This document shows positions 1 to 64,000 of a DNA stretch of 64,000 nt, one piece after another (the stretch's first letter is position 1; the number at the start of each line of letters is the position of its first letter). The translations under genes and the position numbers were made by a program. The stretch spans positions 744,001 through 808,000 of the forward strand of contig NZ_JACFXU010000013.1 of NCBI RefSeq assembly GCF_014077625.1. Reading direction: 5' to 3'. Source of the stretch: Sediminihaliea albiluteola (GTDB lineage: Bacteria; Pseudomonadota; Gammaproteobacteria; Pseudomonadales; Halieaceae). Below the pieces are notes generated by a model that made no database searches, was not told the DNA's origin, and saw only the letters and a program-made list of their open reading frames with translations.

Positions 1-4
1 TCAT
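1..4 (-). other. Start codon of a minus-strand gene leaving the left edge
   Basis: The complement of bases 4-2 reads ATG, and a GGAG sequence lies seven to ten bases upstream of it (complement of about 12-15). This is the layout of a translation start for a gene that continues off the window. It would be the next gene of the carboxylase-epimerase cluster; methylmalonyl-CoA mutase would fit the pathway, but none of its coding sequence is visible, so that is only a guess. Confidence 0.35.
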
Positions 5-50
5 GGCTTACTCCAGAAAAATCGCGGTCTTGCCTATTGTATGTGGGAGG

Positions 51-92
51 CCCGCCGAAGCGGGAGTGACGCACTAGGAGAGTTCCTAGTGC
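51..92 (-). other. Two stem-loops at the 3' end of the epimerase gene
   Basis: Bases 51-64 form CCCGC-CGAA-GCGGG. Bases 71-92 form a perfect 9-bp stem (GCACTAGGA with TCCTAGTGC) around a 4-base loop and include the stop codon of the epimerase gene. No T-tract follows on the minus strand, so these look like mRNA-stabilising or attenuating hairpins rather than a standard intrinsic terminator. Confidence 0.4.
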
Positions 93-499
93 GCCTCATC
101 AGCTGGCTGACTAATTTCGATCAGCACGCCGTCGCAGCTTTTAGGGTGAATAAAAATCACCTTGGAACCGTGTGCGCCGGGACTGGGGCTGTCAGACAAA
201 AACTGATAGCCCTTCTCTTTCAAGCGCGCCACATCTTCTTCAATGTTGTCGCTGCGGAAGCAGAGGTGATGCAAACCGCCACCTTTCTTTTCCAGGTATT
301 TGGCGATTGGCCCCTGCCCTTCTAAGGGGTGCACCAACTCAATCTGAGTCGGTGGCAGCGGGAAAAAAGCGGTCTTGGTCTGCGCCGGGATCACCTCTTC
401 GGTGCCCTCAAAGGGTAAACCGAAGTCTTCCATAAAGCGCTTGATCGCCTTTTCTAAATCGGGCACCGCAATAGCGATGTGGTCCAATGCTGTAATCAT
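86..499 (-). CDS. mce: methylmalonyl-CoA epimerase
   Basis: Epimerase of the VOC superfamily that interconverts the (S) and (R) forms of methylmalonyl-CoA between propionyl-CoA carboxylase and the B12-dependent mutase. The 137-residue length is normal. Two beta-alpha-beta-beta-beta modules are visible, starting at LDHIAIAV (residues 5-12) and GGGLHHLCF (73-81). The likely metal ligands are present: H7, Q52, H77 or H78, and E128 in VLIEIS. It lies three bases downstream of the biotin carboxylase subunit gene and is surely co-transcribed with both carboxylase genes, which supports propionyl-CoA rather than acetyl-CoA as the pathway substrate. Family and role are confident; activity is inferred. 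Confidence 0.93.
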   Translation of the reverse strand: MITALDHIAIAVPDLEKAIKRFMEDFGLPFEGTEEVIPAQTKTAFFPLPPTQIELVHPLEGQGPIAKYLEKKGGGLHHLCFRSDNIEEDVARLKEKGYQFLSDSPSPGAHGSKVIFIHPKSCDGVLIEISQPADEAH

Positions 500-502
500 G
501 GC

Positions 503-3322
503 TTAATCCTTTGGCAGTTGCTGCAGGAAGCCGGCGGTGATCTTGCGGCGATTAGCGGCAATTTCTTCCGGGCTCTGCACGACAATTTTTTCGTCTGGGG
601 TGATTTTGAACAGCACCTGACCTTTGCTGATAATCACCCCATCGTCCTCTACCAGTACTTCATCAATGGTACCGGAGAACGGCGCATAGACTTTGTTGAA
701 CATTTTCATTACTTCAACAATGTACAGTGGGTCGCCTGCTTCAAAGTGGTCGCCCTTGCGCACATAGAGATCGTGCTCTGGGGATTCGCGGCCGTAGAAC
801 ATGCCACCGCTCGCAGCCAGAATTTCGTCAGACTTGGCTACCGGCGGTGGTACCAAGACTTTCGCCATGCGATCTTGCAGTTCTTTATCGAGCAATACCT
901 CGGGGATATTAATGCTCAGATCAGGGTTCACGGTCAGGTCATAGTAAGCGGTCGACTCGGCGATGCTCGGCAGTACCGCCAAGATTTCGGTACCGGCCTG
1001 GAAGCCTTTGTGGGCCGAGCGCACTTGTGACCAGCTCGCATCGCTAAAGCCTGCTGGAGCTTTCTCAGTAGCCAGCAGGGACTGCAGGGCCAGCCAATCT
1101 TCGGCATCGACACGGTTGTTCAGCTCGGCGTAGAAATCCAGCGCGCGCTGTAGCAGGTCGTTGTCATGATCCCAGATCACACTGGAAGCGGCGGCGCCTT
1201 CCACATAATCCATGTTCAGGAAGTGGTAGGTGTCAGCCAGCAACTCGATGGGGTTTTCATTCCAGCTAATGCGACCATCGATCAAGGTGTAGCAGTCGCG
1301 GTTAATGCTGAGCCAGCCGCTGAGGATGTGGGGCTCGTCGAGCAAACGCGATACGGGGCGCAGCAGCAGGGTCTTTTTCAGCTCGTGGGCATCGGCCAGA
1401 GCTTTGGCCGCATCGTCGCTGTGATCCTGCAGGGCAGCTTTAGTGATTTCACGCCAGGCAAACTCCAAGTCCAAACCGTTGGCGTGCTCTTTCAACTGAC
1501 CCACTGCGGTCAGATAAGGCACGATAAAGCCGGTGGTGGGACGGGCGTTGATGTTCTGACCAATAAACCAGTTGACCAAACCGTAGTGGAACTCGAGGTT
1601 GGTGGCCAAATCTTTACCGCGCATACGGGTGCGGCGAATGGTCTCAGCCAAACGCTGATAAGTATCGAGGCGGGTGTCACCGACGGTCAGCAGCAGTGCG
1701 ATGTTGGAATCGTAAGCCCCGGCCAAGGTGTACTTCATGAAAGTGTTGGTATCGGGGTTGTGATGACTGATGCCCTGGTCGTCACGGATCTCGCCTTCGA
1801 TGGCATCTGACCAGCGCTCGATCACACCACCAGCGCTAGGCTGCAGCGCTTGGTTGGTAGCGTTCAGACGCGCTTCGACACTGTCGTTGTGACGCAGGAT
1901 GCGCTCTGGGCGCGGCAGTTTGTCGCCGTGGGCGGCCAGCAGCACCATGGCTTCTACCAGGGACTCCACCACAAAGCTTTCAGCGGGATTCTCTGGGTTA
2001 CTAAAGCGCAGAGCATAGCAGAGCTCGGTGACCCGGTGCTCAACCTGAATACGGGTGTTCATTTCCATAAAGAAGTGCTTGTCGCGATCGACAATACACT
2101 CAAAAGTGGACACGGAGTCCAGACCTACCGCGGCACCAAAGCGCGCCGCTTCGTCTTCCATGGTCTGCAGTGTTTTGAGGTCCTGCTCTAGGACGCGCAA
2201 CTCGGTCTCGTTGCCGCTGGCCTTGGCTTGCTCGATGGCAGTTTGCAAAGACTCCACGGTGACCGACACTTCCAGCAGCTTCTGTTCGTGCATCTGCAAG
2301 GAGCAGTCGCGACCACCCATGGTGATGCACCAGTCGCCGTTACCAATGACCTGAATCTCTTGGTGACGGGTGGTTTCGATGTTCAGCTCAACCAGTACGT
2401 TCTTGTTGTCACCAACACCGGTGGTTTTAACTTCGTTGAGAATCTCACGCACCAATTCAGGGGTGCGGTCCGCTTCACCAATACCCAAAATACGCTGGCC
2501 TTTACCGCCACCGCCGCTGATCGCTTTCAGGCGGACACGGTTTTGCGGGTACTCTTCCGCCATGCGCTTAACAGCTTCAGTCAAGGTCTCGCTGAGCTCA
2601 TCCACAGTGTAAAGGTCGATGCCTTTCTCGTAAGACGCGGACAGTACGATGTCGGCTTTATCTTCGAGGCTGACTTCAGGATCATCGAGCTGGGCATCTT
2701 CTACGGCCAAGCCCTGCTCTGCACAGAGCTTTTTGAGGTCGGCAATTGTCGGGTGCTTTTTCAGCAGGGTCAGCGCGGTACCGTTGTCGATACCCGGGGT
2801 GACCGATACGCCAGACTTAAGAGCGGTACGCTTGGCTTCATCTTTCAGGCCAGCATCGTGCACGGTGCGCGAGCAAGGACCAATAAAGTTAAGGCCGGCG
2901 CGCTCCATGGCTGCCACCATGTTTTCGTCTTCGGCCATAAAGCCGTAGCCAGCGAAAATTGCGTTGTAGTCATTGTCCCGAGCGATGCTGATGATCTGCT
3001 CGATACGCTGATCGCGCTCTTCTTTGTTGGCACCGCTGTAGTCGGGTACCCGGTGTACGCGGTCGGGATTAGACAGTGTGCGCAGCTCAGGAGCCAGGGC
3101 ATTCTGGTAGACAATGGAGTCTTTCTCGGACAACAAAATGCCAAAGTGCTCAATGTCCATTTCGGCGAAAACATCCATCGCCTCTTTGCGAATCGGGCCG
3201 CGGCAAATAATTAAGGGGCGTAAATCGCTGCAATCAAACTGCTTCACCCAAGGCTCTGAGCGCAGAGCAAGACGGCGATCGCGGTGTATCAGGGGGTTGC
3301 GCAAATAGTGTTCGTTAGACAC
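503..3322 (-). CDS. acyl-CoA (propionyl-CoA) carboxylase alpha subunit, biotin carboxylase plus biotin carrier
   Basis: ATP-dependent carboxylation of its own biotin, delivered to the carboxyltransferase encoded upstream. It has 939 residues, far longer than the roughly 670 of ordinary PccA. An N-terminal biotin carboxylase fold (about 35-170) is followed by an ATP-grasp domain with the glycine-rich AISGGGGKGQR loop (about 268-278) and the active-site strand FMEMNTRIQVEHRVTE (about 420). A C-terminal biotinyl domain carries VEVMKMF with the biotin lysine at about K873, followed by about 65 more residues. The usual EAMKM motif reads EVMKM here. A charged helical stretch interrupts the ATP-grasp region (about 355-395). 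It lies between the beta subunit and epimerase genes in one minus-strand operon. Substrate is inferred from the neighbours. Confidence 0.88.
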   Translation of the reverse strand: MSNEHYLRNPLIHRDRRLALRSEPWVKQFDCSDLRPLIICRGPIRKEAMDVFAEMDIEHFGILLSEKDSIVYQNALAPELRTLSNPDRVHRVPDYSGANKEERDQRIEQIISIARDNDYNAIFAGYGFMAEDENMVAAMERAGLNFIGPCSRTVHDAGLKDEAKRTALKSGVSVTPGIDNGTALTLLKKHPTIADLKKLCAEQGLAVEDAQLDDPEVSLEDKADIVLSASYEKGIDLYTVDELSETLTEAVKRMAEEYPQNRVRLKAISGGGGKGQRILGIGEADRTPELVREILNEVKTTGVGDNKNVLVELNIETTRHQEIQVIGNGDWCITMGGRDCSLQMHEQKLLEVSVTVESLQTAIEQAKASGNETELRVLEQDLKTLQTMEDEAARFGAAVGLDSVSTFECIVDRDKHFFMEMNTRIQVEHRVTELCYALRFSNPENPAESFVVESLVEAMVLLAAHGDKLPRPERILRHNDSVEARLNATNQALQPSAGGVIERWSDAIEGEIRDDQGISHHNPDTNTFMKYTLAGAYDSNIALLLTVGDTRLDTYQRLAETIRRTRMRGKDLATNLEFHYGLVNWFIGQNINARPTTGFIVPYLTAVGQLKEHANGLDLEFAWREITKAALQDHSDDAAKALADAHELKKTLLLRPVSRLLDEPHILSGWLSINRDCYTLIDGRISWNENPIELLADTYHFLNMDYVEGAAASSVIWDHDNDLLQRALDFYAELNNRVDAEDWLALQSLLATEKAPAGFSDASWSQVRSAHKGFQAGTEILAVLPSIAESTAYYDLTVNPDLSINIPEVLLDKELQDRMAKVLVPPPVAKSDEILAASGGMFYGRESPEHDLYVRKGDHFEAGDPLYIVEVMKMFNKVYAPFSGTIDEVLVEDDGVIISKGQVLFKITPDEKIVVQSPEEIAANRRKITAGFLQQLPKD

Positions 3323-3375
3323 GGTATTTCCTCTATTCGGTTACTGCTGTCGTCGGATCGGCCAGCTACAGTGGA

Positions 3376-5109
3376 TTAATGGAACTCACGCTGTACAGAA
3401 GACAGCGGAGTCGGCTCGTAGTGGCGCAAACAGAAGTCCATGTGCTCGGCCAGCACTTGACGCAGGTCCGATGGCATCACGATTTGCGAGATCGAACCAA
3501 GGCTCAGAGCCTCGTTCGGGTTCATCAGCTCTCTTTCGTAGCGCTGACTTAAAAGTTGCTCTTCAGATTTGACCCAGTTGCCAACCAACTGCTCGGCCAT
3601 CTTGCGGGCTTCATCCGCAGACAGACCGGCTTGCTCTTGGGCTTGGGCTTCGCGCTCAATCTTCTCGGGCACCGCAGCGCGAATTTTGCGCAGCTCATCT
3701 TTGTAGACATACTCCACGCCCGCTGGGCCCATCACCGCCACCCGGGTAGTGGGCAGGGCAACGACAAAGTCAGCACCGGTGGGGTAGTTGTTGTATGAGG
3801 CGTAAGCACCGCCGAAGGCGTTGCGTACCAGTACCAAGAAGCGCGGAGTGCGCAGATCGACAATCGCATCCAACATGGCGCGACCGGCTTGCACGATACC
3901 GCCCTCTTCCTGCTCGCGACCGGGCAAGAAGCCGGTGGTGTCTTCCAGGAAGATAATCGGAATATTGTAGAGGTTACAGAAACGGATAAAGCGCGCGTTT
4001 TTGTAAGCGGCAGAAATATCAATCTGACCAGAAGCCACCGCCGAGTTGTTAGCAACAAAACCGACCACGTTACCGCCCATACGGCCCAGCGCTGTAATGG
4101 TGTTGCGGGCGCGTTCCGCTTGGATTTCCAAGAAGTCACCGTGATCGCAGAGCTGTTGGATCAGGATGGTGATATCAATCGGCGTGTTAAAGCCGGTGGG
4201 CGAGTTAAAGGCCTTTTTCAGCAGGATATCGATATCCCAGGTCTTGCGGTTAACTGGGTCGGAGGATTGCTGACGCGGGGCCAGAGAAGCGTTGTTGCAA
4301 GGCAGGTACTTGAGCAGCTCTTGTACTTTACGCAGGGCTGCCACTTCGTTGGGCACACAGAAATCAGTTACGCCGCTCTGGCTGTGAACACCGGGGCCAC
4401 CGAGCTCGTCTGGGGTCACATCTTCACCCAGTACAGACTTCACTACGCCGGGCCCAGTCAGACCAAAGAAGGTGTCGTTGGGCTGAATCAGGAAGCTGCC
4501 CTGACGGGGCAGATAAGAACCACCACCGGCGTTGAAACCAAACATACACATAATGCTGGGCACTACGCCGCTGATTTTACGCAGGGCAGTAAAGGCGTCG
4601 GCATAGCCGTCCAAGCCACCTACCCCAGCGGGAATGTAAGCACCGGCAGAGTCGTTCAAGCCCACCAGAGGGATGCGACGCTTAGCGGCCAGCTCAAAAA
4701 GGCGCGCCAGCTTTTTACCGTTGGTGGCATCCATGGAGCCAGCGCGTACGGTGAAGTCGTGACCGTAGATGGCGACATCGCGCCCGCCCACAGTAATCAG
4801 TGCAGTAACCAGCGAGGCGCCGTCTAAGTTGGGCCCCCAGTTCTGGAACAACACAGTCGGCTCATCATCAGCGAGGAAGCGAATGCGCTCCCATACCGTC
4901 ATACGGTTTTTCTGATGCTGGCGCTGAATGCTTTTAATGCCGGCGGCACGGTAGGGGCGCTGCTGCAGCTCCCAACCTTTACGCAGGGTAGTTTCGTAGA
5001 GACCCGGTTCTGAGGCGACTTGCCCGGGAACCTTGAATTCCACTTCCTGCTGGCTAGCAAATGGATTGTCCAATGATGCGATGAGCTCTTGTGAAGTTTT
5101 TGCTGTCAT
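3376..5109 (-). CDS. acyl-CoA (propionyl-CoA) carboxylase beta subunit, carboxyltransferase
   Basis: Carboxyltransferase that moves CO2 from biotin to the acyl-CoA, forming methylmalonyl-CoA if the substrate is propionyl-CoA. The 577 residues show the two crotonase-like halves of the family. The N-half contains [22 protein letters not shown] and [15 protein letters not shown]; the C-half contains [29 protein letters not shown], an [12 protein letters not shown] loop and [11 protein letters not shown]. It is the first gene of the minus-strand operon, 53 bases ahead of the alpha subunit gene. The long gap before pabB must hold the operon promoter, but no convincing box was found. Family assignment is strong and substrate is inferred. 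Confidence 0.92.
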
Positions 5110-5421
5110 AATCTCTCGTTTCCAGGTGTCCGCTTTGCCAAATAGGCATCACAGACAGGCCTTTCTCTGCTCCTCGAAGCGTGGGGGAATTGCGTGTCGA
5201 GACGGACAGGCTTAGGATGCAGACCTGTCCCAATGTGGGCGATAACAGTAATCCACCCAGCAAAGTGAGTCAATTTCCCCAAGTGACACGGAAATTGACA
5301 TTCTGGACGCAATTCAAGTGTTTAAACCGCAATTCTACAGCAATTTGCGCAGTTTTTGCTGCATCGTACTACGCAAAGTAGCTGTAAAATCATCGATCCG
5401 CCAGCCTGGTACCCCAATCGC

Positions 5422-6810
5422 ATGAGCTTAAGCCTGCATCTGGAAGAATTAGTCTATCAAGCCGATAGCTGTGAACTCTTTGAGCGCTTCGCAGACTTAC
5501 CCGGCGCCGCTTTTCTGGACAGCTGCCAGGGCGCGCCCCGGGCCGGCCGCTACGACATCATTACGGCCCAACCCGCCAAGGACAGCCCCCAGCCCTTAAG
5601 CGCCCAAGCCAGCCCAGCACAGTGCCAAAACTACTTTGCCGAGCTGGGCCAGTTTCAGCGCGAGCGCTACGCCGGCATCAACAGCGCCGCCGACCTACCC
5701 TTTTGCGGCGGACTGCTGGGCTACTTGGGCTACGACAGCGGTATGGGATTGCAGGGCCTAGCCGCCAAAGAGGACGACGAGGCACACGGGCCTCCTCTGG
5801 CTTCACTGCAAGCCTACGATTGGTGCATCGTGCAAGATCATTTATTGCGCCGTGCGGTGCTGGTTTCTCTCCCCACACTAGCTGCCGCTGAGCGACAGGA
5901 CTATTTAAGCCGTGCTCGAGCAGCCCGGACAACAACAGCCAGCAGTGACTTTGTGCTGAGCGAGCGCTTTAGCAGCAACCTAGAAGCCGCTGAATACCGC
6001 GAAGCCTTTGAGCGCATTCAAAGCTATATTCGTGCCGGCGACTGCTACCAAGTGAATTTAGCCCGGCGCTATAACGCCTCTTATCAGGGCGAGCCCTGGC
6101 AGGCCTACCGGCGCCTGCGCGCCGTGGCTGGAGCGCCCTTCTCGGCTTTTCTGGCCATGGCAGAAGATAGCGCCCTGATGAGTTTATCCCCCGAGCGTTT
6201 TATCGCCCTGCGCGGCTCAAGGGTTGAGACCCGCCCGATCAAGGGCACTCGGCCGCGCAATATGCAAGACCCGGCCGCCGACCGAGCACTAGCCGAGCAG
6301 CTGCAAAGCAGTAGTAAAGACCGCGCTGAAAACCTGATGATTGTCGACTTGCTGCGCAATGACCTTGGCCGCAGCTGTGTGCCGGGCAGCATTCGGGTCG
6401 AGCAACTCTTTGCGGTGGAAAGCTACCCCACAGTGCATCACTTAGTGAGCACGATTACGGGTGAGCTAGAGGCAGAGCGATCGGCACTGGACTTATTGCG
6501 GGACAGTTTTCCCGGCGGCTCGATTACCGGCGCTCCCAAAAGACGCGCAATGGAAATTATCGCCGAGTTAGAGCCCCACCGCCGACAGCATTACTGTGGC
6601 TCGGTGGCCTATATCAGTGCCGATGGCAGAATGGACAGCAATATCGCTATTCGCAGTTTGCTCTGTCATTCAGGGCAGGTGCTGTGCTGGGCCGGAGGCG
6701 GCATTGTCGCCGACTCCGACTGCACAGCAGAGTTTCAGGAAACTATCGACAAGGTTGGGCAGTTTCTCAATTGCTTAGAGCAGAGCCTCAAGCCTGTCGA
6801 TAAACACTGA
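5422..6810 (+). CDS. pabB: aminodeoxychorismate synthase component I
   Basis: Chorismate-binding enzyme that aminates chorismate to 4-amino-4-deoxychorismate for folate synthesis, using ammonia from PabA. The reading frame opens at 5356, but the start at 5422 (MSLSLHLEEL) gives 462 residues, the usual PabB length. The family signature is complete: RAGDCYQVNLARRY (the PIKGT-type rather than tryptophan-type pocket), ETRPIKGTRPR, ENLMIVDLLRNDLGRS, and FPGGSITGAPKRRAMEII with the catalytic lysine region. It converges on thrH with only one base between them. The start codon choice is moderately certain; the function is well supported. Confidence 0.9.
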   Translation: MSLSLHLEELVYQADSCELFERFADLPGAAFLDSCQGAPRAGRYDIITAQPAKDSPQPLSAQASPAQCQNYFAELGQFQRERYAGINSAADLPFCGGLLGYLGYDSGMGLQGLAAKEDDEAHGPPLASLQAYDWCIVQDHLLRRAVLVSLPTLAAAERQDYLSRARAARTTTASSDFVLSERFSSNLEAAEYREAFERIQSYIRAGDCYQVNLARRYNASYQGEPWQAYRRLRAVAGAPFSAFLAMAEDSALMSLSPERFIALRGSRVETRPIKGTRPRNMQDPAADRALAEQLQSSSKDRAENLMIVDLLRNDLGRSCVPGSIRVEQLFAVESYPTVHHLVSTITGELEAERSALDLLRDSFPGGSITGAPKRRAMEIIAELEPHRRQHYCGSVAYISADGRMDSNIAIRSLLCHSGQVLCWAGGGIVADSDCTAEFQETIDKVGQFLNCLEQSLKPVDKH

Positions 6811-6811
6811 C

Positions 6812-7429
6812 TTAGAGCGTCAGGGGACGGTCGCTGGCGTCGATAAAGGCCTGCTTCAGATCGGGGAAGTTGTGCACTGCGCGAAACTGAGGGAACTCAG
6901 CGATCACATTATCCGGCGCGTGGAACAGAATACCCACTTCCGCTTCAGCCAGCATAGTGGTGTCGTTGTAGGAGTCACCGGCGGCAATGACTCGGTAGTT
7001 CAAACTGTGCAAGGCTTGTACAGAAGCGCGCTTGGGATCTTTCTGGCGCAGCTTGTAATCCACCACACGGCCCTTCTCATCAGTAATCAGGCGATGGCAG
7101 AACAAAGTCGGCCAACCCAACTCTCGCATCAGAGGCTGGGAAAACTCATAGAAGGTGTCGGACAAAATAATCACTTGGAAGCGCTCGCGCAGCCAGTTGA
7201 TAAAGTCCACCGCCCCGGGCAGCGGCGACAGGGTGGAAATCACCGCCTGAATATCATCGATGGTCAAGTTGTGCTGATCGAGCAGCGCAAGGCGCTGACG
7301 CATCAAGACATCGTAATCGGGGATATCGCGGGTGGTGGCCCGCAGTTCTTCAATACCGGTTTTTTCCGCAAATGCGATCCAGATTTCCGGGACCAAGACG
7401 CCCTCTAGATCAAGACAAGCCAGTTCCAT
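6812..7429 (-). CDS. thrH: bifunctional phosphoserine phosphatase / homoserine phosphotransferase
   Basis: HAD-superfamily enzyme known from Pseudomonas, which dephosphorylates phosphoserine and can move the phosphate to homoserine. The 205 residues closely match ThrH: the nucleophile motif is LDLEGVLVPEIW (D6 with E instead of the second aspartate), followed by ILSDTFYEFSQPLM, a KDPKRA lysine and GDSYNDTTML. An upstream TTG could extend the protein by four residues, but GGGAG lies five bases before the ATG at 7429, which decides the start. It is alone between convergent pabB and cysB. Confidence 0.94.
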   Translation of the reverse strand: MELACLDLEGVLVPEIWIAFAEKTGIEELRATTRDIPDYDVLMRQRLALLDQHNLTIDDIQAVISTLSPLPGAVDFINWLRERFQVIILSDTFYEFSQPLMRELGWPTLFCHRLITDEKGRVVDYKLRQKDPKRASVQALHSLNYRVIAAGDSYNDTTMLAEAEVGILFHAPDNVIAEFPQFRAVHNFPDLKQAFIDASDRPLTL

Positions 7430-7509
7430 GTGTGCTCCCAATACTCAGTTTTAGAAAGCGGCACAATCTACCGACAAGCGCGCCATAGAACAAGCGCCGC
7501 TGGTATCAA

Positions 7510-8532
<1,023 letters not shown>

Positions 8533-8600
8533 TCATCGGCGCCGCCCAGGCCAGCTAGGATAGTAGTCAATCTAGCGCCGCGCTGCCAGCAGACAAAGAT

Positions 8601-9503
8601 TTAAGAGTTGGCCACACCGTGGGGCACATGGCCCGTGGCGATATGCGGACTGGCCGAAGCGCAGTGGCTTTGCTGATCGTCAAAGAACACATCGGCCTGA
8701 TAGGCGCGCAAGAATTCCGTTTTATTCAAGCCACCGAGGAAGATCGATTCGTCGATACGAATATTCCAGGCCCGCAAGGTGCGAATTACCCGCTCGTGTG
8801 CCGGGGCTGAACGGGCAGTGACCAAGGCAGTGCGAATTGGCGCTTGGCTAGCGGGGAAGGCCTGTTGCAAACGCTGCAGTGCGGCCAAGAAAGGCTTGAA
8901 GGGACCGCCACTTAAAGGGTCCCGCGCCGCTGCTTGCTCGCTGGCGGCAAAGGCCTCTAAGCCTTCCGTTTTAAATACCCGCTCGGCTTCGTCAGAGAAC
9001 AGCACCGCATCGCCATCAAAGGCAAAGCGCAATTGCTCGCCGTCACTGCGACCGCCCTTGCTGGAGACTAAAGTTGCCGCTGCGACGCCGCAGTCGAGTG
9101 CGTAGCGCACATCTTCCGCTTCGTTGGATAAAAACAACTGACAGCCAAAGGCGCGAATGTAGCGCCAGGGGCTTTCACCGCCGCAAAAGGCAGCGCGAGT
9201 GATGGGCAATTCATAGTGCTGTATCGAGTTAAAAACCCGCAGTCCGGTATCGGCACTGTTGCGGGACAAGAGCACCACCTCCACCTGCGCTTCATCACCG
9301 AGCAGCTCATTCAAGCGTAGCATTTTTTGCACCAGAGGGAATGCTTCACCCGGCTGCAGGGGCTCATCTTCACGTGCTATCTGATAGGCAGAGAAAGCTT
9401 CCAAGCCCTCCTGCTCAAAGACGCTATGGCTATCATCTAAATTAAACAGCGCGCGGGAAGAAATCGCGATGACCAGTTTGTTGTCGGCAGTATTGTCATT
9501 CAT
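8601..9503 (-). CDS. cytosolic 5'-nucleotidase (NT5C1-like family)
   Basis: Member of the family that includes vertebrate cytosolic 5'-nucleotidase I and many proteobacterial homologues, which hydrolyse nucleoside monophosphates. Visible signatures are LVIAISSRALFNLDDSH near the N terminus (the DxD-like HAD motif appears as FNLDDS), AFCGGESPWRYIRAFGCQLFLSNEAEDV, FAFDGDAVLFSDEAERVF and a C-terminal VTARSAPAHERVIRTLRAWNI and DVFFDDQ. The frame opens at 9533; I start it at ATG 9503 (MNDNTADNK), giving 300 residues, because the upstream ten residues are arginine-rich and unlike the family. No operon partner is present. Confidence 0.85.
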   Translation of the reverse strand: MNDNTADNKLVIAISSRALFNLDDSHSVFEQEGLEAFSAYQIAREDEPLQPGEAFPLVQKMLRLNELLGDEAQVEVVLLSRNSADTGLRVFNSIQHYELPITRAAFCGGESPWRYIRAFGCQLFLSNEAEDVRYALDCGVAAATLVSSKGGRSDGEQLRFAFDGDAVLFSDEAERVFKTEGLEAFAASEQAAARDPLSGGPFKPFLAALQRLQQAFPASQAPIRTALVTARSAPAHERVIRTLRAWNIRIDESIFLGGLNKTEFLRAYQADVFFDDQQSHCASASPHIATGHVPHGVANS

Positions 9504-9682
9504 GGCTAAAGGATAGCGCCGAGGCCTCAGCAAGGCTAGCGCTTAGTTGCAGTGGCGCGGAGCTGGGCAAATATGATGGGCTAGCTGGCCACAATCTGAC
9601 TGTTATTTTGCGCAACTTTGGACTAATGTTTTTTTAAGGCAGAGAGTGATGAGAGTGACGAGCTTGAGCTAAGAGGAGTCAC

Positions 9683-10015
9683 ATGAACCCCAAAATTTTT
9701 ATCGGACGCTTCCCTGAGATTGCTGACTTAGATCAAGCCGAACAAGCCAGACTATTGGAAGAAGCTCGCTATGAGGCCTTTGTTGGTCTCAAGCTCGCTA
9801 AAGATGCCACCCTCTATTTGCTGCTTTGTGTGTTCTTGGCTTTTACCCTGTCGGTGATACCGCCCCTACTGCTCGGCTTTAGCATCAGCTTACAACTGAT
9901 CTGCTTAGTGATCGGCTTTGGCCTGTCTTTCACGCTTTATCAAAGGCTGTACCGGGGCCTGCTAGCGCAGGGTTTAGCCAAAGTGCTCGCCCAGCGCAAA
10001 CAGTCCGAGGCCTGA
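9683..10015 (+). CDS. small inner-membrane protein of unknown function, two TM helices
   Basis: The 110-residue protein has a soluble N-terminal 35 residues containing EARYEAFVGLKLAKDATLYLLL, then two hydrophobic helices (about 43-66 and 70-90) separated by a short turn, and a short basic C-terminal tail. It resembles a small conserved family of uncharacterised gammaproteobacterial proteins (DUF6170-like), but I cannot be certain of the match. A strong ribosome site (AGAGGAG) lies before ATG 9683. It converges on the acetyl-CoA hydrolase gene with seven bases between them. Function is unknown. Confidence 0.7.
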   Translation: MNPKIFIGRFPEIADLDQAEQARLLEEARYEAFVGLKLAKDATLYLLLCVFLAFTLSVIPPLLLGFSISLQLICLVIGFGLSFTLYQRLYRGLLAQGLAKVLAQRKQSEA

Positions 10016-10022
10016 CAAGGAC

Positions 10023-12155
10023 TTACTCATGCAGCGCGCTGCGCTGCAGCTGCTTGGCCACCAACTTGGCCATGATTCGATCGCGCCAGCTGCTGGGCTG
10101 ATCCAATTCTAAACGCACCAAGAATGGTTTCACCTCGGCGGCCGGCGCTGGCTCGCGCCAAGCAGACCACAGTAAGCTGAGCGCTGAGCGCCAATGGCCC
10201 ATGTTGGATTCTAGAACTCTCAGGGTCTCGACTAAGCGCTGCTCCTCAGGCGTTAAATCTGAGCCGAAAGGATAATCCGGCAGTAGGCCCTGCTGATAAA
10301 AAGGCGCTAAAATTTCAGCCAAGCGCTGGGGGGTATTATTGCGGTAGGCCTCGGGAATTTCATAGCCCGGCTCAACACTGCCACTGTCTAATGCCGCCTT
10401 GAGCAGTTGGTCCTGAAAGCGAGAATCGGCCACACACAATAATCGTTTAACGACTTCGGCGTTACTTTGCCCGCGCAAGTCAGCAATGCCGTACTCAGTG
10501 ACAATCACATCCCGCAGATGACGAGGAATGGTGGTGTGACCATAGTTGGGCAAAATATTCGATTTCAGTGCTTTGCCTTGGCCCCGGGTGGCGCGGATGC
10601 AAAGAATGGAGCGCGCATCGGGCATGTCGTGGGCCATAGAGACAAAATTATACTGCCCTCCTACGCCACTAATCACGGTGCCATCTTCTAGGGCATCCGA
10701 GGCCACGGAACCATCGAGGCTGACAATCATGCCGGTATTGATAAAGCGCGCCCGGCGCCGCTGGGCGCTGTAGAGCGGCACGTTCTCTAGCAGCTGGTTG
10801 GTGCGCTCCACACCGGTCATACAGATTTGCTCAGCCTCTGCCTCAGGCATGTTGCGCAAGTATTCATAGAAGGCCTTAGGCCCTAAGAAGAAACCGCCGT
10901 GTAGTAGGCAGCCATGGCGCAGGCTTTGACCCTGAGTCGCAGCCAATAAGGCCTTCCGGGTTTCTGGCTCATCCATATCGTTGCTCAGCGGCTGCCCAGC
11001 CAACAGCAATTCACCGGCTTGATTTAGACTGAGCTGCTCGCTGAAAATGCCCCAGTATTGCAGCTCGGTTAATGCGCTCTGATCCAGCTGACGCGGCAAC
11101 AGCCCCTGCTCGCGACAGTAGTTCAGCATGCGCTCATCAATGGCTTCGCTGATCAGGCCTTCATTCAAGCCCTGCTGTAGTTGTAATTGGTCGTAGACCT
11201 TGCGCGTAATCACGCCCGCTTTGATCAGCTCCAACATGCCGTTGACGAACATCTCGGTGGAGACGTAGAGCCCTAGATCAAAGTCGTCGTAGTGCTGCTC
11301 GATCGCCACTGGTGGGGTATCAATTGCTTTAAGCATACTGCGGTATGCCGCATTGTTGTGATGGCGCAGGATGCAAGCTTGGGCCACGGCGTCGCCGAGA
11401 GCTCCGATACCGATTTGCAGCGTGCCGCCATCGACCACCAAGGTGCTGGCATGCAGGGCCGCGGCATAATCCGCCTGGGGGATGGGCACGTTGGGCACAC
11501 TGAATAAACGCTGATTATATTGCGGCGAATCGAGCAGCAGATCGAAGAACTCAGGCTTTACTGCCGCGTCATGGCCCATAAAGGGCAGCTCGGGGTGCAG
11601 CTGGGCCAAAAACATCACCGGGTGCTCAGCATCCTTTAACAGCTCCGCCATGCGCAAAGTCAGGTCGGGGTTACAGGAGAGGCTCAACTCGCCCTCGCGC
11701 CCGGCAACAAGCTGGGCAATGACATTCACCCCTTGGCCGACCAAATCACGGGCGGCGTGGGTGTAATTACTGGAAATATAATTGCGCTGGGCGACTGGCA
11801 CGCCCTTTAGGGCACCGGCGCGAAAATAAAACTCGCTGACCTGAATGTTGGCTGGCAGTTTTCCTGCGCGCAGTGGCGCCATGTAAGCCAGCTCTTCGTA
11901 GTCCTCAAATATCCGCTCCAGAATGGGACCCACCAGTGGGCCGGCAACACCCTTGGGCCTGGGTGGTCGCTCCAAAGACAGCGCCGTTAAAATATGTAGG
12001 CTGATACTAGGGTCGCTGGCAGCGCGCTCGTAGAAAGCATTGATCAAGGCCACGGGCTTGCCCAAGCCAAGGGGCGCCGCCAATACTATTTGTTTGCCGA
12101 CGCGAGCAATAGTGCGCTCAACACAGTCTGCTACTGAGGCCATGATTTCTGACAC
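10023..12155 (-). CDS. acetyl-CoA hydrolase/transferase family protein
   Basis: Class I CoA-transferase fold protein that would hydrolyse or transfer CoA from a short-chain acyl-CoA. It has 710 residues. The C-terminal half holds the conserved VISGVGGQYNFVSMAHDMPDARSI, RATRGQGKALKSNILPNYGHTTIPRHLRD and VTEYGIADLRGQSNAEV segments of this family. The N-terminal half carries the LSLSCNPDLTLRMAELL and VVDGGTLQIGIGALGDAVA stretches. It is longer than the usual 500-residue enzymes, a size seen in the longer proteobacterial subgroup. The AGCS symporter gene lies 45 bases upstream on the same strand. The precise acyl donor cannot be told. Confidence 0.85.
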   Translation of the reverse strand: MSEIMASVADCVERTIARVGKQIVLAAPLGLGKPVALINAFYERAASDPSISLHILTALSLERPPRPKGVAGPLVGPILERIFEDYEELAYMAPLRAGKLPANIQVSEFYFRAGALKGVPVAQRNYISSNYTHAARDLVGQGVNVIAQLVAGREGELSLSCNPDLTLRMAELLKDAEHPVMFLAQLHPELPFMGHDAAVKPEFFDLLLDSPQYNQRLFSVPNVPIPQADYAAALHASTLVVDGGTLQIGIGALGDAVAQACILRHHNNAAYRSMLKAIDTPPVAIEQHYDDFDLGLYVSTEMFVNGMLELIKAGVITRKVYDQLQLQQGLNEGLISEAIDERMLNYCREQGLLPRQLDQSALTELQYWGIFSEQLSLNQAGELLLAGQPLSNDMDEPETRKALLAATQGQSLRHGCLLHGGFFLGPKAFYEYLRNMPEAEAEQICMTGVERTNQLLENVPLYSAQRRRARFINTGMIVSLDGSVASDALEDGTVISGVGGQYNFVSMAHDMPDARSILCIRATRGQGKALKSNILPNYGHTTIPRHLRDVIVTEYGIADLRGQSNAEVVKRLLCVADSRFQDQLLKAALDSGSVEPGYEIPEAYRNNTPQRLAEILAPFYQQGLLPDYPFGSDLTPEEQRLVETLRVLESNMGHWRSALSLLWSAWREPAPAAEVKPFLVRLELDQPSSWRDRIMAKLVAKQLQRSALHE

Positions 12156-12200
12156 TGTATTCCTCCCTGAACCCGCTGCGATAGAGATGGCCCGTGACTC

Positions 12201-13544
12201 TTAAGTCTCGGCAGCTTTATCCTGATCCTTAAAATAAGCTTTGCTGATCCTAAAGACCAGCGGCGACAAGAGCAGTAAAGCGATCAGGTTAGGGATCGCC
12301 ATAAAGGCATTGAGGGTATCGGCGATCAGCCAGACCAGCTCCAAATTCATTACCGTGCCAATGGGGATCACGACCACCCAGGCCAAACGAAAAGGCAAGA
12401 TGCCCCGGGTGCCAAATAAGAAAACCACGCAGCGCTCGCCATAAAATGACCAGCCAATCATGGTGGTAAAGGCAAAGAGGCAGAGCCCCAGGCTGACGAT
12501 GTATTCACCACCGGGAAAAGCATTGGCAAAGGCCATGGACGTCAGTGCCGCGCCATTTTCGCCGCTGGGCAAGACGTCCATGATCACAATCACCAAACCG
12601 GTCATGGTGCATACCACTAGGGTGTCAATAAAGGTGCCTAGCATGGCGATCATGCCCTGCTGCACTGGCTCATTGGTGCGCGCCGCGGCGTGGGCAATCG
12701 GCGCACTACCTAAGCCCGCCTCGTTGGAAAAGATGCCCCGGGCCACCCCAAAGCGCAGGGCCGCCCAGACCGTCGCACCGGCAAAACCACCGGCCGCAGC
12801 GCTGCCATTTAAGGCGCTATCAAAAATCACCCCAAAGGCGCGGGGAATTTCCTCGACGTGACTCAGCAGTACCACCAGAGACATCAGAATGTAGGCAATG
12901 GCCATAATGGGCACCAGCCAGCTCGCCACATTGGCGATGCGGCGAATACCGCCCAGAATCACCGAGCCCACCAGTAGCATCAGCACTAGGCCAGTAGCCA
13001 ATGGCGGCACTGAGAAGGTCTCGTTGAGCACTTGAGAGACCGAGTTAGACTGCACCGTGTTGGCGATGCCAAAGCCCGCCAAGCTACCAAAAATCGCAAA
13101 GGCAAAGCCCAGCCAGTGCCAGCGCTTGTGCAGGCCGTTGCGGATGTAATACATCGGGCCGCCACTGTAGTTGCCGCGCTCATCCTGCTCACGAAACTTA
13201 ACCGCGCAGACCGCCTCTGAATATTTGGTCGCAGTGCCTACTAGGGCGGTCACCCACATCCACAGCAGCGCGCCGGGGCCACCTAAAGCCAGCGCCGTTG
13301 CCACGCCGGCGATATTACCGGTGCCGATGGTGGCGGAGAGCGAGGTCATCAGTGCTGAGAAAGGAGAAATATCGCCAGCACCCTGCCCTTCACCACCGCG
13401 AGATAAAAGCTTAATGGCCTTGGGCAACTTGCGAATGGTGAGAAAGCCTAAGCCAATACTGAGGTAGAGGCCGGTACCCAGGAGTAGTACCAGCATCACC
13501 GGCCCCCAGGCCCAGCTATTAATGCTTCCAATCAGCTCAGTCAT
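12201..13544 (-). CDS. alanine/glycine:cation symporter (AGCS family)
   Basis: Sodium- or proton-coupled amino acid carrier of the inner membrane. The 447 residues form about ten to eleven hydrophobic helices. Family hallmarks are present: SLSATIGTGNIAGVATALALGGPGALLWMWVTALVGTATKYSEA near residues 70-115, GGPMYYIRNGL, and FSNEAGLGSAPIAHAAA around residue 275. It lies between the PLP-enzyme gene and the acetyl-CoA hydrolase gene on the same strand. Import of D-alanine, glycine or a related substrate for the neighbouring PLP enzyme is possible but only inferred from position. Confidence 0.9.
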   Translation of the reverse strand: MTELIGSINSWAWGPVMLVLLLGTGLYLSIGLGFLTIRKLPKAIKLLSRGGEGQGAGDISPFSALMTSLSATIGTGNIAGVATALALGGPGALLWMWVTALVGTATKYSEAVCAVKFREQDERGNYSGGPMYYIRNGLHKRWHWLGFAFAIFGSLAGFGIANTVQSNSVSQVLNETFSVPPLATGLVLMLLVGSVILGGIRRIANVASWLVPIMAIAYILMSLVVLLSHVEEIPRAFGVIFDSALNGSAAAGGFAGATVWAALRFGVARGIFSNEAGLGSAPIAHAAARTNEPVQQGMIAMLGTFIDTLVVCTMTGLVIVIMDVLPSGENGAALTSMAFANAFPGGEYIVSLGLCLFAFTTMIGWSFYGERCVVFLFGTRGILPFRLAWVVVIPIGTVMNLELVWLIADTLNAFMAIPNLIALLLLSPLVFRISKAYFKDQDKAAET

Positions 13545-13635
13545 TATTATGTCCTTACTGTGCTTTTAAATGCGATACCAGCTTATCTGCTGATTGTGCT
13601 GCTCTCTCAATCATGTATTTGCGCTTGCAGCCCGA

Positions 13636-14625
13636 TCAGAAGCAGTCCTGACGCTGGGCCATTAGACCGAAGATGCCGCCGGTGTGGACAAAGACAATAT
13701 CCTGACAATCTGCAAAGCGCCCTTGGGCAAGCTCCTGCAACATGCCATAGAAGGCCTTGCCGGTATAAACCGGATCCAGCACTAAGCCTTCTAAGCGCGC
13801 CAATTGCCGGATCAAGTCAAAGATCTCAGGCCCTGCCTTGCCGTAGCCCTCGCCGACATAGCCATCTAAGACCCGAGGCTTTAAGGTCACTTGCGGTACC
13901 CCGGGATAGCGCTGTGCCCAGTCGCTGGCGTCCTGGTGGATTTTGTTGTCAAAGTAAGCGGCGTCATCGCAGACGTTCACGCCCCACACGCTAGCTGGCA
14001 ATTGGTGCAGCTCTGCACCTAGAGCGAGGCCCGCCTGGGTGCCACCAGAACCGCTGGCGGTGACGATGTGCGCAGCTGTTATGCCCGCCTCGGTGAAGTC
14101 ACTGGCCAACTCTTGCGCAGCGGCGATATAACCCCACACGCCGATACCATCACTACCACCGGTAGGAATGATCAGCGCCTTGCGGCCCTGCTCGGCGTAA
14201 GAGCGCTGCCGTGCTGCTAACAAGGCATTGAGATTCGGCAGGTACTCCGCGGCCGGAATACATTCGATATGAGCGCCGGCGAGCTGGTCGAGAAAGTAGT
14301 TGCCATCACTCTCATCTGGGCGTTCGCCACGCAATAGCAAATGCGCGGACAGTCCCGCTTGCGCGGCAACTAGCGCCGTGGCGCGACAGTGGTTACTTTG
14401 AATCCCGCCGCAGGTGATCAGGGTATCGCAGCCCTCATCTTGAGCGTGGGCCAAGAGGAATTCGAGTTTGCGCACTTTGTTGCCGCTGAGCAGGCAGCCG
14501 CTTAAGTCATCGCGCTTGACCCACAGGCGCTGGCCTTGCCCCCACTTCTCGGTGGCTCGAGGCAGGAACTGTAAGGGAGTTGGCAGGCGGGCCAAGTCGA
14601 CCCGCCGAGGATATTGCAGTGCCAT
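13636..14625 (-). CDS. PLP-dependent D-cysteine desulfhydrase / ACC deaminase-like enzyme
   Basis: Fold-type II PLP enzyme of the D-cysteine desulfhydrase and 1-aminocyclopropane-1-carboxylate deaminase family, 329 residues. The PLP lysine is in LSGNKVRKLEFLL (about K51), followed by TCGGIQSNHCRATALVAAQ. The phosphate-binding loop is ASGSGGTQAGLALG (about 190-203), and LVLDPVYTGKAFYGM and HTGGIFGL lie near the C terminus. Which of the two reactions is catalysed cannot be decided here. Its ATG overlaps the stop of yajC (TAATG), so translation is probably coupled, an unusual pairing. Confidence 0.85.
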   Translation of the reverse strand: MALQYPRRVDLARLPTPLQFLPRATEKWGQGQRLWVKRDDLSGCLLSGNKVRKLEFLLAHAQDEGCDTLITCGGIQSNHCRATALVAAQAGLSAHLLLRGERPDESDGNYFLDQLAGAHIECIPAAEYLPNLNALLAARQRSYAEQGRKALIIPTGGSDGIGVWGYIAAAQELASDFTEAGITAAHIVTASGSGGTQAGLALGAELHQLPASVWGVNVCDDAAYFDNKIHQDASDWAQRYPGVPQVTLKPRVLDGYVGEGYGKAGPEIFDLIRQLARLEGLVLDPVYTGKAFYGMLQELAQGRFADCQDIVFVHTGGIFGLMAQRQDCF

Positions 14626-14963
14626 TAGCCGATGGACTTCAGAGTCCCTTTGGGCAGGACAGCATGCACGTGAGCCCGCTGGAACTTCATCTCGACCTTG
14701 TCAGACACGCTCAGCACCAGGTAGTTGTCATCCAAGGCAGTGATTTTGCCGAGAATACCGGAGGTAGTGACCACCTCATCACCCTTGGCCAGGGCCGCCA
14801 CCATCTGGCTGTGCTCTTTCTGGCGCTTACGCTGGGGGCGAATGGCAATAAAATAGAACAGTACAAATAGACCGACCAAAAACAGGATCTGGAACATTTC
14901 TCCGCCCTGAGGTGCCGCGGCGCCCTCTGCTTGGGCATGTGCACTGGCAACAAACAGACTCAT
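14625..14963 (-). CDS. yajC: YajC, accessory subunit of the Sec-SecDF translocon
   Basis: Small inner-membrane protein that associates with SecDF. The 112 residues have a periplasmic N terminus, one transmembrane helix (about 24-45, FQILFLVGLFVLFYFIAIRPQRKR), and the typical cytoplasmic LAKGDEVVTTSGILGKITALDD segment. In most gammaproteobacteria yajC lies between tgt and secD; here neither tgt nor secDF follows, and the downstream gene is a PLP enzyme whose start overlaps the yajC stop. It may be a second copy or a rearranged locus. Family assignment is secure. Confidence 0.9.
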   Translation of the reverse strand: MSLFVASAHAQAEGAAAPQGGEMFQILFLVGLFVLFYFIAIRPQRKRQKEHSQMVAALAKGDEVVTTSGILGKITALDDNYLVLSVSDKVEMKFQRAHVHAVLPKGTLKSIG

Positions 14964-15273
14964 ACTAACTTCCTTGCTGTGGATAAAAGCCCTTAGCCGG
15001 GCTCGAGATTAACTGCCCAAGCTATTGATTTACCTAGGGGCAAGGCAGTAGCTTTGACAGTGAATTAGCGCGCTAATGTACAGGGTTTGACGGTGCCTGC
15101 CAACAGACTAGAGAGCAGCTTAAAGCAGCTTAAAGCGCCCAATTTGCCCCTAAAGGCCTGTTCCCCGACGGCAGGCACTTGTATCATGGGGGGTCTCAAG
15201 CAGGGTCAGCAGGCAGCATCTCCAGCACTGAGATCTGCCCCAGCACCGGATTAGCCTAACAAAGGGAGTCGAC
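14964..15273. other. 310-base intergenic region between divergent yajC and acyl-CoA synthetase
   Basis: No gene is seen. It must contain promoters for both directions. On the plus strand TTGACA at 15054-15059 with a weak TGTACA 17 bases later (15077-15082) is the best candidate for the acyl-CoA synthetase gene. A short direct repeat (AGCAGCTTAA, twice) lies around 15114-15133. A ribosome site AAAGGGAG precedes the ATG at 15274. Confidence 0.4.
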
Positions 15274-16998
15274 ATGACCACAGAGTTTAACGATCTAATT
15301 GCCAGTATGGGGCAAGCGAGCCAACAGCTCACTGGGCCCGGTGCGCCATGGGAATTAGAGCAACGCCAAATCAACGGCGTTGACCTGCGTTGTTATAAGA
15401 AGGCACCGAGCACCTTGCGCGATGCCATCAACCGGGGCCGTGAACACGGCGATAAAATCGCCGTGGCCTACGAGGACGAGCGCTACAGCTTCGATCAGTT
15501 CTTCGAGGGCGCTGATCGCTTGGCTCAGCACTTGCTCAGCAAGCACGGTGTTAAAAAGGGTGACCGAGTTGCCATTGCCATGCGCAACTACCCCGAGTGG
15601 ATGATGAGCTTTGTCGGCATCCTATCCATTGGCGCCATCGTGGTACCCTTAAACAGCTGGGGCCGCGGTGAAGAACTCAGCTATGCCATTAGCGACTCCG
15701 GCGCCAACCTTGTGATCTGTGACCAAGAGCGACTCGACCACCTGCGCGATCGCCTCGAAGGCCTGAACTGCAAAGCCATTGTAGTGCGTAGCGATGACAC
15801 TGAAGGCGAGCAGGTCGAGCCCTGGTCACTGAGCCAGCAGCAATCCCCCTGCAATTACGATGACATCGACATCAGCCCCGGCGACTTGGCTATTGTGATG
15901 TACACCTCTGGCACCACGGGCAAGCCAAAAGGCGCCGCCTCGACCCACTTCGCCGTGAGCCAGGCCCTGTACAACATGGATTACATGGCAGCGATGTCAG
16001 CCATGTGTAACATGCCGACAGTAGAAAAAATGATGGGCAGCGGCTTCGAGCCCTGCACCCTTCTAGCGGTTCCCCTATTCCACGTATCAGGCTGCTACGC
16101 GGTATTTTTGTCCAACCTGATCGGCGGTCGCAAAACAGCCATCATGTACAAGTGGAACGCAGAACAAGCGCTGGAGATCATCGAGCGCGAGCGAATCACT
16201 ATCTTTACCGGTGTGCCGACCATGAACTTGGCCCTGCTCGACTCGCCCAAGTTTGATGAAACCGACACCAGCAGCCTGTTCTCCCTTGGCATCGGTGGTA
16301 CCGCTGGACCGCCACACCTAAAAGATGCCATCTACTCACGCCTGCCCCACGCCTACCCCGGCACCGGCTACGGCATGACCGAAACCAATGCTGTGGGTTC
16401 AAGCGCTCAGGGCGCCGCCTACCGCCTGCGCTCGGGCTCTGCAGGCACGATTTCGCCAATTGTAGATATCAAGACAGTGGATGAAAACGGTCAGGACCTG
16501 CCGCGCGGCAGCACTGGCGAGATCTACGTGAAAAGCCCGACCAATGTGCAGCAGTACTGGAACTTACCTGAAGCCACCGCAGAAACCTTTATTGACGGTT
16601 GGGTAGCCACTGGCGATGTGGGCTATGTCGACGAAGACAACTTCCTCTACGTAGTCGACCGCATCAAAGACATGGTCATCCGCGGCGGCGAAAACGTCTA
16701 TCCCATTGAGGTAGAAGGTATTTTGCTGAGCCACCCCGCGGTACTTGAAGCCACGGTATTTGGTGTGCCGCACGAGACCTTGGGTGAAGAAGTCGTGGCC
16801 AGCGTTTACTTAAACGACAGCAACACCACCGCAGAAGAGCTGCGCAAGTTCCTCAGCGAACACCTGGCGGCCTTCAAGGTACCGGCACACATCCAAATCA
16901 GCTGCGATGAGCTACCCAAAAATGCCACCGGTAAGGTTTTGAAGAAGTCAGTCAAAGAGCACTACTTGGAAAACTTAGACGCGACCGAGCAAGCCTAA
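15274..16998 (+). CDS. AMP-forming acyl-CoA synthetase (ANL superfamily)
   Basis: Activates a carboxylic acid, probably a fatty or aromatic acid, to its CoA ester through an acyl-adenylate. The 574 residues contain all ANL motifs: MYTSGTTGKPKGA (about 210-222), the FTGVPTMNLALL and GIGGTAGPP segments, GYGMTETNAVGSS (about 366), the hinge region TGDVGYVDEDNFLYVVDRIKDMVIRGGENVYP (in pieces, about 445-475) and the catalytic C-terminal lysine in NATGKVLKKSV. The substrate is not evident. It is a monocistronic plus-strand gene followed by an intrinsic terminator. Confidence 0.9.
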   Translation: MTTEFNDLIASMGQASQQLTGPGAPWELEQRQINGVDLRCYKKAPSTLRDAINRGREHGDKIAVAYEDERYSFDQFFEGADRLAQHLLSKHGVKKGDRVAIAMRNYPEWMMSFVGILSIGAIVVPLNSWGRGEELSYAISDSGANLVICDQERLDHLRDRLEGLNCKAIVVRSDDTEGEQVEPWSLSQQQSPCNYDDIDISPGDLAIVMYTSGTTGKPKGAASTHFAVSQALYNMDYMAAMSAMCNMPTVEKMMGSGFEPCTLLAVPLFHVSGCYAVFLSNLIGGRKTAIMYKWNAEQALEIIERERITIFTGVPTMNLALLDSPKFDETDTSSLFSLGIGGTAGPPHLKDAIYSRLPHAYPGTGYGMTETNAVGSSAQGAAYRLRSGSAGTISPIVDIKTVDENGQDLPRGSTGEIYVKSPTNVQQYWNLPEATAETFIDGWVATGDVGYVDEDNFLYVVDRIKDMVIRGGENVYPIEVEGILLSHPAVLEATVFGVPHETLGEEVVASVYLNDSNTTAEELRKFLSEHLAAFKVPAHIQISCDELPKNATGKVLKKSVKEHYLENLDATEQA

Positions 16999-17008
16999 AA
17001 TGACGAAG

Positions 17009-17116
17009 GCCCGCACAGCGGGCTGGGCATTAGCTATCTCTGCTTTAGAGATTGCTTAGCAGCTTGAGCGAACAGAAGGAGGCCCCGCGTCAGCCATGAT
17101 GTGGGGCCTTTTTTAT
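17009..17116 (+). terminator. rho-independent terminator after the acyl-CoA synthetase gene
   Basis: A short hairpin GCCCGC-ACA-GCGGGC (17009-17023) lies just after the stop codon. A stronger one follows: AGGCCCCGC (17080-17088) pairs with GTGGGGCCT (17101-17109, one G-T pair) and runs straight into a T-tract (17109-17114). The second is the convincing terminator. Confidence 0.75.
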
Positions 17117-17619
17117 GTGAATAAGCTAGTCGAACAGCATGGCTGTTTTGACGACGCTCAAGCCCCGCAGCCCGCCGACCTTCTGGATTAATGTAGAGGG
17201 CTATTTTATTAGCCATCGGCCAAGCTCGGCTTACATTTGATCATCATGCTCCCATAGCTGATTCAAGCGCAGCGATTCGTTCGAAATCCTGTAAAGACCG
17301 GCTTCGCCAATTGTTTTGGCGCTCAGTCGCCAAAGAAGGTTCCCGATTTTAGTGATGTGCTAGGTCAGCGAAGCAGAGTTAGGCATTGCAGTGCCAGGTC
17401 ATGCTAAAGAGGCTCTAGAATCCAGGAGTTCTGGCCAGGAAGTTATTTGCACTCGCAACCCTTGCACAATGCAAGTACTATCGCTCGCGCATAACAAGGG
17501 TCACATAAAGTCTTCAGATGCTTTTGAGGCGGCTTGCTTTGAGATGGCGCCATCTAAGCAGATAGCGGCGTATTAGAGGCCTTTAACTTCACACTATTCA
17601 ACAGGTATGAGGAGCGGAT
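17117..17619. other. non-coding stretch before the LLM oxidoreductase gene
   Basis: About 500 bases with no supported gene; a 61-codon frame at 17391-17576 lacks a ribosome site and any recognisable feature. A small perfect dyad CTTGCA-CAA-TGCAAG lies at 17461-17475. GTTAGGC at about 17375 and CATAACAAG near 17490 resemble integron core sites but do not form a complete attC. GAGGAG at about 17608 serves the gene starting at 17620. Confidence 0.4.
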
Positions 17620-18483
17620 ATGAAATTTTGGCAGGTAGTTAGCTGGTGTGAAACAGAACATCTGGTGGAAGTTGCAAAACATGCAGAACAGCTGGGCTTT
17701 GAGGGAATCATTCTAGCTGAGCACATCTATTACCCGAAACAAACCCAGTCACACTACTTTTATTCCCCAGATGGCCGCTCCCCACAAAATGCTGATATGG
17801 AGTTTCCTGATCCACTTATCAGTTTTGCCGCCATTGCATCGCAAACTACTAGGCTGAAAATGATGACTGGTATTTATGTGCTGCCTCTGCGCCATCCAAT
17901 TGAGGCGGCAAAGAACATGGCTACTTTAGCAAAATTAAGCAGCAATCGATTCATGCTTGGCTTTGGCGCGGGATGGCTGAAAGAAGAGTTTGATCAATTC
18001 GGTATTGAGTTTTCTAAACGCGGCTCAAGAATGGACGAAATGCTTGAAGTCATGACCCAGCTCTGGAGCGGTCAGCCTCTTACATTCGCTGGCGAGCACT
18101 TTAGCATGCAAGATATTCAAATCCGCCCGTACCCAAGCAAAGCTATCCCCCTTATTGGCGGCGGCCATTCAAAAGCCGCAATAAAACGAGCGGTCGAAAA
18201 ATGCGACGGGTGGTACGGTCCGGGAAATACTGTTGACGAGCTAAAAGACATTGTCCCAGCGCTAAAGCGCGCCAGAACTGAGGCCAAGCGGCCGCTAGAA
18301 GGCTATGAAATCATTGCTCCACTGAGTGAAGAATTAACTGCAGATAAATGTGAAATTCTGCAGCAACTCGGTGTGAGTGCGACAGTTTCATACCCCTTTC
18401 TATTTGGCATCGGCCCAGACTCAAGTCTCGATGAGAAGAAGGACTACATGAGCAAGTTTGCCGAGTCTTTTATCAAAAAATGA
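17620..18483 (+). CDS. LLM-class flavin/F420-dependent oxidoreductase
   Basis: Luciferase-like monooxygenase superfamily protein of 287 residues with a TIM-barrel sequence pattern. Recognisable stretches are GFEGIILAEHIYYP near residue 28, TTRLKMMTGIYVLPLRHPIEAAKNMATLAKLSSNRFMLGFGAGWLKEEF (about 85-130, in pieces) and IPLIGGGHSKAAIKRAVEKCDGWYG (about 188-212). The pattern is that of the TIGR03619 group, whose studied members use coenzyme F420, but cofactor choice cannot be read from the sequence. GAGGAG lies five bases before the ATG. No cofactor biosynthesis genes are in the window. Confidence 0.83.
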   Translation: MKFWQVVSWCETEHLVEVAKHAEQLGFEGIILAEHIYYPKQTQSHYFYSPDGRSPQNADMEFPDPLISFAAIASQTTRLKMMTGIYVLPLRHPIEAAKNMATLAKLSSNRFMLGFGAGWLKEEFDQFGIEFSKRGSRMDEMLEVMTQLWSGQPLTFAGEHFSMQDIQIRPYPSKAIPLIGGGHSKAAIKRAVEKCDGWYGPGNTVDELKDIVPALKRARTEAKRPLEGYEIIAPLSEELTADKCEILQQLGVSATVSYPFLFGIGPDSSLDEKKDYMSKFAESFIKK

Positions 18484-18601
18484 GGTCTTAGGGGCGGCAA
18501 ACACAGAGCGCATAATAGGATAGCTCGAGTCCGCCCTGCAGCTCTGCTCTTTGCTTGGCCCGCTGCCAGCGCGGGCCTTAGATTACCTTCACTGCGAGTT
18601 C

Positions 18602-19051
18602 TTAAATGCCCATAAAGTCGGGCACATTAAACTTCCAGCTTTTCTCTTCTACCCGACGGCTGATGCGCCAGCCTTCTGGGGTGCGGCGGTACTCATCGAC
18701 ATACCACAGGCCCAGCATGAAGGTTTCTGTGCCGCCCTCGGGTAAGGCGAGTTCCATGGGGTTAAAACACATGACGCGTCCGTGGCCGACATCGCCATCT
18801 ACGGTGATTTGTACGTTGGCGTTCAAGTGTTGGGAATTGGGGAATATGTCATCGGCTACGGCTTTTTTAAGGTAGGCGATAATTTCTTCTCGGTTGCCGA
18901 CATCGCCACCGTAAACGCTGTAATCAATATGCGCGTCTTCAGTAAAGACATTGCGCAAATCATCAAAGTTCTTGGTATCGATCAGGTGGGCGTAGTAGAA
19001 GCATAGATCTTGCAGCTCCCAACGGTCCGACATTTCCTGTTGGCTTAACAC
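18602..19051 (-). CDS. SnoaL/NTF2-like nuclear transport factor 2 fold protein
   Basis: Small alpha-beta cone protein of 149 residues, probably a hydroxylase, isomerase or dehydratase subunit. The pattern DRWELQDLCFYYAHLIDTKNFDDLRNVFTEDAHIDYSVYGG followed by RMCFNPMEL-like and LGLWYVDEYRRTPEGWRISRRVEEKSW strands is characteristic of SnoaL_4 proteins in steroid, terpene and aromatic catabolism clusters. The start is GTG at 19051, set by GGAG six bases upstream. It is the last gene of a three-gene minus-strand run (amidohydrolase, GST-like, this gene). Confidence 0.8.
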   Translation of the reverse strand: MLSQQEMSDRWELQDLCFYYAHLIDTKNFDDLRNVFTEDAHIDYSVYGGDVGNREEIIAYLKKAVADDIFPNSQHLNANVQITVDGDVGHGRVMCFNPMELALPEGGTETFMLGLWYVDEYRRTPEGWRISRRVEEKSWKFNVPDFMGI

Positions 19052-19082
19052 GCTGTTCTCCTTATTTTAAGTAATTCTGGAC

Positions 19083-19853
19083 TCAAAAATCGAGGGGCAA
19101 GCTGAGGTGCTCTCGATAGATAAAATCGCGGTGAGCGAGTAGTCGCTCAGTGATGTGTTCGCGCAATTGGTAGTGGTCGCTAGAGTAGCCGCTGCGCATA
19201 AACTCAGGCATGGGGTTATCGGCTGGGGGCAGAGGACAAATCATCCCGGCAAAATTAGCCCAATAGATATCGACCGCAGAGAGGGAGTCGGCGACAAAGT
19301 AGGTTGAACCGCGCGCCTCCTGCTCCGCTAAGGTGTTATCTAGAAGCGCACAGATATCCGCTAAGCCTTGCGCTGAGGCTTCAGTAGCCTCCTCGCTCCA
19401 GCCGTATTTGGCGGCAAGACGGGCGATCATTTCCGGCGGATCATCACTGCGCATACCCGGCGCCAAGAGCTGCAAGCGACGCAACCAACCAAAACCGTTG
19501 ACGCCAGCTATCAGTGCCGACAGCCCTAGCACCTGCGTGCGCAGCTTGAGATCAGCAGGTAGCAGTGCCGGCGCTGCTGGCGCCATCGCCTCCAGCGTCA
19601 ACAGCAGATCCAGCCAATGGCTGATTGCTGCAGCATGGGGCGGCACCAATACAGGGGCTGAAGTTTGACCAGTCCACTCGAGTAGTTCTTCATTGCTACC
19701 GCCGGTCTGCTGAGCGACCGGCAGGTAGTCTAAGCCTTTATAGCTCAGCAAACCTTTGGCTGCTTCGCCCCAAGGCCCTGGCACACCGGTACTGAGTACC
19801 AATCGCAAGGCTTCAGGACGGGCCTTGGCCTCGGCTATGCTGAGATAGTCCAT
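19083..19853 (-). CDS. glutathione S-transferase-like protein
   Basis: A 256-residue protein with a thioredoxin-like N-terminal part (LRLVLSTGVPGPWGEAAKGLLSYKGLDYLPV, with TSAPVLV around residue 69 as the cis-proline position) and an all-helical C-terminal part containing YFVADSLSAVDIYWANF, a GST C-domain signature. The N-terminal catalytic Ser, Cys or Tyr is not obvious, so glutathione binding is uncertain. It starts five bases after the amidohydrolase gene and is probably translated from the same mRNA. Confidence 0.65.
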   Translation of the reverse strand: MDYLSIAEAKARPEALRLVLSTGVPGPWGEAAKGLLSYKGLDYLPVAQQTGGSNEELLEWTGQTSAPVLVPPHAAAISHWLDLLLTLEAMAPAAPALLPADLKLRTQVLGLSALIAGVNGFGWLRRLQLLAPGMRSDDPPEMIARLAAKYGWSEEATEASAQGLADICALLDNTLAEQEARGSTYFVADSLSAVDIYWANFAGMICPLPPADNPMPEFMRSGYSSDHYQLREHITERLLAHRDFIYREHLSLPLDF

Positions 19854-19858
19854 GGCCC

Positions 19859-20743
19859 CTACTCGTCTAGCTTAAAGACGCGGATGGCGTTTTCGCGCAG
19901 GAACTTAGGCCAGACTTCATCGCGGAAAGGCACATCGGGCAGCTCTTTAAAGATACGATCCAGCGACAGCCCCATGGGGAAATAACCGGCGTACATCACC
20001 TGATCAGAGCCGCGGGTGTTGGCAAAGTGCACGATGTCTTTCGGGTAGTGCTTGGGCGCAAAGGCCGATGTCATGTAGTGCAGGTTGGGGTACTTGAGCA
20101 TCATCTTCCAAGCTACGTCGGTCCAGGGCTCACAGCCGTGGCGGGTTACGACACGCAGCTCTGGGAAGAACCACAGCACTTCGTCGAGCAGCTCAACTTT
20201 CTGCGGGCCAAATGGCAGACGCGGCCCGGGAATACCCATGCAAGGACAGAATGGAATATCGAGCTCAACCAGCTTGGCGTAAATTGGATACCACTTCTTG
20301 TCGTTGACCGGTACTGGTGGACAAATCATCGCGGGGGATGCAGTCACCGCCTTGATGCCAAACTCTTCATGCAATGCCACGATGGTGCGAACTTCGTCCA
20401 TGCCATTGTTGGGGTTGGCTTCATAGCTGGCAAAGAAACGGTCGGGGTAGCGACGCAGCGCTTCTTTGTGCTGCTCAGCGTAGGGCCCAATGCCGAGCAT
20501 GGCGCGCTCAATACCGTGCTTATCCATCTGCGCCACGGTGTAGGCAATGTAGTCTTCCTGCTCGCCGGTCTGCTCGTTGATATCGGCGATATCTTTGAAC
20601 ATATACTGAGCCGGCATCTTGAACATCTCATGGCTTTCTTTATCCATGAGCATGGGCTTGATCCACTCGTAAAAATTGCTGTTATCGTCGCCGGGAACGG
20701 CAAGCATCAAATCGATGACGCCAACATCTTTGGGCATGGCCAT
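19859..20743 (-). CDS. amidohydrolase-2 family protein lacking the N-terminal HxH motif
   Basis: Protein of 294 residues with the TIM-barrel pattern of the amidohydrolase-2 family (decarboxylases and hydrolases such as the gamma-resorcylate decarboxylase group). Typical strands are HGIERAMLGIGPYAEQHKEALRRYPDRFFASYEANPNNGMDEVR (in pieces), FGIKAVTASPAMICPPVPVNDKKWYPIY, VVTRHGCEPWTDVAWKMMLKYPNLHYMTSAF and VMYAGYFPMGLSLDRI. The N-terminal DxHxH metal site is replaced by VIDLMLAVP, so the metal centre may be altered or absent. It heads a minus-strand run with the GST-like and SnoaL-like genes. Confidence 0.78.
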   Translation of the reverse strand: MAMPKDVGVIDLMLAVPGDDNSNFYEWIKPMLMDKESHEMFKMPAQYMFKDIADINEQTGEQEDYIAYTVAQMDKHGIERAMLGIGPYAEQHKEALRRYPDRFFASYEANPNNGMDEVRTIVALHEEFGIKAVTASPAMICPPVPVNDKKWYPIYAKLVELDIPFCPCMGIPGPRLPFGPQKVELLDEVLWFFPELRVVTRHGCEPWTDVAWKMMLKYPNLHYMTSAFAPKHYPKDIVHFANTRGSDQVMYAGYFPMGLSLDRIFKELPDVPFRDEVWPKFLRENAIRVFKLDE

Positions 20744-20913
20744 GCGGAATTACTCCAAGTCATTAAAACATTTGGGCTTTCATTGTGACCATTAGTCACA
20801 GCGCAACCAAGCACAAGCACAGAACAGGCTGAAGAATATCCGGCAGGGCTTAATACCGTGAACCAGAGCGCAGCCTGTTATGTCGCAGTGCTTGACTGAG
20901 TCAATGGCTAAAA

Positions 20914-22152
20914 CTAGCTTGAAACTACATCAAAGCTAATATTCATCTCCTTGATGCCATTGATAAAATTAGATCTCAGCCAGTTGATTTCCCCCTCGAG
21001 GCGCGGATTGCGTATATGGCGCAAAATCTCGCTAAAAATTACTTCCAGCTCCAAGCGCGCAAGGTGCGAACCCAGACAAAAGTGCTGACCGACACCGAAA
21101 GCGCGGTGCTCATTGCGCACATCTTCACGTTGGCTGCGGCTAATATCGAAGCTCTCTGGATCGCTAAAAACGGATTCGTCGGCACTGGCCGAACCGTAAT
21201 ACAAGCGCAGAGCGTCACCCTTTTTGATCTGTTGTCCACCGAGCTCTAGGTCTTCCATAGCAGTCCTACGGAAGGCGATAACGGCAGGGTTAAAGCGCAG
21301 AAACTCCTCGATCGCATCTTCGAGCAGCTCGGGATTATCAACCAGCATTTGGTACTGCTCGGGGTGCTCCATCAATAGGCGCATGCCCTGGGAGGTCACG
21401 GTACGCGTGGTCTCGTTGCCGGCGACAATCAGCAGCATAAAAAAGTTACAGAACTCATCATCCGTCAGGGGCTCATCTTCCACTGTGCCCTCTAGTAACA
21501 CACTGACAATATCCTGCTGCTGGGGGTTTTCCTTGTGACTGGTAGCGATCTCCATGGCCATCATAAACATCTCGACCATGGCGTTCATGCCGTCTTCTTC
21601 GGAGGTGGTCAGGTCTGGGTCATCCATACCCAACATGATGTTAGTCAGCTCAAACAAACGGTGACGTTTTTCTGCCGGCACCCCCATCAGTTCACAAATC
21701 GCCAGCAGCGGCAGCTCCATGGCTACCTCTTCGACAAACTCACAGCGCCCGCCTTCAATCGCCTTGCTGACAATATCGCGGGCGATGGCTTCAAAGCGAG
21801 GGCGATAACTTTCAACTTTGGCGGGAGTAAAGGCACTGCGTACTAAGCGGCGAAATTTCAGGTGCTGGGGCGGATCCATGTTGATCATCAGCAGGCGCAC
21901 CATATCCAGCTCTTCTTGGTTGGCGGGCTCATTCAGCAAACAGCTGCGCTCATAGGAAGAAAACAGCGCTGGATTTTTAGAGATGTAATCAAGATCTTCG
22001 CGGCGGGTAATCGCCCAAAAGCCGGGGACCTCGCCCTGCCCCTCATGCCAATACACTGGCTTTTGCTCGCGCAGGTAGCTGTACATTTCTCGAGGGTGGC
22101 CGCCGTGATAACTATCGGGGCTGATCAGATCAATATGTGGGCAAGTTGCCAT
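20914..22152 (-). CDS. cytochrome P450
   Basis: Soluble bacterial P450 of 412 residues. The oxygen-binding I-helix reads LLIVAGNETTRTVTSQG (about 240-256), the K-helix ExxR is in AIEEFLRFNPAV, and the haem loop is FGVGQHFCLGSHLARLE with the proximal cysteine at about C359. The substrate is unknown; sequence style is that of CYPs acting on terpenes, steroids or fatty acids. No ferredoxin or reductase gene is adjacent. It lies 170 bases upstream of the amidohydrolase-GST-SnoaL run and may belong to the same catabolic pathway. Confidence 0.92.
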   Translation of the reverse strand: MATCPHIDLISPDSYHGGHPREMYSYLREQKPVYWHEGQGEVPGFWAITRREDLDYISKNPALFSSYERSCLLNEPANQEELDMVRLLMINMDPPQHLKFRRLVRSAFTPAKVESYRPRFEAIARDIVSKAIEGGRCEFVEEVAMELPLLAICELMGVPAEKRHRLFELTNIMLGMDDPDLTTSEEDGMNAMVEMFMMAMEIATSHKENPQQQDIVSVLLEGTVEDEPLTDDEFCNFFMLLIVAGNETTRTVTSQGMRLLMEHPEQYQMLVDNPELLEDAIEEFLRFNPAVIAFRRTAMEDLELGGQQIKKGDALRLYYGSASADESVFSDPESFDISRSQREDVRNEHRAFGVGQHFCLGSHLARLELEVIFSEILRHIRNPRLEGEINWLRSNFINGIKEMNISFDVVSS

Positions 22153-22315
22153 CGGGTGGTACTCCAGTGGTTAGTGCTGGCATCCCTTCCCAGTGTCACG
22201 AGTTACCAGCTAATAATTATTAGGCCAAGGAGGATATATCGGAGCGGAGCCAAGAAGCAATAGCCGGCTCCGCTAAAGGGCAGATTCTGGGCGGGCCGAT
22301 CTCGACCCGCAGCTG

Positions 22316-22792
22316 TTAGAGGCCCAGTTCGCGAATCAAGGCAATCACATCGTCATGGTGGGACTTGGTTTTGACTTTAGCCATGATGTGCTTGAGGCGG
22401 CCATCTTTACCAATGATAAAAGTACTGCGCACAATACCCATATACTCACGGCCCATGAACTTCTTCAGAGCCCAAACGCCGTACTTCTCGGCGATGGCAT
22501 GATCTTCATCTGATAGCAGGGTGAAGTTGAGGTCCTGCTTGTCAATAAACTTGCCCAGCCTAGCAACCGGGTCAGGGCTGACACCCAGCACCACGGTATC
22601 GAGCTCCTCAAACTCTGCTTTGCTATCGCGGATGCCGCAGGCCTGCACCGTGCAGCCTGGGGTCATCGCCTTGGGATAAAAGTACAGTACGACATTACTC
22701 TTATAGCGGAACTGCTTTAGGCTAACTTTGTTGCCGTCCTGATCCAGCAGTGTAAAAGCTGGCGCCAGATTGCCGATCTTGGGGTGGGCCAT
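22316..22792 (-). CDS. bcp: thioredoxin-dependent peroxiredoxin Bcp
   Basis: Peroxiredoxin reducing hydrogen peroxide and organic hydroperoxides with thioredoxin. The 158 residues contain FYPKAMTPGCTVQACGIRD with the peroxidatic C47 and resolving C52 arranged as in PrxQ/Bcp, and the typical FTLLSDEDHAIAEKYGVW and RSTFIIGKDGRL segments. The canonical KDxTPGC reads KAMTPGC here. It lies 40 bases downstream of the NUDIX gene on the same strand. Confidence 0.92.
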   Translation of the reverse strand: MAHPKIGNLAPAFTLLDQDGNKVSLKQFRYKSNVVLYFYPKAMTPGCTVQACGIRDSKAEFEELDTVVLGVSPDPVARLGKFIDKQDLNFTLLSDEDHAIAEKYGVWALKKFMGREYMGIVRSTFIIGKDGRLKHIMAKVKTKSHHDDVIALIRELGL

Positions 22793-22831
22793 GATTGATC
22801 TCCTAGCTAAATAAGATTGAACACAGGTCCT

Positions 22832-23377
22832 TTATGAGGGCTTGCGGCGGCGTTCAATAGCTGCCACACGCACTGGAAAACGACCTTGCGTAGCGTCGCT
22901 GAAGTATTCTTTCAGGCTGCGGCTAACCACTGGAAAGGCGAGCTCATCCCAGGGGATATCGCGCTCTTCAAAAAGTGCCGACTCCAGACTCTCCGGGCCG
23001 GCACCAAAAGCGCCCTGCTCTATGCCGCAGCGATAAAACATGTAGACCTGAGAGATATGCGGTATGTCATAGATCCGATAGAGCTCAAGCTCGGTCGCCT
23101 TCGCCTCGGCCTCTTCCCAGGTTTCTCGCGCCGCGCCCTGCTGACTGGTTTCACCGTTCTCCATAAAACCAGCTGGCAAAGTCCAGTAGTTGCGCCGCGG
23201 CTCAATAGCCCGCCGGCACAGCAAAACCTTGCCCTCGTGAATGGGCAGGCAGCCCACAATCACTCGGGGGCTAGTGTAATGGATTGATTGGCAGGACAAA
23301 CAGACGTAGCGCTTGCGATCATCCCCTTCCGGGATTTGCAGGGCGACTTCGGCGCCGCAGGTGGTACAAAAATTCAT
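22832..23377 (-). CDS. zinc-ribbon NUDIX hydrolase
   Basis: Nucleotide pyrophosphohydrolase of 181 residues. An N-terminal zinc ribbon has CTTC (residues 4-7) and CLSC (26-29), followed by YTSPRVIVGCLPIHEGKVLLCRRAIEPRRNYWTLPAGFMENGET and the NUDIX box GFMENGETSQQGAARETWEEAEA (in pieces, about 70-92) with the catalytic REtwEE glutamates. The ribbon plus NUDIX pairing resembles the NADH pyrophosphatase-like group of small hydrolases. The true substrate is unknown. Confidence 0.88.
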   Translation of the reverse strand: MNFCTTCGAEVALQIPEGDDRKRYVCLSCQSIHYTSPRVIVGCLPIHEGKVLLCRRAIEPRRNYWTLPAGFMENGETSQQGAARETWEEAEAKATELELYRIYDIPHISQVYMFYRCGIEQGAFGAGPESLESALFEERDIPWDELAFPVVSRSLKEYFSDATQGRFPVRVAAIERRRKPS

Positions 23378-23402
23378 AGAGGCGACTTCATGCTGGTTTC
23401 AA

Positions 23403-23433
23403 GCGTCCCAGTATAGACGCAATACTGGGACGC
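23403..23433 (-). other. perfect 12-bp stem-loop between flavin reductase and NUDIX genes
   Basis: GCGTCCCAGTAT (23403-23414) and ATACTGGGACGC (23422-23433) are exact reverse complements around a 7-base loop. It begins 17 bases after the flavin reductase stop. There is no U-tract in either direction, so it is a possible rho-dependent or processing structure rather than a classical terminator. Confidence 0.6.
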
Positions 23434-23449
23434 TGACAAAGCACTGGGA

Positions 23450-23920
23450 TTAGTGAATTTCACCATAGCCACCACTGTAAAACAGCAGCGGTTTACCAGT
23501 CGGCCGGTGCGTCATATTGCGCACTTGCCCGACAATAATCAGGTGATCGCCGCCGGCGTGAGTAGCATCCATTTCACACTCAAAGGTTACCAGTGCACCG
23601 CGAATCACTGGCGCACCGTATTTACCCAAACTGAAGTGCTCTGGGCGAATAGCGTGGTCACCTTTGCGGGCGTAATCGTTGGACAGCGACTGCTGAGTGC
23701 TGCAGAGCACGTTGACGTTAAAGTAGCGCGCCGCTGCATACTCCTGATAAACCTCGGAGTTGTTTTGCAGGCTCCACAGTACCAGAGGCGGCTCCAAAGA
23801 CACTGCGGCAAAGGAGTTAACCGTCATCGCAATGGGCAATTGGTCCCGAGTGGTGGTGGTAATGAGGCAAACACCGGTAGCAAAGCGCCCCAGTGCATTT
23901 CTGAGTTCACGTCCATCCAT
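23450..23920 (-). CDS. flavin reductase-like FMN-binding protein
   Basis: A 156-residue split-barrel flavin reductase, expected to supply reduced FMN or FAD to a two-component monooxygenase. Features are LRNALGRFATGVCLITTTT, MTVNSFAAVSLEPPLVLWSLQNNSEVYQEY and HAGGDHLIIVGQVRNMTHRPTGKPLLFYSGGYGEI. The length and ending are standard for this family. No partner oxygenase is adjacent, but LLM-class oxidoreductases and a P450 lie elsewhere in the window. Confidence 0.87.
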   Translation of the reverse strand: MDGRELRNALGRFATGVCLITTTTRDQLPIAMTVNSFAAVSLEPPLVLWSLQNNSEVYQEYAAARYFNVNVLCSTQQSLSNDYARKGDHAIRPEHFSLGKYGAPVIRGALVTFECEMDATHAGGDHLIIVGQVRNMTHRPTGKPLLFYSGGYGEIH

Positions 23921-24024
23921 ATTGTTTTAACACTCCATAGCTGTTCTGTAGCTGATTCTATTGACCAGCCTCATTCAATACCGGCAAAGCTTGCCGGGCA
24001 TCCCCTATTCAGGTGAATCTCTCG

Positions 24025-24495
24025 TTAATTCTTATGCCAGCGCTGGGCTCGGCTCTGATCACTGGCCCGCGCCTCAACCCAGCGCCGACCAAAACTGCCC
24101 AACTCGCGCTTCCAAAAAGGCGCGCGGGTTTTCAGGTAGTCCATTATAAACTCACAGCCCTCAAAGGCATCACCACGGTGAGTAGCACTTGCTCCCACCC
24201 AGACAATTTGCTCGCCCACTGCCAGGCGGCCCACGCGGTGGACCACAGCAATGGATTTGAGCGACCAGCGCTGCTGGGCCTCCTGCACAATCGCCGCAAT
24301 GCTCTTTTCAGTCATGCCGGGATAGTGCTCTAAGTCAATCGCCGTCACTGTGGCCTCGGGGCCCGCCTTCACATAGCCGGTAAAGGCCACTACCGCCCCC
24401 GCGTCATCTTGCAAGACGCTGCGCTGTAAGTCCGCTATATCAAAGTCATCGCGCTGAACCCGAACGCTACATGCTGCAGGCAACAAGGGCATCAC
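24025..24495 (-). CDS. moaE: molybdopterin synthase catalytic subunit
   Basis: Large subunit of MPT synthase, which inserts two sulfurs from MoaD thiocarboxylate into precursor Z. The 156 residues contain DAGAVVAFTGYVK (about 31-43), LEHYPGMTEKSI, VHRVGRLAVGEQIVWVGASATHRGDAFEGCEFIMDYLKTRAPFWKRE with the catalytic lysines in KTRAPFWK. It overlaps moaD by four bases and closes the moaCDE operon. Confidence 0.95.
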   Translation of the reverse strand: MMPLLPAACSVRVQRDDFDIADLQRSVLQDDAGAVVAFTGYVKAGPEATVTAIDLEHYPGMTEKSIAAIVQEAQQRWSLKSIAVVHRVGRLAVGEQIVWVGASATHRGDAFEGCEFIMDYLKTRAPFWKRELGSFGRRWVEARASDQSRAQRWHKN

Positions 24496-24743
24496 CCCCC
24501 GGTAACCGGTGGATAAAAGGCGACTTCATCACCGGCGACCAAGGCTTGATCACCATGTACCACATCGTGATTCACTGCCCGCAAAAGGTTAACTTCGCTC
24601 AGTACCTCGCGCCATTTGGCTCCGCGTTGGCACAAGTGCTCATGAAGGGCATCTAAGCTGGCAACTTCGGCACTGTGTGCCAACTGCAAGCTATCCTCGC
24701 CTAGGGCTTCGCGTACCCGGGCAAAAAAACGTACCTGTATCAT
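24492..24743 (-). CDS. moaD: molybdopterin synthase sulfur carrier subunit
   Basis: Ubiquitin-like sulfur carrier whose C-terminal glycine is thiocarboxylated. The start at 24743 (MIQVRFFARVREALG) gives 83 residues, the standard size; a frame extension to 24776 would overlap moaC and add an unlikely N terminus. It ends in PPVTGG with the required double glycine. It sits between moaC (six bases upstream) and moaE (four-base overlap). Confidence 0.94.
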   Translation of the reverse strand: MIQVRFFARVREALGEDSLQLAHSAEVASLDALHEHLCQRGAKWREVLSEVNLLRAVNHDVVHGDQALVAGDEVAFYPPVTGG

Positions 24744-24748
24744 TCTGT

Positions 24749-25237
24749 TCACAGCTCCTGTTGATCGCGCTGCCAAGTGCCACTCTTACCGCCCTCTTTT
24801 CGCTGCAAGACAATGTGCTGAATTGCCATAGCGCGGTCGACTGCTTTACACATGTCGTAAATGGTCAAGGCAGCAACTGAGGCAGCGGTCAGGGCCTCCA
24901 TTTCAACTCCGGTTTTACCCGACACCGAACAGCCAGCCTCAATCAGCACGCTTGAACTCGCTTCATCGGCGGTAAAAGATACGTCGACCGCATTGAGCAT
25001 CAAGGGGTGGCAGAGCGGAATTAAATCCGAGCATTTCTTGGCCGCTTGGATACCGGCCACCCGCGCTACGGCAAAGACATCCCCTTTAGCATGACCGCCT
25101 TCAAGCAGCAGGCGCAAGGTTTCGGGCTGCATAAGGACACGAGCCTGAGCCACTGCACGACGCTGAGTCTCTGCTTTGTGACCGACATCCACCATATGGG
25201 CCGCACCGCTCTCATCTAGGTGCGTCAATCGCGACAT
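24749..25237 (-). CDS. moaC: cyclic pyranopterin monophosphate synthase
   Basis: Acts with MoaA in making precursor Z (cPMP) of molybdenum cofactor. Starting at ATG 25237 ([19 protein letters not shown]) it has 162 residues, the usual length; GGAG lies seven bases upstream. The family signatures [20 protein letters not shown] (H and K active-site residues), [32 protein letters not shown] are present. First gene of a compact moaCDE operon; moaA is not in the window. Confidence 0.95.
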
Positions 25238-25562
25238 GATTCTCTCCGGGGACACTTGATGCCAAATTCTATCTAATTGACCTAGGGAATGACACTCATT
25301 CGACTCGCCGGCTGGTGCGTGGCCTTAGCAAATGCAACGCCCTATTTGTTAACGGTCGAGTACGCAGCCTGCTAAACACTGTCAGGCTTCGGTATAGCGA
25401 ACAACTACTATAGAATGGCCTTGTTGAGCATGGCCATCACAGCTAGGTCCTTCTGGGCTGGTAAGCTCAACAATCGCGCAGCATGCTGAAGCTAGATTAG
25501 GACGGCGCCTGTATGATTGCTAAAACACTACGCTCACCAGAGCTCGCAGCAACGGGAATGAT
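25238..25562. other. 325-base region between divergent moaC and the CBS-PAS-GGDEF-EAL gene
   Basis: No gene is seen. TATAGA/TAGAAT around 25409-25416 is a possible -10 for the plus-strand gene, but its -35 is poor. A small dyad ATGGCC...GGCCAT lies about 25415-25436. I looked for a molybdenum-cofactor riboswitch on the moaC side and did not recognise one. GGGA at 25554-25557 serves the ATG at 25563. Confidence 0.35.
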
Positions 25563-28115
25563 ATGGGACTTCAATTTTTAGGCGAATCTGACGAACAACT
25601 TAAAAGTTCACTGAGCTTCCCCGCTGACTTTAGCGTCGCCAAAATCCTTAAAACTGATGTACTTTACTGCAGCCCTAGCACTTCGCTCAACGAAGCAGCC
25701 TCACTGATGCAGGAGCGTAACTGCAGCTCGATAATCGTGCTTGACAACAATTCCCCAAAGGGCATTTGGACCGAACAAGACGCCCTCTTGATCAACTTCG
25801 ATGACCCGGCGCAATTTACCCGCCCAATCAACGAAGTGATGAGCCAACCAGTGATCAGCATCCACGCAGACACCCTACTGAGCTCAGTGGCGACACAGTT
25901 GCAAAAGAACAAATTGCGCCACTTCCTTGTTGTCGATGATGATGAAAACACCCTAGGGCTGCTCTCACAAAGCGACATCGTCGAACATCAGGTCTTAGAA
26001 CACTATTTGGACTTACGCAGTACCGCCTCAGTACTTCGCCGCAATATTCCACGACTTGCTGCCGATACACTGTTGAGCTATGCGGTGCGCAAAATGCAGC
26101 TGAGTGCCAGCAGCGCTATTATCATCAACTACCCTGATCAGAGCTACGGCATTCTGACCGAACGCGACTTGGTGCATTTAATTGCCCAACAATCGAGCAA
26201 GCAAACTGTCGGCGATGTCGCTAGCAGGCCACTGATCTGCATCCCCCATGATATGAGCCTCTATCGAGCGCGCAAGACACTTAGCGAGCGCGGCATTCGT
26301 CACGTGGGCGTTACCCAAAACGGTGAGCTGCTCGGCTTAGTCAGCTTCCGCGAAATCATGATGGATGTCGAATCTACCTATATGAACGAGCTGCGGGAGG
26401 TACTTCAGGTCCGCGACCAGGCACTTTCAGCAGCAAAGCGCAACTTGCAGCTCGCTGAGCGGGTGATCGACAGCACTCTGGAAGGGGTGATAATTACTGA
26501 CCCGCGCGGTCGCATCCTCTTTGTGAACCCGGCCTTTAGTAAAATTACCGGTTACAGTGATGCAGAAGTTATCGGCAAAACACCGGCCATTCTAAAATCC
26601 GGCCATCACAATAATGACTTTTATCAAAGCATGTGGCTTGAACTACAGAGAGAGGGTCGCTGGGAAGGTGAGGTTTTAAACCGCAAGAAAAATGGTGAGC
26701 TCTTGCCCAAGTACCTCAGCATTACTGCTATCTATAACGAGCAAGGGCAAGCCAGCCACTACGCGTCTATGTTCAATGATATTTCTAAGCTCAAGGAGAG
26801 CGAGGAAAATATCCGCAACATGGCTTATCGCGACCCACTTACCGGACTACCCAACCGGCGCTTGCTTGAAGACCGCTTGGACATGCTAATTGCACAGGCC
26901 GAACGTCACAACAAGCTGATCGGAGTGCTGTTCATTGACTTAGATCACTTTAAACATGTCAATGACAGCCTTGGGCACGCCGCCGGCGATGAGCTCTTAG
27001 TAGAATTAGCGCGGCGCTTAAAAAGCTGTCTGCGCAAAAATGATACGGTAGCGCGCTTAGGTGGTGATGAGTTTGTCATCATTCTCAGCCAACCCGACAG
27101 CATTGATGATATTGTGCATACTGCTGAGCGTTTGATGAACAAGATATCTCGCCCAATCTTGATACAAGGGCGAGAGCTGGTACAAACCAGTAGCATTGGC
27201 GTCAGTGTCTATCCCAATGACGGACTGGAGCGAGACACGCTACTCAAACATGCCGACGCCGCCATGTACGCAGTCAAGAGCAGCGGCCGCGATGGCCTCA
27301 GCTGCTACGCCCCTAGTGAGCAAGCCAGTTTTAGCGATCAGCTGACTCTGCGCTTGGAACTACGCCAAGCCTTAAAAAATGGCCAAATAATGGTCTATTA
27401 TCAGCCTTTAATGGATAGCTTGGGACAGCTAGTCGGCGCTGAAGCGCTGCTCCGTTGGCAACATCCTGAGCGCGGCTTTATCCCCCCCGATAGCTTCATC
27501 CCCTTAGCGGAAGACAGCGGCTTAATACTTCCCATCGGTATATTTGTTTTACAGCAAGCTACTGAGCAATTTGCTCGCTGGAATAAGCAGGGTATGCGTT
27601 TATCGGAAATTTCAATTAACGTTTCAGGCCGGCAGTTGCGCGACCAAAACTTTATTAGGCAAGTGAGCGAAAGTTTAAAAGAGCACAATATTGCACCTGG
27701 GCAAATAGTGTTTGAGTTAACTGAAAGTGTGCTGATGGACAAGATCTCCGGTAGCCGCTTACAGGACCTAAAAGACCTAGGGGTGTCGCTGGCGCTGGAT
27801 GACTTTGGTACCGGCTATGCGGCGCTACTTTACCTACGAAGATTCCCCCTGGACCGCCTAAAAATAGACCGCAGTTTTGTGCGTGAGATGCTAGATAGCA
27901 GTTCCGATGCCACGATTGTGTCAACACTGATTACCCTGGCTAACAAGCTCAAGCTACAAGTGGTGGCAGAAGGTGTCGAAAGAAGCGATCAATTTGAAAC
28001 TTTACGCGACTATGGCTGTGAACTATTTCAAGGTTTTTTATTTTCTCAGGCCTTAGCACCAGCCCAGTTTGAGGCACAATTTTTAAATCAAGTCAGCAAC
28101 AAACGTAGTGGCTAA
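25563..28115 (+). CDS. four-CBS, PAS, GGDEF and EAL domain c-di-GMP signalling protein
   Basis: An 850-residue protein without transmembrane segments. Four CBS motifs run in two tandem pairs (about 27-80, 88-145, 153-210, 215-270), each ending in a short pattern such as GLLSQSDIVEH, GILTERDLVHL or GLVSFREIM. A PAS domain follows (about 298-415, VIDSTLEGVIITDPRGRILFVN). The GGDEF domain (about 422-585) keeps GGDEF and the RKND inhibitory I-site. The EAL domain (about 600-845) keeps AEALLRW, DDFGTGYAALLYL and VAEGVE. Both catalytic motifs therefore look intact. CBS domains usually bind adenine nucleotides, so an energy- or nucleotide-gated c-di-GMP enzyme is a reasonable inference. Confidence 0.93.
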   Translation: MGLQFLGESDEQLKSSLSFPADFSVAKILKTDVLYCSPSTSLNEAASLMQERNCSSIIVLDNNSPKGIWTEQDALLINFDDPAQFTRPINEVMSQPVISIHADTLLSSVATQLQKNKLRHFLVVDDDENTLGLLSQSDIVEHQVLEHYLDLRSTASVLRRNIPRLAADTLLSYAVRKMQLSASSAIIINYPDQSYGILTERDLVHLIAQQSSKQTVGDVASRPLICIPHDMSLYRARKTLSERGIRHVGVTQNGELLGLVSFREIMMDVESTYMNELREVLQVRDQALSAAKRNLQLAERVIDSTLEGVIITDPRGRILFVNPAFSKITGYSDAEVIGKTPAILKSGHHNNDFYQSMWLELQREGRWEGEVLNRKKNGELLPKYLSITAIYNEQGQASHYASMFNDISKLKESEENIRNMAYRDPLTGLPNRRLLEDRLDMLIAQAERHNKLIGVLFIDLDHFKHVNDSLGHAAGDELLVELARRLKSCLRKNDTVARLGGDEFVIILSQPDSIDDIVHTAERLMNKISRPILIQGRELVQTSSIGVSVYPNDGLERDTLLKHADAAMYAVKSSGRDGLSCYAPSEQASFSDQLTLRLELRQALKNGQIMVYYQPLMDSLGQLVGAEALLRWQHPERGFIPPDSFIPLAEDSGLILPIGIFVLQQATEQFARWNKQGMRLSEISINVSGRQLRDQNFIRQVSESLKEHNIAPGQIVFELTESVLMDKISGSRLQDLKDLGVSLALDDFGTGYAALLYLRRFPLDRLKIDRSFVREMLDSSSDATIVSTLITLANKLKLQVVAEGVERSDQFETLRDYGCELFQGFLFSQALAPAQFEAQFLNQVSNKRSG

Positions 28116-28231
28116 TGATTTAAGGGACTTTATTTAAAGCCCCCAATTCATTACAATAGCTCCCATCAAATAACTCTAGGTGTCGAAGCAAGCCAATCTC
28201 TGGCCTGCTACATAGTACCTGGAGTTTTTTT

Positions 28232-28645
28232 ATGACTATTGTTCCCGCAAATCGCCTGCAAGGCTTTTTTAAGCCACTGCCTAGGTTTAGCAACAAAGTT
28301 CCCAGCCTCTACATCGATAGCCTGCTCGTCCCTGATGACCCCTACGAAATGAAGGTCTATTTCGTAAACAACTCGGGCCGCAGCCTTGAATGGCTAGATC
28401 TACCCTACCCTATGTTTCAGCCCTATCGAAGTACTTCGATTGAGAGCGTGCGCTATCTGAATATCGAGCACAGCGAAGCAGTATTAGTCGCTGAGTTTGA
28501 TCAAGTTTTTGACAGCGACTTCCTCCACCGGCTGAGCTTTAAATGGAAGGCAGCAGAACAGCCGCTAAAAGAAGCCCAGCTGCTTAGCAAGGGATGCAAA
28601 AAATTCCACTATCACGTGCTGGAGTGGTTAAGCGATGATGCTTGA
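28232..28645 (+). CDS. conserved-looking protein of unknown function
   Basis: A 137-residue soluble protein that I do not recognise. It has an aromatic-rich, beta-type composition (DPYEMKVYFVNNSGRSLEWLDLPYPMFQPY) and a C-terminal KKFHYHVLEWLSDDA. No signal peptide or membrane helix is present. GGAG lies seven bases before the ATG, supporting expression. Its last 11 bases overlap the start of the next gene, so the two are almost certainly co-translated and may form a pair. Confidence 0.6.
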   Translation: MTIVPANRLQGFFKPLPRFSNKVPSLYIDSLLVPDDPYEMKVYFVNNSGRSLEWLDLPYPMFQPYRSTSIESVRYLNIEHSEAVLVAEFDQVFDSDFLHRLSFKWKAAEQPLKEAQLLSKGCKKFHYHVLEWLSDDA

Positions 28646-29105
28646 AGATGCTTTGCAAGAACAAGACTTTGAGCAGCAGCTGCAATGGCAGTTCTTTCGC
28701 TTTCAGTTCAAGCGCCGTGCGCGCTGCGCTTCACTTTTTGACTCTGAACAGGGACGGGAGATTATGCAACTACCTAGCCAAGACCGTAGCGTGGCAGGAT
28801 TTGCACTGCATCCTGACTCAGCTTTTAGCAGGGATTTGGCCGCTTATTTGCACTATTTAGAGCGACACCATCTCCTCTTGTACTTTGAGCAGCCTGATCT
28901 AGTGGAAATCTGCGCTGTGGAGGATTACTGCGAAGACGATAACTGGGATGAGGATGACGGGGATGAGGAGGAAGGCTTGTTTAGCTATTCGACCCTCAAT
29001 CTCAGGCTGCCCCCGCGCAGCTATTCTCAGAGCTCTGTGGGCTTTAGCTTCATTGACGACAAGCTATTTTCCTCGAGCTACCTAGAGGTCATCGAGCTGC
29101 CCTAG
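28635..29105 (+). CDS. acidic protein of unknown function, overlapping partner of the preceding gene
   Basis: A 156-residue protein that I do not recognise. The N-terminal half is helical and aromatic (FEQQLQWQFFRFQFKRRARCASLF, then DLAAYLHYLERHHLLLYF). A strongly acidic stretch, EDDNWDEDDGDEEEG (about 110-124), is followed by a beta-like C terminus (SSVGFSFIDDKLFSSSYLEVIELP). It overlaps the preceding gene by 11 bases in a different frame. No transport signal is present. Confidence 0.55.
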   Translation: MMLEDALQEQDFEQQLQWQFFRFQFKRRARCASLFDSEQGREIMQLPSQDRSVAGFALHPDSAFSRDLAAYLHYLERHHLLLYFEQPDLVEICAVEDYCEDDNWDEDDGDEEEGLFSYSTLNLRLPPRSYSQSSVGFSFIDDKLFSSSYLEVIELP

Positions 29106-29308
29106 CAGGCCATCAGGCAGAGAGTAAAAGCTCTGTCTGATGAACAAGTTCGATGGACACAAGTACCCAACATCCAGCCTTCAAGCTAACAATGCTGCCA
29201 CTGAGCTGCTGACCTAGTCCCTTTGGATGATTGTCAGAGTGAGTTAAGCCGCCTAGTATCCCTCTTTAAAATATCCATTTAAAAAATAGCAATAAGAGGG
29301 TTAAGTAG

Positions 29309-30697
29309 GTGGCAGCTAGTACTCAGACACAGATTGATTCAGCAGCTCAAGCTTGGATAAAACTGGTATTAAAAGCCAAGTCCATCGAGCTCCAGCGCAT
29401 GCTTGTCCGCCGCGAAGCTTGGCAAATCACTGCCGAGCTCAACTCAGGTGACAAAGCTAGCTACTTTCTTAGGATAGACCGGGATGCATTGCGTGGTGAG
29501 CCAGGCACTCGTGGCTTAAAGCGCGAGTCCGATCTGATGCGCTGTTTAGCTGAGCACAGCCAGATCCCCATTCCCAAAGTGCTGGCCTGGAGTGATGAGC
29601 ACTGTATTGCTATTCAATCCTTCGTCTCGGGGCGGGCGGATCTAAACAATGCGGCCCCTGAAGAGCAGCACTCTGTGATGCAACACTTCATGGACATCTT
29701 AGCTGAGATGCACCAGATCGACGTAGATCAGTTCAATCTCGAAGGTTTTGAGCTACCGTCGACCGCTGAAGAGCACTCCCTAATAGAGCTCGACGCAGTA
29801 GACAGCCAAGTCGACTAAAGCCTGCCACCAGATAGCAGCACCCTACTGGGCAGCTTTGGTAAAACCTGGCTACGCAAGCATGTGCCTACAACAGTGGAGC
29901 GCACTTCAATCTTGCAGGGCGACACCGGTGCCGGCAATTTTCTGTTTGCCGATGGTCGGGTGACCGCGGTAGTTGATTGGGAGTGGGCTCACTATGGCGA
30001 CCCAATGGAGGACCTGGGTAATATCTGGCTCAGGGATTTCTTTACGCCGAGCGCTGGCGGTGACTTAAGTGATTACTTTCGGCGCTACGCGGCCAAAGCT
30101 GGCCTGCAATTAGATCGACAAAAAATCATCTACTACTTAGTCCATCAACTGATCCGCGGCGTAGTGTTCATTCCGCACATGACACGCCGCGCCGACTGGC
30201 GCTCAACGGTGGCCCTAAACCTTGGCTACCAAGCAATCAGCGATCTCGTGAGCTGCGAGGCCATTGGGCTGTATCACGGCATTGAGGAGACTGAGACTGA
30301 GTCCCTTGAGATTATCGAGGACCCTGAGGCAGGTGATCTCTACCGGCTCATCACAAAACAACTCGAACAAGGCGTGGCGCCAAAGCTAAATGACGATTAC
30401 AGCTTATCCCTAGTGGCAGGTGTCGCCGACATCACTCGCTACTTGGAGCGCCGCCACATCAATGGCCCCCGAGCGGATAAGATGGAGCTGGAAGGTATCA
30501 ACCGCTTACTGGGAGAAAGCTATCAAGAGCTGCAGGCGGCGCGTCAGGCCTTTAACATTGAACTGCAAAACATGCCAAAAACTGACGAGCTAGCAGTACT
30601 AGAGCACTGCTGGGGCGTAGCGAGGCGCAACTTGGAGCTGATGGGTCCCTTAGCGGATCGCTGGCGCCAATGCCGCTTGGCAACGGTCGATGTGTAA
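29309..30697 (+). pseudogene. phosphotransferase (APH fold) gene split by one in-frame TAA
   Basis: Two frames, 29309-29818 and 29882-30697, lie in the same reading frame and read as one 462-residue protein apart from TAA at 29816-29818. The first part holds the kinase N-lobe (SYFLRIDRD, IPIPKVLAWSDEHCIAIQSFVSGRADL). The second holds the catalytic loop ILQGDTGAGNFLF (usually HGDxxxxN, here with Q for H) and VDWEWAHYGDPMEDLGN. A helical C-terminal extension of about 150 residues resembles domains often found beside such kinases. Start is GTG 29309 with AAGAGG upstream. Without read-through the product lacks its catalytic half. A sequencing error is the main alternative. Confidence 0.8.
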
Positions 30698-30869
30698 CGA
30701 GGGAGTGACAACAGAGCCCCGCGAAGTCCTTAGGGCAAGGACCGGAAGCCGGGCAGCTTACCAGTACCCCAGCCAAGCCGAAAAGGCGCATTACATTTAC
30801 AGGAAAATGTTTTTGCTGCATCATAGTCTTTTGCAGTCAAGATCATTAACTCGACTTGGGCCTTAAGGT

Positions 30870-32846
30870 ATGCGCTATAAAAACCTATTAAAATCCTGCT
30901 TGGCAGGCCTGACCCTTATTCTAGTGGCCTGTGGCGAGAGTGCTATAGACTACTCTGGAAACATTGGTCAGTGGCAGTATTATGGTGGCAATGCCGGCGG
31001 TCAGCGCTTTGCTGACCTCGATCAAATCACTGCTGATAACGTCAAGGACTTAGAAGTCGCCTGGGTCTACCACACAGGTGACGTATCCAGCGGCAATGAA
31101 ACACATGGCGCCACCGCCTTCCAAGCCACGCCACTGGTTGCAGAGGGTACGATGTATGTCTGCACGCCTTACAACCGCGTAATCGCCCTCGACCCTGAAA
31201 CCGGCGAGGAGCGCTGGACCTATGACCCAGAAGTCGATCTCAGTGGTATATACACACCCACCTGTCGCGGAGTGGCTTACTGGCAGGGTGAGGAGCAAGG
31301 CACTTGCAGTAGCCGTATCGTCAGCGGCACTCTGGATGCCAGGCTCATTAATATCGATGCCAAAACAGGTAAAGCCTGCAGCGACTTCGGAGATCAGGGT
31401 TCAGTGAACCTGCTGAACAATCTCGGCGACGTGCGCCCCGGGGAGTACTATGTCACTTCGGCGCCCCTAGTGATCAATGACCTAGTTATCACCGGCGCCT
31501 TCGTTAAGGACGGCCAGCGAGTAGATGCCCCATCCGGGGTCGTGCGGGCCTACGACATACGCAGCGGCCAGTTACGCTGGGCATACGACCCAGTACCACC
31601 TGGCATGACCACGATCACTGCAGAACAAGCCGAGCAAGGCGCCCTGTTTACCCGCTCGACACCCAATACATGGGGCAATATCTCAGCCGATATAGAGCGC
31701 GGTATCGTTTACCTGCCTACTGGAGGCTCACAGCCGGACCATTACGCAGGCGATGAGCGCGGCGACATGGATTACTACGGCACTTCAGTCATTGCCGTTG
31801 ATGCCAATACCGGCGAGCGTATCTGGAACTTCCAAACCGTTCACCACGACATTTGGGACTGGGACGTTGCGGCCCAGCCGGTGACCTTTGAACAGCATGG
31901 CACAACACCCGGAGTGATCGCCGCCACCAAGATGGGGCATATCTTCTTGCTCAACCGGGAAACCGGCGAGCCGCTATTTCCGGTGGAAGAAAGAGCAGTA
32001 CCCCAAAGCCGCGTACCGGGAGAGTTCAGCGCCCCAACACAACCCTTCCCCACCCTACCCAAACCCGTACACCCGAATAAGCTGACAGAGGATGATATCT
32101 GGGGCATCTACCCCGGTGACAAAGCGGCCTGCTTAAAGCAGTTCCGAGAGTTCACTTACGAAGGGATCTTTACGCCGCCGGATATCGAGCGCCCTGCGCT
32201 GCTCTGGCCCGGCTTAGGCGGCGGCATCAACTGGGGCTCAGTCTCGGTAAACCCCCATACCAATATCATGCTGGTGAACAGTATGCGGGTTCCCTACACC
32301 GTACAAATCCTGCCCCGTGCCGCGGCAGAATCCTTAGACGGCTCTGACTTGGTGGGCGTCAACCCACAGGAAGGGACCCCTTATGTGGTGCAACGCGGTG
32401 GCTTTTTATCACCCAACAACACGCCCTGTACCCCACCACCCTGGGGCGTGTTAACGGCCATCAATCTAGATTCCGGTGAAACCCTTTGGGAGCAAGCATT
32501 GGGCAACCTGGCAGAACTAGCCCCCCTTGGTCTAGGCAAATTTTTCAACTGGGGCACTCCCAATACCGGCGGCAGTCTACAAACCGCTAGTGGTTTAGTC
32601 TTTATAGCGGCGACGCTGGACGGCTATATCCGCGCCTTTGACTCAGCCTCAGGCAAACTGCTGTGGGACAGTAAGCTACCAGCCCCTGCCCAAGCCACAC
32701 CGATCAGCTACCGCTTATCGCCCGAGGGCAAGCAATACATTGCCATTGCTGCTGGTGGCCACGGCCCACTCGCCTATGCTGCCAAAGGCCCAGAGAAACT
32801 GGGCGAGCTGCTGGGCGATGCCATTGTGGTGTACGCCCTACCTTAG
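30870..32846 (+). CDS. PQQ-type beta-propeller dehydrogenase, lipoprotein
   Basis: A 658-residue quinoprotein-like dehydrogenase that would oxidise an alcohol or sugar and pass electrons to the respiratory chain. The N terminus is a lipoprotein signal (MRYKNLLKSCLAGLTLILVACG, lipobox LVAC with C21). Repeated propeller blades show the tryptophan-docking pattern, for example RVIALDPETGEERWTYDP, GVVRAYDIRSGQLRWAYDP, VIAVDANTGERIWNFQ, and TAINLDSGETLWEQ. The HDIWDWDVAAQPV segment is typical of membrane glucose-dehydrogenase-like enzymes. No haem c motif (CxxCH) is present. Monocistronic; PQQ biosynthesis genes are not in the window. Confidence 0.88.
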   Translation: MRYKNLLKSCLAGLTLILVACGESAIDYSGNIGQWQYYGGNAGGQRFADLDQITADNVKDLEVAWVYHTGDVSSGNETHGATAFQATPLVAEGTMYVCTPYNRVIALDPETGEERWTYDPEVDLSGIYTPTCRGVAYWQGEEQGTCSSRIVSGTLDARLINIDAKTGKACSDFGDQGSVNLLNNLGDVRPGEYYVTSAPLVINDLVITGAFVKDGQRVDAPSGVVRAYDIRSGQLRWAYDPVPPGMTTITAEQAEQGALFTRSTPNTWGNISADIERGIVYLPTGGSQPDHYAGDERGDMDYYGTSVIAVDANTGERIWNFQTVHHDIWDWDVAAQPVTFEQHGTTPGVIAATKMGHIFLLNRETGEPLFPVEERAVPQSRVPGEFSAPTQPFPTLPKPVHPNKLTEDDIWGIYPGDKAACLKQFREFTYEGIFTPPDIERPALLWPGLGGGINWGSVSVNPHTNIMLVNSMRVPYTVQILPRAAAESLDGSDLVGVNPQEGTPYVVQRGGFLSPNNTPCTPPPWGVLTAINLDSGETLWEQALGNLAELAPLGLGKFFNWGTPNTGGSLQTASGLVFIAATLDGYIRAFDSASGKLLWDSKLPAPAQATPISYRLSPEGKQYIAIAAGGHGPLAYAAKGPEKLGELLGDAIVVYALP

Positions 32847-32889
32847 GGCTTTACATCGCTCTGCAAGAGAGTAAGCCTGAAACGACAGG

Positions 32890-32928
32890 CAAAAAAAAGC
32901 CAAGCCACCCAAGAAGAGTGGCTTGGCT
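32890..32928 (-). terminator. rho-independent terminator of the Dabb/LLM operon
   Basis: AGCCAAGCCAC (32898-32908) and GTGGCTTGGCT (32918-32928) form a perfect 11-bp stem with a 9-base loop. Eight A residues at 32891-32898 become the U-tract on the minus strand, so it terminates the minus-strand operon ending at 32950. It may also stop plus-strand transcripts of the dehydrogenase gene less efficiently. Confidence 0.9.
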
Positions 32929-32949
32929 AAAGCCCAACATGAAACTGTA

Positions 32950-33246
32950 TTAGCCTGTTTTGATTTGCGCCGTAGAGTAACTGGCCATGACCTCGCCACA
33001 GACTGGGAAAATCACATCTGTGTGCGCAGCGTGAGTCGAATAGTGGAGGAAATCTTCTTCGCTATCGAAAGTACCAAAGACAGCTAGATCCGCGTTTCCT
33101 TCAAGCAAATTTAAATCTAAGCCCACGCTAAACTCCCGAATCACTGATATATGTTCAGGTAAGCTTTCGAACGCTGCTTTCACCGCTTCGCGCCGCTCTT
33201 GGCTGGTACCTTCCTTGAAATAAATCAATGCCACATGCTTAATCAT
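32950..33246 (-). CDS. Dabb (stress-responsive alpha/beta barrel) domain protein
   Basis: A 98-residue dimeric ferredoxin-like fold protein. MIKHVALIYFKEGTSQERREAVKAAFESLPEHISVIREFSVGLDLN (in pieces) followed by LAVFGTFDSEEDFLHYSTHAAHTDVIFPV is the classic Dabb pattern. Some relatives are heme-degrading, olivetolic-acid-cyclase or monooxygenase-like enzymes, others unknown. Its start lies two bases after the stop of the LLM oxidoreductase gene, so they form one operon that ends at a strong terminator. Confidence 0.88.
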   Translation of the reverse strand: MIKHVALIYFKEGTSQERREAVKAAFESLPEHISVIREFSVGLDLNLLEGNADLAVFGTFDSEEDFLHYSTHAAHTDVIFPVCGEVMASYSTAQIKTG

Positions 33247-33248
33247 TA

Positions 33249-34442
33249 TTAACCTACCTTCTTTCCCTTGGATGCCATGTCGTCATCGTGAACTTTAATC
33301 GCCTTTTCAATGCCGCCCATATACTCCGCCATAAAGCGATCAGCATTACTGGCAGCCCAATCTAAAGATGCTGTGCGATTAATATTCGAGTGCTGGAAAT
33401 GCGGCATCACGTACTGGGCCACTAAATCATAGGATTTCTTAGTGGCTTCAAAATCGGCCGCATTATGGACCAATGATAAGAAGCTACCGAAACCACCAGA
33501 TTGGTTCTGCAGTTTCTCAATATGAGCAATCAGGTCGTCTGGGGTGCCCACTATACCCACGCCAAAGGCACCGAGCCCACCCGTGGTCCAAACATCAATG
33601 GCCTCATCCAAATCCTTCACTTGCGGGAACAGCTCACCGCCAAACTTATGGAAATAATTAAACATATCCAGCAAACCAAACTCGAGATCGCGCCGGGCCT
33701 GCTCTCTGGTTTCGGCAATATGGAATGGCGTGACCACGCGCCAGGTATCCCGATTAACACTTTTGCCAAACTCGCTGGCCCGGGCTTCGCATATTTGCCA
33801 ACTATCAGCCAAGGCTTTAAAACCCTGTGGGCTTGAGGCGGCAACTGACAGCATTGCAACACCGTGTTTACCGGCCAAGCGCGCCCCTGCGGGTGAAATA
33901 GCTGAAGCCACGGCAATTTCCAAATTAGCCTGGTAAGGCAGAATGTGCATCCGCGCTTCGTTCAATGTAAACCAGTCGGTTTTAGCCGTAACTGTCTCTC
34001 CGTCGAGCAGGCGAACCAAGACGTCGAGCGACTCCTCCATACGCTCACGCAAGCGCTGCGGGTCAATGCCCATCATATAAGCATCGGCAATAAGTTGCCC
34101 CGGCCCCACACCAAAGATCAATCGCCCACGGGTTTGGTGATCCAGCTGGGCTATGCGATCAGCCAACACTAAGGGTTGGTGATAAGACAGCGAGCTGACG
34201 CCGGTACCAAAGCGTATGTTGCGCGTACGCTCTGCTGCAGTAGCAATAAAGACCTCCGGCGAGGCGATGCACTCATAAGCACCTGAGTGATGTTCACCTA
34301 TCCAGGCCTCGTCAAAATCTCGCAAGTCGAGATGCTGAATAAGCTCAAAATCTCGCTCTAAGGCAAAGGTAGGACTGGTTCGATCATTGTGAAAAGGAGC
34401 AAAAAAGGCTCCGAAGCGCATGCGTTTTGGTTGATAGCTCAT
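33249..34442 (-). CDS. LLM-class flavin-dependent monooxygenase
   Basis: A 397-residue bacterial-luciferase-like oxygenase of the larger (limonene-monooxygenase-like) group. Signature stretches are MRFGAFFAPFHNDRTSPTFALERDFELIQHLDLRDFDEAWIGEHHSGAYECIASPEVFIATAAERTRNIRFGTGVSSLSYHQP (in pieces, residues 8-90), RLIFGVGPGQLIADAYMMGIDP (about 110-131) and FGVGIVGTPDDLIAHIEKLQNQSGGFGSFL (about 290-320). It would use reduced FMN from a separate reductase; one is encoded at 23450-23920. It is transcribed with the Dabb gene and diverges from a second LLM gene at 34911. Confidence 0.88.
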   Translation of the reverse strand: MSYQPKRMRFGAFFAPFHNDRTSPTFALERDFELIQHLDLRDFDEAWIGEHHSGAYECIASPEVFIATAAERTRNIRFGTGVSSLSYHQPLVLADRIAQLDHQTRGRLIFGVGPGQLIADAYMMGIDPQRLRERMEESLDVLVRLLDGETVTAKTDWFTLNEARMHILPYQANLEIAVASAISPAGARLAGKHGVAMLSVAASSPQGFKALADSWQICEARASEFGKSVNRDTWRVVTPFHIAETREQARRDLEFGLLDMFNYFHKFGGELFPQVKDLDEAIDVWTTGGLGAFGVGIVGTPDDLIAHIEKLQNQSGGFGSFLSLVHNAADFEATKKSYDLVAQYVMPHFQHSNINRTASLDWAASNADRFMAEYMGGIEKAIKVHDDDMASKGKKVG

Positions 34443-34910
34443 CGATAGTGTCTCCTAGAGAAACTGACAAAACATTGTGTTTGGATTGTTTTTTAATAAT
34501 AGCCGCAGAAAGCGCCCCTTGCAATAAAGATTCACTAGGACTTCAAAATAGCTCTATAGAGAGCATAGGTGCAGGGTTTTAAAGCCAAGTGCCTTGAATG
34601 AAAACCCAGCACTGTTGAAAAATCACTTATAGAGGAGCAATGTAAAACAATAGAGCAAATAGAGCTGCACAGAGGTCATTGTCGTGCAGCTGTTAAAGCA
34701 GTGGCTGTCTAGTGTGCAGTGCTGTACCAAGCTCAAGATATGACTGCGGTACTGCCCCTAGGCTGATCGCAAAGGCTAAAGTAGCGTTTAGCTACACTTG
34801 CCTAACAAGAGGAAGTGGGCAAGTATTCCAAGCCATTAGTGAGAGCTTGAACAGACAGGCCTTCTTCCTTAGCAGTTCACATTAAGACTCTTTAGATAAG
34901 GACAAACAGT
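34443..34910. other. 468-base region between divergent LLM genes
   Basis: No coding frame is supported. It should hold two divergent promoters. A dyad CTTGCC (34797-34802) / GGCAAG (34818-34823) could be an operator. AAGGA at about 34900 serves the ATG at 34911. Nothing else is recognised. Confidence 0.4.
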
Positions 34911-35822
34911 ATGAGCAAAGCGCTGCGCGTCGGTATAACGCTGTTTCGCATCGATGAATTGACCCATGGCGATATGGGCAAGGTACTCGCTATGGCAGAA
35001 ATGGCCGATGCTAAAGGTGTCGATATGCTCAGTATCCCTGATCATATTTGCTTTAGCAGTGATGCCGCCAAGGACTACCCTATGGGGCCGGATGCCTTCC
35101 CAGGCACCCTAGATGAGCCTTGGTATGAGCCATTGACTCTACTAGCCGCCATTGGCGCTCGAACTAAGCAGATTTTACTGTCAACGGCAGTGATGATTGC
35201 GCCCGCCCGCACTGCGGTCATGTTGGCCAAACAGTTAGCCACCCTGGACTGCATTTCTAATGGCCGCGCTGTACCTGTGTTTGGCGCTGGTTGGCAACGC
35301 GCTGAATTTGACAGCCAGAACCTGCCCTTTGAGGGACGCTTTACCCATATGGAAGAGCAAATACAGGTCTGTCGTGCACTGTGGAGCGGTGGCCCACAAA
35401 GCTTCCAGGGCAAATTCGTCCAATTTGAGGATCTCTGGTCCTACCCACTACCCGTGCAAGGCGCGGCATTACCCATCTGGTTAGGGCTGAGCCCCTCCCC
35501 GCGCAATATTGAGCGCATGGCACGCTTCGCCGACGGTTGGTTACCGGCCATGGAATCTCTGGAAAAGATCAAAGAAACCAGAGATAAACTCAGCACTAGC
35601 TTGGAAAAGCATGGCCGAGACCCAGAAAATTTCGATATCCGCAGCAGCCTGATACCAGTGCCACACAAAAGTGGTGGCATTGATTTCGATGCCACCTTCG
35701 CGCAAGCCGAAAACATGAAAGCTGCAGGGGTCACGGTTATCGACACTGCCCCTACCCTGCTGACTGACAGGCTTGATGACCTGGAAATGATCCTGGATCG
35801 ACTGGTGGCTCTACGCGAGTAA
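34911..35822 (+). CDS. LLM-class F420-type oxidoreductase
   Basis: A 303-residue luciferase-like TIM-barrel protein of the TIGR03619-like group. Typical segments are LRVGITLFRIDELTHGDMGKVLAMAEMADAKGVDMLSIPDHICF (in pieces), TKQILLSTAVMIAPARTAVMLAKQLATLDCISNGRAVPVFGAGWQRAEF (about 84-130) and LPIWLGLSPSPRNIERMARFADGWLPAM (about 185-212). The studied relatives use F420H2, but FMN is possible. It diverges from the LLM-Dabb operon and precedes the TonB receptor gene, so the group may serve uptake and oxidation of one substrate. Confidence 0.85.
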   Translation: MSKALRVGITLFRIDELTHGDMGKVLAMAEMADAKGVDMLSIPDHICFSSDAAKDYPMGPDAFPGTLDEPWYEPLTLLAAIGARTKQILLSTAVMIAPARTAVMLAKQLATLDCISNGRAVPVFGAGWQRAEFDSQNLPFEGRFTHMEEQIQVCRALWSGGPQSFQGKFVQFEDLWSYPLPVQGAALPIWLGLSPSPRNIERMARFADGWLPAMESLEKIKETRDKLSTSLEKHGRDPENFDIRSSLIPVPHKSGGIDFDATFAQAENMKAAGVTVIDTAPTLLTDRLDDLEMILDRLVALRE

Positions 35823-35926
35823 AAAGATTTTACTCAAAACTCAAAATTAAAAACCTCGGCATATCGAAAAGGCGCACCATTTCTTACTAAAGGACTTTTT
35901 GCTTAAAAAACAAAAAGTTAAGCATC

Positions 35927-35961
35927 GTCTCTGCCCTTATTGCAAAGATTAGGGCAGAGAC
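35927..35961 (+). other. 11-bp stem-loop in the leader of the TonB receptor gene
   Basis: GTCTCTGCCCT (35927-35937) is the exact reverse complement of AGGGCAGAGAC (35951-35961) with a 13-base loop. It ends 50 bases before the TonB receptor start. An AT-rich dyad ACTTTTTG/CAAAAAGT lies just before it (35894-35918). It could end the LLM transcript or act as an operator or leader structure for the receptor gene. Confidence 0.55.
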
Positions 35962-36011
35962 ATAAGATACCTTTTGAAATGTTTTTAATAGCTCAGGTAT
36001 CGAGGTTAAAA

Positions 36012-38258
36012 ATGCGCCCGTTTATAAAACAACAACCAATTGTGACTGCATTACTGTTAGCATCAATTTCTTATGCTGGAGCTGCTAGCGCACAACTAGA
36101 AGAAATAGTGATAAGTGCTCAAAAGAAGACTGAGTCACTACAGAGTGCTCCGCTCTCGGTAGCTGCATTCAGCGAAAGCATGCTTGAGAGTCAAGGCATT
36201 TCCTCGCTCAGCGACCTTAGCCTACAGACCCCCAGTCTACAGTCCTATGACTTTCCAACATCATCGAGCAACCTCTCCATCTACGTGCGCGGCTTCGGTA
36301 ACGGCGACTCACAAACCCTGACCATTGATAACCCCGTCGGACTTTATATTGACGGTATCTATCTGGCCAGAACTTCAGGTGCGACGATCAAGCTGCTCGA
36401 CCTAGAGCGCATTGAAATTTTACGGGGCCCCCAGGGAACCCTATTTGGGCGTAACTCTTCCAGTGGCGCAGTGAGCTTTATTAGCAGAAAGCCCAGCGAT
36501 GAGTTTGGTGCAAAAGTTGAAGCTGGCGCTGGTAACTTTGGTAGCTGGAATGCAGGCTTCACTATCGATGCACCGATCAGCTCCGAATTACGCACACAGT
36601 TTTCGTATCTCAACGATAAAACAGATGGCTGGGTTAAAAACCGCGGACCCAAGATAAACCCAGTAAAACAAAGCAGTGAAAACTATTACATGAGTGATCA
36701 AGAAGCTTATCGCTTTGCTTTGAACTGGGACATCTTAGACAACCTAGATCTCGAATACAGCTATGACCTAGCTGATGCGGATGGAACCCCACCCTACTAC
36801 CAGTTAAACAGAAACAGCCGGCAAAAAAAGACTACCAACTTACTGACAGGTGGCTCGAGCTATCGCTATGTGCTGCCAAAATCAAATACTGAGTCTTCCG
36901 GGCACAGATTGGCCCTGAACTGGGTAATCTCTGACCAGCTAGAACTAAAGTCTATTACTGGCTATCGAAAAATGGACGAGCGCTCAGTTCAAAACTGGGC
37001 TGACACGCTGTTTTATGCCATTGATTTAGATTGGTCGACTAAATCTACTAGCCAGGAGTTCCAGTTGCTTGGCAACGCTTTTGATAATCGTCTCGACTTT
37101 ATTGCTGGTTATTTTTACTTCAAGGAGAAAGGGAAAAAGCGCGAAGAGCAATTTAGCAGCTTTAATGGCCTTGAAGTATATGCCTTAGACCCCTTAGCAA
37201 AGCCAGCCGCCTCACAATCAGCATTGCTAGGCGGCACCAGTTTAGGCGCCACTTTATTCGACACTGAACTCACCTCACAGGCCGTTTACGCTCAGGCGAG
37301 CTATACCCCCGATATACTAGATTCACGCCTGACTCTCACAGCAGGACTGCGTTACACAGAGGATGAGCGCGACGCTTTGCGCGCACTAGATCCCAATAAA
37401 CCACATATTATTTTTCAACCAGGCACAAACAGTCTGGACTTTGATCGGACGGATTACACCCTAGTACTTGATTTCGCTATTACTGATGAAATTAACAGCT
37501 ATGCCCGCTATGCCACTGGTTACCGTGCTGGTGGCTCAGGAGAGCGGACTCTTAGCTTTGACCTTACCTTTGATAACGAAGAAAGCTCTGCCTTTGAGTT
37601 AGGCTTAAAATCGGAATTATTCGACCGCAGATTACGGCTAAACACCGCACTATTCTTTACTGATTACGATGATTTGATTGTCACTTACGACAGCTCAAAA
37701 GCCGGTTTTAGCTCCTTTATTGAAAACGTAAACGCAGGAAAAGCCAAGGTAGATGGGCTAGAACTGGATATTATCGGCCTGATTGGGGAGGCCAGCACTA
37801 TCACCTTTAACTACACTTATTTAGATAGTGAGGTGACAAAGGTTATTGTACCCAATAACAGCTTCCTACTAGCTGGGCCGCCAGCCAGCGATATTGACTT
37901 ACGTGGCCAAGATCTCTCCGATACCTTCTTCTTCGCCCAAGCGCCAAAACACGCTTACTCGCTAGCTATTGACCACAGCTGGACCCTCACTAACGGAATG
38001 AGCCTTGATGCGCATCTGAACTACAGTTGGCGCGATAGTGTCTACTCATCACCAAGAGGCCTACCAGTAGATGAGCTCGGCTTGTTAAATGCGCGTATTT
38101 CCTTGAGCAATATCAAGCTGGCGGACAGCACATTACGTGTATCTGCATGGGGTAAAAACCTAACCAACGAAAGCGAGCTGATTTACGACTTACAAGGCTT
38201 AGGCTTCCAATTCAACCGCCCTCCTAGCTACGGCATCGATCTGCGGCTGGACATATAA
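36012..38258 (+). CDS. TonB-dependent outer-membrane receptor
   Basis: Outer-membrane active transporter. I start it at ATG 36012 (GAGG at 36002-36005 upstream), giving 748 residues with a clear signal peptide (MRPFIKQQPIVTALLLASIS...ASA). The TonB box region is EEIVISAQKK, followed by the plug domain (VYVRGF-type IYVRGFGNGDSQ, VGLYIDGIYLARTSGATIKLLDLERIEILRGPQGTLFGRNSSSGAVSFIS in pieces). A 22-strand barrel follows, ending in GYGIDLRLDI-type aromatic-terminated sequence (PPSYGIDLRLDI). The style is that of the large Sphingomonas-like receptor group for hydrophobic or aromatic compounds rather than siderophores, which is an inference. Confidence 0.9.
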   Translation: MRPFIKQQPIVTALLLASISYAGAASAQLEEIVISAQKKTESLQSAPLSVAAFSESMLESQGISSLSDLSLQTPSLQSYDFPTSSSNLSIYVRGFGNGDSQTLTIDNPVGLYIDGIYLARTSGATIKLLDLERIEILRGPQGTLFGRNSSSGAVSFISRKPSDEFGAKVEAGAGNFGSWNAGFTIDAPISSELRTQFSYLNDKTDGWVKNRGPKINPVKQSSENYYMSDQEAYRFALNWDILDNLDLEYSYDLADADGTPPYYQLNRNSRQKKTTNLLTGGSSYRYVLPKSNTESSGHRLALNWVISDQLELKSITGYRKMDERSVQNWADTLFYAIDLDWSTKSTSQEFQLLGNAFDNRLDFIAGYFYFKEKGKKREEQFSSFNGLEVYALDPLAKPAASQSALLGGTSLGATLFDTELTSQAVYAQASYTPDILDSRLTLTAGLRYTEDERDALRALDPNKPHIIFQPGTNSLDFDRTDYTLVLDFAITDEINSYARYATGYRAGGSGERTLSFDLTFDNEESSAFELGLKSELFDRRLRLNTALFFTDYDDLIVTYDSSKAGFSSFIENVNAGKAKVDGLELDIIGLIGEASTITFNYTYLDSEVTKVIVPNNSFLLAGPPASDIDLRGQDLSDTFFFAQAPKHAYSLAIDHSWTLTNGMSLDAHLNYSWRDSVYSSPRGLPVDELGLLNARISLSNIKLADSTLRVSAWGKNLTNESELIYDLQGLGFQFNRPPSYGIDLRLDI

Positions 38259-38280
38259 TTACGCTAGTCACACAGCAAGA

Positions 38281-38316
38281 GAGGCAGGCGCTAACTGCGC
38301 CTGCCTCATTTCTCTT
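38281..38316 (+). terminator. rho-independent terminator of the TonB receptor gene
   Basis: GAGGCAGGCGC (38281-38291) pairs perfectly with GCGCCTGCCTC (38297-38307) around a 5-base loop, followed by ATTTCTCTT. It lies 22 bases after the receptor stop codon. Confidence 0.85.
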
Positions 38317-38345
38317 CAGGCTAAACACAAGCGAAACATAGACTA

Positions 38346-38957
38346 TTATCGCTTAGCTAAGGACAGTCTTGCGCAAGAGCTCAAGTGCAGCTGAGATTCC
38401 TCCACGAGCTTGCCAGTGGTATCAAAGATTAGCTGCCGATCCTTGGCGTAAACATATTTGTATTCAGCAATACGCCCCCACAGGGGCAAGAGGCCAGCGT
38501 GTTGCTGATAGTGCTGCTCAATGATCGGCTTCAGTCGCGGGATCTGATCTTCTAGTGCTAAGTCTCTGATTGCTGCTTCGATATAAATTCTGCGGCGTGA
38601 CTCTAAGGCAGCCAAGACAAAAATCGGCTGGCTAGTCCTGCGAAAGTAGGTTTCGACAAACAAAAAGCCAGGGAAAGCTAGCTTTCTCGCAGATAGCTGA
38701 GCGCTGATTCTGGCTATTTCTGCAGCGGCAAAACTTGCATCGATGCTCAGCTGCTCACAGAGCTTAGCAACAAACTCCTGGCCACTGTAGCGATAGTCAT
38801 ATGCACTAGTTTCCAGTGCCAGGGTCTCACTAGATGACACAGCCTGAATGCGAGCTGTAGCGGCAGGAAGCCTATGAGTTGAATAGCCCATCGACAAGGC
38901 GATTTGATCTAGGGCTCGACCGGACAGTTTCCGACTAATAAGTTGATAGAGTTGCAT
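38346..38957 (-). CDS. protein of unknown function
   Basis: A 203-residue soluble protein that I do not recognise. The first 20 residues look like a small helical element (LYQLISRKLSGRALDQIALSMGYST), and the C-terminal part is predicted alpha-beta with aromatic residues (IEQHYQQHAGLLPLWGRIAEYKYVYAKDRQ). No signal peptide. It is alone on the minus strand between the TonB receptor and a metallophosphoesterase, with codon use like its neighbours, so it is probably a real gene. Confidence 0.6.
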   Translation of the reverse strand: MQLYQLISRKLSGRALDQIALSMGYSTHRLPAATARIQAVSSSETLALETSAYDYRYSGQEFVAKLCEQLSIDASFAAAEIARISAQLSARKLAFPGFLFVETYFRRTSQPIFVLAALESRRRIYIEAAIRDLALEDQIPRLKPIIEQHYQQHAGLLPLWGRIAEYKYVYAKDRQLIFDTTGKLVEESQLHLSSCARLSLAKR

Positions 38958-39151
38958 TGGCTAGGGACTCCTGACTCCAATTGAGAACCTGCGGTAGGCG
39001 CCGTGGAGTCAGGCTGGCGTGCTCCGCTTTAGCAGGATTTATGAGTCGCTCTGCAAGTAGGAATAAATCAGCGACAACGGGATTATATCAAACAACATGC
39101 AAATAACGAATGGCCGAGATCTGCAAGCACATTAGCAGGGCCTAATGAAGC

Positions 39152-40069
39152 TCATCTGGCATAGCTAAAATGCTCTGCTTTTAGCTCAGACTCGCCATTC
39201 CAGCGGTAAGCCACTAACTTACCCTCCTTGGCTACTGAGTAATCGAGGCAGGCCACATTGTGTGCTAGGGGCGCAGGCTGGCCATTTAACCAATAATGGC
39301 CGATAAAACAGGGCGGAGCCGAATCGGGATAGCGCGGGACAGTATCTGGTATGGCCATATCGCTGGCCTCGCCTATAGCAAGACCTTCAGGCACAGTGGC
39401 CTCCGCTAAACGCGTAGCACTGCTATTCCACCACTGAACACGGACCGCGTTTCTGCTATGCCCATCTTTATCCTGGAAAGTAATGCCCTCGGGGAGCTGC
39501 ACTTCTACCCCTTTGAGGATGCGCTCAATGGCCTCATAGGCTGCACTGCCCTTGGTCGAAGCCTCAATCAATAGCTCTGGCGTCATTCTGGAATCGGGCG
39601 CCTTGCTCTGCAACAGGTCGATATGAGCTTGGTCCCAACAGGCATGAACCACGCGCAGGCCATCTAGCTCAAGCCACATAGGCAGCTCATAGAAAAACTC
39701 GAGCACTGCCTCACGCTGCTCATCATCCTGCTCAAACTCATTTAAGAAGGCTTGGTGTTGCCCCTTATTCTTTTTAGTATGAGGCCGCAAATATTCCCCT
39801 TCATGGAAAGTATGGTAGGCCAAAGCATTAAATTCGTGGTTGCCCATCACCGCTAAAGCATGACCATTGCGAACCATCGGCATGACGATATCGAGTAACT
39901 TTTTGTGCTGAGGGCCGCGGTCGATGAAGTCTCCCAAGAAGATCACTTGCCGACTAGGGTGTTGGTAGCCGCTGTCTGAATGGGAGTAGCCTAATTCTTG
40001 CAATAGCTTAATTAGCTCATCTGCATGACCGTGGATGTCTCCGATAATGTCGTAAGCTTGACTACTCAT
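39152..40069 (-). CDS. calcineurin-like metallophosphoesterase
   Basis: Serine/threonine phosphatase or diadenosine-tetraphosphatase-like hydrolase of 305 residues. The three dimetal motifs are clear: GDIHGHADEL (residues 11-20), GDFIDRGPQHKKLLD (about 47-61) and GNHEFNALAYHTF (about 77-89). VVHACWDQAHI and CFIGHYWL supply later histidine ligands, and CLDYSVAKEGKLVAYRW is the usual C-terminal strand. Physiological substrate is unknown. Confidence 0.9.
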   Translation of the reverse strand: MSSQAYDIIGDIHGHADELIKLLQELGYSHSDSGYQHPSRQVIFLGDFIDRGPQHKKLLDIVMPMVRNGHALAVMGNHEFNALAYHTFHEGEYLRPHTKKNKGQHQAFLNEFEQDDEQREAVLEFFYELPMWLELDGLRVVHACWDQAHIDLLQSKAPDSRMTPELLIEASTKGSAAYEAIERILKGVEVQLPEGITFQDKDGHSRNAVRVQWWNSSATRLAEATVPEGLAIGEASDMAIPDTVPRYPDSAPPCFIGHYWLNGQPAPLAHNVACLDYSVAKEGKLVAYRWNGESELKAEHFSYAR

Positions 40070-40236
40070 AAAAAATACTAACCTTCAATAATTTAGATTT
40101 ATCTGAATAGGGATAGATGCCGATTAAAAACTAAGGCCTAAAACGGTTATCATTACAAAAGACTGGGGTAATTATAATAACTTCGCCCGGCGATTCCTCA
40201 GCGCAGTTAAATTATTCAGAAGAACTAAGGAAAAAA

Positions 40237-40794
40237 ATGAATATTTTATACCTACATGGCTATGCCAGTAATTTTGATCCGAGCTCTGTGAAAGTACAGG
40301 CATTAGAGAAAATCGGCACGGTTTCAGGCATCAATATTGATTATACCGAGGGCCCAAAAGTCGCCATAGAGGCTGCCAAGCAAGCTTGCCAGGAGCAGTG
40401 TATCGACCTAGTTGTTGGCACATCGATGGGCGGCTGGTTGGCTAGCCACTGCGGCCAGAACTGTAGCATCCCCTTCGTGGCACTCAATCCTGCAGTCGAG
40501 CCAGCAAAGTCCCTGACAAAGTATATAGGCCAAAGTATCGATTACACTGGCACAGCCTATACCATTGATGCTGAGACTGTGGCCTCTTACCCGCCCTTCG
40601 CCACCGAAGGCTTGGGCTTGGTGATCTGTGAAGAAGGCGATGAAGTCATTGATGCAAGCGCTACAGCGGCAGCGCTAAAGCCACATTATGATGTGCTGCT
40701 AGTACCCGGGGGCTCACACCGCTTTGAAAGCTTAGACTCGCAATTAGAGCTGATCCAGGCTCATCTGCGTAAGGCTACTCAAGGCAAGGCTTAA
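40237..40794 (+). CDS. YqiA/UPF0227-family alpha/beta-hydrolase esterase
   Basis: A 185-residue alpha/beta hydrolase. MNILYLHGYASNFDPSS is the family N terminus, the nucleophile elbow is GTSMGGWLA (Ser about 71), and the histidine is in VPGGSHRFE near residue 169. An acid is probably in CEEGDEVID. Relatives of this family hydrolyse short acyl esters. Its stop codon and that of the convergent CDF gene share the same TTAA (40791-40794). Confidence 0.85.
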   Translation: MNILYLHGYASNFDPSSVKVQALEKIGTVSGINIDYTEGPKVAIEAAKQACQEQCIDLVVGTSMGGWLASHCGQNCSIPFVALNPAVEPAKSLTKYIGQSIDYTGTAYTIDAETVASYPPFATEGLGLVICEEGDEVIDASATAAALKPHYDVLLVPGGSHRFESLDSQLELIQAHLRKATQGKA

Positions 40795-41960
40795 GCAGCG
40801 CCCTCCTTTTCTTTAAAAACCCGCACCTGACCAATGTAGTTAAGGACTGCAGCATTTTGCTCTAAGCGCTCAGCGAGTTCGGCGGTATTTTCAAGGCCAC
40901 AAGTCAGCACTAAATCGACATGCACCTTGCCTTCAAGATAGTGCAGAGTGGCCTTATTGATATCGAAGGCATCGATATCGTTTACCCATACTTTAGCCAG
41001 ATCGGTGAGCACTTCACGGCGCAAGGGCAAATGCGCTGACAAGTCCGCCAGAGAGTCATCCTCGGGGTCAATGTGGATTAAAGCGTTGCTAATATTTTCG
41101 TGGGTATCGATCAACTTTAAACGCACATACTCAGCAATACGATGGCCTTCGGAGACACTCAAATAACCATCGACAACGATATGCACATCAACCAAATACG
41201 AGCCACCCATACGTCGACTGCGCATCATATGCACACCCCGCACACCGTCAACATTTTCGATAATGCGCTGCAGGGCCGCGGCTGTTTTAGGCTCCATGCC
41301 GGTATCAATGAGCTCGCGAACAGAGCTCACTGACTGATCCCAGCCGATCTTGCCAATCATAAATGCCACACCTAAGGCGGCTAAAGCATCGAGGTAGGGA
41401 AAACCCATTAAGCTCCCGCCGACACCGATTAACACCACTATTGAAGACACGGCATCGGAGCGGTGGTGCCAGGCATTCGCCGTCAGCAAACTGGACTTAA
41501 ATTTGCGCGCCACTCGCATGGTGTAATGGTAGAGCCACTCATTAGCGATAATGGAAAACGCGGCGACCCACAAGACAAGAGGGGTCGGATGTAACAAAGT
41601 TGAGGGATTAATCAGGCGCTGAGCCGAGTCCAGCACAATACCGACAGCAGTGATAATCAGTACGATACCAAGGGCTACGGTGAAAGCGGTTTCAATCCGC
41701 GCATGACCATAGGGGTGCTTTTTATCCGCCGGTAAATTGCTGTACTTGGCCGCGAACCAGACCATCACATCGGTGCTGACATCTGCGAGCGAGTGAATGC
41801 CGTCGGCTATCAAGGCATGGGATTGACCAATAATGCCAAATATTATCTTGGCGACGGTCAAAACAATATTTACCAGGGCGCCTACTACGCTCGTGTTACG
41901 CATCGCCTTATCACGCACTTGAGCAGACTGCTGGGCGGCATCCATTAAAACACTCTCCAA
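40791..41960 (-). CDS. cation diffusion facilitator (CDF) metal efflux transporter
   Basis: Zn2+/Fe2+/Mn2+:proton antiporter of the inner membrane, 389 residues. Six transmembrane helices are expected in residues about 22-215. The metal site residues are visible in HALIADGIHSLADVSTD (helix 2) and NAWHHRSDAVSS (helix 5). The cytoplasmic C-terminal domain contains GVRGVHMMRSRRMGGSYLVDVHIVVDGYLSVSEGHRIAE and continues for about 90 more residues than the shortest homologues. ATG at 41945 (MDAAQQSAQ) is an alternative start. Confidence 0.9.
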   Translation of the reverse strand: MESVLMDAAQQSAQVRDKAMRNTSVVGALVNIVLTVAKIIFGIIGQSHALIADGIHSLADVSTDVMVWFAAKYSNLPADKKHPYGHARIETAFTVALGIVLIITAVGIVLDSAQRLINPSTLLHPTPLVLWVAAFSIIANEWLYHYTMRVARKFKSSLLTANAWHHRSDAVSSIVVLIGVGGSLMGFPYLDALAALGVAFMIGKIGWDQSVSSVRELIDTGMEPKTAAALQRIIENVDGVRGVHMMRSRRMGGSYLVDVHIVVDGYLSVSEGHRIAEYVRLKLIDTHENISNALIHIDPEDDSLADLSAHLPLRREVLTDLAKVWVNDIDAFDINKATLHYLEGKVHVDLVLTCGLENTAELAERLEQNAAVLNYIGQVRVFKEKEGAA

Positions 41961-42091
41961 TAGACCAAGCCGAGATAGAATTGAACAAGCGCAGCTACCC
42001 TTCCGGCTTATTCAAGCTGACGGCTAATATACCGTAAAGTGAACGCTTAAGGGGGCAATGGAAACAAAAAGGTGCCCTTGGCAGCCTAGTA

Positions 42092-42244
42092 GAGTAGTCA
42101 GCAAACAGTCGCAATGTCAGCTGCTTGTTTAACTTGCTGACGAAGTGGCCAAGCTGGGCAGCAGCGATTGAGACCCAGTGCTGACAGCGTTGCTCCATAT
42201 CAGCTTTTATAGGGGTTCTTGGCTAGTTTAGGGGTGCCCGCCGG
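42092..42244. repeat. intergenic repeat unit D, left copy
   Basis: About 150 bases that recur with roughly 85-90 percent identity at 45381-45535. It contains the dyad GTCAGC (42116-42121) / GCTGAC (42136-42141). The left copy ends in TAGGGGTGCCCGCCGG, immediately before the toxin-antitoxin segment; the right copy continues directly into unit C. The rest of the gap 41961-42309 holds only a terminator-like hairpin. Confidence 0.85.
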
Positions 42245-42274
42245 GACTGCGTTCACCCTATCGCCGAGAGAAGA

Positions 42275-42293
42275 GGCGCGCTGTAAGCGCGCC
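42275..42293 (-). terminator. hairpin downstream of the antitoxin gene
   Basis: GGCGCGC (42275-42281) and GCGCGCC (42287-42293) form a perfect 7-bp stem with a TGTAA loop, 17 bases after the antitoxin stop on the minus strand. The following minus-strand bases (TCTTCTC) are pyrimidine-rich but not a pure T-tract, so termination is plausible, not certain. Confidence 0.5.
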
Positions 42294-42309
42294 CTCCTTG
42301 CTTGACTTG

Positions 42310-42567
42310 TTATGCGGCTGCATCCTCAAGTTCCCAGCCAGGAAACACAAGAACTGCCGGATGGCAGTTGAGTGCCCTAGCCAATACCTTCGCCCGCTCA
42401 ATACCCAAATTCACACGACCGTTCTCGATGGCGGATATGGTTGACTGCGGAATAGAGGTAAGAGAGGACAATTGGTTTTGGCTTAGCTCCTGGAGTTCTC
42501 GAATAATTCTGACCGAATCTCCAATTGAAACCTCAATCGTTTTTTTTGCTTTACGATAATCCTTCAT
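42310..42567 (-). CDS. HigA-like XRE-family antitoxin
   Basis: An 85-residue helix-turn-helix protein: SVRIIRELQELSQNQLSSLTSIPQSTISAIENGRVNLGIERAKVLARALNCHPAVLVFPGWELE (in pieces, HTH about 33-55). It is encoded one base downstream of a RelE/HigB-type toxin, so the order toxin-antitoxin is that of higBA. It would neutralise the toxin and repress the shared promoter. The module sits inside a composite repeat and looks acquired. Confidence 0.85.
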   Translation of the reverse strand: MKDYRKAKKTIEVSIGDSVRIIRELQELSQNQLSSLTSIPQSTISAIENGRVNLGIERAKVLARALNCHPAVLVFPGWELEDAAA

Positions 42568-42568
42568 A

Positions 42569-42850
42569 TTAGTTTCTCCTGTAGTTGTGTGGAGTCACTT
42601 TCTCAATTTGAACATAGACATTCTCACGATCAATTTTGTAAATCACGCGATATTGAAGATTTAATCTGGAGGAGCGATGCCCCTTCCACTCGCCTCTCAA
42701 GGGTTCATCATTAAACCCTCGAATCAATCTCAACCCTTCAGGACCGGAGATTCGAACAATGTCTTTCCACTTTTCATAGCGCTGCAATACATCTTCGGGC
42801 AGACGAGCTGTAATTCTTGCTACCCGGCGATGTTCATATATCTCCCACAT
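42569..42850 (-). CDS. RelE/HigB-family mRNA interferase toxin
   Basis: A 93-residue RelE-superfamily protein: VARITARLPEDVLQRYEKWKDIVRISGPEGLRLIRGFNDEPLRGEWKGHRSSRLNLQYRVIYKIDRENVYVQIEKVTPHNYRRN (in pieces). The conserved basic core (LRGEWKGHRSSRLN), the strand YRVIYKI and the C-terminal HNYRR match ribosome-dependent mRNases. It precedes its antitoxin by one base. Its start codon lies only about ten bases from a well-formed -10 box, so the mRNA may be nearly leaderless. Confidence 0.87.
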   Translation of the reverse strand: MWEIYEHRRVARITARLPEDVLQRYEKWKDIVRISGPEGLRLIRGFNDEPLRGEWKGHRSSRLNLQYRVIYKIDRENVYVQIEKVTPHNYRRN

Positions 42851-42887
42851 AGCACATAAAGTGTATATGCTATATATGGTATGTCAA
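42851..42887 (-). promoter_or_regulatory. sigma-70 promoter and operator-like dyad of the toxin-antitoxin operon
   Basis: On the minus strand TTGACA (42887-42882), a 16-base spacer and TACACT (42865-42860). Overlapping the -10 and reaching the start codon is an imperfect dyad (42851-42871) with arms AGCAcATA and TATatGCT, a good candidate for autorepression by the antitoxin complex. Confidence 0.6.
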
Positions 42888-42937
42888 TGATAATGATCAG
42901 ACTCATAACAGCTTGATATACAGGGTCTTGGTTTGCG

Positions 42938-43925
42938 TAGGGGCGCCTGCCGGTGTCAAAAGTATTCCGCGACCCGTCCCACCAAATGAGCTTAATCTGT
43001 TTCCCTTGGGCTTCTTGCAGAGATTGTGGCGCCACCGAATCACCTGGGTGCATTGGCTTTTGGATGGCTTGGGGCGCCTGCGGGAGGCCTTGGAGGCTTT
43101 GGAGCGCCTACGGGAAGCAGGGTCACTCCGCGACACGCCGCCAGTACGTCCTTGTAGGCTCGGGCTCGACGTCCTGTCTCGCACGGTCGCTGCATGACCC
43201 TACCACCCGCAGTCTTCGATTCTTAGCTAGGTCGAACAATTAACATTCAAGCTTCTTGGTGTTTGTGCCGTTGCTTATTAAGGCAGTGCACTTAAATGAG
43301 AAGGTGAGGACGACGGCTTAGGCTGAAGGACCGTTGAGCGCATGGATGCGCGAACCGAGCCCCCATGGATGGGTTTACGGCGTGTCCGCAAGCCTATGCC
43401 GTTGGCCGCGCCGCCACTGAATTAGCTTGCTATGGAGTTTTTTGGATGGCTCGGAGCGCCTGCGGGAGGCAGGATCACTCCGCGACACGCCGCAAGTACA
43501 TCCTTGTAGGCTCGGGCTCGACGTCCTGTCTTGCACGGTCGCTGCGCGGCCCTACCACCCGCTGTCTTCAATTCACTCTCAGAGTGATCTTGAGGCTTTG
43601 TTCATACATTCCTTTGCCCAATTAAGCCGCCATATTTTGATATTAAGGTGTGGACGACGGTTTAGGCTAAAGGACCGTTGAGCGCATGGACGCGCGAACC
43701 GAGCCCCCATGGATGGGTTCACTGCGTGTCCGCAAACCTATTCCGTTGGCCGCGCCGCCACCGTATCAGCTTGACCTGTTTCTACGGGAGTCTTTGGAGG
43801 CTTTGGGGCGCCTGCGGGAGGCAGGGTCACTCCGCGACACGCCGCAAGTACGTCCTTGTAGGCTCGGGCTCGACGTCCTGTCTCGCACGGTCGCTGCGCG
43901 ATTCTGCCACCCGCTGTCAGCAATT
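42938..43925. repeat. repeat cluster, units C1-B1-A1-B2-A2-B3
   Basis: This gene-free kilobase is made of degenerate copies of three units. C1 is 42940-43034; B copies are 43103-43217, 43454-43575 and 43806-43920; A copies are 43301-43416 and 43645-43761. Unit A contains the palindrome GCGCAT-GG-ATGCGC (43338-43351 in A1) and CCATGGATGGG. Unit B contains CTCGGGCTCGACGTCC and ends TACCACCCGCTGTC. C and B share their first 45 bases (GCGCCTGCGGGA...CTCCGCGAC). Open frames of 60-120 codons here only translate the repeats and are not genes. Whether the units are transcribed or mobile is unknown. Confidence 0.85.
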
Positions 43926-43947
43926 CACGATCAGGGTGATCTGGAGC

Positions 43948-45300
43948 TTATGCAAACAGTTGTTTGCTTCTCCAGCCTCCCCAACGGTAATAAGCAACGG
44001 AAAACAGGCTACTAATAAGGAAACTGATACCGATGCCTAGGGCAATCCCCGATTCGCCGTACAGTGAGATCATCCAATAGGCCAATGGGACGCGCAATAG
44101 CCATAGAGAAATGATATTCAGAGCGAGGATTTGAAACATTGCACCAGCCCCTCGCACCACCCCATTGAGGATGAAGTTTAAACCGATAAATGGGTAGAAC
44201 AACGCGATTGTGCGCAAGTACGAGACGCCAAATGCCACGCCCTCTTCGTCACTGATAAATAACTTCACTAGCGGCTCAGCCCAAATGAATAGCAACACGA
44301 CAAAAAATATCATGACCACCAGGTTGTAGATGATGCCGACCTTGGAAATCTGAGCTACCCGCGCCCACTTATTCGCGCCGATATTTTGTGCTGCCATGGC
44401 GTTTACCGCGGAACCTAAAGCGAGAGCGGGCAACAGGACAATATTGTCTAGGCGCTGCGCTGCACCAAAACCCGCGACCACATCCTCGCCAAAGCCGTTG
44501 ACCATCCAGAGAATGACCGCCATGCCGGCATAGATGACTATCATCTGTATGCCTGAGGGCACGCCTAGCTGCAAAATAGTGCGTATTTCAGAAAGCTTGG
44601 GCCATTGCAATCGGAATGCAGGCAGTCCGGCCCCTGGCCTCCCTGACAGGTAGAACAGGCTGTATATGAAGGCCATGGTCTGCGCCAAAATCATGGCCCA
44701 GGCTGCGCCGGCTAGGCCCAAGTTAAACCCAACAATAAATAGCGGATTAAGCACAGCCGTCAGTACGGTTGCCAACAACACGAAATACAAAGGCGTCCTG
44801 CTATCACCAAAAGCCCGTAGCAAACTGCCAATGAAATTATAGCCAGTGAGAAACAGGCTGCCGATGAACATGATCTGCAGGTATTGCTTAGCGGCAACGC
44901 TAATCGATGCCGGCGTATTGAGCAATGCCAGCAGCGCTTCGGTGAAAAAATAACCCGCCAGGCCAATGACCAGCGACAGCACAGTCAAAAGAATGGTAAA
45001 AGCGCTCAGGTAGGAGCTGATTTCTGCCTGATTATTGGCTCCCTTCAGTTGCGCAAATACTGTAAGGGTTGCGTTATTCACACCCATGATAAAGGCCAGC
45101 AGTACAACCATAATCGTGGTGGCCACTGTGACGGCTGCAAACGCAGCACTTCCCAAGAGGTTGCCGACCCACAGACCGGTGATAAGCAACAGGGAAGCCT
45201 GCAGTAGGTTGCTGAACAGAATTGGCAAGGAAAAATGGAGTAGCTTCCGAGGCACTGAGCCTTCAGTAAAGTCGCTTTTCACGATAGAAATTCTTCTCAA
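43948..45300 (-). CDS. MATE-family multidrug/organic-cation efflux pump
   Basis: Inner-membrane Na+- or H+-coupled exporter of 450 residues with about twelve helices in two six-helix halves (helices starting near LHFSLPILFSNLLQASLLLITGLWVGNLLGS and RTILQLGVPSGIQMIVIYAGMAVILWMVNGFGEDVVAGFGAAQRLD, in pieces). The start MRRISIVKSDFTEGS and the VPRKLLHFSLPILFSN motif fit the DinF/NorM-like branch. It is flanked on both sides by the A-B-C-D repeats, with the stop codon only about 28 bases from unit B3, so it sits in a variable segment. Confidence 0.9.
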   Translation of the reverse strand: MRRISIVKSDFTEGSVPRKLLHFSLPILFSNLLQASLLLITGLWVGNLLGSAAFAAVTVATTIMVVLLAFIMGVNNATLTVFAQLKGANNQAEISSYLSAFTILLTVLSLVIGLAGYFFTEALLALLNTPASISVAAKQYLQIMFIGSLFLTGYNFIGSLLRAFGDSRTPLYFVLLATVLTAVLNPLFIVGFNLGLAGAAWAMILAQTMAFIYSLFYLSGRPGAGLPAFRLQWPKLSEIRTILQLGVPSGIQMIVIYAGMAVILWMVNGFGEDVVAGFGAAQRLDNIVLLPALALGSAVNAMAAQNIGANKWARVAQISKVGIIYNLVVMIFFVVLLFIWAEPLVKLFISDEEGVAFGVSYLRTIALFYPFIGLNFILNGVVRGAGAMFQILALNIISLWLLRVPLAYWMISLYGESGIALGIGISFLISSLFSVAYYRWGGWRSKQLFA

Positions 45301-45380
45301 AACGGCCAGGCAGGCTTCTAAGCGCTGTTGTGGCTAGAGCTGTGTTGATATGGGCCACAGAGCTTAGCACTTCCAGTGAT

Positions 45381-45917
45381 GAGTAGTCAGCGAACAGTCG
45401 CAATGTCAGCTGCTTGTTTAACTTACTGACGAAGTGACCAAGCTGGGGAGCAGCGATTGAGAGCCGGTACTGACTGCGTTGCCAACATATCAGCTGGCTA
45501 TAGTGGTTCTTGGCTAGCTTAGGGGCGCCTGCGGGATGCTGGACCACTCCGCGACCCGCCCCACCGAATGAGCTTAAACTGTTTCCTTTGGGTTTCTTAC
45601 AGAGATTGTGGCGCCAGCGAGTGGCAAGATCACTTCGCGACATGCCGCAAGTACTTCCTTGTAGGCTCGGGCTCGACGTCCTGTCTCGCACGGTCGCTGT
45701 GTGGCCCTGTGCCACCCGCCGTCTTCAACTCACACTCAGAGTAATCTTTAGGCTTTGTTTTTACATTCCTTTGCTCAATTAAGCCGCCGTATTTGGATAT
45801 TAAGGTGTGGACGACGGTTTAGGCTGTAGGACCGTTGAGCGCATGGATGCGCGAACCGAGCCCCATGGATGGGTTCACGGCGTGTCCGTAAGCCTATGCC
45901 GTTGGCCGCGCCGCCAA
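45381..45917. repeat. repeat cluster, units D2-C2-B4-A3 (contiguous composite)
   Basis: The four units lie head to tail here: D2 45381-45535, C2 45522-45616, B4 about 45617-45725, a linker of about 75 bases (also found between B2 and A2), then A3 45802-45917. This appears to be the uninterrupted form of the composite. On the left side of the MATE gene the same order is broken between D and C by the toxin-antitoxin module. The interval 45301-46142 otherwise contains only the left attachment site and the integrase leader. Confidence 0.85.
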
Positions 45918-45953
45918 CAAGTGAGCTTGAAATAGAGGGTTGGGATAAAGCCG

Positions 45954-45970
45954 AATTGGCGGTGAGGGAG
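45954..45970. repeat. left attachment site of the integrated element
   Basis: The 17-mer AATTGGCGGTGAGGGAG is identical to 53259-53275, where it forms the last 14 bases of tRNA-Ser plus three flanking bases. The copies differ at both neighbouring bases, so the repeat is exactly 17 bp. The integrase gene starts 173 bases to the right. Confidence 0.9.
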
Positions 45971-46102
45971 TCCGCCAAAATAGCATCCAACAAGCCACAC
46001 TAAAAACCACAAAAACAAAGATTTACCATAGTATTATCAACCACTTATAACTACACTTAGTCCAGTTAGTGCTATTACCCTCTTTTGCCATTTACAACCA
46101 AA

Positions 46103-46126
46103 GTGGTGGACTGGGTGGTGGACTGG
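46103..46126. repeat. tandem 12-bp repeats near the left end, possible integrase arm sites
   Basis: GTGGTGGACTGG occurs twice in perfect tandem (46103-46114, 46115-46126), just before the integrase start. A degenerate tandem pair of the same 12-mer lies at the other end of the element (53188-53211). Matching repeats inside both ends are the usual layout of arm-type binding sites for a tyrosine integrase. Confidence 0.6.
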
Positions 46127-46142
46127 TGAGTTAGGCGGAGTA

Positions 46143-47378
46143 ATGTCTATGAGCAAACTAAGTGCAAAAGGAATAGAGAAACTAGGGGTGGGAACCCATA
46201 CCGATGGTGACGGCCTGCAGTTAGTTGTCAGTCCAACCGGAAACAAAAAGTGGGTTTTCAGGTACCAATTAAATAAACGTCGGCGGGAAATGGGGCTAGG
46301 CACTTATCCAACAATCAGCCTAAAGAAAGCCCGCATTGATGCAGCAACCCAGCGCGGGCTGATACTAGATGGCAAAGACCCATTAGATGAGCGAAACAAG
46401 GCCAAAAAACAAATCATCGAATCTGGCCAAAAAGAACAGGCCAAGGCATACACATTCAAGCAAGCTGCAGCTGAATACATAGCTGCCCATAGCCCAGGCT
46501 GGAAAAATGCCAAGCATACCCAGCAGTGGGAGAACACGCTAAAAACCTATGCAGAACCATTTATAGGCCGCTTACCTGTCAATGACATCACTACAGACCA
46601 CGTACTAAAAGCCTTACGCCCCATCTGGTATGAGAAGCCAGAAACAGCGTCAAGAGTAAGAAACAGAATAGAGCTAGTGCTAGATGCCGCAAAAGCCAGA
46701 GGCAAGCGGAAAGGTGAAAATCCCGCTCGGTGGCGCGGCCATTTAGACAAACTACTCCCTGCCCGCCTCGATGTACGGGCACGGAAGCACCACGCAGCCC
46801 TTCCCTACCTTGAATTGCCCGCTTTCATGGCAAAGGTGGCCGAGCATGAAGACCTGTCTTATAAAGCCGTACAGGTCACAATATTGGCCGCCCTTAGAAC
46901 CAGTGAGGCATTGTGCGCGACCTGGGATGAAATCGACTATGAAAACAAAGTGTGGACGATTCCAGCTGAAAGGATGAAGGCGAAAAAGGAGCATCGAGTA
47001 CCACTGTCTGAGCCATTAATTAAAGTCCTTAAGTCAATCCCAGTACACACAGACAATAATCACCTTTTTCCTGGCATGAAAAAAAATAGGCCGCTATCCA
47101 ATATGGCGATGCTGATGGCACTTCGCCGCATGGGGCGTGACGATCTGACGATGCACGGCTTTCGCTCTACCTTCCGAGACTGGGCTGGAGAATGTACGCC
47201 ACACCCTAGGGACGTATGTGAGCAGGCCTTAGCTCACAGCCTGGGCAACTCAGTAGAGGCAGCATACCGCCGAGGTGATCTGTTCGAGAAGCGCCGCGCA
47301 TTAATGAATGACTGGGCGCAATACGCCACAGCAGCACCGAGTGAAAAAGTGGTGAATATTAGGGGGCGCCGCGCATGA
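46143..47378 (+). CDS. P4-type tyrosine integrase
   Basis: Site-specific recombinase of 411 residues. The N-terminal DUF4102 arm-binding domain (LSAKGIEKLGVGTHTDGDGLQLVVSPTGNKKWVFRYQLNKRRREMGLGTYPTISLKKAR, in pieces) is followed by a core-binding domain and the catalytic domain: first Arg in AALRTSEALCATWDEID, HGFRSTFRDWAGE (H338, R341), HSLGNS and the nucleophile in EAAYRRGDLF (Y375). All catalytic residues are present. ATG 46149 is an alternative start. It overlaps the next gene by four bases. It is at the end of the element away from the tRNA gene. Confidence 0.95.
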   Translation: MSMSKLSAKGIEKLGVGTHTDGDGLQLVVSPTGNKKWVFRYQLNKRRREMGLGTYPTISLKKARIDAATQRGLILDGKDPLDERNKAKKQIIESGQKEQAKAYTFKQAAAEYIAAHSPGWKNAKHTQQWENTLKTYAEPFIGRLPVNDITTDHVLKALRPIWYEKPETASRVRNRIELVLDAAKARGKRKGENPARWRGHLDKLLPARLDVRARKHHAALPYLELPAFMAKVAEHEDLSYKAVQVTILAALRTSEALCATWDEIDYENKVWTIPAERMKAKKEHRVPLSEPLIKVLKSIPVHTDNNHLFPGMKKNRPLSNMAMLMALRRMGRDDLTMHGFRSTFRDWAGECTPHPRDVCEQALAHSLGNSVEAAYRRGDLFEKRRALMNDWAQYATAAPSEKVVNIRGRRA

Positions 47379-48022
47379 TTGACCGCCAAAGTATTCACGA
47401 TTCGGTTTATACAGCGGTTTCGCTGACGCTTAAAGCTTCACGAGATATGGCTAAACACCCTGAATTAGATAACTTTGCTAAGTCCGTAGCAAACGACATA
47501 CATAAGCGATTTAACCCAAGTGACGATGTAGCCCAGCTTTTAGAAAGTGCTGCCCCTGACGGCTCAAGGCAGCGCACCAGTGCAGCGCATACAGCAGTGT
47601 CCGGCTTATCCCGCATCCTCGAAAACATGGGCGTGAATGAACGAAGAGCGCTGATCCCCCCTACCCCCAAACTACAAGAGCTTTTAGGTTTGGATGATGA
47701 ATGCCATGTCGCAAATTATCATGCCGCCATAGATGAATGGATACAGCTTACCTTTGCGATCAGCGAGGCAATGGGCGAGCGAGCCGAAAGAAAGCCGAAC
47801 AAGAATACAATAACGGTTCAATTCGAGCCCCTTGTCGAGCTAATGGCATGGCGCTGGACAAAGTGCTTTAACAAGATCCCTAGCGGCGCTGAAAACTCAG
47901 TATTCAACAACGTGATACAGGCAATCCTTTCCGCCGCGCCTTTTGATAAAACCATAACGCCTAGCTCTGTGAAAGCAATCCTAAAACGAATCGACTTACC
48001 CACACTGAAAACTAGGGGGTAA
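47375..48022 (+). CDS. unknown protein translationally coupled to the integrase
   Basis: A 215-residue, mainly helical, soluble protein with no domain I recognise. Its ATG overlaps the integrase stop (ATGA), so the two are coupled. Notable segments are AAPDGSRQRTSAAHTAVSGLSRILENMGVNERRALIPPTPKLQELLGL (in pieces) and MAWRWTKCFNKIPSGAENSVFNNVIQAIL. A role in excision, integration control or immunity is possible from position only. The 106 bases that follow contain TATATT at 48076-48081, a possible -10 for the alpA gene. Confidence 0.65.
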   Translation: MIDRQSIHDSVYTAVSLTLKASRDMAKHPELDNFAKSVANDIHKRFNPSDDVAQLLESAAPDGSRQRTSAAHTAVSGLSRILENMGVNERRALIPPTPKLQELLGLDDECHVANYHAAIDEWIQLTFAISEAMGERAERKPNKNTITVQFEPLVELMAWRWTKCFNKIPSGAENSVFNNVIQAILSAAPFDKTITPSSVKAILKRIDLPTLKTRG

Positions 48023-48128
48023 AAAAGCGGGCAGCGAAGAATTTTCTTTTACCCCATACGTAAAAATTTATTGCATATATTAGAACCCTCATCCAGAACG
48101 AGCCATAGAGCCACAAGGGAGAGCGGTT

Positions 48129-48335
48129 ATGTCTAACAGCCAAAATATGCAAATTCGGCGCATCATGCGCTTGCCAGAAGTCATGGCAGTCACCGGCTAC
48201 AAACGTAGCTCTATTTATAACTTCATGCAGGAAGACACCTTCCCAAAATGCTACCGCATAGGAAAAAGAGCGGTCGGCTGGGACAGTGTGGAAGTAGAAA
48301 GGTGGGTAAAGACCAAGCTTCGTAGGGGTGCTTAA
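48129..48335 (+). CDS. AlpA-family DNA-binding regulator
   Basis: A 68-residue excisionase-like winged helix protein: RIMRLPEVMAVTGYKRSSIYNFMQEDTFPKCYRIGKRAVGWDSVEVERWVKTK (in pieces). The pattern RLPEVxxxTGxxRSSIYxxxxxGxFPxxxxIGxRAVGWxxxEVExW is diagnostic. AlpA proteins activate satellite integrase or early genes in P4 and related islands. AGGGAGAG lies six bases before the ATG, and a probable promoter lies in the 106-base gap upstream. No repressor gene is visible, so AlpA is the likely master switch. Confidence 0.92.
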   Translation: MSNSQNMQIRRIMRLPEVMAVTGYKRSSIYNFMQEDTFPKCYRIGKRAVGWDSVEVERWVKTKLRRGA

Positions 48336-48336
48336 A

Positions 48337-48570
48337 ATGAGCCTACGTCAAGCAATCAATAATAAATGCCGTGAGTGCATTTATGACCCCAACGCCGACG
48401 GCAACTGGAGGCAGCAAACAAGCGCCTGCACAGCCCCTGCATGCCCTCTCTTTAAAGTCAGGCCCCGTAGTAGTACCCGACCACAGGAAAGCGATAATTC
48501 AATCGAAAAAACGCCCGAATTGGTCCCGCAATCGAAGGTGCTAGCAGAGTATCAGGTACCACTCTTTTGA
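48337..48570 (+). CDS. small cysteine-motif phage-type protein
   Basis: A 77-residue protein starting at ATG 48337 just behind the alpA stop. CRECIYDPNADGNWRQQTSACTAPACPLFKVRP (in pieces) carries CxxC and CxxxxCPLF, a zinc-binding pattern common in small phage and island proteins of the same neighbourhood. The second half is polar and probably disordered. Function unknown. Its stop codon lies inside the first of three tandem 12-bp repeats. Confidence 0.7.
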   Translation: MSLRQAINNKCRECIYDPNADGNWRQQTSACTAPACPLFKVRPRSSTRPQESDNSIEKTPELVPQSKVLAEYQVPLF

Positions 48571-48601
48571 GCCCGTGTTTGAGCCCGTGTTTGAGCCCGT
48601 G
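48566..48601. repeat. three perfect tandem copies of a 12-bp repeat
   Basis: TTTGAGCCCGTG repeated at 48566-48577, 48578-48589 and 48590-48601. It starts inside the stop codon of the preceding gene and lies in an otherwise non-coding gap of 82 bases. It could be an iteron-like or regulator-binding array, or simply replication slippage. Confidence 0.8.
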
Positions 48602-48652
48602 CGCGGACACTAAAAACAGGGCGCTTCCAGCATTCATTGAGGGCAAGACACC

Positions 48653-48778
48653 ATGAGCGTAAGCATCGTCGATAAAGAAACACTTTCAAAGATTCGCAGC
48701 AAAGCCTGGACTGTTGCCGATGACGTAGAGCCCTGGGAGTTAGCGGACGCCGCCCGAGCACTTTGTGAGAAGCCATAA
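48653..48778 (+). CDS. 41-residue small protein
   Basis: ATG 48653 to TAA 48778 encodes MSVSIVDKETLSKIRSKAWT... and ends ELADAARALCEKP. A weak GAGGGC site precedes it by ten bases. It is acidic and probably helical. Codon use fits the element, and the interval would otherwise be non-coding, so it is plausible but unproven. Confidence 0.45.
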   Translation: MSVSIVDKETLSKIRSKAWTVADDVEPWELADAARALCEKP

Positions 48779-48843
48779 AAAAAGCCCGACCAGTGTTCGA
48801 GCACTGCCGAGCTTTAAGTTTGTCACCTGAGGGGGTAACAAAG

Positions 48844-49140
48844 ATGATTTTACATCATAACAAAGAAAGTACCGAAGCTGTTAGTCAGGCCATGCGCGAA
48901 ACAGGCTCCACACAAGCGCACAGGCTTGTTTCTTATCTGCTTGTTAATGGCGTAGCAATAACTCATGACATTGCAAGAGATTGCGCCATAGGAAATATAA
49001 GCTGCGCCGCTTCCTACATCAGGCCCGCACTTCAAAAGCGAGGCTATACCATTCTGGCCACCCGCCCAGAGAAACCAATACTCAACCGTTTCGGTGAGAC
49101 CTCACAAATTCATGAGTGGCGGCTCATCAGGTTGCGCTAA
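48844..49140 (+). CDS. winged-helix-like small phage protein
   Basis: A 98-residue protein starting at ATG 48844 after a GAGGGGG ribosome site; the frame extends upstream to 48793 but without one. STQAHRLVSYLLVNGVAITHDIARDCAIGNISCAASYIRPALQKRGYTILATRPEKPILNRFGETSQIHEWRLI (in pieces) has the helix-turn-helix-wing pattern seen in small phage helix-turn-helix proteins. It may bind DNA. It overlaps the next gene by one base (TAATG). Confidence 0.65.
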   Translation: MILHHNKESTEAVSQAMRETGSTQAHRLVSYLLVNGVAITHDIARDCAIGNISCAASYIRPALQKRGYTILATRPEKPILNRFGETSQIHEWRLIRLR

Positions 49141-49544
49141 TGGCAAAGGCAAACAGCAAGGGAATGCTACCTAATGGCAGAAAAAAGAGCGGACCGCAGT
49201 TTACCCGCGCTTTACATGCCATTACAGACCATCCCGATTACATAGCCATGTCAAAGCAGTCAAGGGCGTTTCTGTGGGACTTGTCGAGGCAATACAACGG
49301 CTTCAATAACGGCAATTTAGCGGCCTGCCTAGGCGTTATGGGAAAGCTTGGGTGGACTAAGTGGGAATTAATGCGGGCCAGAAAAGAAGCTGAAAGCCTA
49401 GGGTGGATTGAAGTGACCCGCTACCCCTCTGCAAAGCGAGATCCTGTGCTGTATCGCCTCACATGGCTAAAGACTGATAAGTGGGACGGCAAGCCCAAAC
49501 TTGATGTAGGTGCACACGCACAGCGTGTCAGGAGTTTGAAGTGA
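49140..49544 (+). CDS. winged-helix protein, possible replication initiator
   Basis: A 134-residue basic protein. HPDYIAMSKQSRAFLWDLSRQYNGFNNGNLAACLGVMGKLGWTKWELMRARKEAESLGWIEVTRY (in pieces) resembles the winged-helix domains of phage and plasmid replication proteins, with the NGFNNGNL turn characteristic of that group. No primase or helicase motif is present. Start at ATG 49140 overlaps the previous stop by one base. A set of GGTGCACA repeats lies at the end of this gene and just beyond it, which could be its binding site. Confidence 0.6.
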   Translation: MAKANSKGMLPNGRKKSGPQFTRALHAITDHPDYIAMSKQSRAFLWDLSRQYNGFNNGNLAACLGVMGKLGWTKWELMRARKEAESLGWIEVTRYPSAKRDPVLYRLTWLKTDKWDGKPKLDVGAHAQRVRSLK

Positions 49545-49664
49545 ATTCGATTTTCTATGGTGCACAGAAACACCTTAAACCCGCTTTGAGGTGGCTGTGT
49601 GCACCTCATAACACTGTAAAAGTACTGTTTTATACCCTCTGTGGTGCACAGAAACACCTTAAAC
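49509..49664. repeat. GGTGCACA repeats and nested dyads, candidate replication origin or operator
   Basis: GGTGCACA occurs at 49509-49516, 49559-49566 and 49643-49650, and inverted at 49598-49605. A 23-base stretch is repeated exactly at 49558-49580 and 49642-49664. In the first copy GGTGCACA and TGTGCACC (49559-49566 with 49598-49605) enclose a second pair CACCT/AGGTG, giving a two-level hairpin; the second copy has a weaker version. This is more structure than a coding sequence needs. Confidence 0.7.
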
Positions 49665-49774
49665 ACCCTTTTTTCATGTTTCTGAGGTGGCTACACCTAC
49701 CCCCTCTATACATATCTACCATAGGTAGTTTCAGCTCAAAGCCTTTAACTGCTCTAAAGGGTGGGCTGTCATGA
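49541..49774 (+). CDS. doubtful 77-residue frame over the repeat region
   Basis: GTG 49541 overlaps the stop of the preceding gene (GTGA), and the stop overlaps the next start (ATGA), which favours a real gene. Against this, the protein is unusual: it is aromatic and basic and contains an internal repeat (GAQKHLK twice, ALRWL/FLRWL) that merely reflects the DNA repeats. It may be a spurious frame over a structured DNA region. Confidence 0.3.
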   Translation: MNSIFYGAQKHLKPALRWLCAPHNTVKVLFYTLCGAQKHLKHPFFMFLRWLHLPPLYISTIGSFSSKPLTALKGGLS

Positions 49775-50025
49775 ACTGTTTAAACCTAGCTTTTGGCCAG
49801 AGAAAAGTTTGTGACGGTATCTACTACGGCAGGCATTTTGCTGTGAAGTCTATTTTCTGCATACAGGACAAACGGCAAACACTGGAGTGGGAAGTTACCT
49901 TGCTGGGGGCAGGCTTTAAGTCAGCTGGATATAAGTATCTTGGCAAAGGTGGGCCATCTACTCCGCTGACAAATAAACCTGGTCATTCCAACCAGCTTTT
50001 AAAAATGAACAGGCCTGCAAGCTAA
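49771..50025 (+). CDS. small unknown protein, paralogue of the next gene
   Basis: An 84-residue protein. Its middle, CDGIYYGRHFAVKSIFCIQDKRQTLEWEVTLLGAGFKSAGYKYLGKGG (in pieces), aligns with the next protein (SSGVFFNRHYAEQAAVML...WLVVVLPHGLKPEGYKHLGEHG). The shared pattern is G(V/I)(Y/F)(Y/F)xRHxA at the start and GYKxLG at the end. No known domain is recognised. Tandem duplication inside the element is the best explanation. Confidence 0.55.
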   Translation: MNCLNLAFGQRKVCDGIYYGRHFAVKSIFCIQDKRQTLEWEVTLLGAGFKSAGYKYLGKGGPSTPLTNKPGHSNQLLKMNRPAS

Positions 50026-50038
50026 TGAGGACGTAAAA

Positions 50039-50290
50039 GTGATTCGATTAGCTTTAGTTTGTGATCTGCACAGCATTTCTAGCGGTGTGTTTTTCAATCG
50101 CCACTATGCGGAGCAAGCGGCAGTGATGTTAGAAGGTGAATTTCCTGGCACCACTTGGCTAGTCGTGGTGCTACCGCACGGCCTAAAGCCAGAGGGATAT
50201 AAGCACCTTGGTGAACATGGTGCACGCCGGAAACTGAAAAGAATAACCACTAACGACAAAGAGCAAGGCAAAACACTGAGGGGGCAATAA
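50039..50290 (+). CDS. small unknown protein, paralogue of the preceding gene
   Basis: An 83-residue protein starting at GTG 50039. It shares the GVFFNRHYA and GYKHLGEHG motifs with the protein encoded just upstream and has a basic C-terminal tail (RRKLKRITTNDKEQGK). The stop overlaps the next start by one base (ATAATG). Function unknown. Confidence 0.55.
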   Translation: MIRLALVCDLHSISSGVFFNRHYAEQAAVMLEGEFPGTTWLVVVLPHGLKPEGYKHLGEHGARRKLKRITTNDKEQGKTLRGQ

Positions 50291-50520
50291 TGACTACTAC
50301 AGCGGAACGTATGAGAAAACTACGAGAACGAAGAGCTGAGGGTATACGCGTTTTACAGGTTGAGGTGGGCATAGAGACAGCAGAAATGCTGATAGAGACA
50401 GATTATTTGTCAGTCGATCAGGCGCACGACTATGTGCAAGTGTCTAGGGCGCTGGCTAGGTTTATCGAGGACGCCACTGAGAGTGTGACGAGTCACAGCA
50501 TCACACTGGATGCGTGGTAA
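50290..50520 (+). CDS. small helical phage-type protein
   Basis: A 76-residue protein. The N terminus TTAERMRKLRERRAEGIRVLQVEVGIETAEMLIE is a common opening in small phage and satellite proteins and may form a ribbon-helix-helix-like element; the rest is an acidic helix (DQAHDYVQVSRALARFIED). It could bind DNA as a dimer, but this is only suggested by the pattern. Confidence 0.55.
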   Translation: MTTTAERMRKLRERRAEGIRVLQVEVGIETAEMLIETDYLSVDQAHDYVQVSRALARFIEDATESVTSHSITLDAW

Positions 50521-50758
50521 TTTAAAAAACATGAAGAATTGTCATAACACAGACATTGAAGGCCAGACAGTTGCTGAACTACTGACTTTTATCCAGAGCC
50601 ATTTTCTCGAGTCACCGGTAGGAGCTGTGGTCGGTGCCCTGATGAGAACGAGTTTCGCACTTGTCGTTGAAGCGCTAGGGGAAGACCTAGGCCAGAAAAC
50701 TGCCCGCCGTGCCTTAGAAAACATTATTTCCCAACAGAAGCGAAGGAAGCTGCAGTGA
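50510..50758 (+). CDS. small unknown protein
   Basis: An 82-residue protein (75 residues if the second ATG at 50531 is used; neither start has a good ribosome site). EGQTVAELLTFIQSHFLESPVGAVVGALMRTSFALVVEALGEDLGQKTARRALENI (in pieces) is helical and partly hydrophobic, with a basic tail. It overlaps both neighbours by a few bases, which supports expression from the polycistronic mRNA. Confidence 0.5.
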   Translation: MRGNLKNMKNCHNTDIEGQTVAELLTFIQSHFLESPVGAVVGALMRTSFALVVEALGEDLGQKTARRALENIISQQKRRKLQ

Positions 50759-51315
50759 TCAAGAAACTTAAATCTCTTACCCAACGTGCCGCCCAGGCAA
50801 TTAAAAACGATACGCCATCGGCAGAGCTCACTGAGATAAAGCGGGAAGTTGGTGAGCGTATACACCAGGTTGAAGTCGAGTTGAAAACAAAAGAACAAGA
50901 GATTGAAGCCGCTATGATTGATGGTGACTTGGATGGCCTGCGCGCCATTCGCCATCAAGAGGCTGAGCTTAAAGACGAAGACAAGGTGCTGCACCGCCAA
51001 AACAGTGACCTTCACCGTGCTATTAGAAATGCCGAGGGTGAGGAGGCAATGAAATCGGCTGAGAAGCTTCGCAAGGAGCTAGGCAAGGCACTAGACCAGG
51101 CTGAAAAAGCTCAGGCCATATTGCAACAAGCACAGGCATCGGCCCGCGAGGTAGCCAAGGCACGTGAAACTGCGGCTTATATTGGGGAGTCTCTTTTGTT
51201 CGATTCAGCCACTATCAGAAGCCTTGCCGAACTGGCCTTTAAACATGACACCGAGCAAAAGCAGATCATGATTGATTTAGGTATTCGAGACGCCATGATC
51301 GCAGAAAGAGGTTAA
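50755..51315 (+). CDS. coiled-coil protein upstream of the prohead protease
   Basis: A 186-residue protein starting at GTG 50755 (four-base overlap with the previous gene). Residues about 20-150 are almost entirely charged heptad-type helix (ELTEIKREVGERIHQVEVELKTKEQEIEAAM, then AEKLRKELGKALDQAEKAQAILQQAQASAREV). No enzyme motif is present. Its position directly ahead of the head-maturation genes makes a scaffold-like or capsid-interacting role a reasonable guess, not a demonstrated one. Confidence 0.6.
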   Translation: MIKKLKSLTQRAAQAIKNDTPSAELTEIKREVGERIHQVEVELKTKEQEIEAAMIDGDLDGLRAIRHQEAELKDEDKVLHRQNSDLHRAIRNAEGEEAMKSAEKLRKELGKALDQAEKAQAILQQAQASAREVAKARETAAYIGESLLFDSATIRSLAELAFKHDTEQKQIMIDLGIRDAMIAERG

Positions 51316-51318
51316 GCC

Positions 51319-51558
51319 ATGAAAGCGGAAAGAGCAGAAGCGGGAACCCGAGTTAGTGCTACGGCAGAGGATCGCAAATATAAAGGAATAGCCCGACACC
51401 CTTTGGCCCGTAAATGGATGCTAAAACGACTGATTGAAGCGCGGGACAACCTAGAAGCGGCAAGGGATCACCAGACAGAAGTTAGATGGGCAAGTGAAGT
51501 TGAGCGCGTATCTGGTGAGCTTAGCCGCTGTGGCGTTCACCTGGGGGCAGACAAGTGA
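51319..51558 (+). CDS. small basic helical protein
   Basis: A 79-residue protein of mixed charge (KYKGIARHPLARKWMLKRLIEARDNLEAARDHQTEVRWASEVERVSGELSRCG, in pieces). It lies three bases after the coiled-coil gene and overlaps the protease gene by four bases. The N terminus contains AGTRVSATAEDRKYKG. No family is recognised. Position suggests a head-related or packaging-related role. Confidence 0.5.
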   Translation: MKAERAEAGTRVSATAEDRKYKGIARHPLARKWMLKRLIEARDNLEAARDHQTEVRWASEVERVSGELSRCGVHLGADK

Positions 51559-52088
51559 GGCTTGTAGGTCATGCGGCAGTATTCAACAGTCATAGCGTGG
51601 ACTTGGGCGGCTTCTACGAGACTATTACCCCTGGGGCCTTCGCTCGTACCCTCCGTGATGGTCATCCAATCTTTGCCGTACATCATCACAACATGGCCGA
51701 CCTACTAGGCTCTAGCCAAAGCCGAACACTGAAACTCTCAGAGGATAGCGAGGGATTGCACTTTGATCTGACATTACCTGACAGTTCACTTGGGCGGGAT
51801 ATTCACGAGCTTGTACAGCGTGGAGACCTGAACAAAATGAGTTTTTGTTTTCTTGTGAATGGCTCCGCTGGCGAAGCGTGGCACGAGGATTCAAACGGGC
51901 AGATCATTCGCACGCTAAAAGACGTAACACTAATTGAGGTATCCACAGTGGCGCGGCCAGCCTATCCCGCTAGCAGTGTAGCGGCACGATCAACGCCAGC
52001 TATTCACCAAGCCCCCAGACGCAACAAGAATGCAATGCTTAAGCGTTACATGACAGCGAGGCTAGAGGCGTCATGTGCTGCACCATAG
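51555..52088 (+). CDS. HK97-family prohead protease
   Basis: Serine protease (U35/HK97 type) of 177 residues that matures phage proheads. It begins MRLVGHAAVFNSHSVDLGGFYETITPGAFARTL, the family opening. The catalytic histidine is in FAVHHHNMADLLG (H43-H45), the serine in LNKMSFCFLV (S96), and the acidic residue probably in LIEVSTVARPAYPAS (E128). Start is GTG 51555 overlapping the preceding stop. In ordinary phages the major capsid gene follows; here a short gap and the small terminase gene follow instead. Confidence 0.9.
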   Translation: MRLVGHAAVFNSHSVDLGGFYETITPGAFARTLRDGHPIFAVHHHNMADLLGSSQSRTLKLSEDSEGLHFDLTLPDSSLGRDIHELVQRGDLNKMSFCFLVNGSAGEAWHEDSNGQIIRTLKDVTLIEVSTVARPAYPASSVAARSTPAIHQAPRRNKNAMLKRYMTARLEASCAAP

Positions 52089-52226
52089 CCACAGGCCTAT
52101 TGTTTAGACCTGGCCGTATCAAAGGTGGGAGGGGTGGTCCAAAGTCTAAAGACCTCCAACGCATGACCGTGTGGGTACTCAAATTTTCACGCGGTCACTT
52201 AAGAAATTTCAGGTAACGGTTAGAGC
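52089..52226 (+). other. 138-base non-coding gap before terS, candidate packaging site
   Basis: The only sizeable gap in the second half of the element. It contains a dyad GACCGTGTG (52165-52173) / CACGCGGTC (52188-52196; 8 of 9 bases pair) and a G-rich stretch GGTGGGAGGGGTGGTCC near 52120. Phage cos or pac sites commonly lie next to the small terminase gene, so this is a candidate; no known cos sequence was recognised. Confidence 0.35.
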
Positions 52227-52646
52227 ATGGCTGGTAGAACTAAACAACCGGACAATATAAAGCGGCTTCGTGGCACTGATCGCCCCGACCGCTCAACACC
52301 AAAACCCGCTGTAGTGCTACCACTGATCAAAGATGCACCAGCGGCCCCCGACTGGCTCCCTAACGCCCACGCGATCAAAGAATGGCACAGACTAGCCCCT
52401 ATGCTTCAGGCCACTGGCTTGCTTACTGAGGGCGGCCTAGCACCCTTAGCTCACTTGTGCGCGCTACACGGGACGATTGTTAAAGCCTACCAGGACAGAG
52501 AGACACCCAAGGGAAACATGGTGGCCCAGCTTCGCGGCTTACTTAATGACTTTGGCCTGACACCTGTGGCGATTAGCAGAGTATCAGCACCAGGAGCCAA
52601 GCCAGAGAAAGAGAACCCATTTAACCGTAATGGCAGGCGCAAATAG
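52227..52646 (+). CDS. P27-family phage terminase small subunit
   Basis: A 139-residue DNA-recognition subunit of a phage packaging terminase. It starts MAGRTKQPDNIKRLRGTDRPDRSTPKP and contains PDWLPNAHAIKEWHRLAPMLQATGLLTEGGLAPLAHLCALHGTI (in pieces) and RGLLNDFGLTPVAISRVSAP, the standard P27 layout. The expected large-subunit gene does not follow. A satellite-encoded small terminase would steer a helper phage packaging motor to the satellite genome, as known in PICI elements. Confidence 0.92.
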   Translation: MAGRTKQPDNIKRLRGTDRPDRSTPKPAVVLPLIKDAPAAPDWLPNAHAIKEWHRLAPMLQATGLLTEGGLAPLAHLCALHGTIVKAYQDRETPKGNMVAQLRGLLNDFGLTPVAISRVSAPGAKPEKENPFNRNGRRK

Positions 52647-52655
52647 TTATCCTCA

Positions 52656-52673
52656 CCCGCGGCCTAGCGCGGG
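52656..52673 (+). terminator. weak terminator-like hairpin after terS
   Basis: CCCGCG (52656-52661) pairs with CGCGGG (52668-52673) around a 6-base loop, followed by CCTTTAT. The T-run is short, so some transcription probably continues into the next genes. Confidence 0.4.
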
Positions 52674-52755
52674 CCTTTATGGATACAGCTAGGACACGGA
52701 AGCCAGCGCCGTGACATCAATAAAGACTGGCCTAATTAAAACATGGAGCAGCGCC

Positions 52756-52959
52756 ATGAATGATAAAACTCTTCCAGAAAGCACCACTAATAAAGAGCTA
52801 AAAAAGCAACTAATTGACGCTTACAAGCAGATGGATACCAAAAGCCAAGTACAGGCAACCAGAGGCCTATTAACAATGCTATCTATTAGGGTGAGCCTAC
52901 AGGAGGCGCAGCACGAACCCGCCATTAAGCCCCATAGACGCCCTATCAAAGGCGCGTGA
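52756..52959 (+). CDS. small unknown protein
   Basis: A 67-residue protein from ATG 52756 (the frame extends to 52711 without a ribosome site). MNDKTLPESTTNKELKKQLIDAYKQMDTKSQVQATRGLLTMLSIRVSLQEAQ (in pieces) is helical; the tail is basic (HRRPIKGA). It overlaps a second frame that starts at an ACG behind a strong ribosome site. No family recognised. Confidence 0.5.
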   Translation: MNDKTLPESTTNKELKKQLIDAYKQMDTKSQVQATRGLLTMLSIRVSLQEAQHEPAIKPHRRPIKGA

Positions 52960-53098
52960 CCTTGTCGCCCTACATCAATCAGTTGATTGGGACAGTCCTG
53001 CAAAAGGCGCTATCGATGGAGGTATAGCCTTGCTGGATGAAGTGCGCGAATGTATCGACAGTGCAATTAATTCTATTCATGTTCAATTAACCGAATAG
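52913..53098 (+). CDS. 61-residue frame with a strong ribosome site but an ACG start
   Basis: AGGAGG at 52901-52906 is followed after six bases by ACG (52913-52915) and a 61-codon frame ending TAG at 53098. The peptide reads TNPPLSPIDALSKARDLVAL then HQSVDWDSPAKGAIDGG and continues helical to the end, a normal protein-like composition. The best explanation is a real small gene whose ATG became ACG by one transition, or one that uses a rare start codon. It overlaps the preceding gene by 47 bases. Confidence 0.4.
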   Translation, partial: TNPPLSPIDALSKARDLVALHQSVDWDSPAKGAIDGGIALLDEVRECIDSAINSIHVQLTE

Positions 53099-53120
53099 AC
53101 GAAGCCAAAAACCTACTATA

Positions 53121-53155
53121 AACCCTGTTCAGCTGATTACTGTTCAGGGTTTTTT
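53121..53155 (+). terminator. rho-independent terminator at the end of the element's gene row
   Basis: AACCCTG (53121-53127) pairs with CAGGGTT (53145-53151), followed by a T-run to 53155. Inner bases contain TTCAG and TGTTC, extending the stem imperfectly. It closes the plus-strand operon before the right end of the element. Confidence 0.8.
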
Positions 53156-53187
53156 GTGCTCTATAAAAAAATATAACCCGCCATAAA

Positions 53188-53211
53188 GTGGTGGACCAGG
53201 TGGCGTACTAG
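53188..53211. repeat. degenerate tandem 12-bp pair near the right end, possible integrase arm sites
   Basis: GTGGTGGACCAG (53188-53199) and GTGGCGTACTAG (53200-53211) match the perfect tandem GTGGTGGACTGG pair at 46103-46126, in the same orientation. They lie about 50 bases from the right attachment site. Confidence 0.55.
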
Positions 53212-53220
53212 AAAGAAAGG

Positions 53221-53250
53221 CAAAAAAAAGCCCTGTAAAAACAAGGCTTT
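53221..53250 (-). terminator. terminator of the tRNA-Ser transcript, supplied by the element
   Basis: On the minus strand AAAGCCTTGT (53250-53241) pairs with ACAGGGCTTT (53236-53227) around TTTT, followed by a run of Ts (A-tract at 53222-53229 on the plus strand). It lies 12 bases from the tRNA 3' end and inside the integrated element. Confidence 0.8.
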
Positions 53251-53258
53251 AAAGCAAT

Positions 53259-53275
53259 AATTGGCGGTGAGGGAG
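53259..53275. repeat. right attachment site, overlapping the tRNA-Ser 3' end
   Basis: AATTGGCGGTGAGGGAG, identical to 45954-45970. On the minus strand its 14 right-hand bases are the last 14 bases of tRNA-Ser including CCA, so insertion leaves the tRNA intact. Confidence 0.9.
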
Positions 53276-53349
53276 AGATTCGAACTCTCGAACGGTTGCC
53301 CGTTACACGCTTTCCAGGCGTGCGCCTTCGACCACTCGGCCACCTCACC
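53262..53349 (-). tRNA. tRNA-Ser (anticodon GGA)
   Basis: 88-base class II tRNA. Acceptor GGTGAGG pairs with CCTCACC; the anticodon loop CTGGAAA gives GGA; the T-arm is GAGAGTTCGAATCTCTC; the 3' end CCA is encoded. The long variable arm (ACGGGCAACCGT) is typical of serine tRNAs. It is the integration site of the satellite-like element and the intact member of a tandem duplication. Confidence 0.97.
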
Positions 53350-53402
53350 AAAACTGTCCGTACGCATTGTTCGTACGGGTCTCCCTATGCAGTCACTGCG
53401 GA

Positions 53403-53645
53403 CTGTGCGGGAGAGATGAATCGCAACAGCCTAAGGGCTGCTGCGCCCCCTACGGGGCTTCGGCGCTAATGCGCCTCGTTGCAAATTGCTGTGCAATTTG
53501 TCGAACTCTCGAACGGTTGCCCGTTACACGCTTTCCAGGCGTGCGCGTTATTCGTCGCTGCGCGCCTCACCCCTTCGGGGCCGCCGTTCCGGCGTTCTCT
53601 ACGCTGGCTTTGCCAGCTGCGAGTCGACCACTCGGCCACCTCACC
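53403..53645 (-). pseudogene. second tRNA-Ser(GGA) copy split by two hairpin-rich inserts
   Basis: Minus-strand bases 53645-53624 equal the first 22 bases of the intact tRNA, and 53546-53501 equal its anticodon arm, variable arm and 5' T-arm (46 bases). They are separated by a 77-base insert (53547-53623) in the D-arm. A second 83-base insert (53418-53500) splits the T-loop, and a mutated 3' end follows (GGGAGAGAT at 53409-53417). The inserts are chains of small palindromes such as GCTGGC-TTT-GCCAGC and CAAATTGC...GCAATTTG. The flank 53646 onward repeats 53350 onward, so this is a tandem duplication with a period of 296 bases. Confidence 0.85.
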
Positions 53646-53802
53646 AAAACTGTCCGTACGCATTGTTCGTACGGGTCTCCCTATGCAGTCACTGTGGACT
53701 GTACGGGAGAGATGAATCGCAACAGCCTATGGGCTGCTGCGCCCCCTACGAGGCTTCGGCGCGGTATTCGTCGCTACGCGCCTCTCTACATCGAGGGCGC
53801 GC

Positions 53803-53831
53803 ATAATACCATAAGATGAGGGAGTTGCCAG
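53803..53831 (-). promoter_or_regulatory. probable stable-RNA promoter of the tRNA-Ser tandem
   Basis: On the minus strand CTGGCA (53831-53826), a 17-base spacer and TATTAT (53808-53803) preceded by TGG (extended -10). The GCGCGCCC discriminator that follows is the same as at the tRNA-Glu promoter in this window. No better promoter is seen between the split copy and the intact tRNA, so both are probably on one transcript. Confidence 0.5.
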
Positions 53832-53856
53832 CGCTGAGGGGAGTTTTTAGCCAATG

Positions 53857-54684
53857 CTACTGCCGATTCATCCTCGGCAGTGGCTGGCGGCCACCGGTAC
53901 TGCGAAATGGCGTGATGTCCAAGCCGCCCCGCCGCGTGTAAAAAGCTTGCACGTGGAGCTCACTGGGCTGACATACCGCTTGGAGGTCTCTGAACACTCG
54001 CTCCACACACTGTTCATGAAACTCTTGGTGATTGCGATAAGACAGTAGGTATTCCAAGAGTGACTTTGTTTCTAGCTGAGCGCCCTCCATGTGCAGCCAC
54101 AGGGTGGCCCAGTCTGGCTGGCCAGTAACGGGACAGAGCGAGCGCAACAAGTGCGTGTAGAGGGTTTGAGTGCCCGAGTCGCTGACGCAGCTTAGCTGTT
54201 CGGCTTGGGGCGCTGTTCCAGTCCAGGCCACCTCCAGTGTATCGAGGCACTCACCAGGAAGTGGCAAACCAGCTAAAGCGCTGTCGTCAACGCTAAACAA
54301 CTCTAATGCGACTTCGGCACCGGCAGCACAGCCGACATCATAACAAATGGTCGCAATAGCAGCCTCTGGACTGGTGAAGCGATGTTGGTTTAGCGAGTTA
54401 AGGTAGAGCTTGAAGGATTTTGACTCCACTAAGTTAGGACTTTCCGCTGGGACGCTAAAGCGCCCCACGAAGGCCGTGGGCCGCCCTAGCCCGTCTAGCC
54501 ATGACAGCTCATAGGCGTGCCACAGGTCCAGGCCAGTAAAAGGCAGCTCATCGCTGTTAATGCCCAGGCTCTCGCGGGCTTGGCTACGGGCAATGGGATA
54601 GAGCAACTCTGGCGCATAGTGTTCGCTGACCGGAACCTGCTGGCCAAGTAATAAAGCTTTGTCCTGCTCGGAGTTCATACTCAT
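53857..54684 (-). CDS. queF: NADPH-dependent 7-cyano-7-deazaguanine reductase
   Basis: Reduces preQ0 to preQ1 in queuosine synthesis. The 275 residues are of the bimodular gammaproteobacterial type. The N-terminal half has FVGRFSVPAESPNLVESKSFKLYLNSLNQ with the substrate-binding ESKS; the C-terminal half has the catalytic cysteine in RSLCPVTGQPDWATLWLHMEG (C184) and ESKS-like LETKSLLEYLLSYRNHQEFHEQCVERV. It overlaps the ABC permease stop by one base but its function is unrelated to that exporter as far as known. Confidence 0.95.
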   Translation of the reverse strand: MSMNSEQDKALLLGQQVPVSEHYAPELLYPIARSQARESLGINSDELPFTGLDLWHAYELSWLDGLGRPTAFVGRFSVPAESPNLVESKSFKLYLNSLNQHRFTSPEAAIATICYDVGCAAGAEVALELFSVDDSALAGLPLPGECLDTLEVAWTGTAPQAEQLSCVSDSGTQTLYTHLLRSLCPVTGQPDWATLWLHMEGAQLETKSLLEYLLSYRNHQEFHEQCVERVFRDLQAVCQPSELHVQAFYTRRGGLDITPFRSTGGRQPLPRMNRQ

Positions 54685-55457
54685 TACTGTCGCAGCCGTT
54701 TGCCGCTGCGCAGCAGATGTAAGCTGTAGAAAAAGGCCACTAAGGTAAAGCCGCCAATCATGCTAAAGGCAAAGGTTAAACTGACATCAGAAACCCCCAG
54801 CACTCCGTAGCGGAAAGCGTTAACTACATAGACCAAGGGGTTAAGCTTGGATACGCCGGCCCAAAAGTCTGGCAGCAAATCCATCGAATAAAACACACCG
54901 CCCAAGTAGATCAGCGGTGTCAGAACAAAGGTCGGTACGATGGAAATATCATCAAAGCTATTGGCATAGACCGCGTTGATAAAACCGGCCAGAGCAAAGA
55001 GCATAGAAGTCATTAACACCACGACAATCACAATCGCATAACTGTGGATATGCAAGCGGGTGAAGAATAGAGAGACCAGGGTGACAATGATCGCCACCAA
55101 CAAGCCGCGGCTCACACCGCCCAATACATAGCCCATCAGGATGACGTAACTCGGCGTGGGTGACACCAACAACTCTTCCACACTGTGGCTAAACTTAGAG
55201 CCGAAGAAAGAGGACACCACGTTGGAATAGGAGTTAGTAACAATGGCCATCATAATAAGGCCTGGCACCACAAACTCCATATAAGTAAAGCCGCCCATTT
55301 CACCGATGCGCGAGCCAATCAAAGAACCAAAGATCACAAAGTACAGGCTCATGGTGATGGCCGAGGGCAATAAGGTCTGCGGCCAGATCCGGGTATAGCG
55401 CTTAACTTCTTTGCGCAATATGGTGATAAAGGCTACATACTGTTCCGCCGGACTCAT
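54684..55457 (-). CDS. ABC-2 type exporter permease
   Basis: Inner-membrane permease of 257 residues with six hydrophobic helices, closely of the YadH type: VAFITILRKEVKRYTRIWPQTLLPSAITMSLYFVIFGSLIGSRIG, EFVVPGLIMMAIVTNSYSNVVSSFFGSKFSHSVEELLVSPTPSYVILMGYVLGGVSRGL (in pieces). It overlaps the ATPase gene by four bases and forms a two-component exporter with it. The exported substrate is unknown. Confidence 0.88.
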   Translation of the reverse strand: MSPAEQYVAFITILRKEVKRYTRIWPQTLLPSAITMSLYFVIFGSLIGSRIGEMGGFTYMEFVVPGLIMMAIVTNSYSNVVSSFFGSKFSHSVEELLVSPTPSYVILMGYVLGGVSRGLLVAIIVTLVSLFFTRLHIHSYAIVIVVVLMTSMLFALAGFINAVYANSFDDISIVPTFVLTPLIYLGGVFYSMDLLPDFWAGVSKLNPLVYVVNAFRYGVLGVSDVSLTFAFSMIGGFTLVAFFYSLHLLRSGKRLRQ

Positions 55458-56371
55458 GCTCCGCCCTCCACTAAATTAACAAACATTTCTTCTAGGCGAT
55501 TAGCGCGGTTACGCATACTACTCACTTTGATGCCGGCGGCATCGAGCTGGGCAAAGACTTCGTTGATGTGCTGCCCTTTCTCAACTTCTATTTCCATACT
55601 GTGCTCATCTTTACGCCGTGCGACAAAGCCCTGCACGGGGATTTGCTCCGGCAATTCATCTATTGTGTCGAAGATAAAGACTTCACGCTGCAGGCGCTTC
55701 AGCAGACTGCGCACTGAAGTGTTTTCAACAATCTTGCCGTGATTGATGATGGCGATGTTGCGGCACAGCGCTTCGGCTTCTTCGAGATAGTGGGTGGTAA
55801 GAATAATGGTGGTGCCGGCGGCATTAATTTTTTTCAGGAAGTCCCACATAGAGCGCCGCATTTCGATATCTACCCCAGCAGTGGGTTCATCGAGTATCAG
55901 CAGTTTGGGCTCGTGTACCAGGGCTCTGGCAATCATTAAGCGGCGCTTCATGCCACCAGACAACATACGTGCAGAGACATCGCGCTTGTCCCAGAGGCCT
56001 AACTCCCGCAGATATTTTTCCGCTCGCTGTCGGGCTATGCCAGCCGGCAGACCATAGAAACCTGCTTGGTTAATGACAATATCCAGCACTTTCTCAAAGT
56101 GATTAAAGTTAAATTCCTGCGGCACGATGCCTATGCACTTTTTAGCTGCGGGAAAATCATCATCGATGTCGATGCCAAATACTGCGACCTTGCCTGCAGT
56201 TTTAGCCACCAGAGAACAGAGCACGCCAATCGTGGTCGATTTGCCTGCGCCATTGGGGCCGAGCAAAGCAAAAAAGTCTCCTTGCTTCACTTCAAGGCTG
56301 ATGCCCTTGAGGGCCTCAAAGCCATTGTCATAAGACTTGCTGAGATTTTCGATGCTGAGAGCTGGTATCAT
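55454..56371 (-). CDS. ABC exporter ATP-binding protein
   Basis: ATPase partner of the YadH-like permease, 305 residues from ATG 56371 (MIPALSIENLSKSYDNGFEALKGISL). The frame runs on to 56518, but that would overlap the divergent gene at 56451 and adds a cysteine-rich, non-homologous N terminus. Walker A is GPNGAGKST, the signature MLSGGMKRRLMIARAL, Walker B KLLILDEPTAGVD, and the switch histidine in LTTHYLEEAE. The C-terminal 80 residues resemble the YadG tail. Translation is coupled to the permease. Confidence 0.92.
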   Translation of the reverse strand: MIPALSIENLSKSYDNGFEALKGISLEVKQGDFFALLGPNGAGKSTTIGVLCSLVAKTAGKVAVFGIDIDDDFPAAKKCIGIVPQEFNFNHFEKVLDIVINQAGFYGLPAGIARQRAEKYLRELGLWDKRDVSARMLSGGMKRRLMIARALVHEPKLLILDEPTAGVDIEMRRSMWDFLKKINAAGTTIILTTHYLEEAEALCRNIAIINHGKIVENTSVRSLLKRLQREVFIFDTIDELPEQIPVQGFVARRKDEHSMEIEVEKGQHINEVFAQLDAAGIKVSSMRNRANRLEEMFVNLVEGGA

Positions 56372-56450
56372 AGATGTCGATGTCACTAGCGAGAAAACAA
56401 GCGCTGTATTGTAACCGCAATCCCGATAAGTAACGACCGTAAGGACTCCT

Positions 56451-56837
56451 GTGCTCCCCATGAATGACCAACAATATCTGCAATATTGCATGCAGCAGTG
56501 GCAAACATTTGCCGACACCTTTGTTCAGCGCACTCGCAGCTTGGATGATCAAGAGCCACTGCGACAACTCGCACTAGCCTGCCAAGCAGCTGGCAGTGAC
56601 AGCGCAAGCCTGTATCAAGAGGGGCCCCAACTGATCTCGCGTTTATTCACCCTGTTTCCCGAGTTTGCGCCTACTGTACCCCGTGAACTGCTGTGGTTTC
56701 TCGGTGGCGAGTGCCTGCACTACATGGCCGAGGAGGAAGTGTTGGTCTATCAGCAACTCGATGAGGCCCGAGGCGAGGCAGCAGAGCGCGGTGAAGTGAT
56801 CGATTTTGAAGCAGCACGGGCCAGACTACTTAAATAA
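56451..56837 (+). CDS. PA2817-like protein of unknown function
   Basis: A 128-residue acidic helical protein. LYQEGPQLISRLFTLFPEFAPTVPRELLWFLGGECLHYMAEEEVLVYQQLDEARGEAAERGEVIDFEAARA (in pieces) resembles the conserved PRDLFWFFGGDCLHYM region I associate with Pseudomonas PA2817-family proteins. Start GTG 56451 has AAGGA five bases upstream; ATG 56460 is possible. It diverges from the ABC exporter and is followed by the tRNA promoter. Function unknown. Confidence 0.65.
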   Translation: MLPMNDQQYLQYCMQQWQTFADTFVQRTRSLDDQEPLRQLALACQAAGSDSASLYQEGPQLISRLFTLFPEFAPTVPRELLWFLGGECLHYMAEEEVLVYQQLDEARGEAAERGEVIDFEAARARLLK

Positions 56838-56869
56838 ACACAAAAAACAGATAAATTTGCGATACAGGC

Positions 56870-56905
56870 TTGACGAGACCCTCGGGTAAACCTAAAATGC
56901 GCGCC
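56870..56905 (+). promoter_or_regulatory. stable-RNA promoter for tRNA-Glu and tRNA-Gly
   Basis: TTGACG (56870-56875), a 17-base spacer and TAAAAT (56893-56898), followed by the GC-rich discriminator GCGCGCC (56899-56905). GC-rich discriminators are typical of promoters under stringent control. Confidence 0.85.
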
Positions 56906-56925
56906 TCTTGATTGAGACCTGATGC

Positions 56926-57001
56926 GTCCCCTTCGTCTAGTGGCCTAGGACACCGCCCTTTCACGGCGGTAACAGGGGTTCGAACCCCCTAGGGGACGCC
57001 A
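56926..57001 (+). tRNA. tRNA-Glu (anticodon TTC)
   Basis: 76 bases with encoded CCA. Acceptor GTCCCCT pairs with AGGGGAC; the anticodon loop CTTTCAC gives TTC; the T-arm is CAGGGGTTCGAACCCCCT. It is the first gene of a two-tRNA transcript. Confidence 0.97.
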
Positions 57002-57013
57002 CTCAATCAAACT

Positions 57014-57089
57014 GCGGGAATAGCTCAGTTGGTAGAGCGCAACCTTGCCAAGGTTGAGGTCGCCGGTTCGAACCCGGTTTCCCGCTCCA
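57014..57089 (+). tRNA. tRNA-Gly (anticodon GCC)
   Basis: 76 bases with encoded CCA. Acceptor GCGGGAA pairs with TTCCCGC; the anticodon loop TTGCCAA gives GCC; D-arm AGCTCAGTTGGTAGAGC is standard. It lies 12 bases after tRNA-Glu and is followed directly by a short T-tract. Confidence 0.97.
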
Positions 57090-57184
57090 ATTTTTCTCTC
57101 ACTCCCCTCCCCTAAAAAAACCTTAAACTGTCTTTATCTATCACTTGCGTACTGTTATCACTAAGGCAGTGGTCACTTCAGTGA

Positions 57185-58324
57185 CTAACCACCGGCATCA
57201 CCAGCCACGCGATACAGTATTTCATCGTCATAACCCGTAATTACCGAGCGATAAGCGCAGAGCTCACGATCCAATTCGGGATCGTTGCTATCGACCAGCA
57301 AAGGCCGACCTTCAAGAGCAGCGATTTTCGACTTCGCGGCAATGACCACAATATTTTCCAATCCTACTTTGCGAATTACCGCGGGCGAAATCTGTTGATT
57401 GCCACGGCCAAAAATATGACCTTGACCACCAATGGCGGTAACAATTATTTTCATTGGCCCACTGTGCTCAGCCTGTAGCTCCAAGATGCGCGCCTCATTG
57501 GCATCGCTGGCCAGTAATTGCCCATCGCGTATGACATCGACGCCAAGCAAGGTCGCCTCCAAACCTAGCTCTTCAATATAAGCGGCTGTGGTTGAACCTG
57601 GGCCAAGGATATACAGCACATCTGGCTCACTGTGCTCGACCAGCCAAGCAGCAATATCTGCCGCGACTAGAGCCTGATCTTCACGCCCACCGAGTTTGGT
57701 GTGTTGTAAAAAACGCCCCTCGCCAGGAACCTGCATTTGACCGTAATAGCGCGTGCGCACACGACCTTCACGAAAGGCCTCCTCGTCAATATCTCGCACT
57801 TCCTGTTGGCGAAGGCCGACCAAACCACCTTCGGAAAGCTGCAACAGCAATTCTCCCGCCGCCTCTGGTGACACCGCAAAGACTGATGAGTGCATTTTTA
57901 CACCCGCGGGAATGCCTAACACTGGAAAGCTATCACCCACAGCATCGTAGACATCACGCGCGGTACCGTCGCCGCCTACAAAGAGTAATAAGTCCACCAG
58001 CGTCGATAGCTTGGCCGCTGCACGTCGGCTGTCATCGGCGCTGCTTAAACCCGGAGCCGGCTCACCACAGAGCTGAGCGGCAAAGCCCATGGACTGCAGC
58101 AAGTCTGCGCCCATGGCGCCACCCCAGGTAAACCACTCTATCGCCGACGCCCGCTTGGCAAGTAGACGCAGGGCTCGCTCAGCTCGCAATGTCGAGCGAT
58201 CGCCCGGGCCCTCACGCTCAGCCAGTTCACGCAGATCTGCACCGTCGCTACCCTTCATAGCTAATTGACCGCCAAGTCCAGCGAGTGGGTTAATCACTAA
58301 ACCAATACGCAGGCGCTGAGTCAT
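57185..58324 (-). CDS. ATP-NAD kinase family protein
   Basis: NAD-kinase-fold protein of 379 residues, of the longer YfjB-distant group whose substrates are uncertain. LRIGLVINPLAGLGGQLAMKGSDG near the N terminus, LLLFVGGDGTARDVYDAVGDSFPVLGIPAGVKMHSSVFAVSP with the GGDGT nucleotide loop (about 121-125), and ILGPGSTTAAYIEELGL and VTAIGGQGHIFGRGNQQISPAVI near the C terminus. It overlaps pdxB by four bases at the end of a six-gene minus-strand operon. Confidence 0.88.
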   Translation of the reverse strand: MTQRLRIGLVINPLAGLGGQLAMKGSDGADLRELAEREGPGDRSTLRAERALRLLAKRASAIEWFTWGGAMGADLLQSMGFAAQLCGEPAPGLSSADDSRRAAAKLSTLVDLLLFVGGDGTARDVYDAVGDSFPVLGIPAGVKMHSSVFAVSPEAAGELLLQLSEGGLVGLRQQEVRDIDEEAFREGRVRTRYYGQMQVPGEGRFLQHTKLGGREDQALVAADIAAWLVEHSEPDVLYILGPGSTTAAYIEELGLEATLLGVDVIRDGQLLASDANEARILELQAEHSGPMKIIVTAIGGQGHIFGRGNQQISPAVIRKVGLENIVVIAAKSKIAALEGRPLLVDSNDPELDRELCAYRSVITGYDDEILYRVAGDAGG

Positions 58325-59481
58325 AGGCTGTCACCACTTACATCTTTGTCACTCGGCGCCAAGACGTAGCCCAAGGCGCGCTGAAAATATTCGGGGGCAT
58401 GCTCTGCAGCCACCAAGCTGTGCCGCAATTCACGGCGCTCTCGATAGTCGCGGCGCAGTTGGTCAAAGCCTTGGGCAGCGGCTTGCGGGTCAGCATTAGC
58501 AGTGACCCGGCGCAATTGAGCATCATCCTGACTAATGTCATAGCGGCCCAGTAATAAGCTGCGCAATTGCTCGGCTTCGCTAGCTGCTGCAGGGCAATGC
58601 AAGATATCAGCTGCATCGGCACCGGCAGTCAGTGCTGGGGCAGGCAGCTCAAAAGCCTGAGCTAAAGCCTGTGCCAGCATGCGCGTAGCACTAAGTTTGG
58701 CATCTAAGCTATAGCCTGCAATATGGGCTGTGCCGAAACTCACTTCCGCCAATAAATCAGCATTAATGGCCGGCTCCCCCTCCCAGACATCTAGTATGCA
58801 CTGAGGCCCCTGCCCCTTTAACAGCTGCTGAAGTAAAGCATGGTTATCAATCACCCCGCCGCGGCTGGCATTAATTAACAAGGCATCGGGGGCAATTTGT
58901 GCCAGACGGTCTTGGTCGAGCAAGTGAAAGCTAGGCCAAGGGCTACGCCGAGTGAGCTCGGCATGCAAGCTAATCACTTTACAATCCAGCACCTGCTCCA
59001 GGCTGCTGGCGTCTTCAACATCATCTAGCCAAGGGTCAAACACCCGCACCTTGATACCTAAGGCTCTGGCGCAGTTTGCTAGGGCTGAGCCGACATGGCC
59101 GTGACCGACAATACCTAAGCTTGCGCCCTGCAAAAGACAGTCCAGATAATCCCCGCTGGCTGCAATAGCCGAGAGCACGTACTCCACCACGGAATTGGCA
59201 TTTGAGCCCTGGGCATGAGCGAAGACAATGCCCTGCTGCTTAAGGTAGTTTTGATCGATATGTTCTAGGCCGCTAGTGGCAGTGCCAACAAAGCGTAACT
59301 TGCTGCCAGCGATCAATTGCTCGTTGACCTCAGTGACCGAGCGCACCAGCAAGACATCCGCATCCTGTAAATCGCTGGCGCTCAACTGCCGGCCTTCGAC
59401 ACTGTGGATATGGCCGTAGGCTGAAAAAATCGATTCGAGGCCGCGCATATTGCGATCAGCCACGATTTGTAATGCGCTCAT
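58321..59481 (-). CDS. pdxB: erythronate-4-phosphate dehydrogenase
   Basis: NAD-dependent dehydrogenase of the DXP-dependent pyridoxal-phosphate pathway. Started at ATG 59481 (MSALQIVADRNMRGLESIFSAYG) it has 386 residues; an upstream 16-residue extension is unlike the family. The Rossmann motif is LGIVGHGHVGSALANCARALGIKV, catalytic R in NASRGGVIDNHAL, and the H in HIAGYSLDAKLSATRML. The PdxB dimerisation C-terminal region is present. Fourth gene before the NAD-kinase-like gene. Confidence 0.92.
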   Translation of the reverse strand: MSALQIVADRNMRGLESIFSAYGHIHSVEGRQLSASDLQDADVLLVRSVTEVNEQLIAGSKLRFVGTATSGLEHIDQNYLKQQGIVFAHAQGSNANSVVEYVLSAIAASGDYLDCLLQGASLGIVGHGHVGSALANCARALGIKVRVFDPWLDDVEDASSLEQVLDCKVISLHAELTRRSPWPSFHLLDQDRLAQIAPDALLINASRGGVIDNHALLQQLLKGQGPQCILDVWEGEPAINADLLAEVSFGTAHIAGYSLDAKLSATRMLAQALAQAFELPAPALTAGADAADILHCPAAASEAEQLRSLLLGRYDISQDDAQLRRVTANADPQAAAQGFDQLRRDYRERRELRHSLVAAEHAPEYFQRALGYVLAPSDKDVSGDSL

Positions 59482-59554
59482 GCTCGTGTGCTCCAGGGCC
59501 GAGGTAACAGCCGCTGCGACTGCAGGCAAGCAATCACTAGGCGGCTGAGATTAA

Positions 59555-60157
59555 TTAACTCAGGGCTGCCAATGAAAATTCAAGATCTTCAAGCTCAAGC
59601 CGGGTGCCGAACTCTTGCGCCAGGGCGCGGAAAAATATCTGCGCGCGGGCCGGCAAGCCAATGTCCTGAAGTTGTCGGGCACGGGCGGTCACCGCCTGCT
59701 TAAAAGCTAGTTCATCACGCCGGGCTTCCGGGCCGCCAGCAAGGTTGTCCAAACTCACCCGGAAGGGATAAGCACAGGCCTGCGAAAAGCACCACTCCAA
59801 GGCTTGGGGCTTAATCTCTACAACTTGAAAGGCCTGCTGCTGCTCGGCATTGCGACCATCGGGGGCATACCAGTAACCAAAATCCTTCTGCAAGCGCCGC
59901 GCTGGACCGGCAATGCACCAGTGGGAGACCTCGTGCAGGGCGCTGGCGAAATAGTCTTCCCGATAGTACAGGCGGTGCCACTGGGCACTCAGTTTGGGAA
60001 CATCCTCATCTTCGAGCCCGGCAGGTAAATAGAGCGGTTCGGCGGCCCCACCAATTAATAAGCTGCGCTCGCTGTCACTGAAACAGCGATTAAAAACCTG
60101 CTCAAGACGCAGGGCACAAAAAGTCTCAGCCTGTAGGAAGCTCTCTCTAGCAGTCAT
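59555..60157 (-). CDS. epmC: elongation factor P hydroxylase
   Basis: Hydroxylates the beta-lysyl-lysine of EF-P (the YfcM protein). Start at ATG 60157 ([31 protein letters not shown]) gives 200 residues and overlaps the tusA-like stop by four bases. Metal ligands are visible in [19 protein letters not shown] (HExxH-like) and [27 protein letters not shown]. EpmA, EpmB and EF-P genes are not in the window. Confidence 0.9.
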
Positions 60158-60402
60158 TCTGCGGCCTGTTTGCGCAACCAATAGCGGTAGCTGCCGTCCT
60201 CTTCACAGTGGTGTAATAACTCGTGGCCGAGGAAGGTACAGAACTTGGGAATATCTCGCAAAGTAGCAGGATCTGTGGCCAGCACTTCAAGCACTTGGCC
60301 ACTGTCGATATCACGGATTTTATTGTGCAGCATCATCACCGGTTCCGGACAAAACAAGCCCTTCACATCCAGCAGGTGATCGGCCTTAGGCAAGTCAGTC
60401 AC
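60154..60402 (-). CDS. tusA: TusA-family sulfurtransferase
   Basis: Small sulfur-carrier protein for tRNA 2-thiolation and related reactions. The start is GTG 60402 (GGGGGAG upstream), giving 82 residues; the frame extends further but into the previous gene. The catalytic cysteine is in [15 protein letters not shown] (C18 in the CPxP motif), followed by [16 protein letters not shown]. It sits between yheU and epmC in a tightly overlapping operon. Confidence 0.9.
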
Positions 60403-60667
60403 CGTAGTGCTCCCCCTGCCGTTCTTGAGCGGCAAGAAACTGTCCAGCCTGCTCCTTATCCAGCAGATCCCAGTGCTCGGAATCGGCATCGTAGAGCAAG
60501 CACAAGCTGCCGCGCTGCAAACCTTGGCGCAGCTGGCTGACCTTCTCCTCTAGGGACAACTCACGATTGCCGTAGTCGGTGCCGTCACGAGTGGCAAACT
60601 CTTCTAGCAGCGCCTGCAGGACTTCATCTGACAAGCGCTGTACTGGAACCTCAACAAAATCAGCCAT
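60395..60667 (-). CDS. YheU/UPF0270 family protein
   Basis: A 90-residue protein of unknown function. [65 protein letters not shown] (in pieces) is the family pattern; the C-terminal 20 residues are longer than usual. It shares one base with the methyltransferase gene upstream and eight with tusA downstream. Confidence 0.85.
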
Positions 60668-61464
60668 TAAGCTTCCGGTTTGCGAAACAGCAGTGTCATG
60701 CGATCACTTTCACCGATCGCGGCATATTTAGCTCGGCCCTCATCACCCGCGGCATAACTGGGGGGCAGATTCCAAACACCGCTGGGGTGGTCTTTAGTGT
60801 CTTTGGGATTAGCATTGATTTCAGATTTAGCGACTAACTCAAAACCCGCACGCTCTGCAGCGGCAATAACAAAGTCTTCAGTGACGTAGGCCTTTTGTTT
60901 CATCGCCTCAAGCGAGGTGCCAGGTGCTGCGCGATGCTGCACCACGCCAAAACGACCGCCGGGCTTTAAGGCTGTAAAGATTGCCGCCAAAGTAGGCTCT
61001 AAGACATCACCACCCAACCAGCTGTGCACGTTGCGAAATGCCAAAGCGAGGTCAACAGTCCCCTCTGGGGCCGCTTTGGTTTCAGCCGGTGGCTGCAGCT
61101 GGGTCACGATGACCTTGCTGTAGAGCTCGGTGTCATTGGCCAACTTCTGCAGATATTTACCCAGAGAGTTGCGAAAGTAACCGCCGGGGGCGTTCAAGCT
61201 GTGATGGGCGGCGTAGTACTCGCCGTTATCTAACAAGAGCGGCGCGAGAATCTCCGTATACCAGCCACCACCAGGTGACACTTCAAGCACAGTCATCCCC
61301 GCTTGCAGGCCAAAAAACTCTAGGGTTTGTTGCGGGTGACGAAACTCATCCCGAGCCTTATTGCTGTCACTGCGATGTACCCCTTGCAGGGCGCTATCCC
61401 AGTCCAGTGCCGCTTGGGCACCCACAGTGGCTAAGGCCAAGAAGCATGCGAATAGATATTTCAT
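60667..61464 (-). CDS. class I SAM-dependent methyltransferase with signal peptide
   Basis: A 265-residue protein. The N terminus is a signal peptide (MKYLFACFLALATVGAQAALDW), which is odd for an SAM enzyme but common in this bacterial group. The SAM motif is TVLEVSPGGGWYTEILAPLL (about 58-77), and VDLALAFRNVHSW and LKPGGRFGVVQHRAAPG follow in the usual order. It heads the six-gene minus-strand operon. Substrate unknown; periplasmic location is inferred from the signal sequence. Confidence 0.8.
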   Translation of the reverse strand: MKYLFACFLALATVGAQAALDWDSALQGVHRSDSNKARDEFRHPQQTLEFFGLQAGMTVLEVSPGGGWYTEILAPLLLDNGEYYAAHHSLNAPGGYFRNSLGKYLQKLANDTELYSKVIVTQLQPPAETKAAPEGTVDLALAFRNVHSWLGGDVLEPTLAAIFTALKPGGRFGVVQHRAAPGTSLEAMKQKAYVTEDFVIAAAERAGFELVAKSEINANPKDTKDHPSGVWNLPPSYAAGDEGRAKYAAIGESDRMTLLFRKPEA

Positions 61465-61537
61465 TGATTGTTCCTTATTAAAAAAGGGCTTTGCGCGCTA
61501 ATATACGGCTTGAGCGAACGAAAGTGGAGCCTAAAGC

Positions 61538-62065
61538 ATGGAAACTTCCTACATAGTCACCTTTATAGGTAACGATCGACCAGGCCTGGTTGAGCAGTTA
61601 TCTAAGGTCATTGAAGCGGCCGGCGGCAACTGGCATGAAAGCCGCCTGTCACAGCTCGGAGGTAAGTTTGCCGGACTGGTGCTTGTCACCCTGCCCGAAG
61701 ACCGTGCGGCAGAGCTTGAAGCAGAGCTCAAAGAGCTCTCAGCCACTGGCCTGAGTGTACGCGTCACGCCCACTGAGGCCAACGTTGCCTTGGCAGCCAC
61801 ACGCCGCATTAAACTCAGTGTACTGGGGCCTGACCGTCCCGGGATTGTCTTGGAAATTGCCCGCGCACTGGCCTCACGGCAGGTTAACGTGGTCGAGATG
61901 GACAGCGAAGTACAGAGCGCCGCGATGAGCGGCGAAGCGATGTTCAAGGCGATCATTGAAGCCGATGTCGCCCCTGAATCACGGCTAGAAGATGTATCCG
62001 ATGCACTGGATGAGATCAGCAATGATATGGCGCTTGAAATTGATCTAGAAGAGCTCGAGAGCTGA
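61538..62065 (+). CDS. GcvR-like ACT-domain regulatory protein
   Basis: A 175-residue protein with two ACT domains (YIVTFIGNDRPGLVEQLSKVIEAAGGNWHESRLSQLGGKFAGLVLV and IKLSVLGPDRPGIVLEIARALASRQVNVVEMDSEV, in pieces). This architecture is that of glycine cleavage system repressor GcvR and its marine relatives. An acidic tail (LDEISNDMALEIDLEELES) is unusual. It is divergent from the methyltransferase operon. Confidence 0.85.
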   Translation: METSYIVTFIGNDRPGLVEQLSKVIEAAGGNWHESRLSQLGGKFAGLVLVTLPEDRAAELEAELKELSATGLSVRVTPTEANVALAATRRIKLSVLGPDRPGIVLEIARALASRQVNVVEMDSEVQSAAMSGEAMFKAIIEADVAPESRLEDVSDALDEISNDMALEIDLEELES

Positions 62066-62117
62066 GGGATCACAACTAGCACAAGCCACAAGCCTAGCGC
62101 TCAGATTTATCTTCACT

Positions 62118-62339
62118 CTACTGACGGCGGCGCAGCAGCCAGCGCAGCAACTGCCAGACACTGACCACTAGGCCGGCAGCCACTATCACCATCACCACAG
62201 CAATGGCAGAACCCAATGCCAGCTCCAGCATGGTCTCTAGGGGTATGCCAAATTGCTCCACCGCTGCCCAGACTAGGGCTGCTAAGGCAAGAACACCGAG
62301 GATAATGGTGCGGCGGTAACGACGCTGAGCTTTAGACAT
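62118..62339 (-). CDS. small membrane protein, two TM helices
   Basis: A 73-residue protein from ATG 62339 (MSKAQRRYRRTIILGVLALAALVWAAVEQFG), with two hydrophobic helices (about 12-28 and 43-62) and basic ends (SVWQLLRWLLRRRQ). The frame's first ATG, four codons earlier, overlaps nothing but is less well placed. It lies eight bases after aroC on the same strand and may be co-transcribed. Unknown function. Confidence 0.65.
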   Translation of the reverse strand: MSKAQRRYRRTIILGVLALAALVWAAVEQFGIPLETMLELALGSAIAVVMVIVAAGLVVSVWQLLRWLLRRRQ

Positions 62340-62347
62340 AAATAACT

Positions 62348-63460
62348 TCAATCAGCCTTGGCTGGGGCTTGTGCCGGCAATACCGGCGTATCACAGATCA
62401 CATCCATATTCTGTGCTCGATGGCGCAGCACATGATCCATCAACACCAGCGCCAGCATGGCCTCAGCGATCGGTGTGGCACGAATACCAACACAGGGATC
62501 GTGACGGCCGTGAGTCGCCATTTCAATCGCGGCGCCAGAAGTGTCGATGGTAGCACCCGGCTGGCGAATACTCGAAGTCGGCTTCAGGGCGATACTCACA
62601 GTAATATCTTGGCCACTCGAAATGCCACCGAGTACACCGCCGGCATTGTTGCCGACAAAGCCCTCGGGAGTCAGCAAATCGCGGTGCTCACTGCCCTGCT
62701 GTTCAATAGAGGCAAAGCCGGCGCCGATCTCAACACCTTTCACCGCGTTAATGCCCATCATGGCGCTGGCAATATCAGCATCTAAGCGATCAAAAACCGG
62801 CTCACCCAGTCCGGGCATCACTCCGCTGGCCACCACATTAATACGGGCACCAATTGAGTCGCCGCGTTTATTCAGGGCCGCCATATACTGCTCCATCTCT
62901 GGCACTTTGGCCGGGTCAGGGCAGAAAAACGGATTGTTTTCCACCACAGACCAATCGAGCGTCTCGGCCCGTATTGGACCCAACTGACTGAGATAGCCCC
63001 GCACTTCGATACCGTAGCGCTGCTGCAAATATTTTTTGGCGATAGCCCCTGCAGCTACCCGCATCGCGGTCTCTCGGGCTGAGGAACGACCGCCACCGCG
63101 GTAATCGCGAAAGCCATACTTCTGGTTGTACGTGTAATCGGCATGGGCCGGACGGAAAGTATTCTGGATATTGCCGTAGTCTTTGGAGCGCTGATCGGTG
63201 TTCTCAATCAGCAGGCCAATAGGCGTGCCAGTGGTTTTCCCGTCAAAAACACCCGATAAAATACGCACCTCATCGGCCTCCCGGCGCTGGGTGGTATAGC
63301 GTGAAGTACCGGGCTTGCGCCGATCTAAATCACGCTGCAAATCAGCCGCATCCAACTCCATTCCGGGTGGACAGCCATCGATGATGCAACCGAGTGCGGG
63401 GCCGTGACTTTCGCCAAAGCTGGTTACTGTAAAGAGTTTGCCAAATGTATTGCCGGCCAT
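62348..63460 (-). CDS. aroC: chorismate synthase
   Basis: Converts EPSP to chorismate with reduced FMN, feeding aromatic amino acid and folate synthesis. The 370 residues contain [46 protein letters not shown], the [43 protein letters not shown] region (in pieces) and [22 protein letters not shown]. Monocistronic or paired with the small membrane protein gene downstream; divergent from folE. pabB at 5422 uses its product. Confidence 0.95.
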
Positions 63461-63594
63461 GTCAAAAAACTATCTCGCGCTAAAACGATGCATTATATGC
63501 TGATTCTGGCAGGCTTGCGCGTTTGCCTTGCTAATAAGGGGTTTGCTACTATCGCCGTCCCTCATTTATTTGCAGAATCTAAGGAAATCCTACA

Positions 63595-64000
63595 GTGGAA
63601 GAAAACTGGGCAAGTATTATTGAAGCTGTGGGTGAAGATTTGACTCGCCCTGGGCTTGTCGACACACCCAAGCGGGCAGCAAAAGCCTTCAAATTTTTAA
63701 CGCGCGGCTACGAGCAATCAGTGGAGGAAGTGGTCAATAATGCCCTCTTCCCCTCCGACTCCAGTGAAATGGTACTGGTGCAGGACATTGAGCTCTACTC
63801 GCTTTGCGAGCATCACCTACTGCCATTCATTGGCAAGTGCCATGTGGCCTATATCCCCACAGGCAAGGTACTGGGCCTATCTAAGGTGGCACGTATTGTC
63901 GATGTCTTTGCCAGAAGGCTACAGATTCAGGAGGCCTTGACTACCCAAATCGCCACCACCGTTATGGATGTCACCGGTGCCGAAGGCGTGGGTGTGATCA
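63595..64000 (+). CDS. folE: GTP cyclohydrolase I, 5' part
   Basis: First step of folate and pterin synthesis, making dihydroneopterin triphosphate. The start is GTG 63595 with AAGGA about nine bases upstream. Reading to the window edge gives 135 residues: [35 protein letters not shown], then [50 protein letters not shown] (in pieces), with the zinc ligands Cys and His in LCEHHLLP, and [14 protein letters not shown]. The gene continues off the window. Adjacent to aroC, and pabB is the other folate gene in view. Confidence 0.93.

Follow-up and report, generated by a model that had tools for sequence, protein, structure and literature searches.

Organization of the island

The window analyzed here, a 64,000-nucleotide stretch of DNA from the marine Halieaceae bacterium Sediminihaliea albiluteola, contains a 7.3-kb island delimited by 17-bp direct repeats (AATTGGCGGTGAGGGAG). 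The two copies, attL (45954–45970) and attR (53259–53275), are 100% identical, and attR overlaps the 3′ end of a tRNA-Ser(GGA) gene (53262–53349, minus strand) that is duplicated in attL, confirming the boundaries given in the original prediction. Besides this att pair, the two searched flanks share no other exact repeat of at least 13 bp. A possible arm-type site for the integrase (46100–46136, plus strand) is partly repeated at 53185–53221 with 76% identity. When the queF locus was scanned in relatives with ARAGORN, tRNA-Ser(GGA) adjoined queF in 13 of 14 cases; neither the island integrase nor the left-flank gene of the window had a match in the flanking DNA searched at these 13 loci (up to ~1 kb), which fits the expectation for an attachment site. 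Immediately upstream of the tRNA gene, the tRNA-Ser region is repeated in a second copy that is partial and interrupted (53280–53328/53501–53549 and 53328–53466/53624–53762; 97–98% identical). Mutually similar ORF translations at ~43400–43640, 43690–44010, and 45510–45780 suggest repeated extragenic sequence near the island.

The main ORFs all lie on the plus strand. The first encodes a P4-type tyrosine integrase (46143–47378; Phage_integrase, Arm-DNA-bind_3) and is overlapped through an ATGA motif by orf2 (215 aa; 47375–48022), the function of which is unassigned, as is that of orf17 (82 aa; 52711–52959) at the right end. An AlpA regulator/excisionase follows (48129–48335; PF05930, E 8e-21). 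Several of the small genes have counterparts in islands of relatives: orf4 (80 aa; 48328–48570) resembles ORFs in island L010 and in the cos-bearing islands L103 and L105, orf5 (41 aa; 48653–48778) resembles an ORF in L009, and orf6 (115 aa; 48793–49140), also present in L107, is 63% identical to an ORF of L105. The products of orf9 (84 aa; 49771–50025) and orf10 (83 aa; 50039–50290) are paralogous. PADLOC identified no defense genes among the island proteins.

The predicted lack of a primase was borne out insofar as no annotated island protein matched one in Pfam or PHROGs, but the reading of the replication functions has changed: the island probably encodes its own initiator. The product of orf7 (142 aa; 49116–49544) is 31% identical to a protein named "replication protein O" in the 16-kb record vB_Pae_U1, and relatives of orf7 are present in L103, L106, L107, and L109. 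Just downstream, three copies of a 21-bp sequence in direct–inverted–direct orientation (49554–49671) look like an iteron origin and mark a candidate origin of replication. The P. aeruginosa record vB_Pae_U1 (L070) lists an integrase, a cox-like regulator, replication protein O, a primase, and Rhs genes, with no annotated head genes, and may itself be a satellite.

The protease–TerS block and its relatives

The right half of the island comprises orf11 (76 aa; 50290–50520), orf12 (82 aa; 50510–50758), orf13 (186 aa; 50755–51315), orf14 (79 aa; 51319–51558), an HK97-type prohead protease (51555–52088; Peptidase_S78, E 3e-41; NCBIfam proheadase_HK97 above cut-off), and a P27-like small terminase, TerS (52227–52646; PF05119, phrog_83). 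Pfam, NCBIfam, and PHROGs matches thus bear out the gene order expected at the outset, with a P4-type integrase, AlpA, small co-oriented genes, and a terminal protease and TerS within 7.3 kb. The expected absences held as well: among the annotated island proteins, Pfam and PHROGs yielded no match to a large terminase (TerL), portal, capsid, tail, lysis, or repressor protein. Nor was there a convincing HNH match in the island.

In an alignment with HK97 gp4, the protease retains a conserved histidine and the serine of an MS(V/F)xF motif. We take these residues to be the catalytic pair of HK97-type proteases, and their retention suggests that the enzyme is likely active. ORF13 is an all-helical coiled coil predicted to form a long helical hairpin (pLDDT 86, from a three-sequence alignment). 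Structure comparison of the predicted fold returned only uninformative coiled-coil matches, and kinship with the delta domain of a capsid protein was not supported, ORF13 showing no resemblance to the capsid protein of the phage locus L011. For these reasons, a scaffold-like role for ORF13 is only a guess.

The same six genes, from orf11 to terS, occur in the same order in Haliea sp. EAC94 (G017) and Halieaceae UBA5085 (G068), with products 46–72% identical to those of the window. The respective islands, L009 and L010, are ~9.06 and 9.04 kb long, are bounded by 49- and 53-bp repeats, and adjoin tRNA-Arg(TCT) and tRNA-Arg(CCT) genes; their integrases and replication genes differ from those of the window. 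Identity to the window in L009 and L010 is 67–70% for orf11, 46–51% for orf12, 59–62% for orf13, and 64–70% for orf14. Between L009 and L010, dN/dS, where computable, is 0.21 for orf12, 0.16 for both orf13 and orf14, 0.11 for the protease, and 0.17 for terS; for orf11, dS is saturated and pN/pS is 0.17. The block is under purifying selection, as read from this one pair, since comparisons involving the window approach or reach saturation and those of orf13 and the protease are missing.

The original prediction had called for a search for copies at other tRNA-Ser genes and in virions. Copies of the block do exist elsewhere, but at tRNA-Arg rather than tRNA-Ser genes, and the orf13 and orf14 families are absent from the viral contigs scanned. 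The block is rare: orf14 was found in 3 of 140 genomes of the family, a search of a class-wide sample with orf13 found no genome other than Sediminihaliea albiluteola, and a scan of genome contigs with TerS gave no match. Two weak order-wide matches to orf13 were rejected; they sit in reading frames of 779 and 1661 aa and were taken as chance coiled-coil similarity. None of 50,697 phage records contains a match to orf11, orf13, or orf14, so the block is not part of any catalogued phage.

Scanning viral contigs with the protease identified eleven loci with related proteases, none of them satellite-like. A capsid-gene match lies downstream of the protease in nine; of the other two, L149 stops shortly past the protease, and L155 has a 393-aa ORF there and no match to a reference capsid protein. 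At the position of these capsid-gene matches, each of the three islands instead has a cos-like block followed by terS.

The host genome assembly (3.3 Mb, 98% complete, 18 contigs) contains no second Peptidase_S78 protein, no portal protein, and no L011-type TerL. Its sole match to phrog_2, a TerL family, is weak (E 1.5e-4) and contains a stop codon. A helper prophage, which had been suggested as something to look for in this genome, was thus not found by the portal, L011-type TerL, and phrog_2 searches. The island is not the end of a prophage either, a possibility that the original prediction had named as fatal to its reading: it has two ends of its own, no portal or TerL was found in the genome, and in two relatives the corresponding islands are separate and att-bounded.

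A candidate cos site between the protease and terS

The gap between the protease gene and terS contains a candidate cos site (52127–52209, plus strand). The gap sequence can be aligned with the physical ends of the genomes of phages D3 (...ACCGCGCCCCCA/GGTCTTTTT...) and HK97, both of which have records ending inside the aligned block, and with the regions preceding terS in the phages Psp6, TC7, L007, and L011. From the alignment with the D3 genome end, cutting is predicted near 52177/52178. In HK97, TerS binds 15–29 bp downstream of the cut, and the HNH protein gp74 aids cleavage (PMC11331095, PMC9410871).

A short exact pattern, GACCGYGTGGGTANTC, proved unsuitable as a cos marker in viral contigs because it matched mostly by chance (1 of 43 matches was accompanied by a TerS match), and a full sequence model was therefore built. 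The model was trained only on six phage regions (D3, HK97, Psp6, TC7, L007, and L011), and the tool itself describes the E-values as rough. Applied to 141 kb, it found 52127–52209 (28.3 bits, E 1.4e-7); across the whole genome the same segment ranked first (E 3.3e-6), with the next match at 0.2. Islands L010 and L008 are likewise recovered by the model, which gives no match in L009 or L012, although the cos-like block of L009 does align. Together, these sequence comparisons provide good support for a cos site in the island.

Among relatives, 17 of 146 genomes contain matches to the model. Those in G026, G095, G118, and G126 are close to an L011-type TerL gene and provide a check on the model, G026 being itself a training sequence. 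Of the fetched cos loci that have no matched TerL, eight (L103 and L105–L111) show integrase matches; judging from gene lists, several resemble small satellites, whether or not they carry terS or capsid genes. Two of them, L103 (G054) and L106 (G021), are very small int–alpA–orf7 islands with a cos match and no obvious terS or head gene in the gene list, and are possible minimal cos satellites. L107 (G142) has three cos matches within 9 kb of one contig, among integrase, orf6- and orf7-like, and possible capsid-like genes.

A proposed satellite cycle and comparison with known satellites

Based on these data, we propose that the island is a PICI-like, cos-packaged phage satellite, a reading to which we assign a probability of about 0.75. 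Its satellite status is well supported, and the original suggestion of an HK97-like helper is strengthened by the match of the island cos to HK97/D3-type genome ends, which provides independent support. The cycle would begin when an HK97/D3-type cos phage infects the host cell. AlpA and the integrase, judging from their families, would excise the island from tRNA-Ser, and the orf7 initiator would replicate it from the 21-bp repeats downstream. Satellite TerS would then bind beside its own cos and recruit the TerL and HNH proteins of the helper for cutting, as suggested by the cos match and by the lack of TerL and of a convincing HNH in the island, for which reason the helper would have to supply both. 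Finally, satellite DNA would be loaded into helper proheads. In the least certain step, ORF13 and the orphan protease probably influence how the helper capsid is assembled, so that either small heads are made or large ones spoiled.

That the protease-containing block probably acts on helper heads is suggested by analogy, since SaPIbov5 alters head size by means of a borrowed capsid protein and most reference Gram-negative PICIs carry a capsid gene. More tentatively, and with somewhat less than even confidence, orf11–orf14 and the protease may constitute a capsid-redirecting module, in which the protease and the coiled-coil ORF13 would reshape or mature helper capsid protein into small heads without a satellite capsid protein. 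Alternatively, the protease may be mainly a weapon against the helper that would cut its capsid protein or scaffold prematurely and lower its yield, with satellite DNA traveling in heads of normal size. Such an arrangement competes with the capsid step only, not with satellite status, and it would accommodate the retained catalytic motifs and the failure to find a satellite capsid substrate; moreover, one PICI protein, Rpp, is known to block its helper as well as to assist the satellite (PMC6739421). However, orf13 and orf14 accompany the protease gene in each of the three islands, which suggests that they share a role in assembly, and we consider the weapon rather unlikely as its main function.

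It is less probable still that the island is the inert remnant of a capsid-forming PICI or prophage from which portal, capsid, and TerL genes were deleted. In complete phages such as L011 and L145, protease and TerS genes do lie close to those for capsid and TerL, and a deletion could yield the present set. However, this gene set is shared by three genera, in which the tRNA genes occupied and the integrases differ; its dN/dS between L009 and L010 is 0.11–0.21; the main ORFs are open and the cos site is retained; and orf11, orf13, and orf14 are unseen in phage records. Movement by general transduction by cos phages, with the protease serving an unrelated host or defense function, is very improbable. 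Nothing positive speaks for it, and the other small proteins match no known defense family, whereas the protease is typical of HK97-type prohead proteases, and in each of the three islands its gene directly adjoins a cos-like block and terS.

As a PICI-like satellite, the island shares with Gram-negative PICIs such as EcCICFT073 and PmCI172 an integrase, AlpA, specific att sites, and helper cos packaging (PMC10111431; PMC6092414), although its cos/TerS packaging module is recognized by sequence only. It is called PICI-like rather than a PICI, since the latter term implies induction and transfer by a helper phage. At 7.3 kb, it is smaller than Gram-negative PICIs (10–20 kb; PMC10111431). Many of these have a single late gene, most often that of the capsid (21/29 reference PICIs; PMC10111431; PMC6092414), which is not needed for transfer (PMC10111431). 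In its place the island has a protease, along with its own TerS and an HK97/D3-like cos, and instead of a Pri-Rep match it has the initiator-like orf7 and the 21-bp repeats. Beyond the integrase, P4-like satellite genes (alpha primase, Psu/Sid/Delta) have no match in the island in Pfam or PHROGs.

In keeping with the initial impression that the gene set was not one already described, no account of a protease and TerS without a capsid was found in the literature searched, in which journal coverage is incomplete. The nearest case is the Vibrio satellite-plasmid TG93, which shares the head maturation protease and small terminase but is a plasmid with capsid protein E and no detected integrase (PMC13230959). 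Capsid-forming cf-PICIs also share the HK97-type prohead protease and TerS; unlike the island, in which none of these was found, they carry capsid, portal, connector, HNH, and TerL genes (PMC10690885). PICMI is likewise a very small marine satellite that carries AlpA and an int gene overlapped through ATGA by another gene, but it has a primase, adjoins fis, and lacks packaging genes in its prototype (PMC10803314), whereas the island adjoins tRNA-Ser and has TerS and a protease, with no primase match. The islands L008, L012, and L108 of relatives share int, small genes, one head gene, and TerS, with no matched TerL, and have a capsid-like gene where the island has the protease block, making them its capsid counterpart. 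In SaPIbov5, also a cos satellite, a borrowed phage head gene (Ccm) redirects capsid assembly (PMC8569155); there it is a capsid-protein homologue, and here a protease.

More generally, cos sites may serve to find satellites, as the phage-derived model caught further integrase islands without a matched TerL in relatives. The borrowed parts known from phage satellites until now are capsid proteins, scaffolds, TerS modifiers, or the whole head, to which the island would add a packaging set based on a protease.
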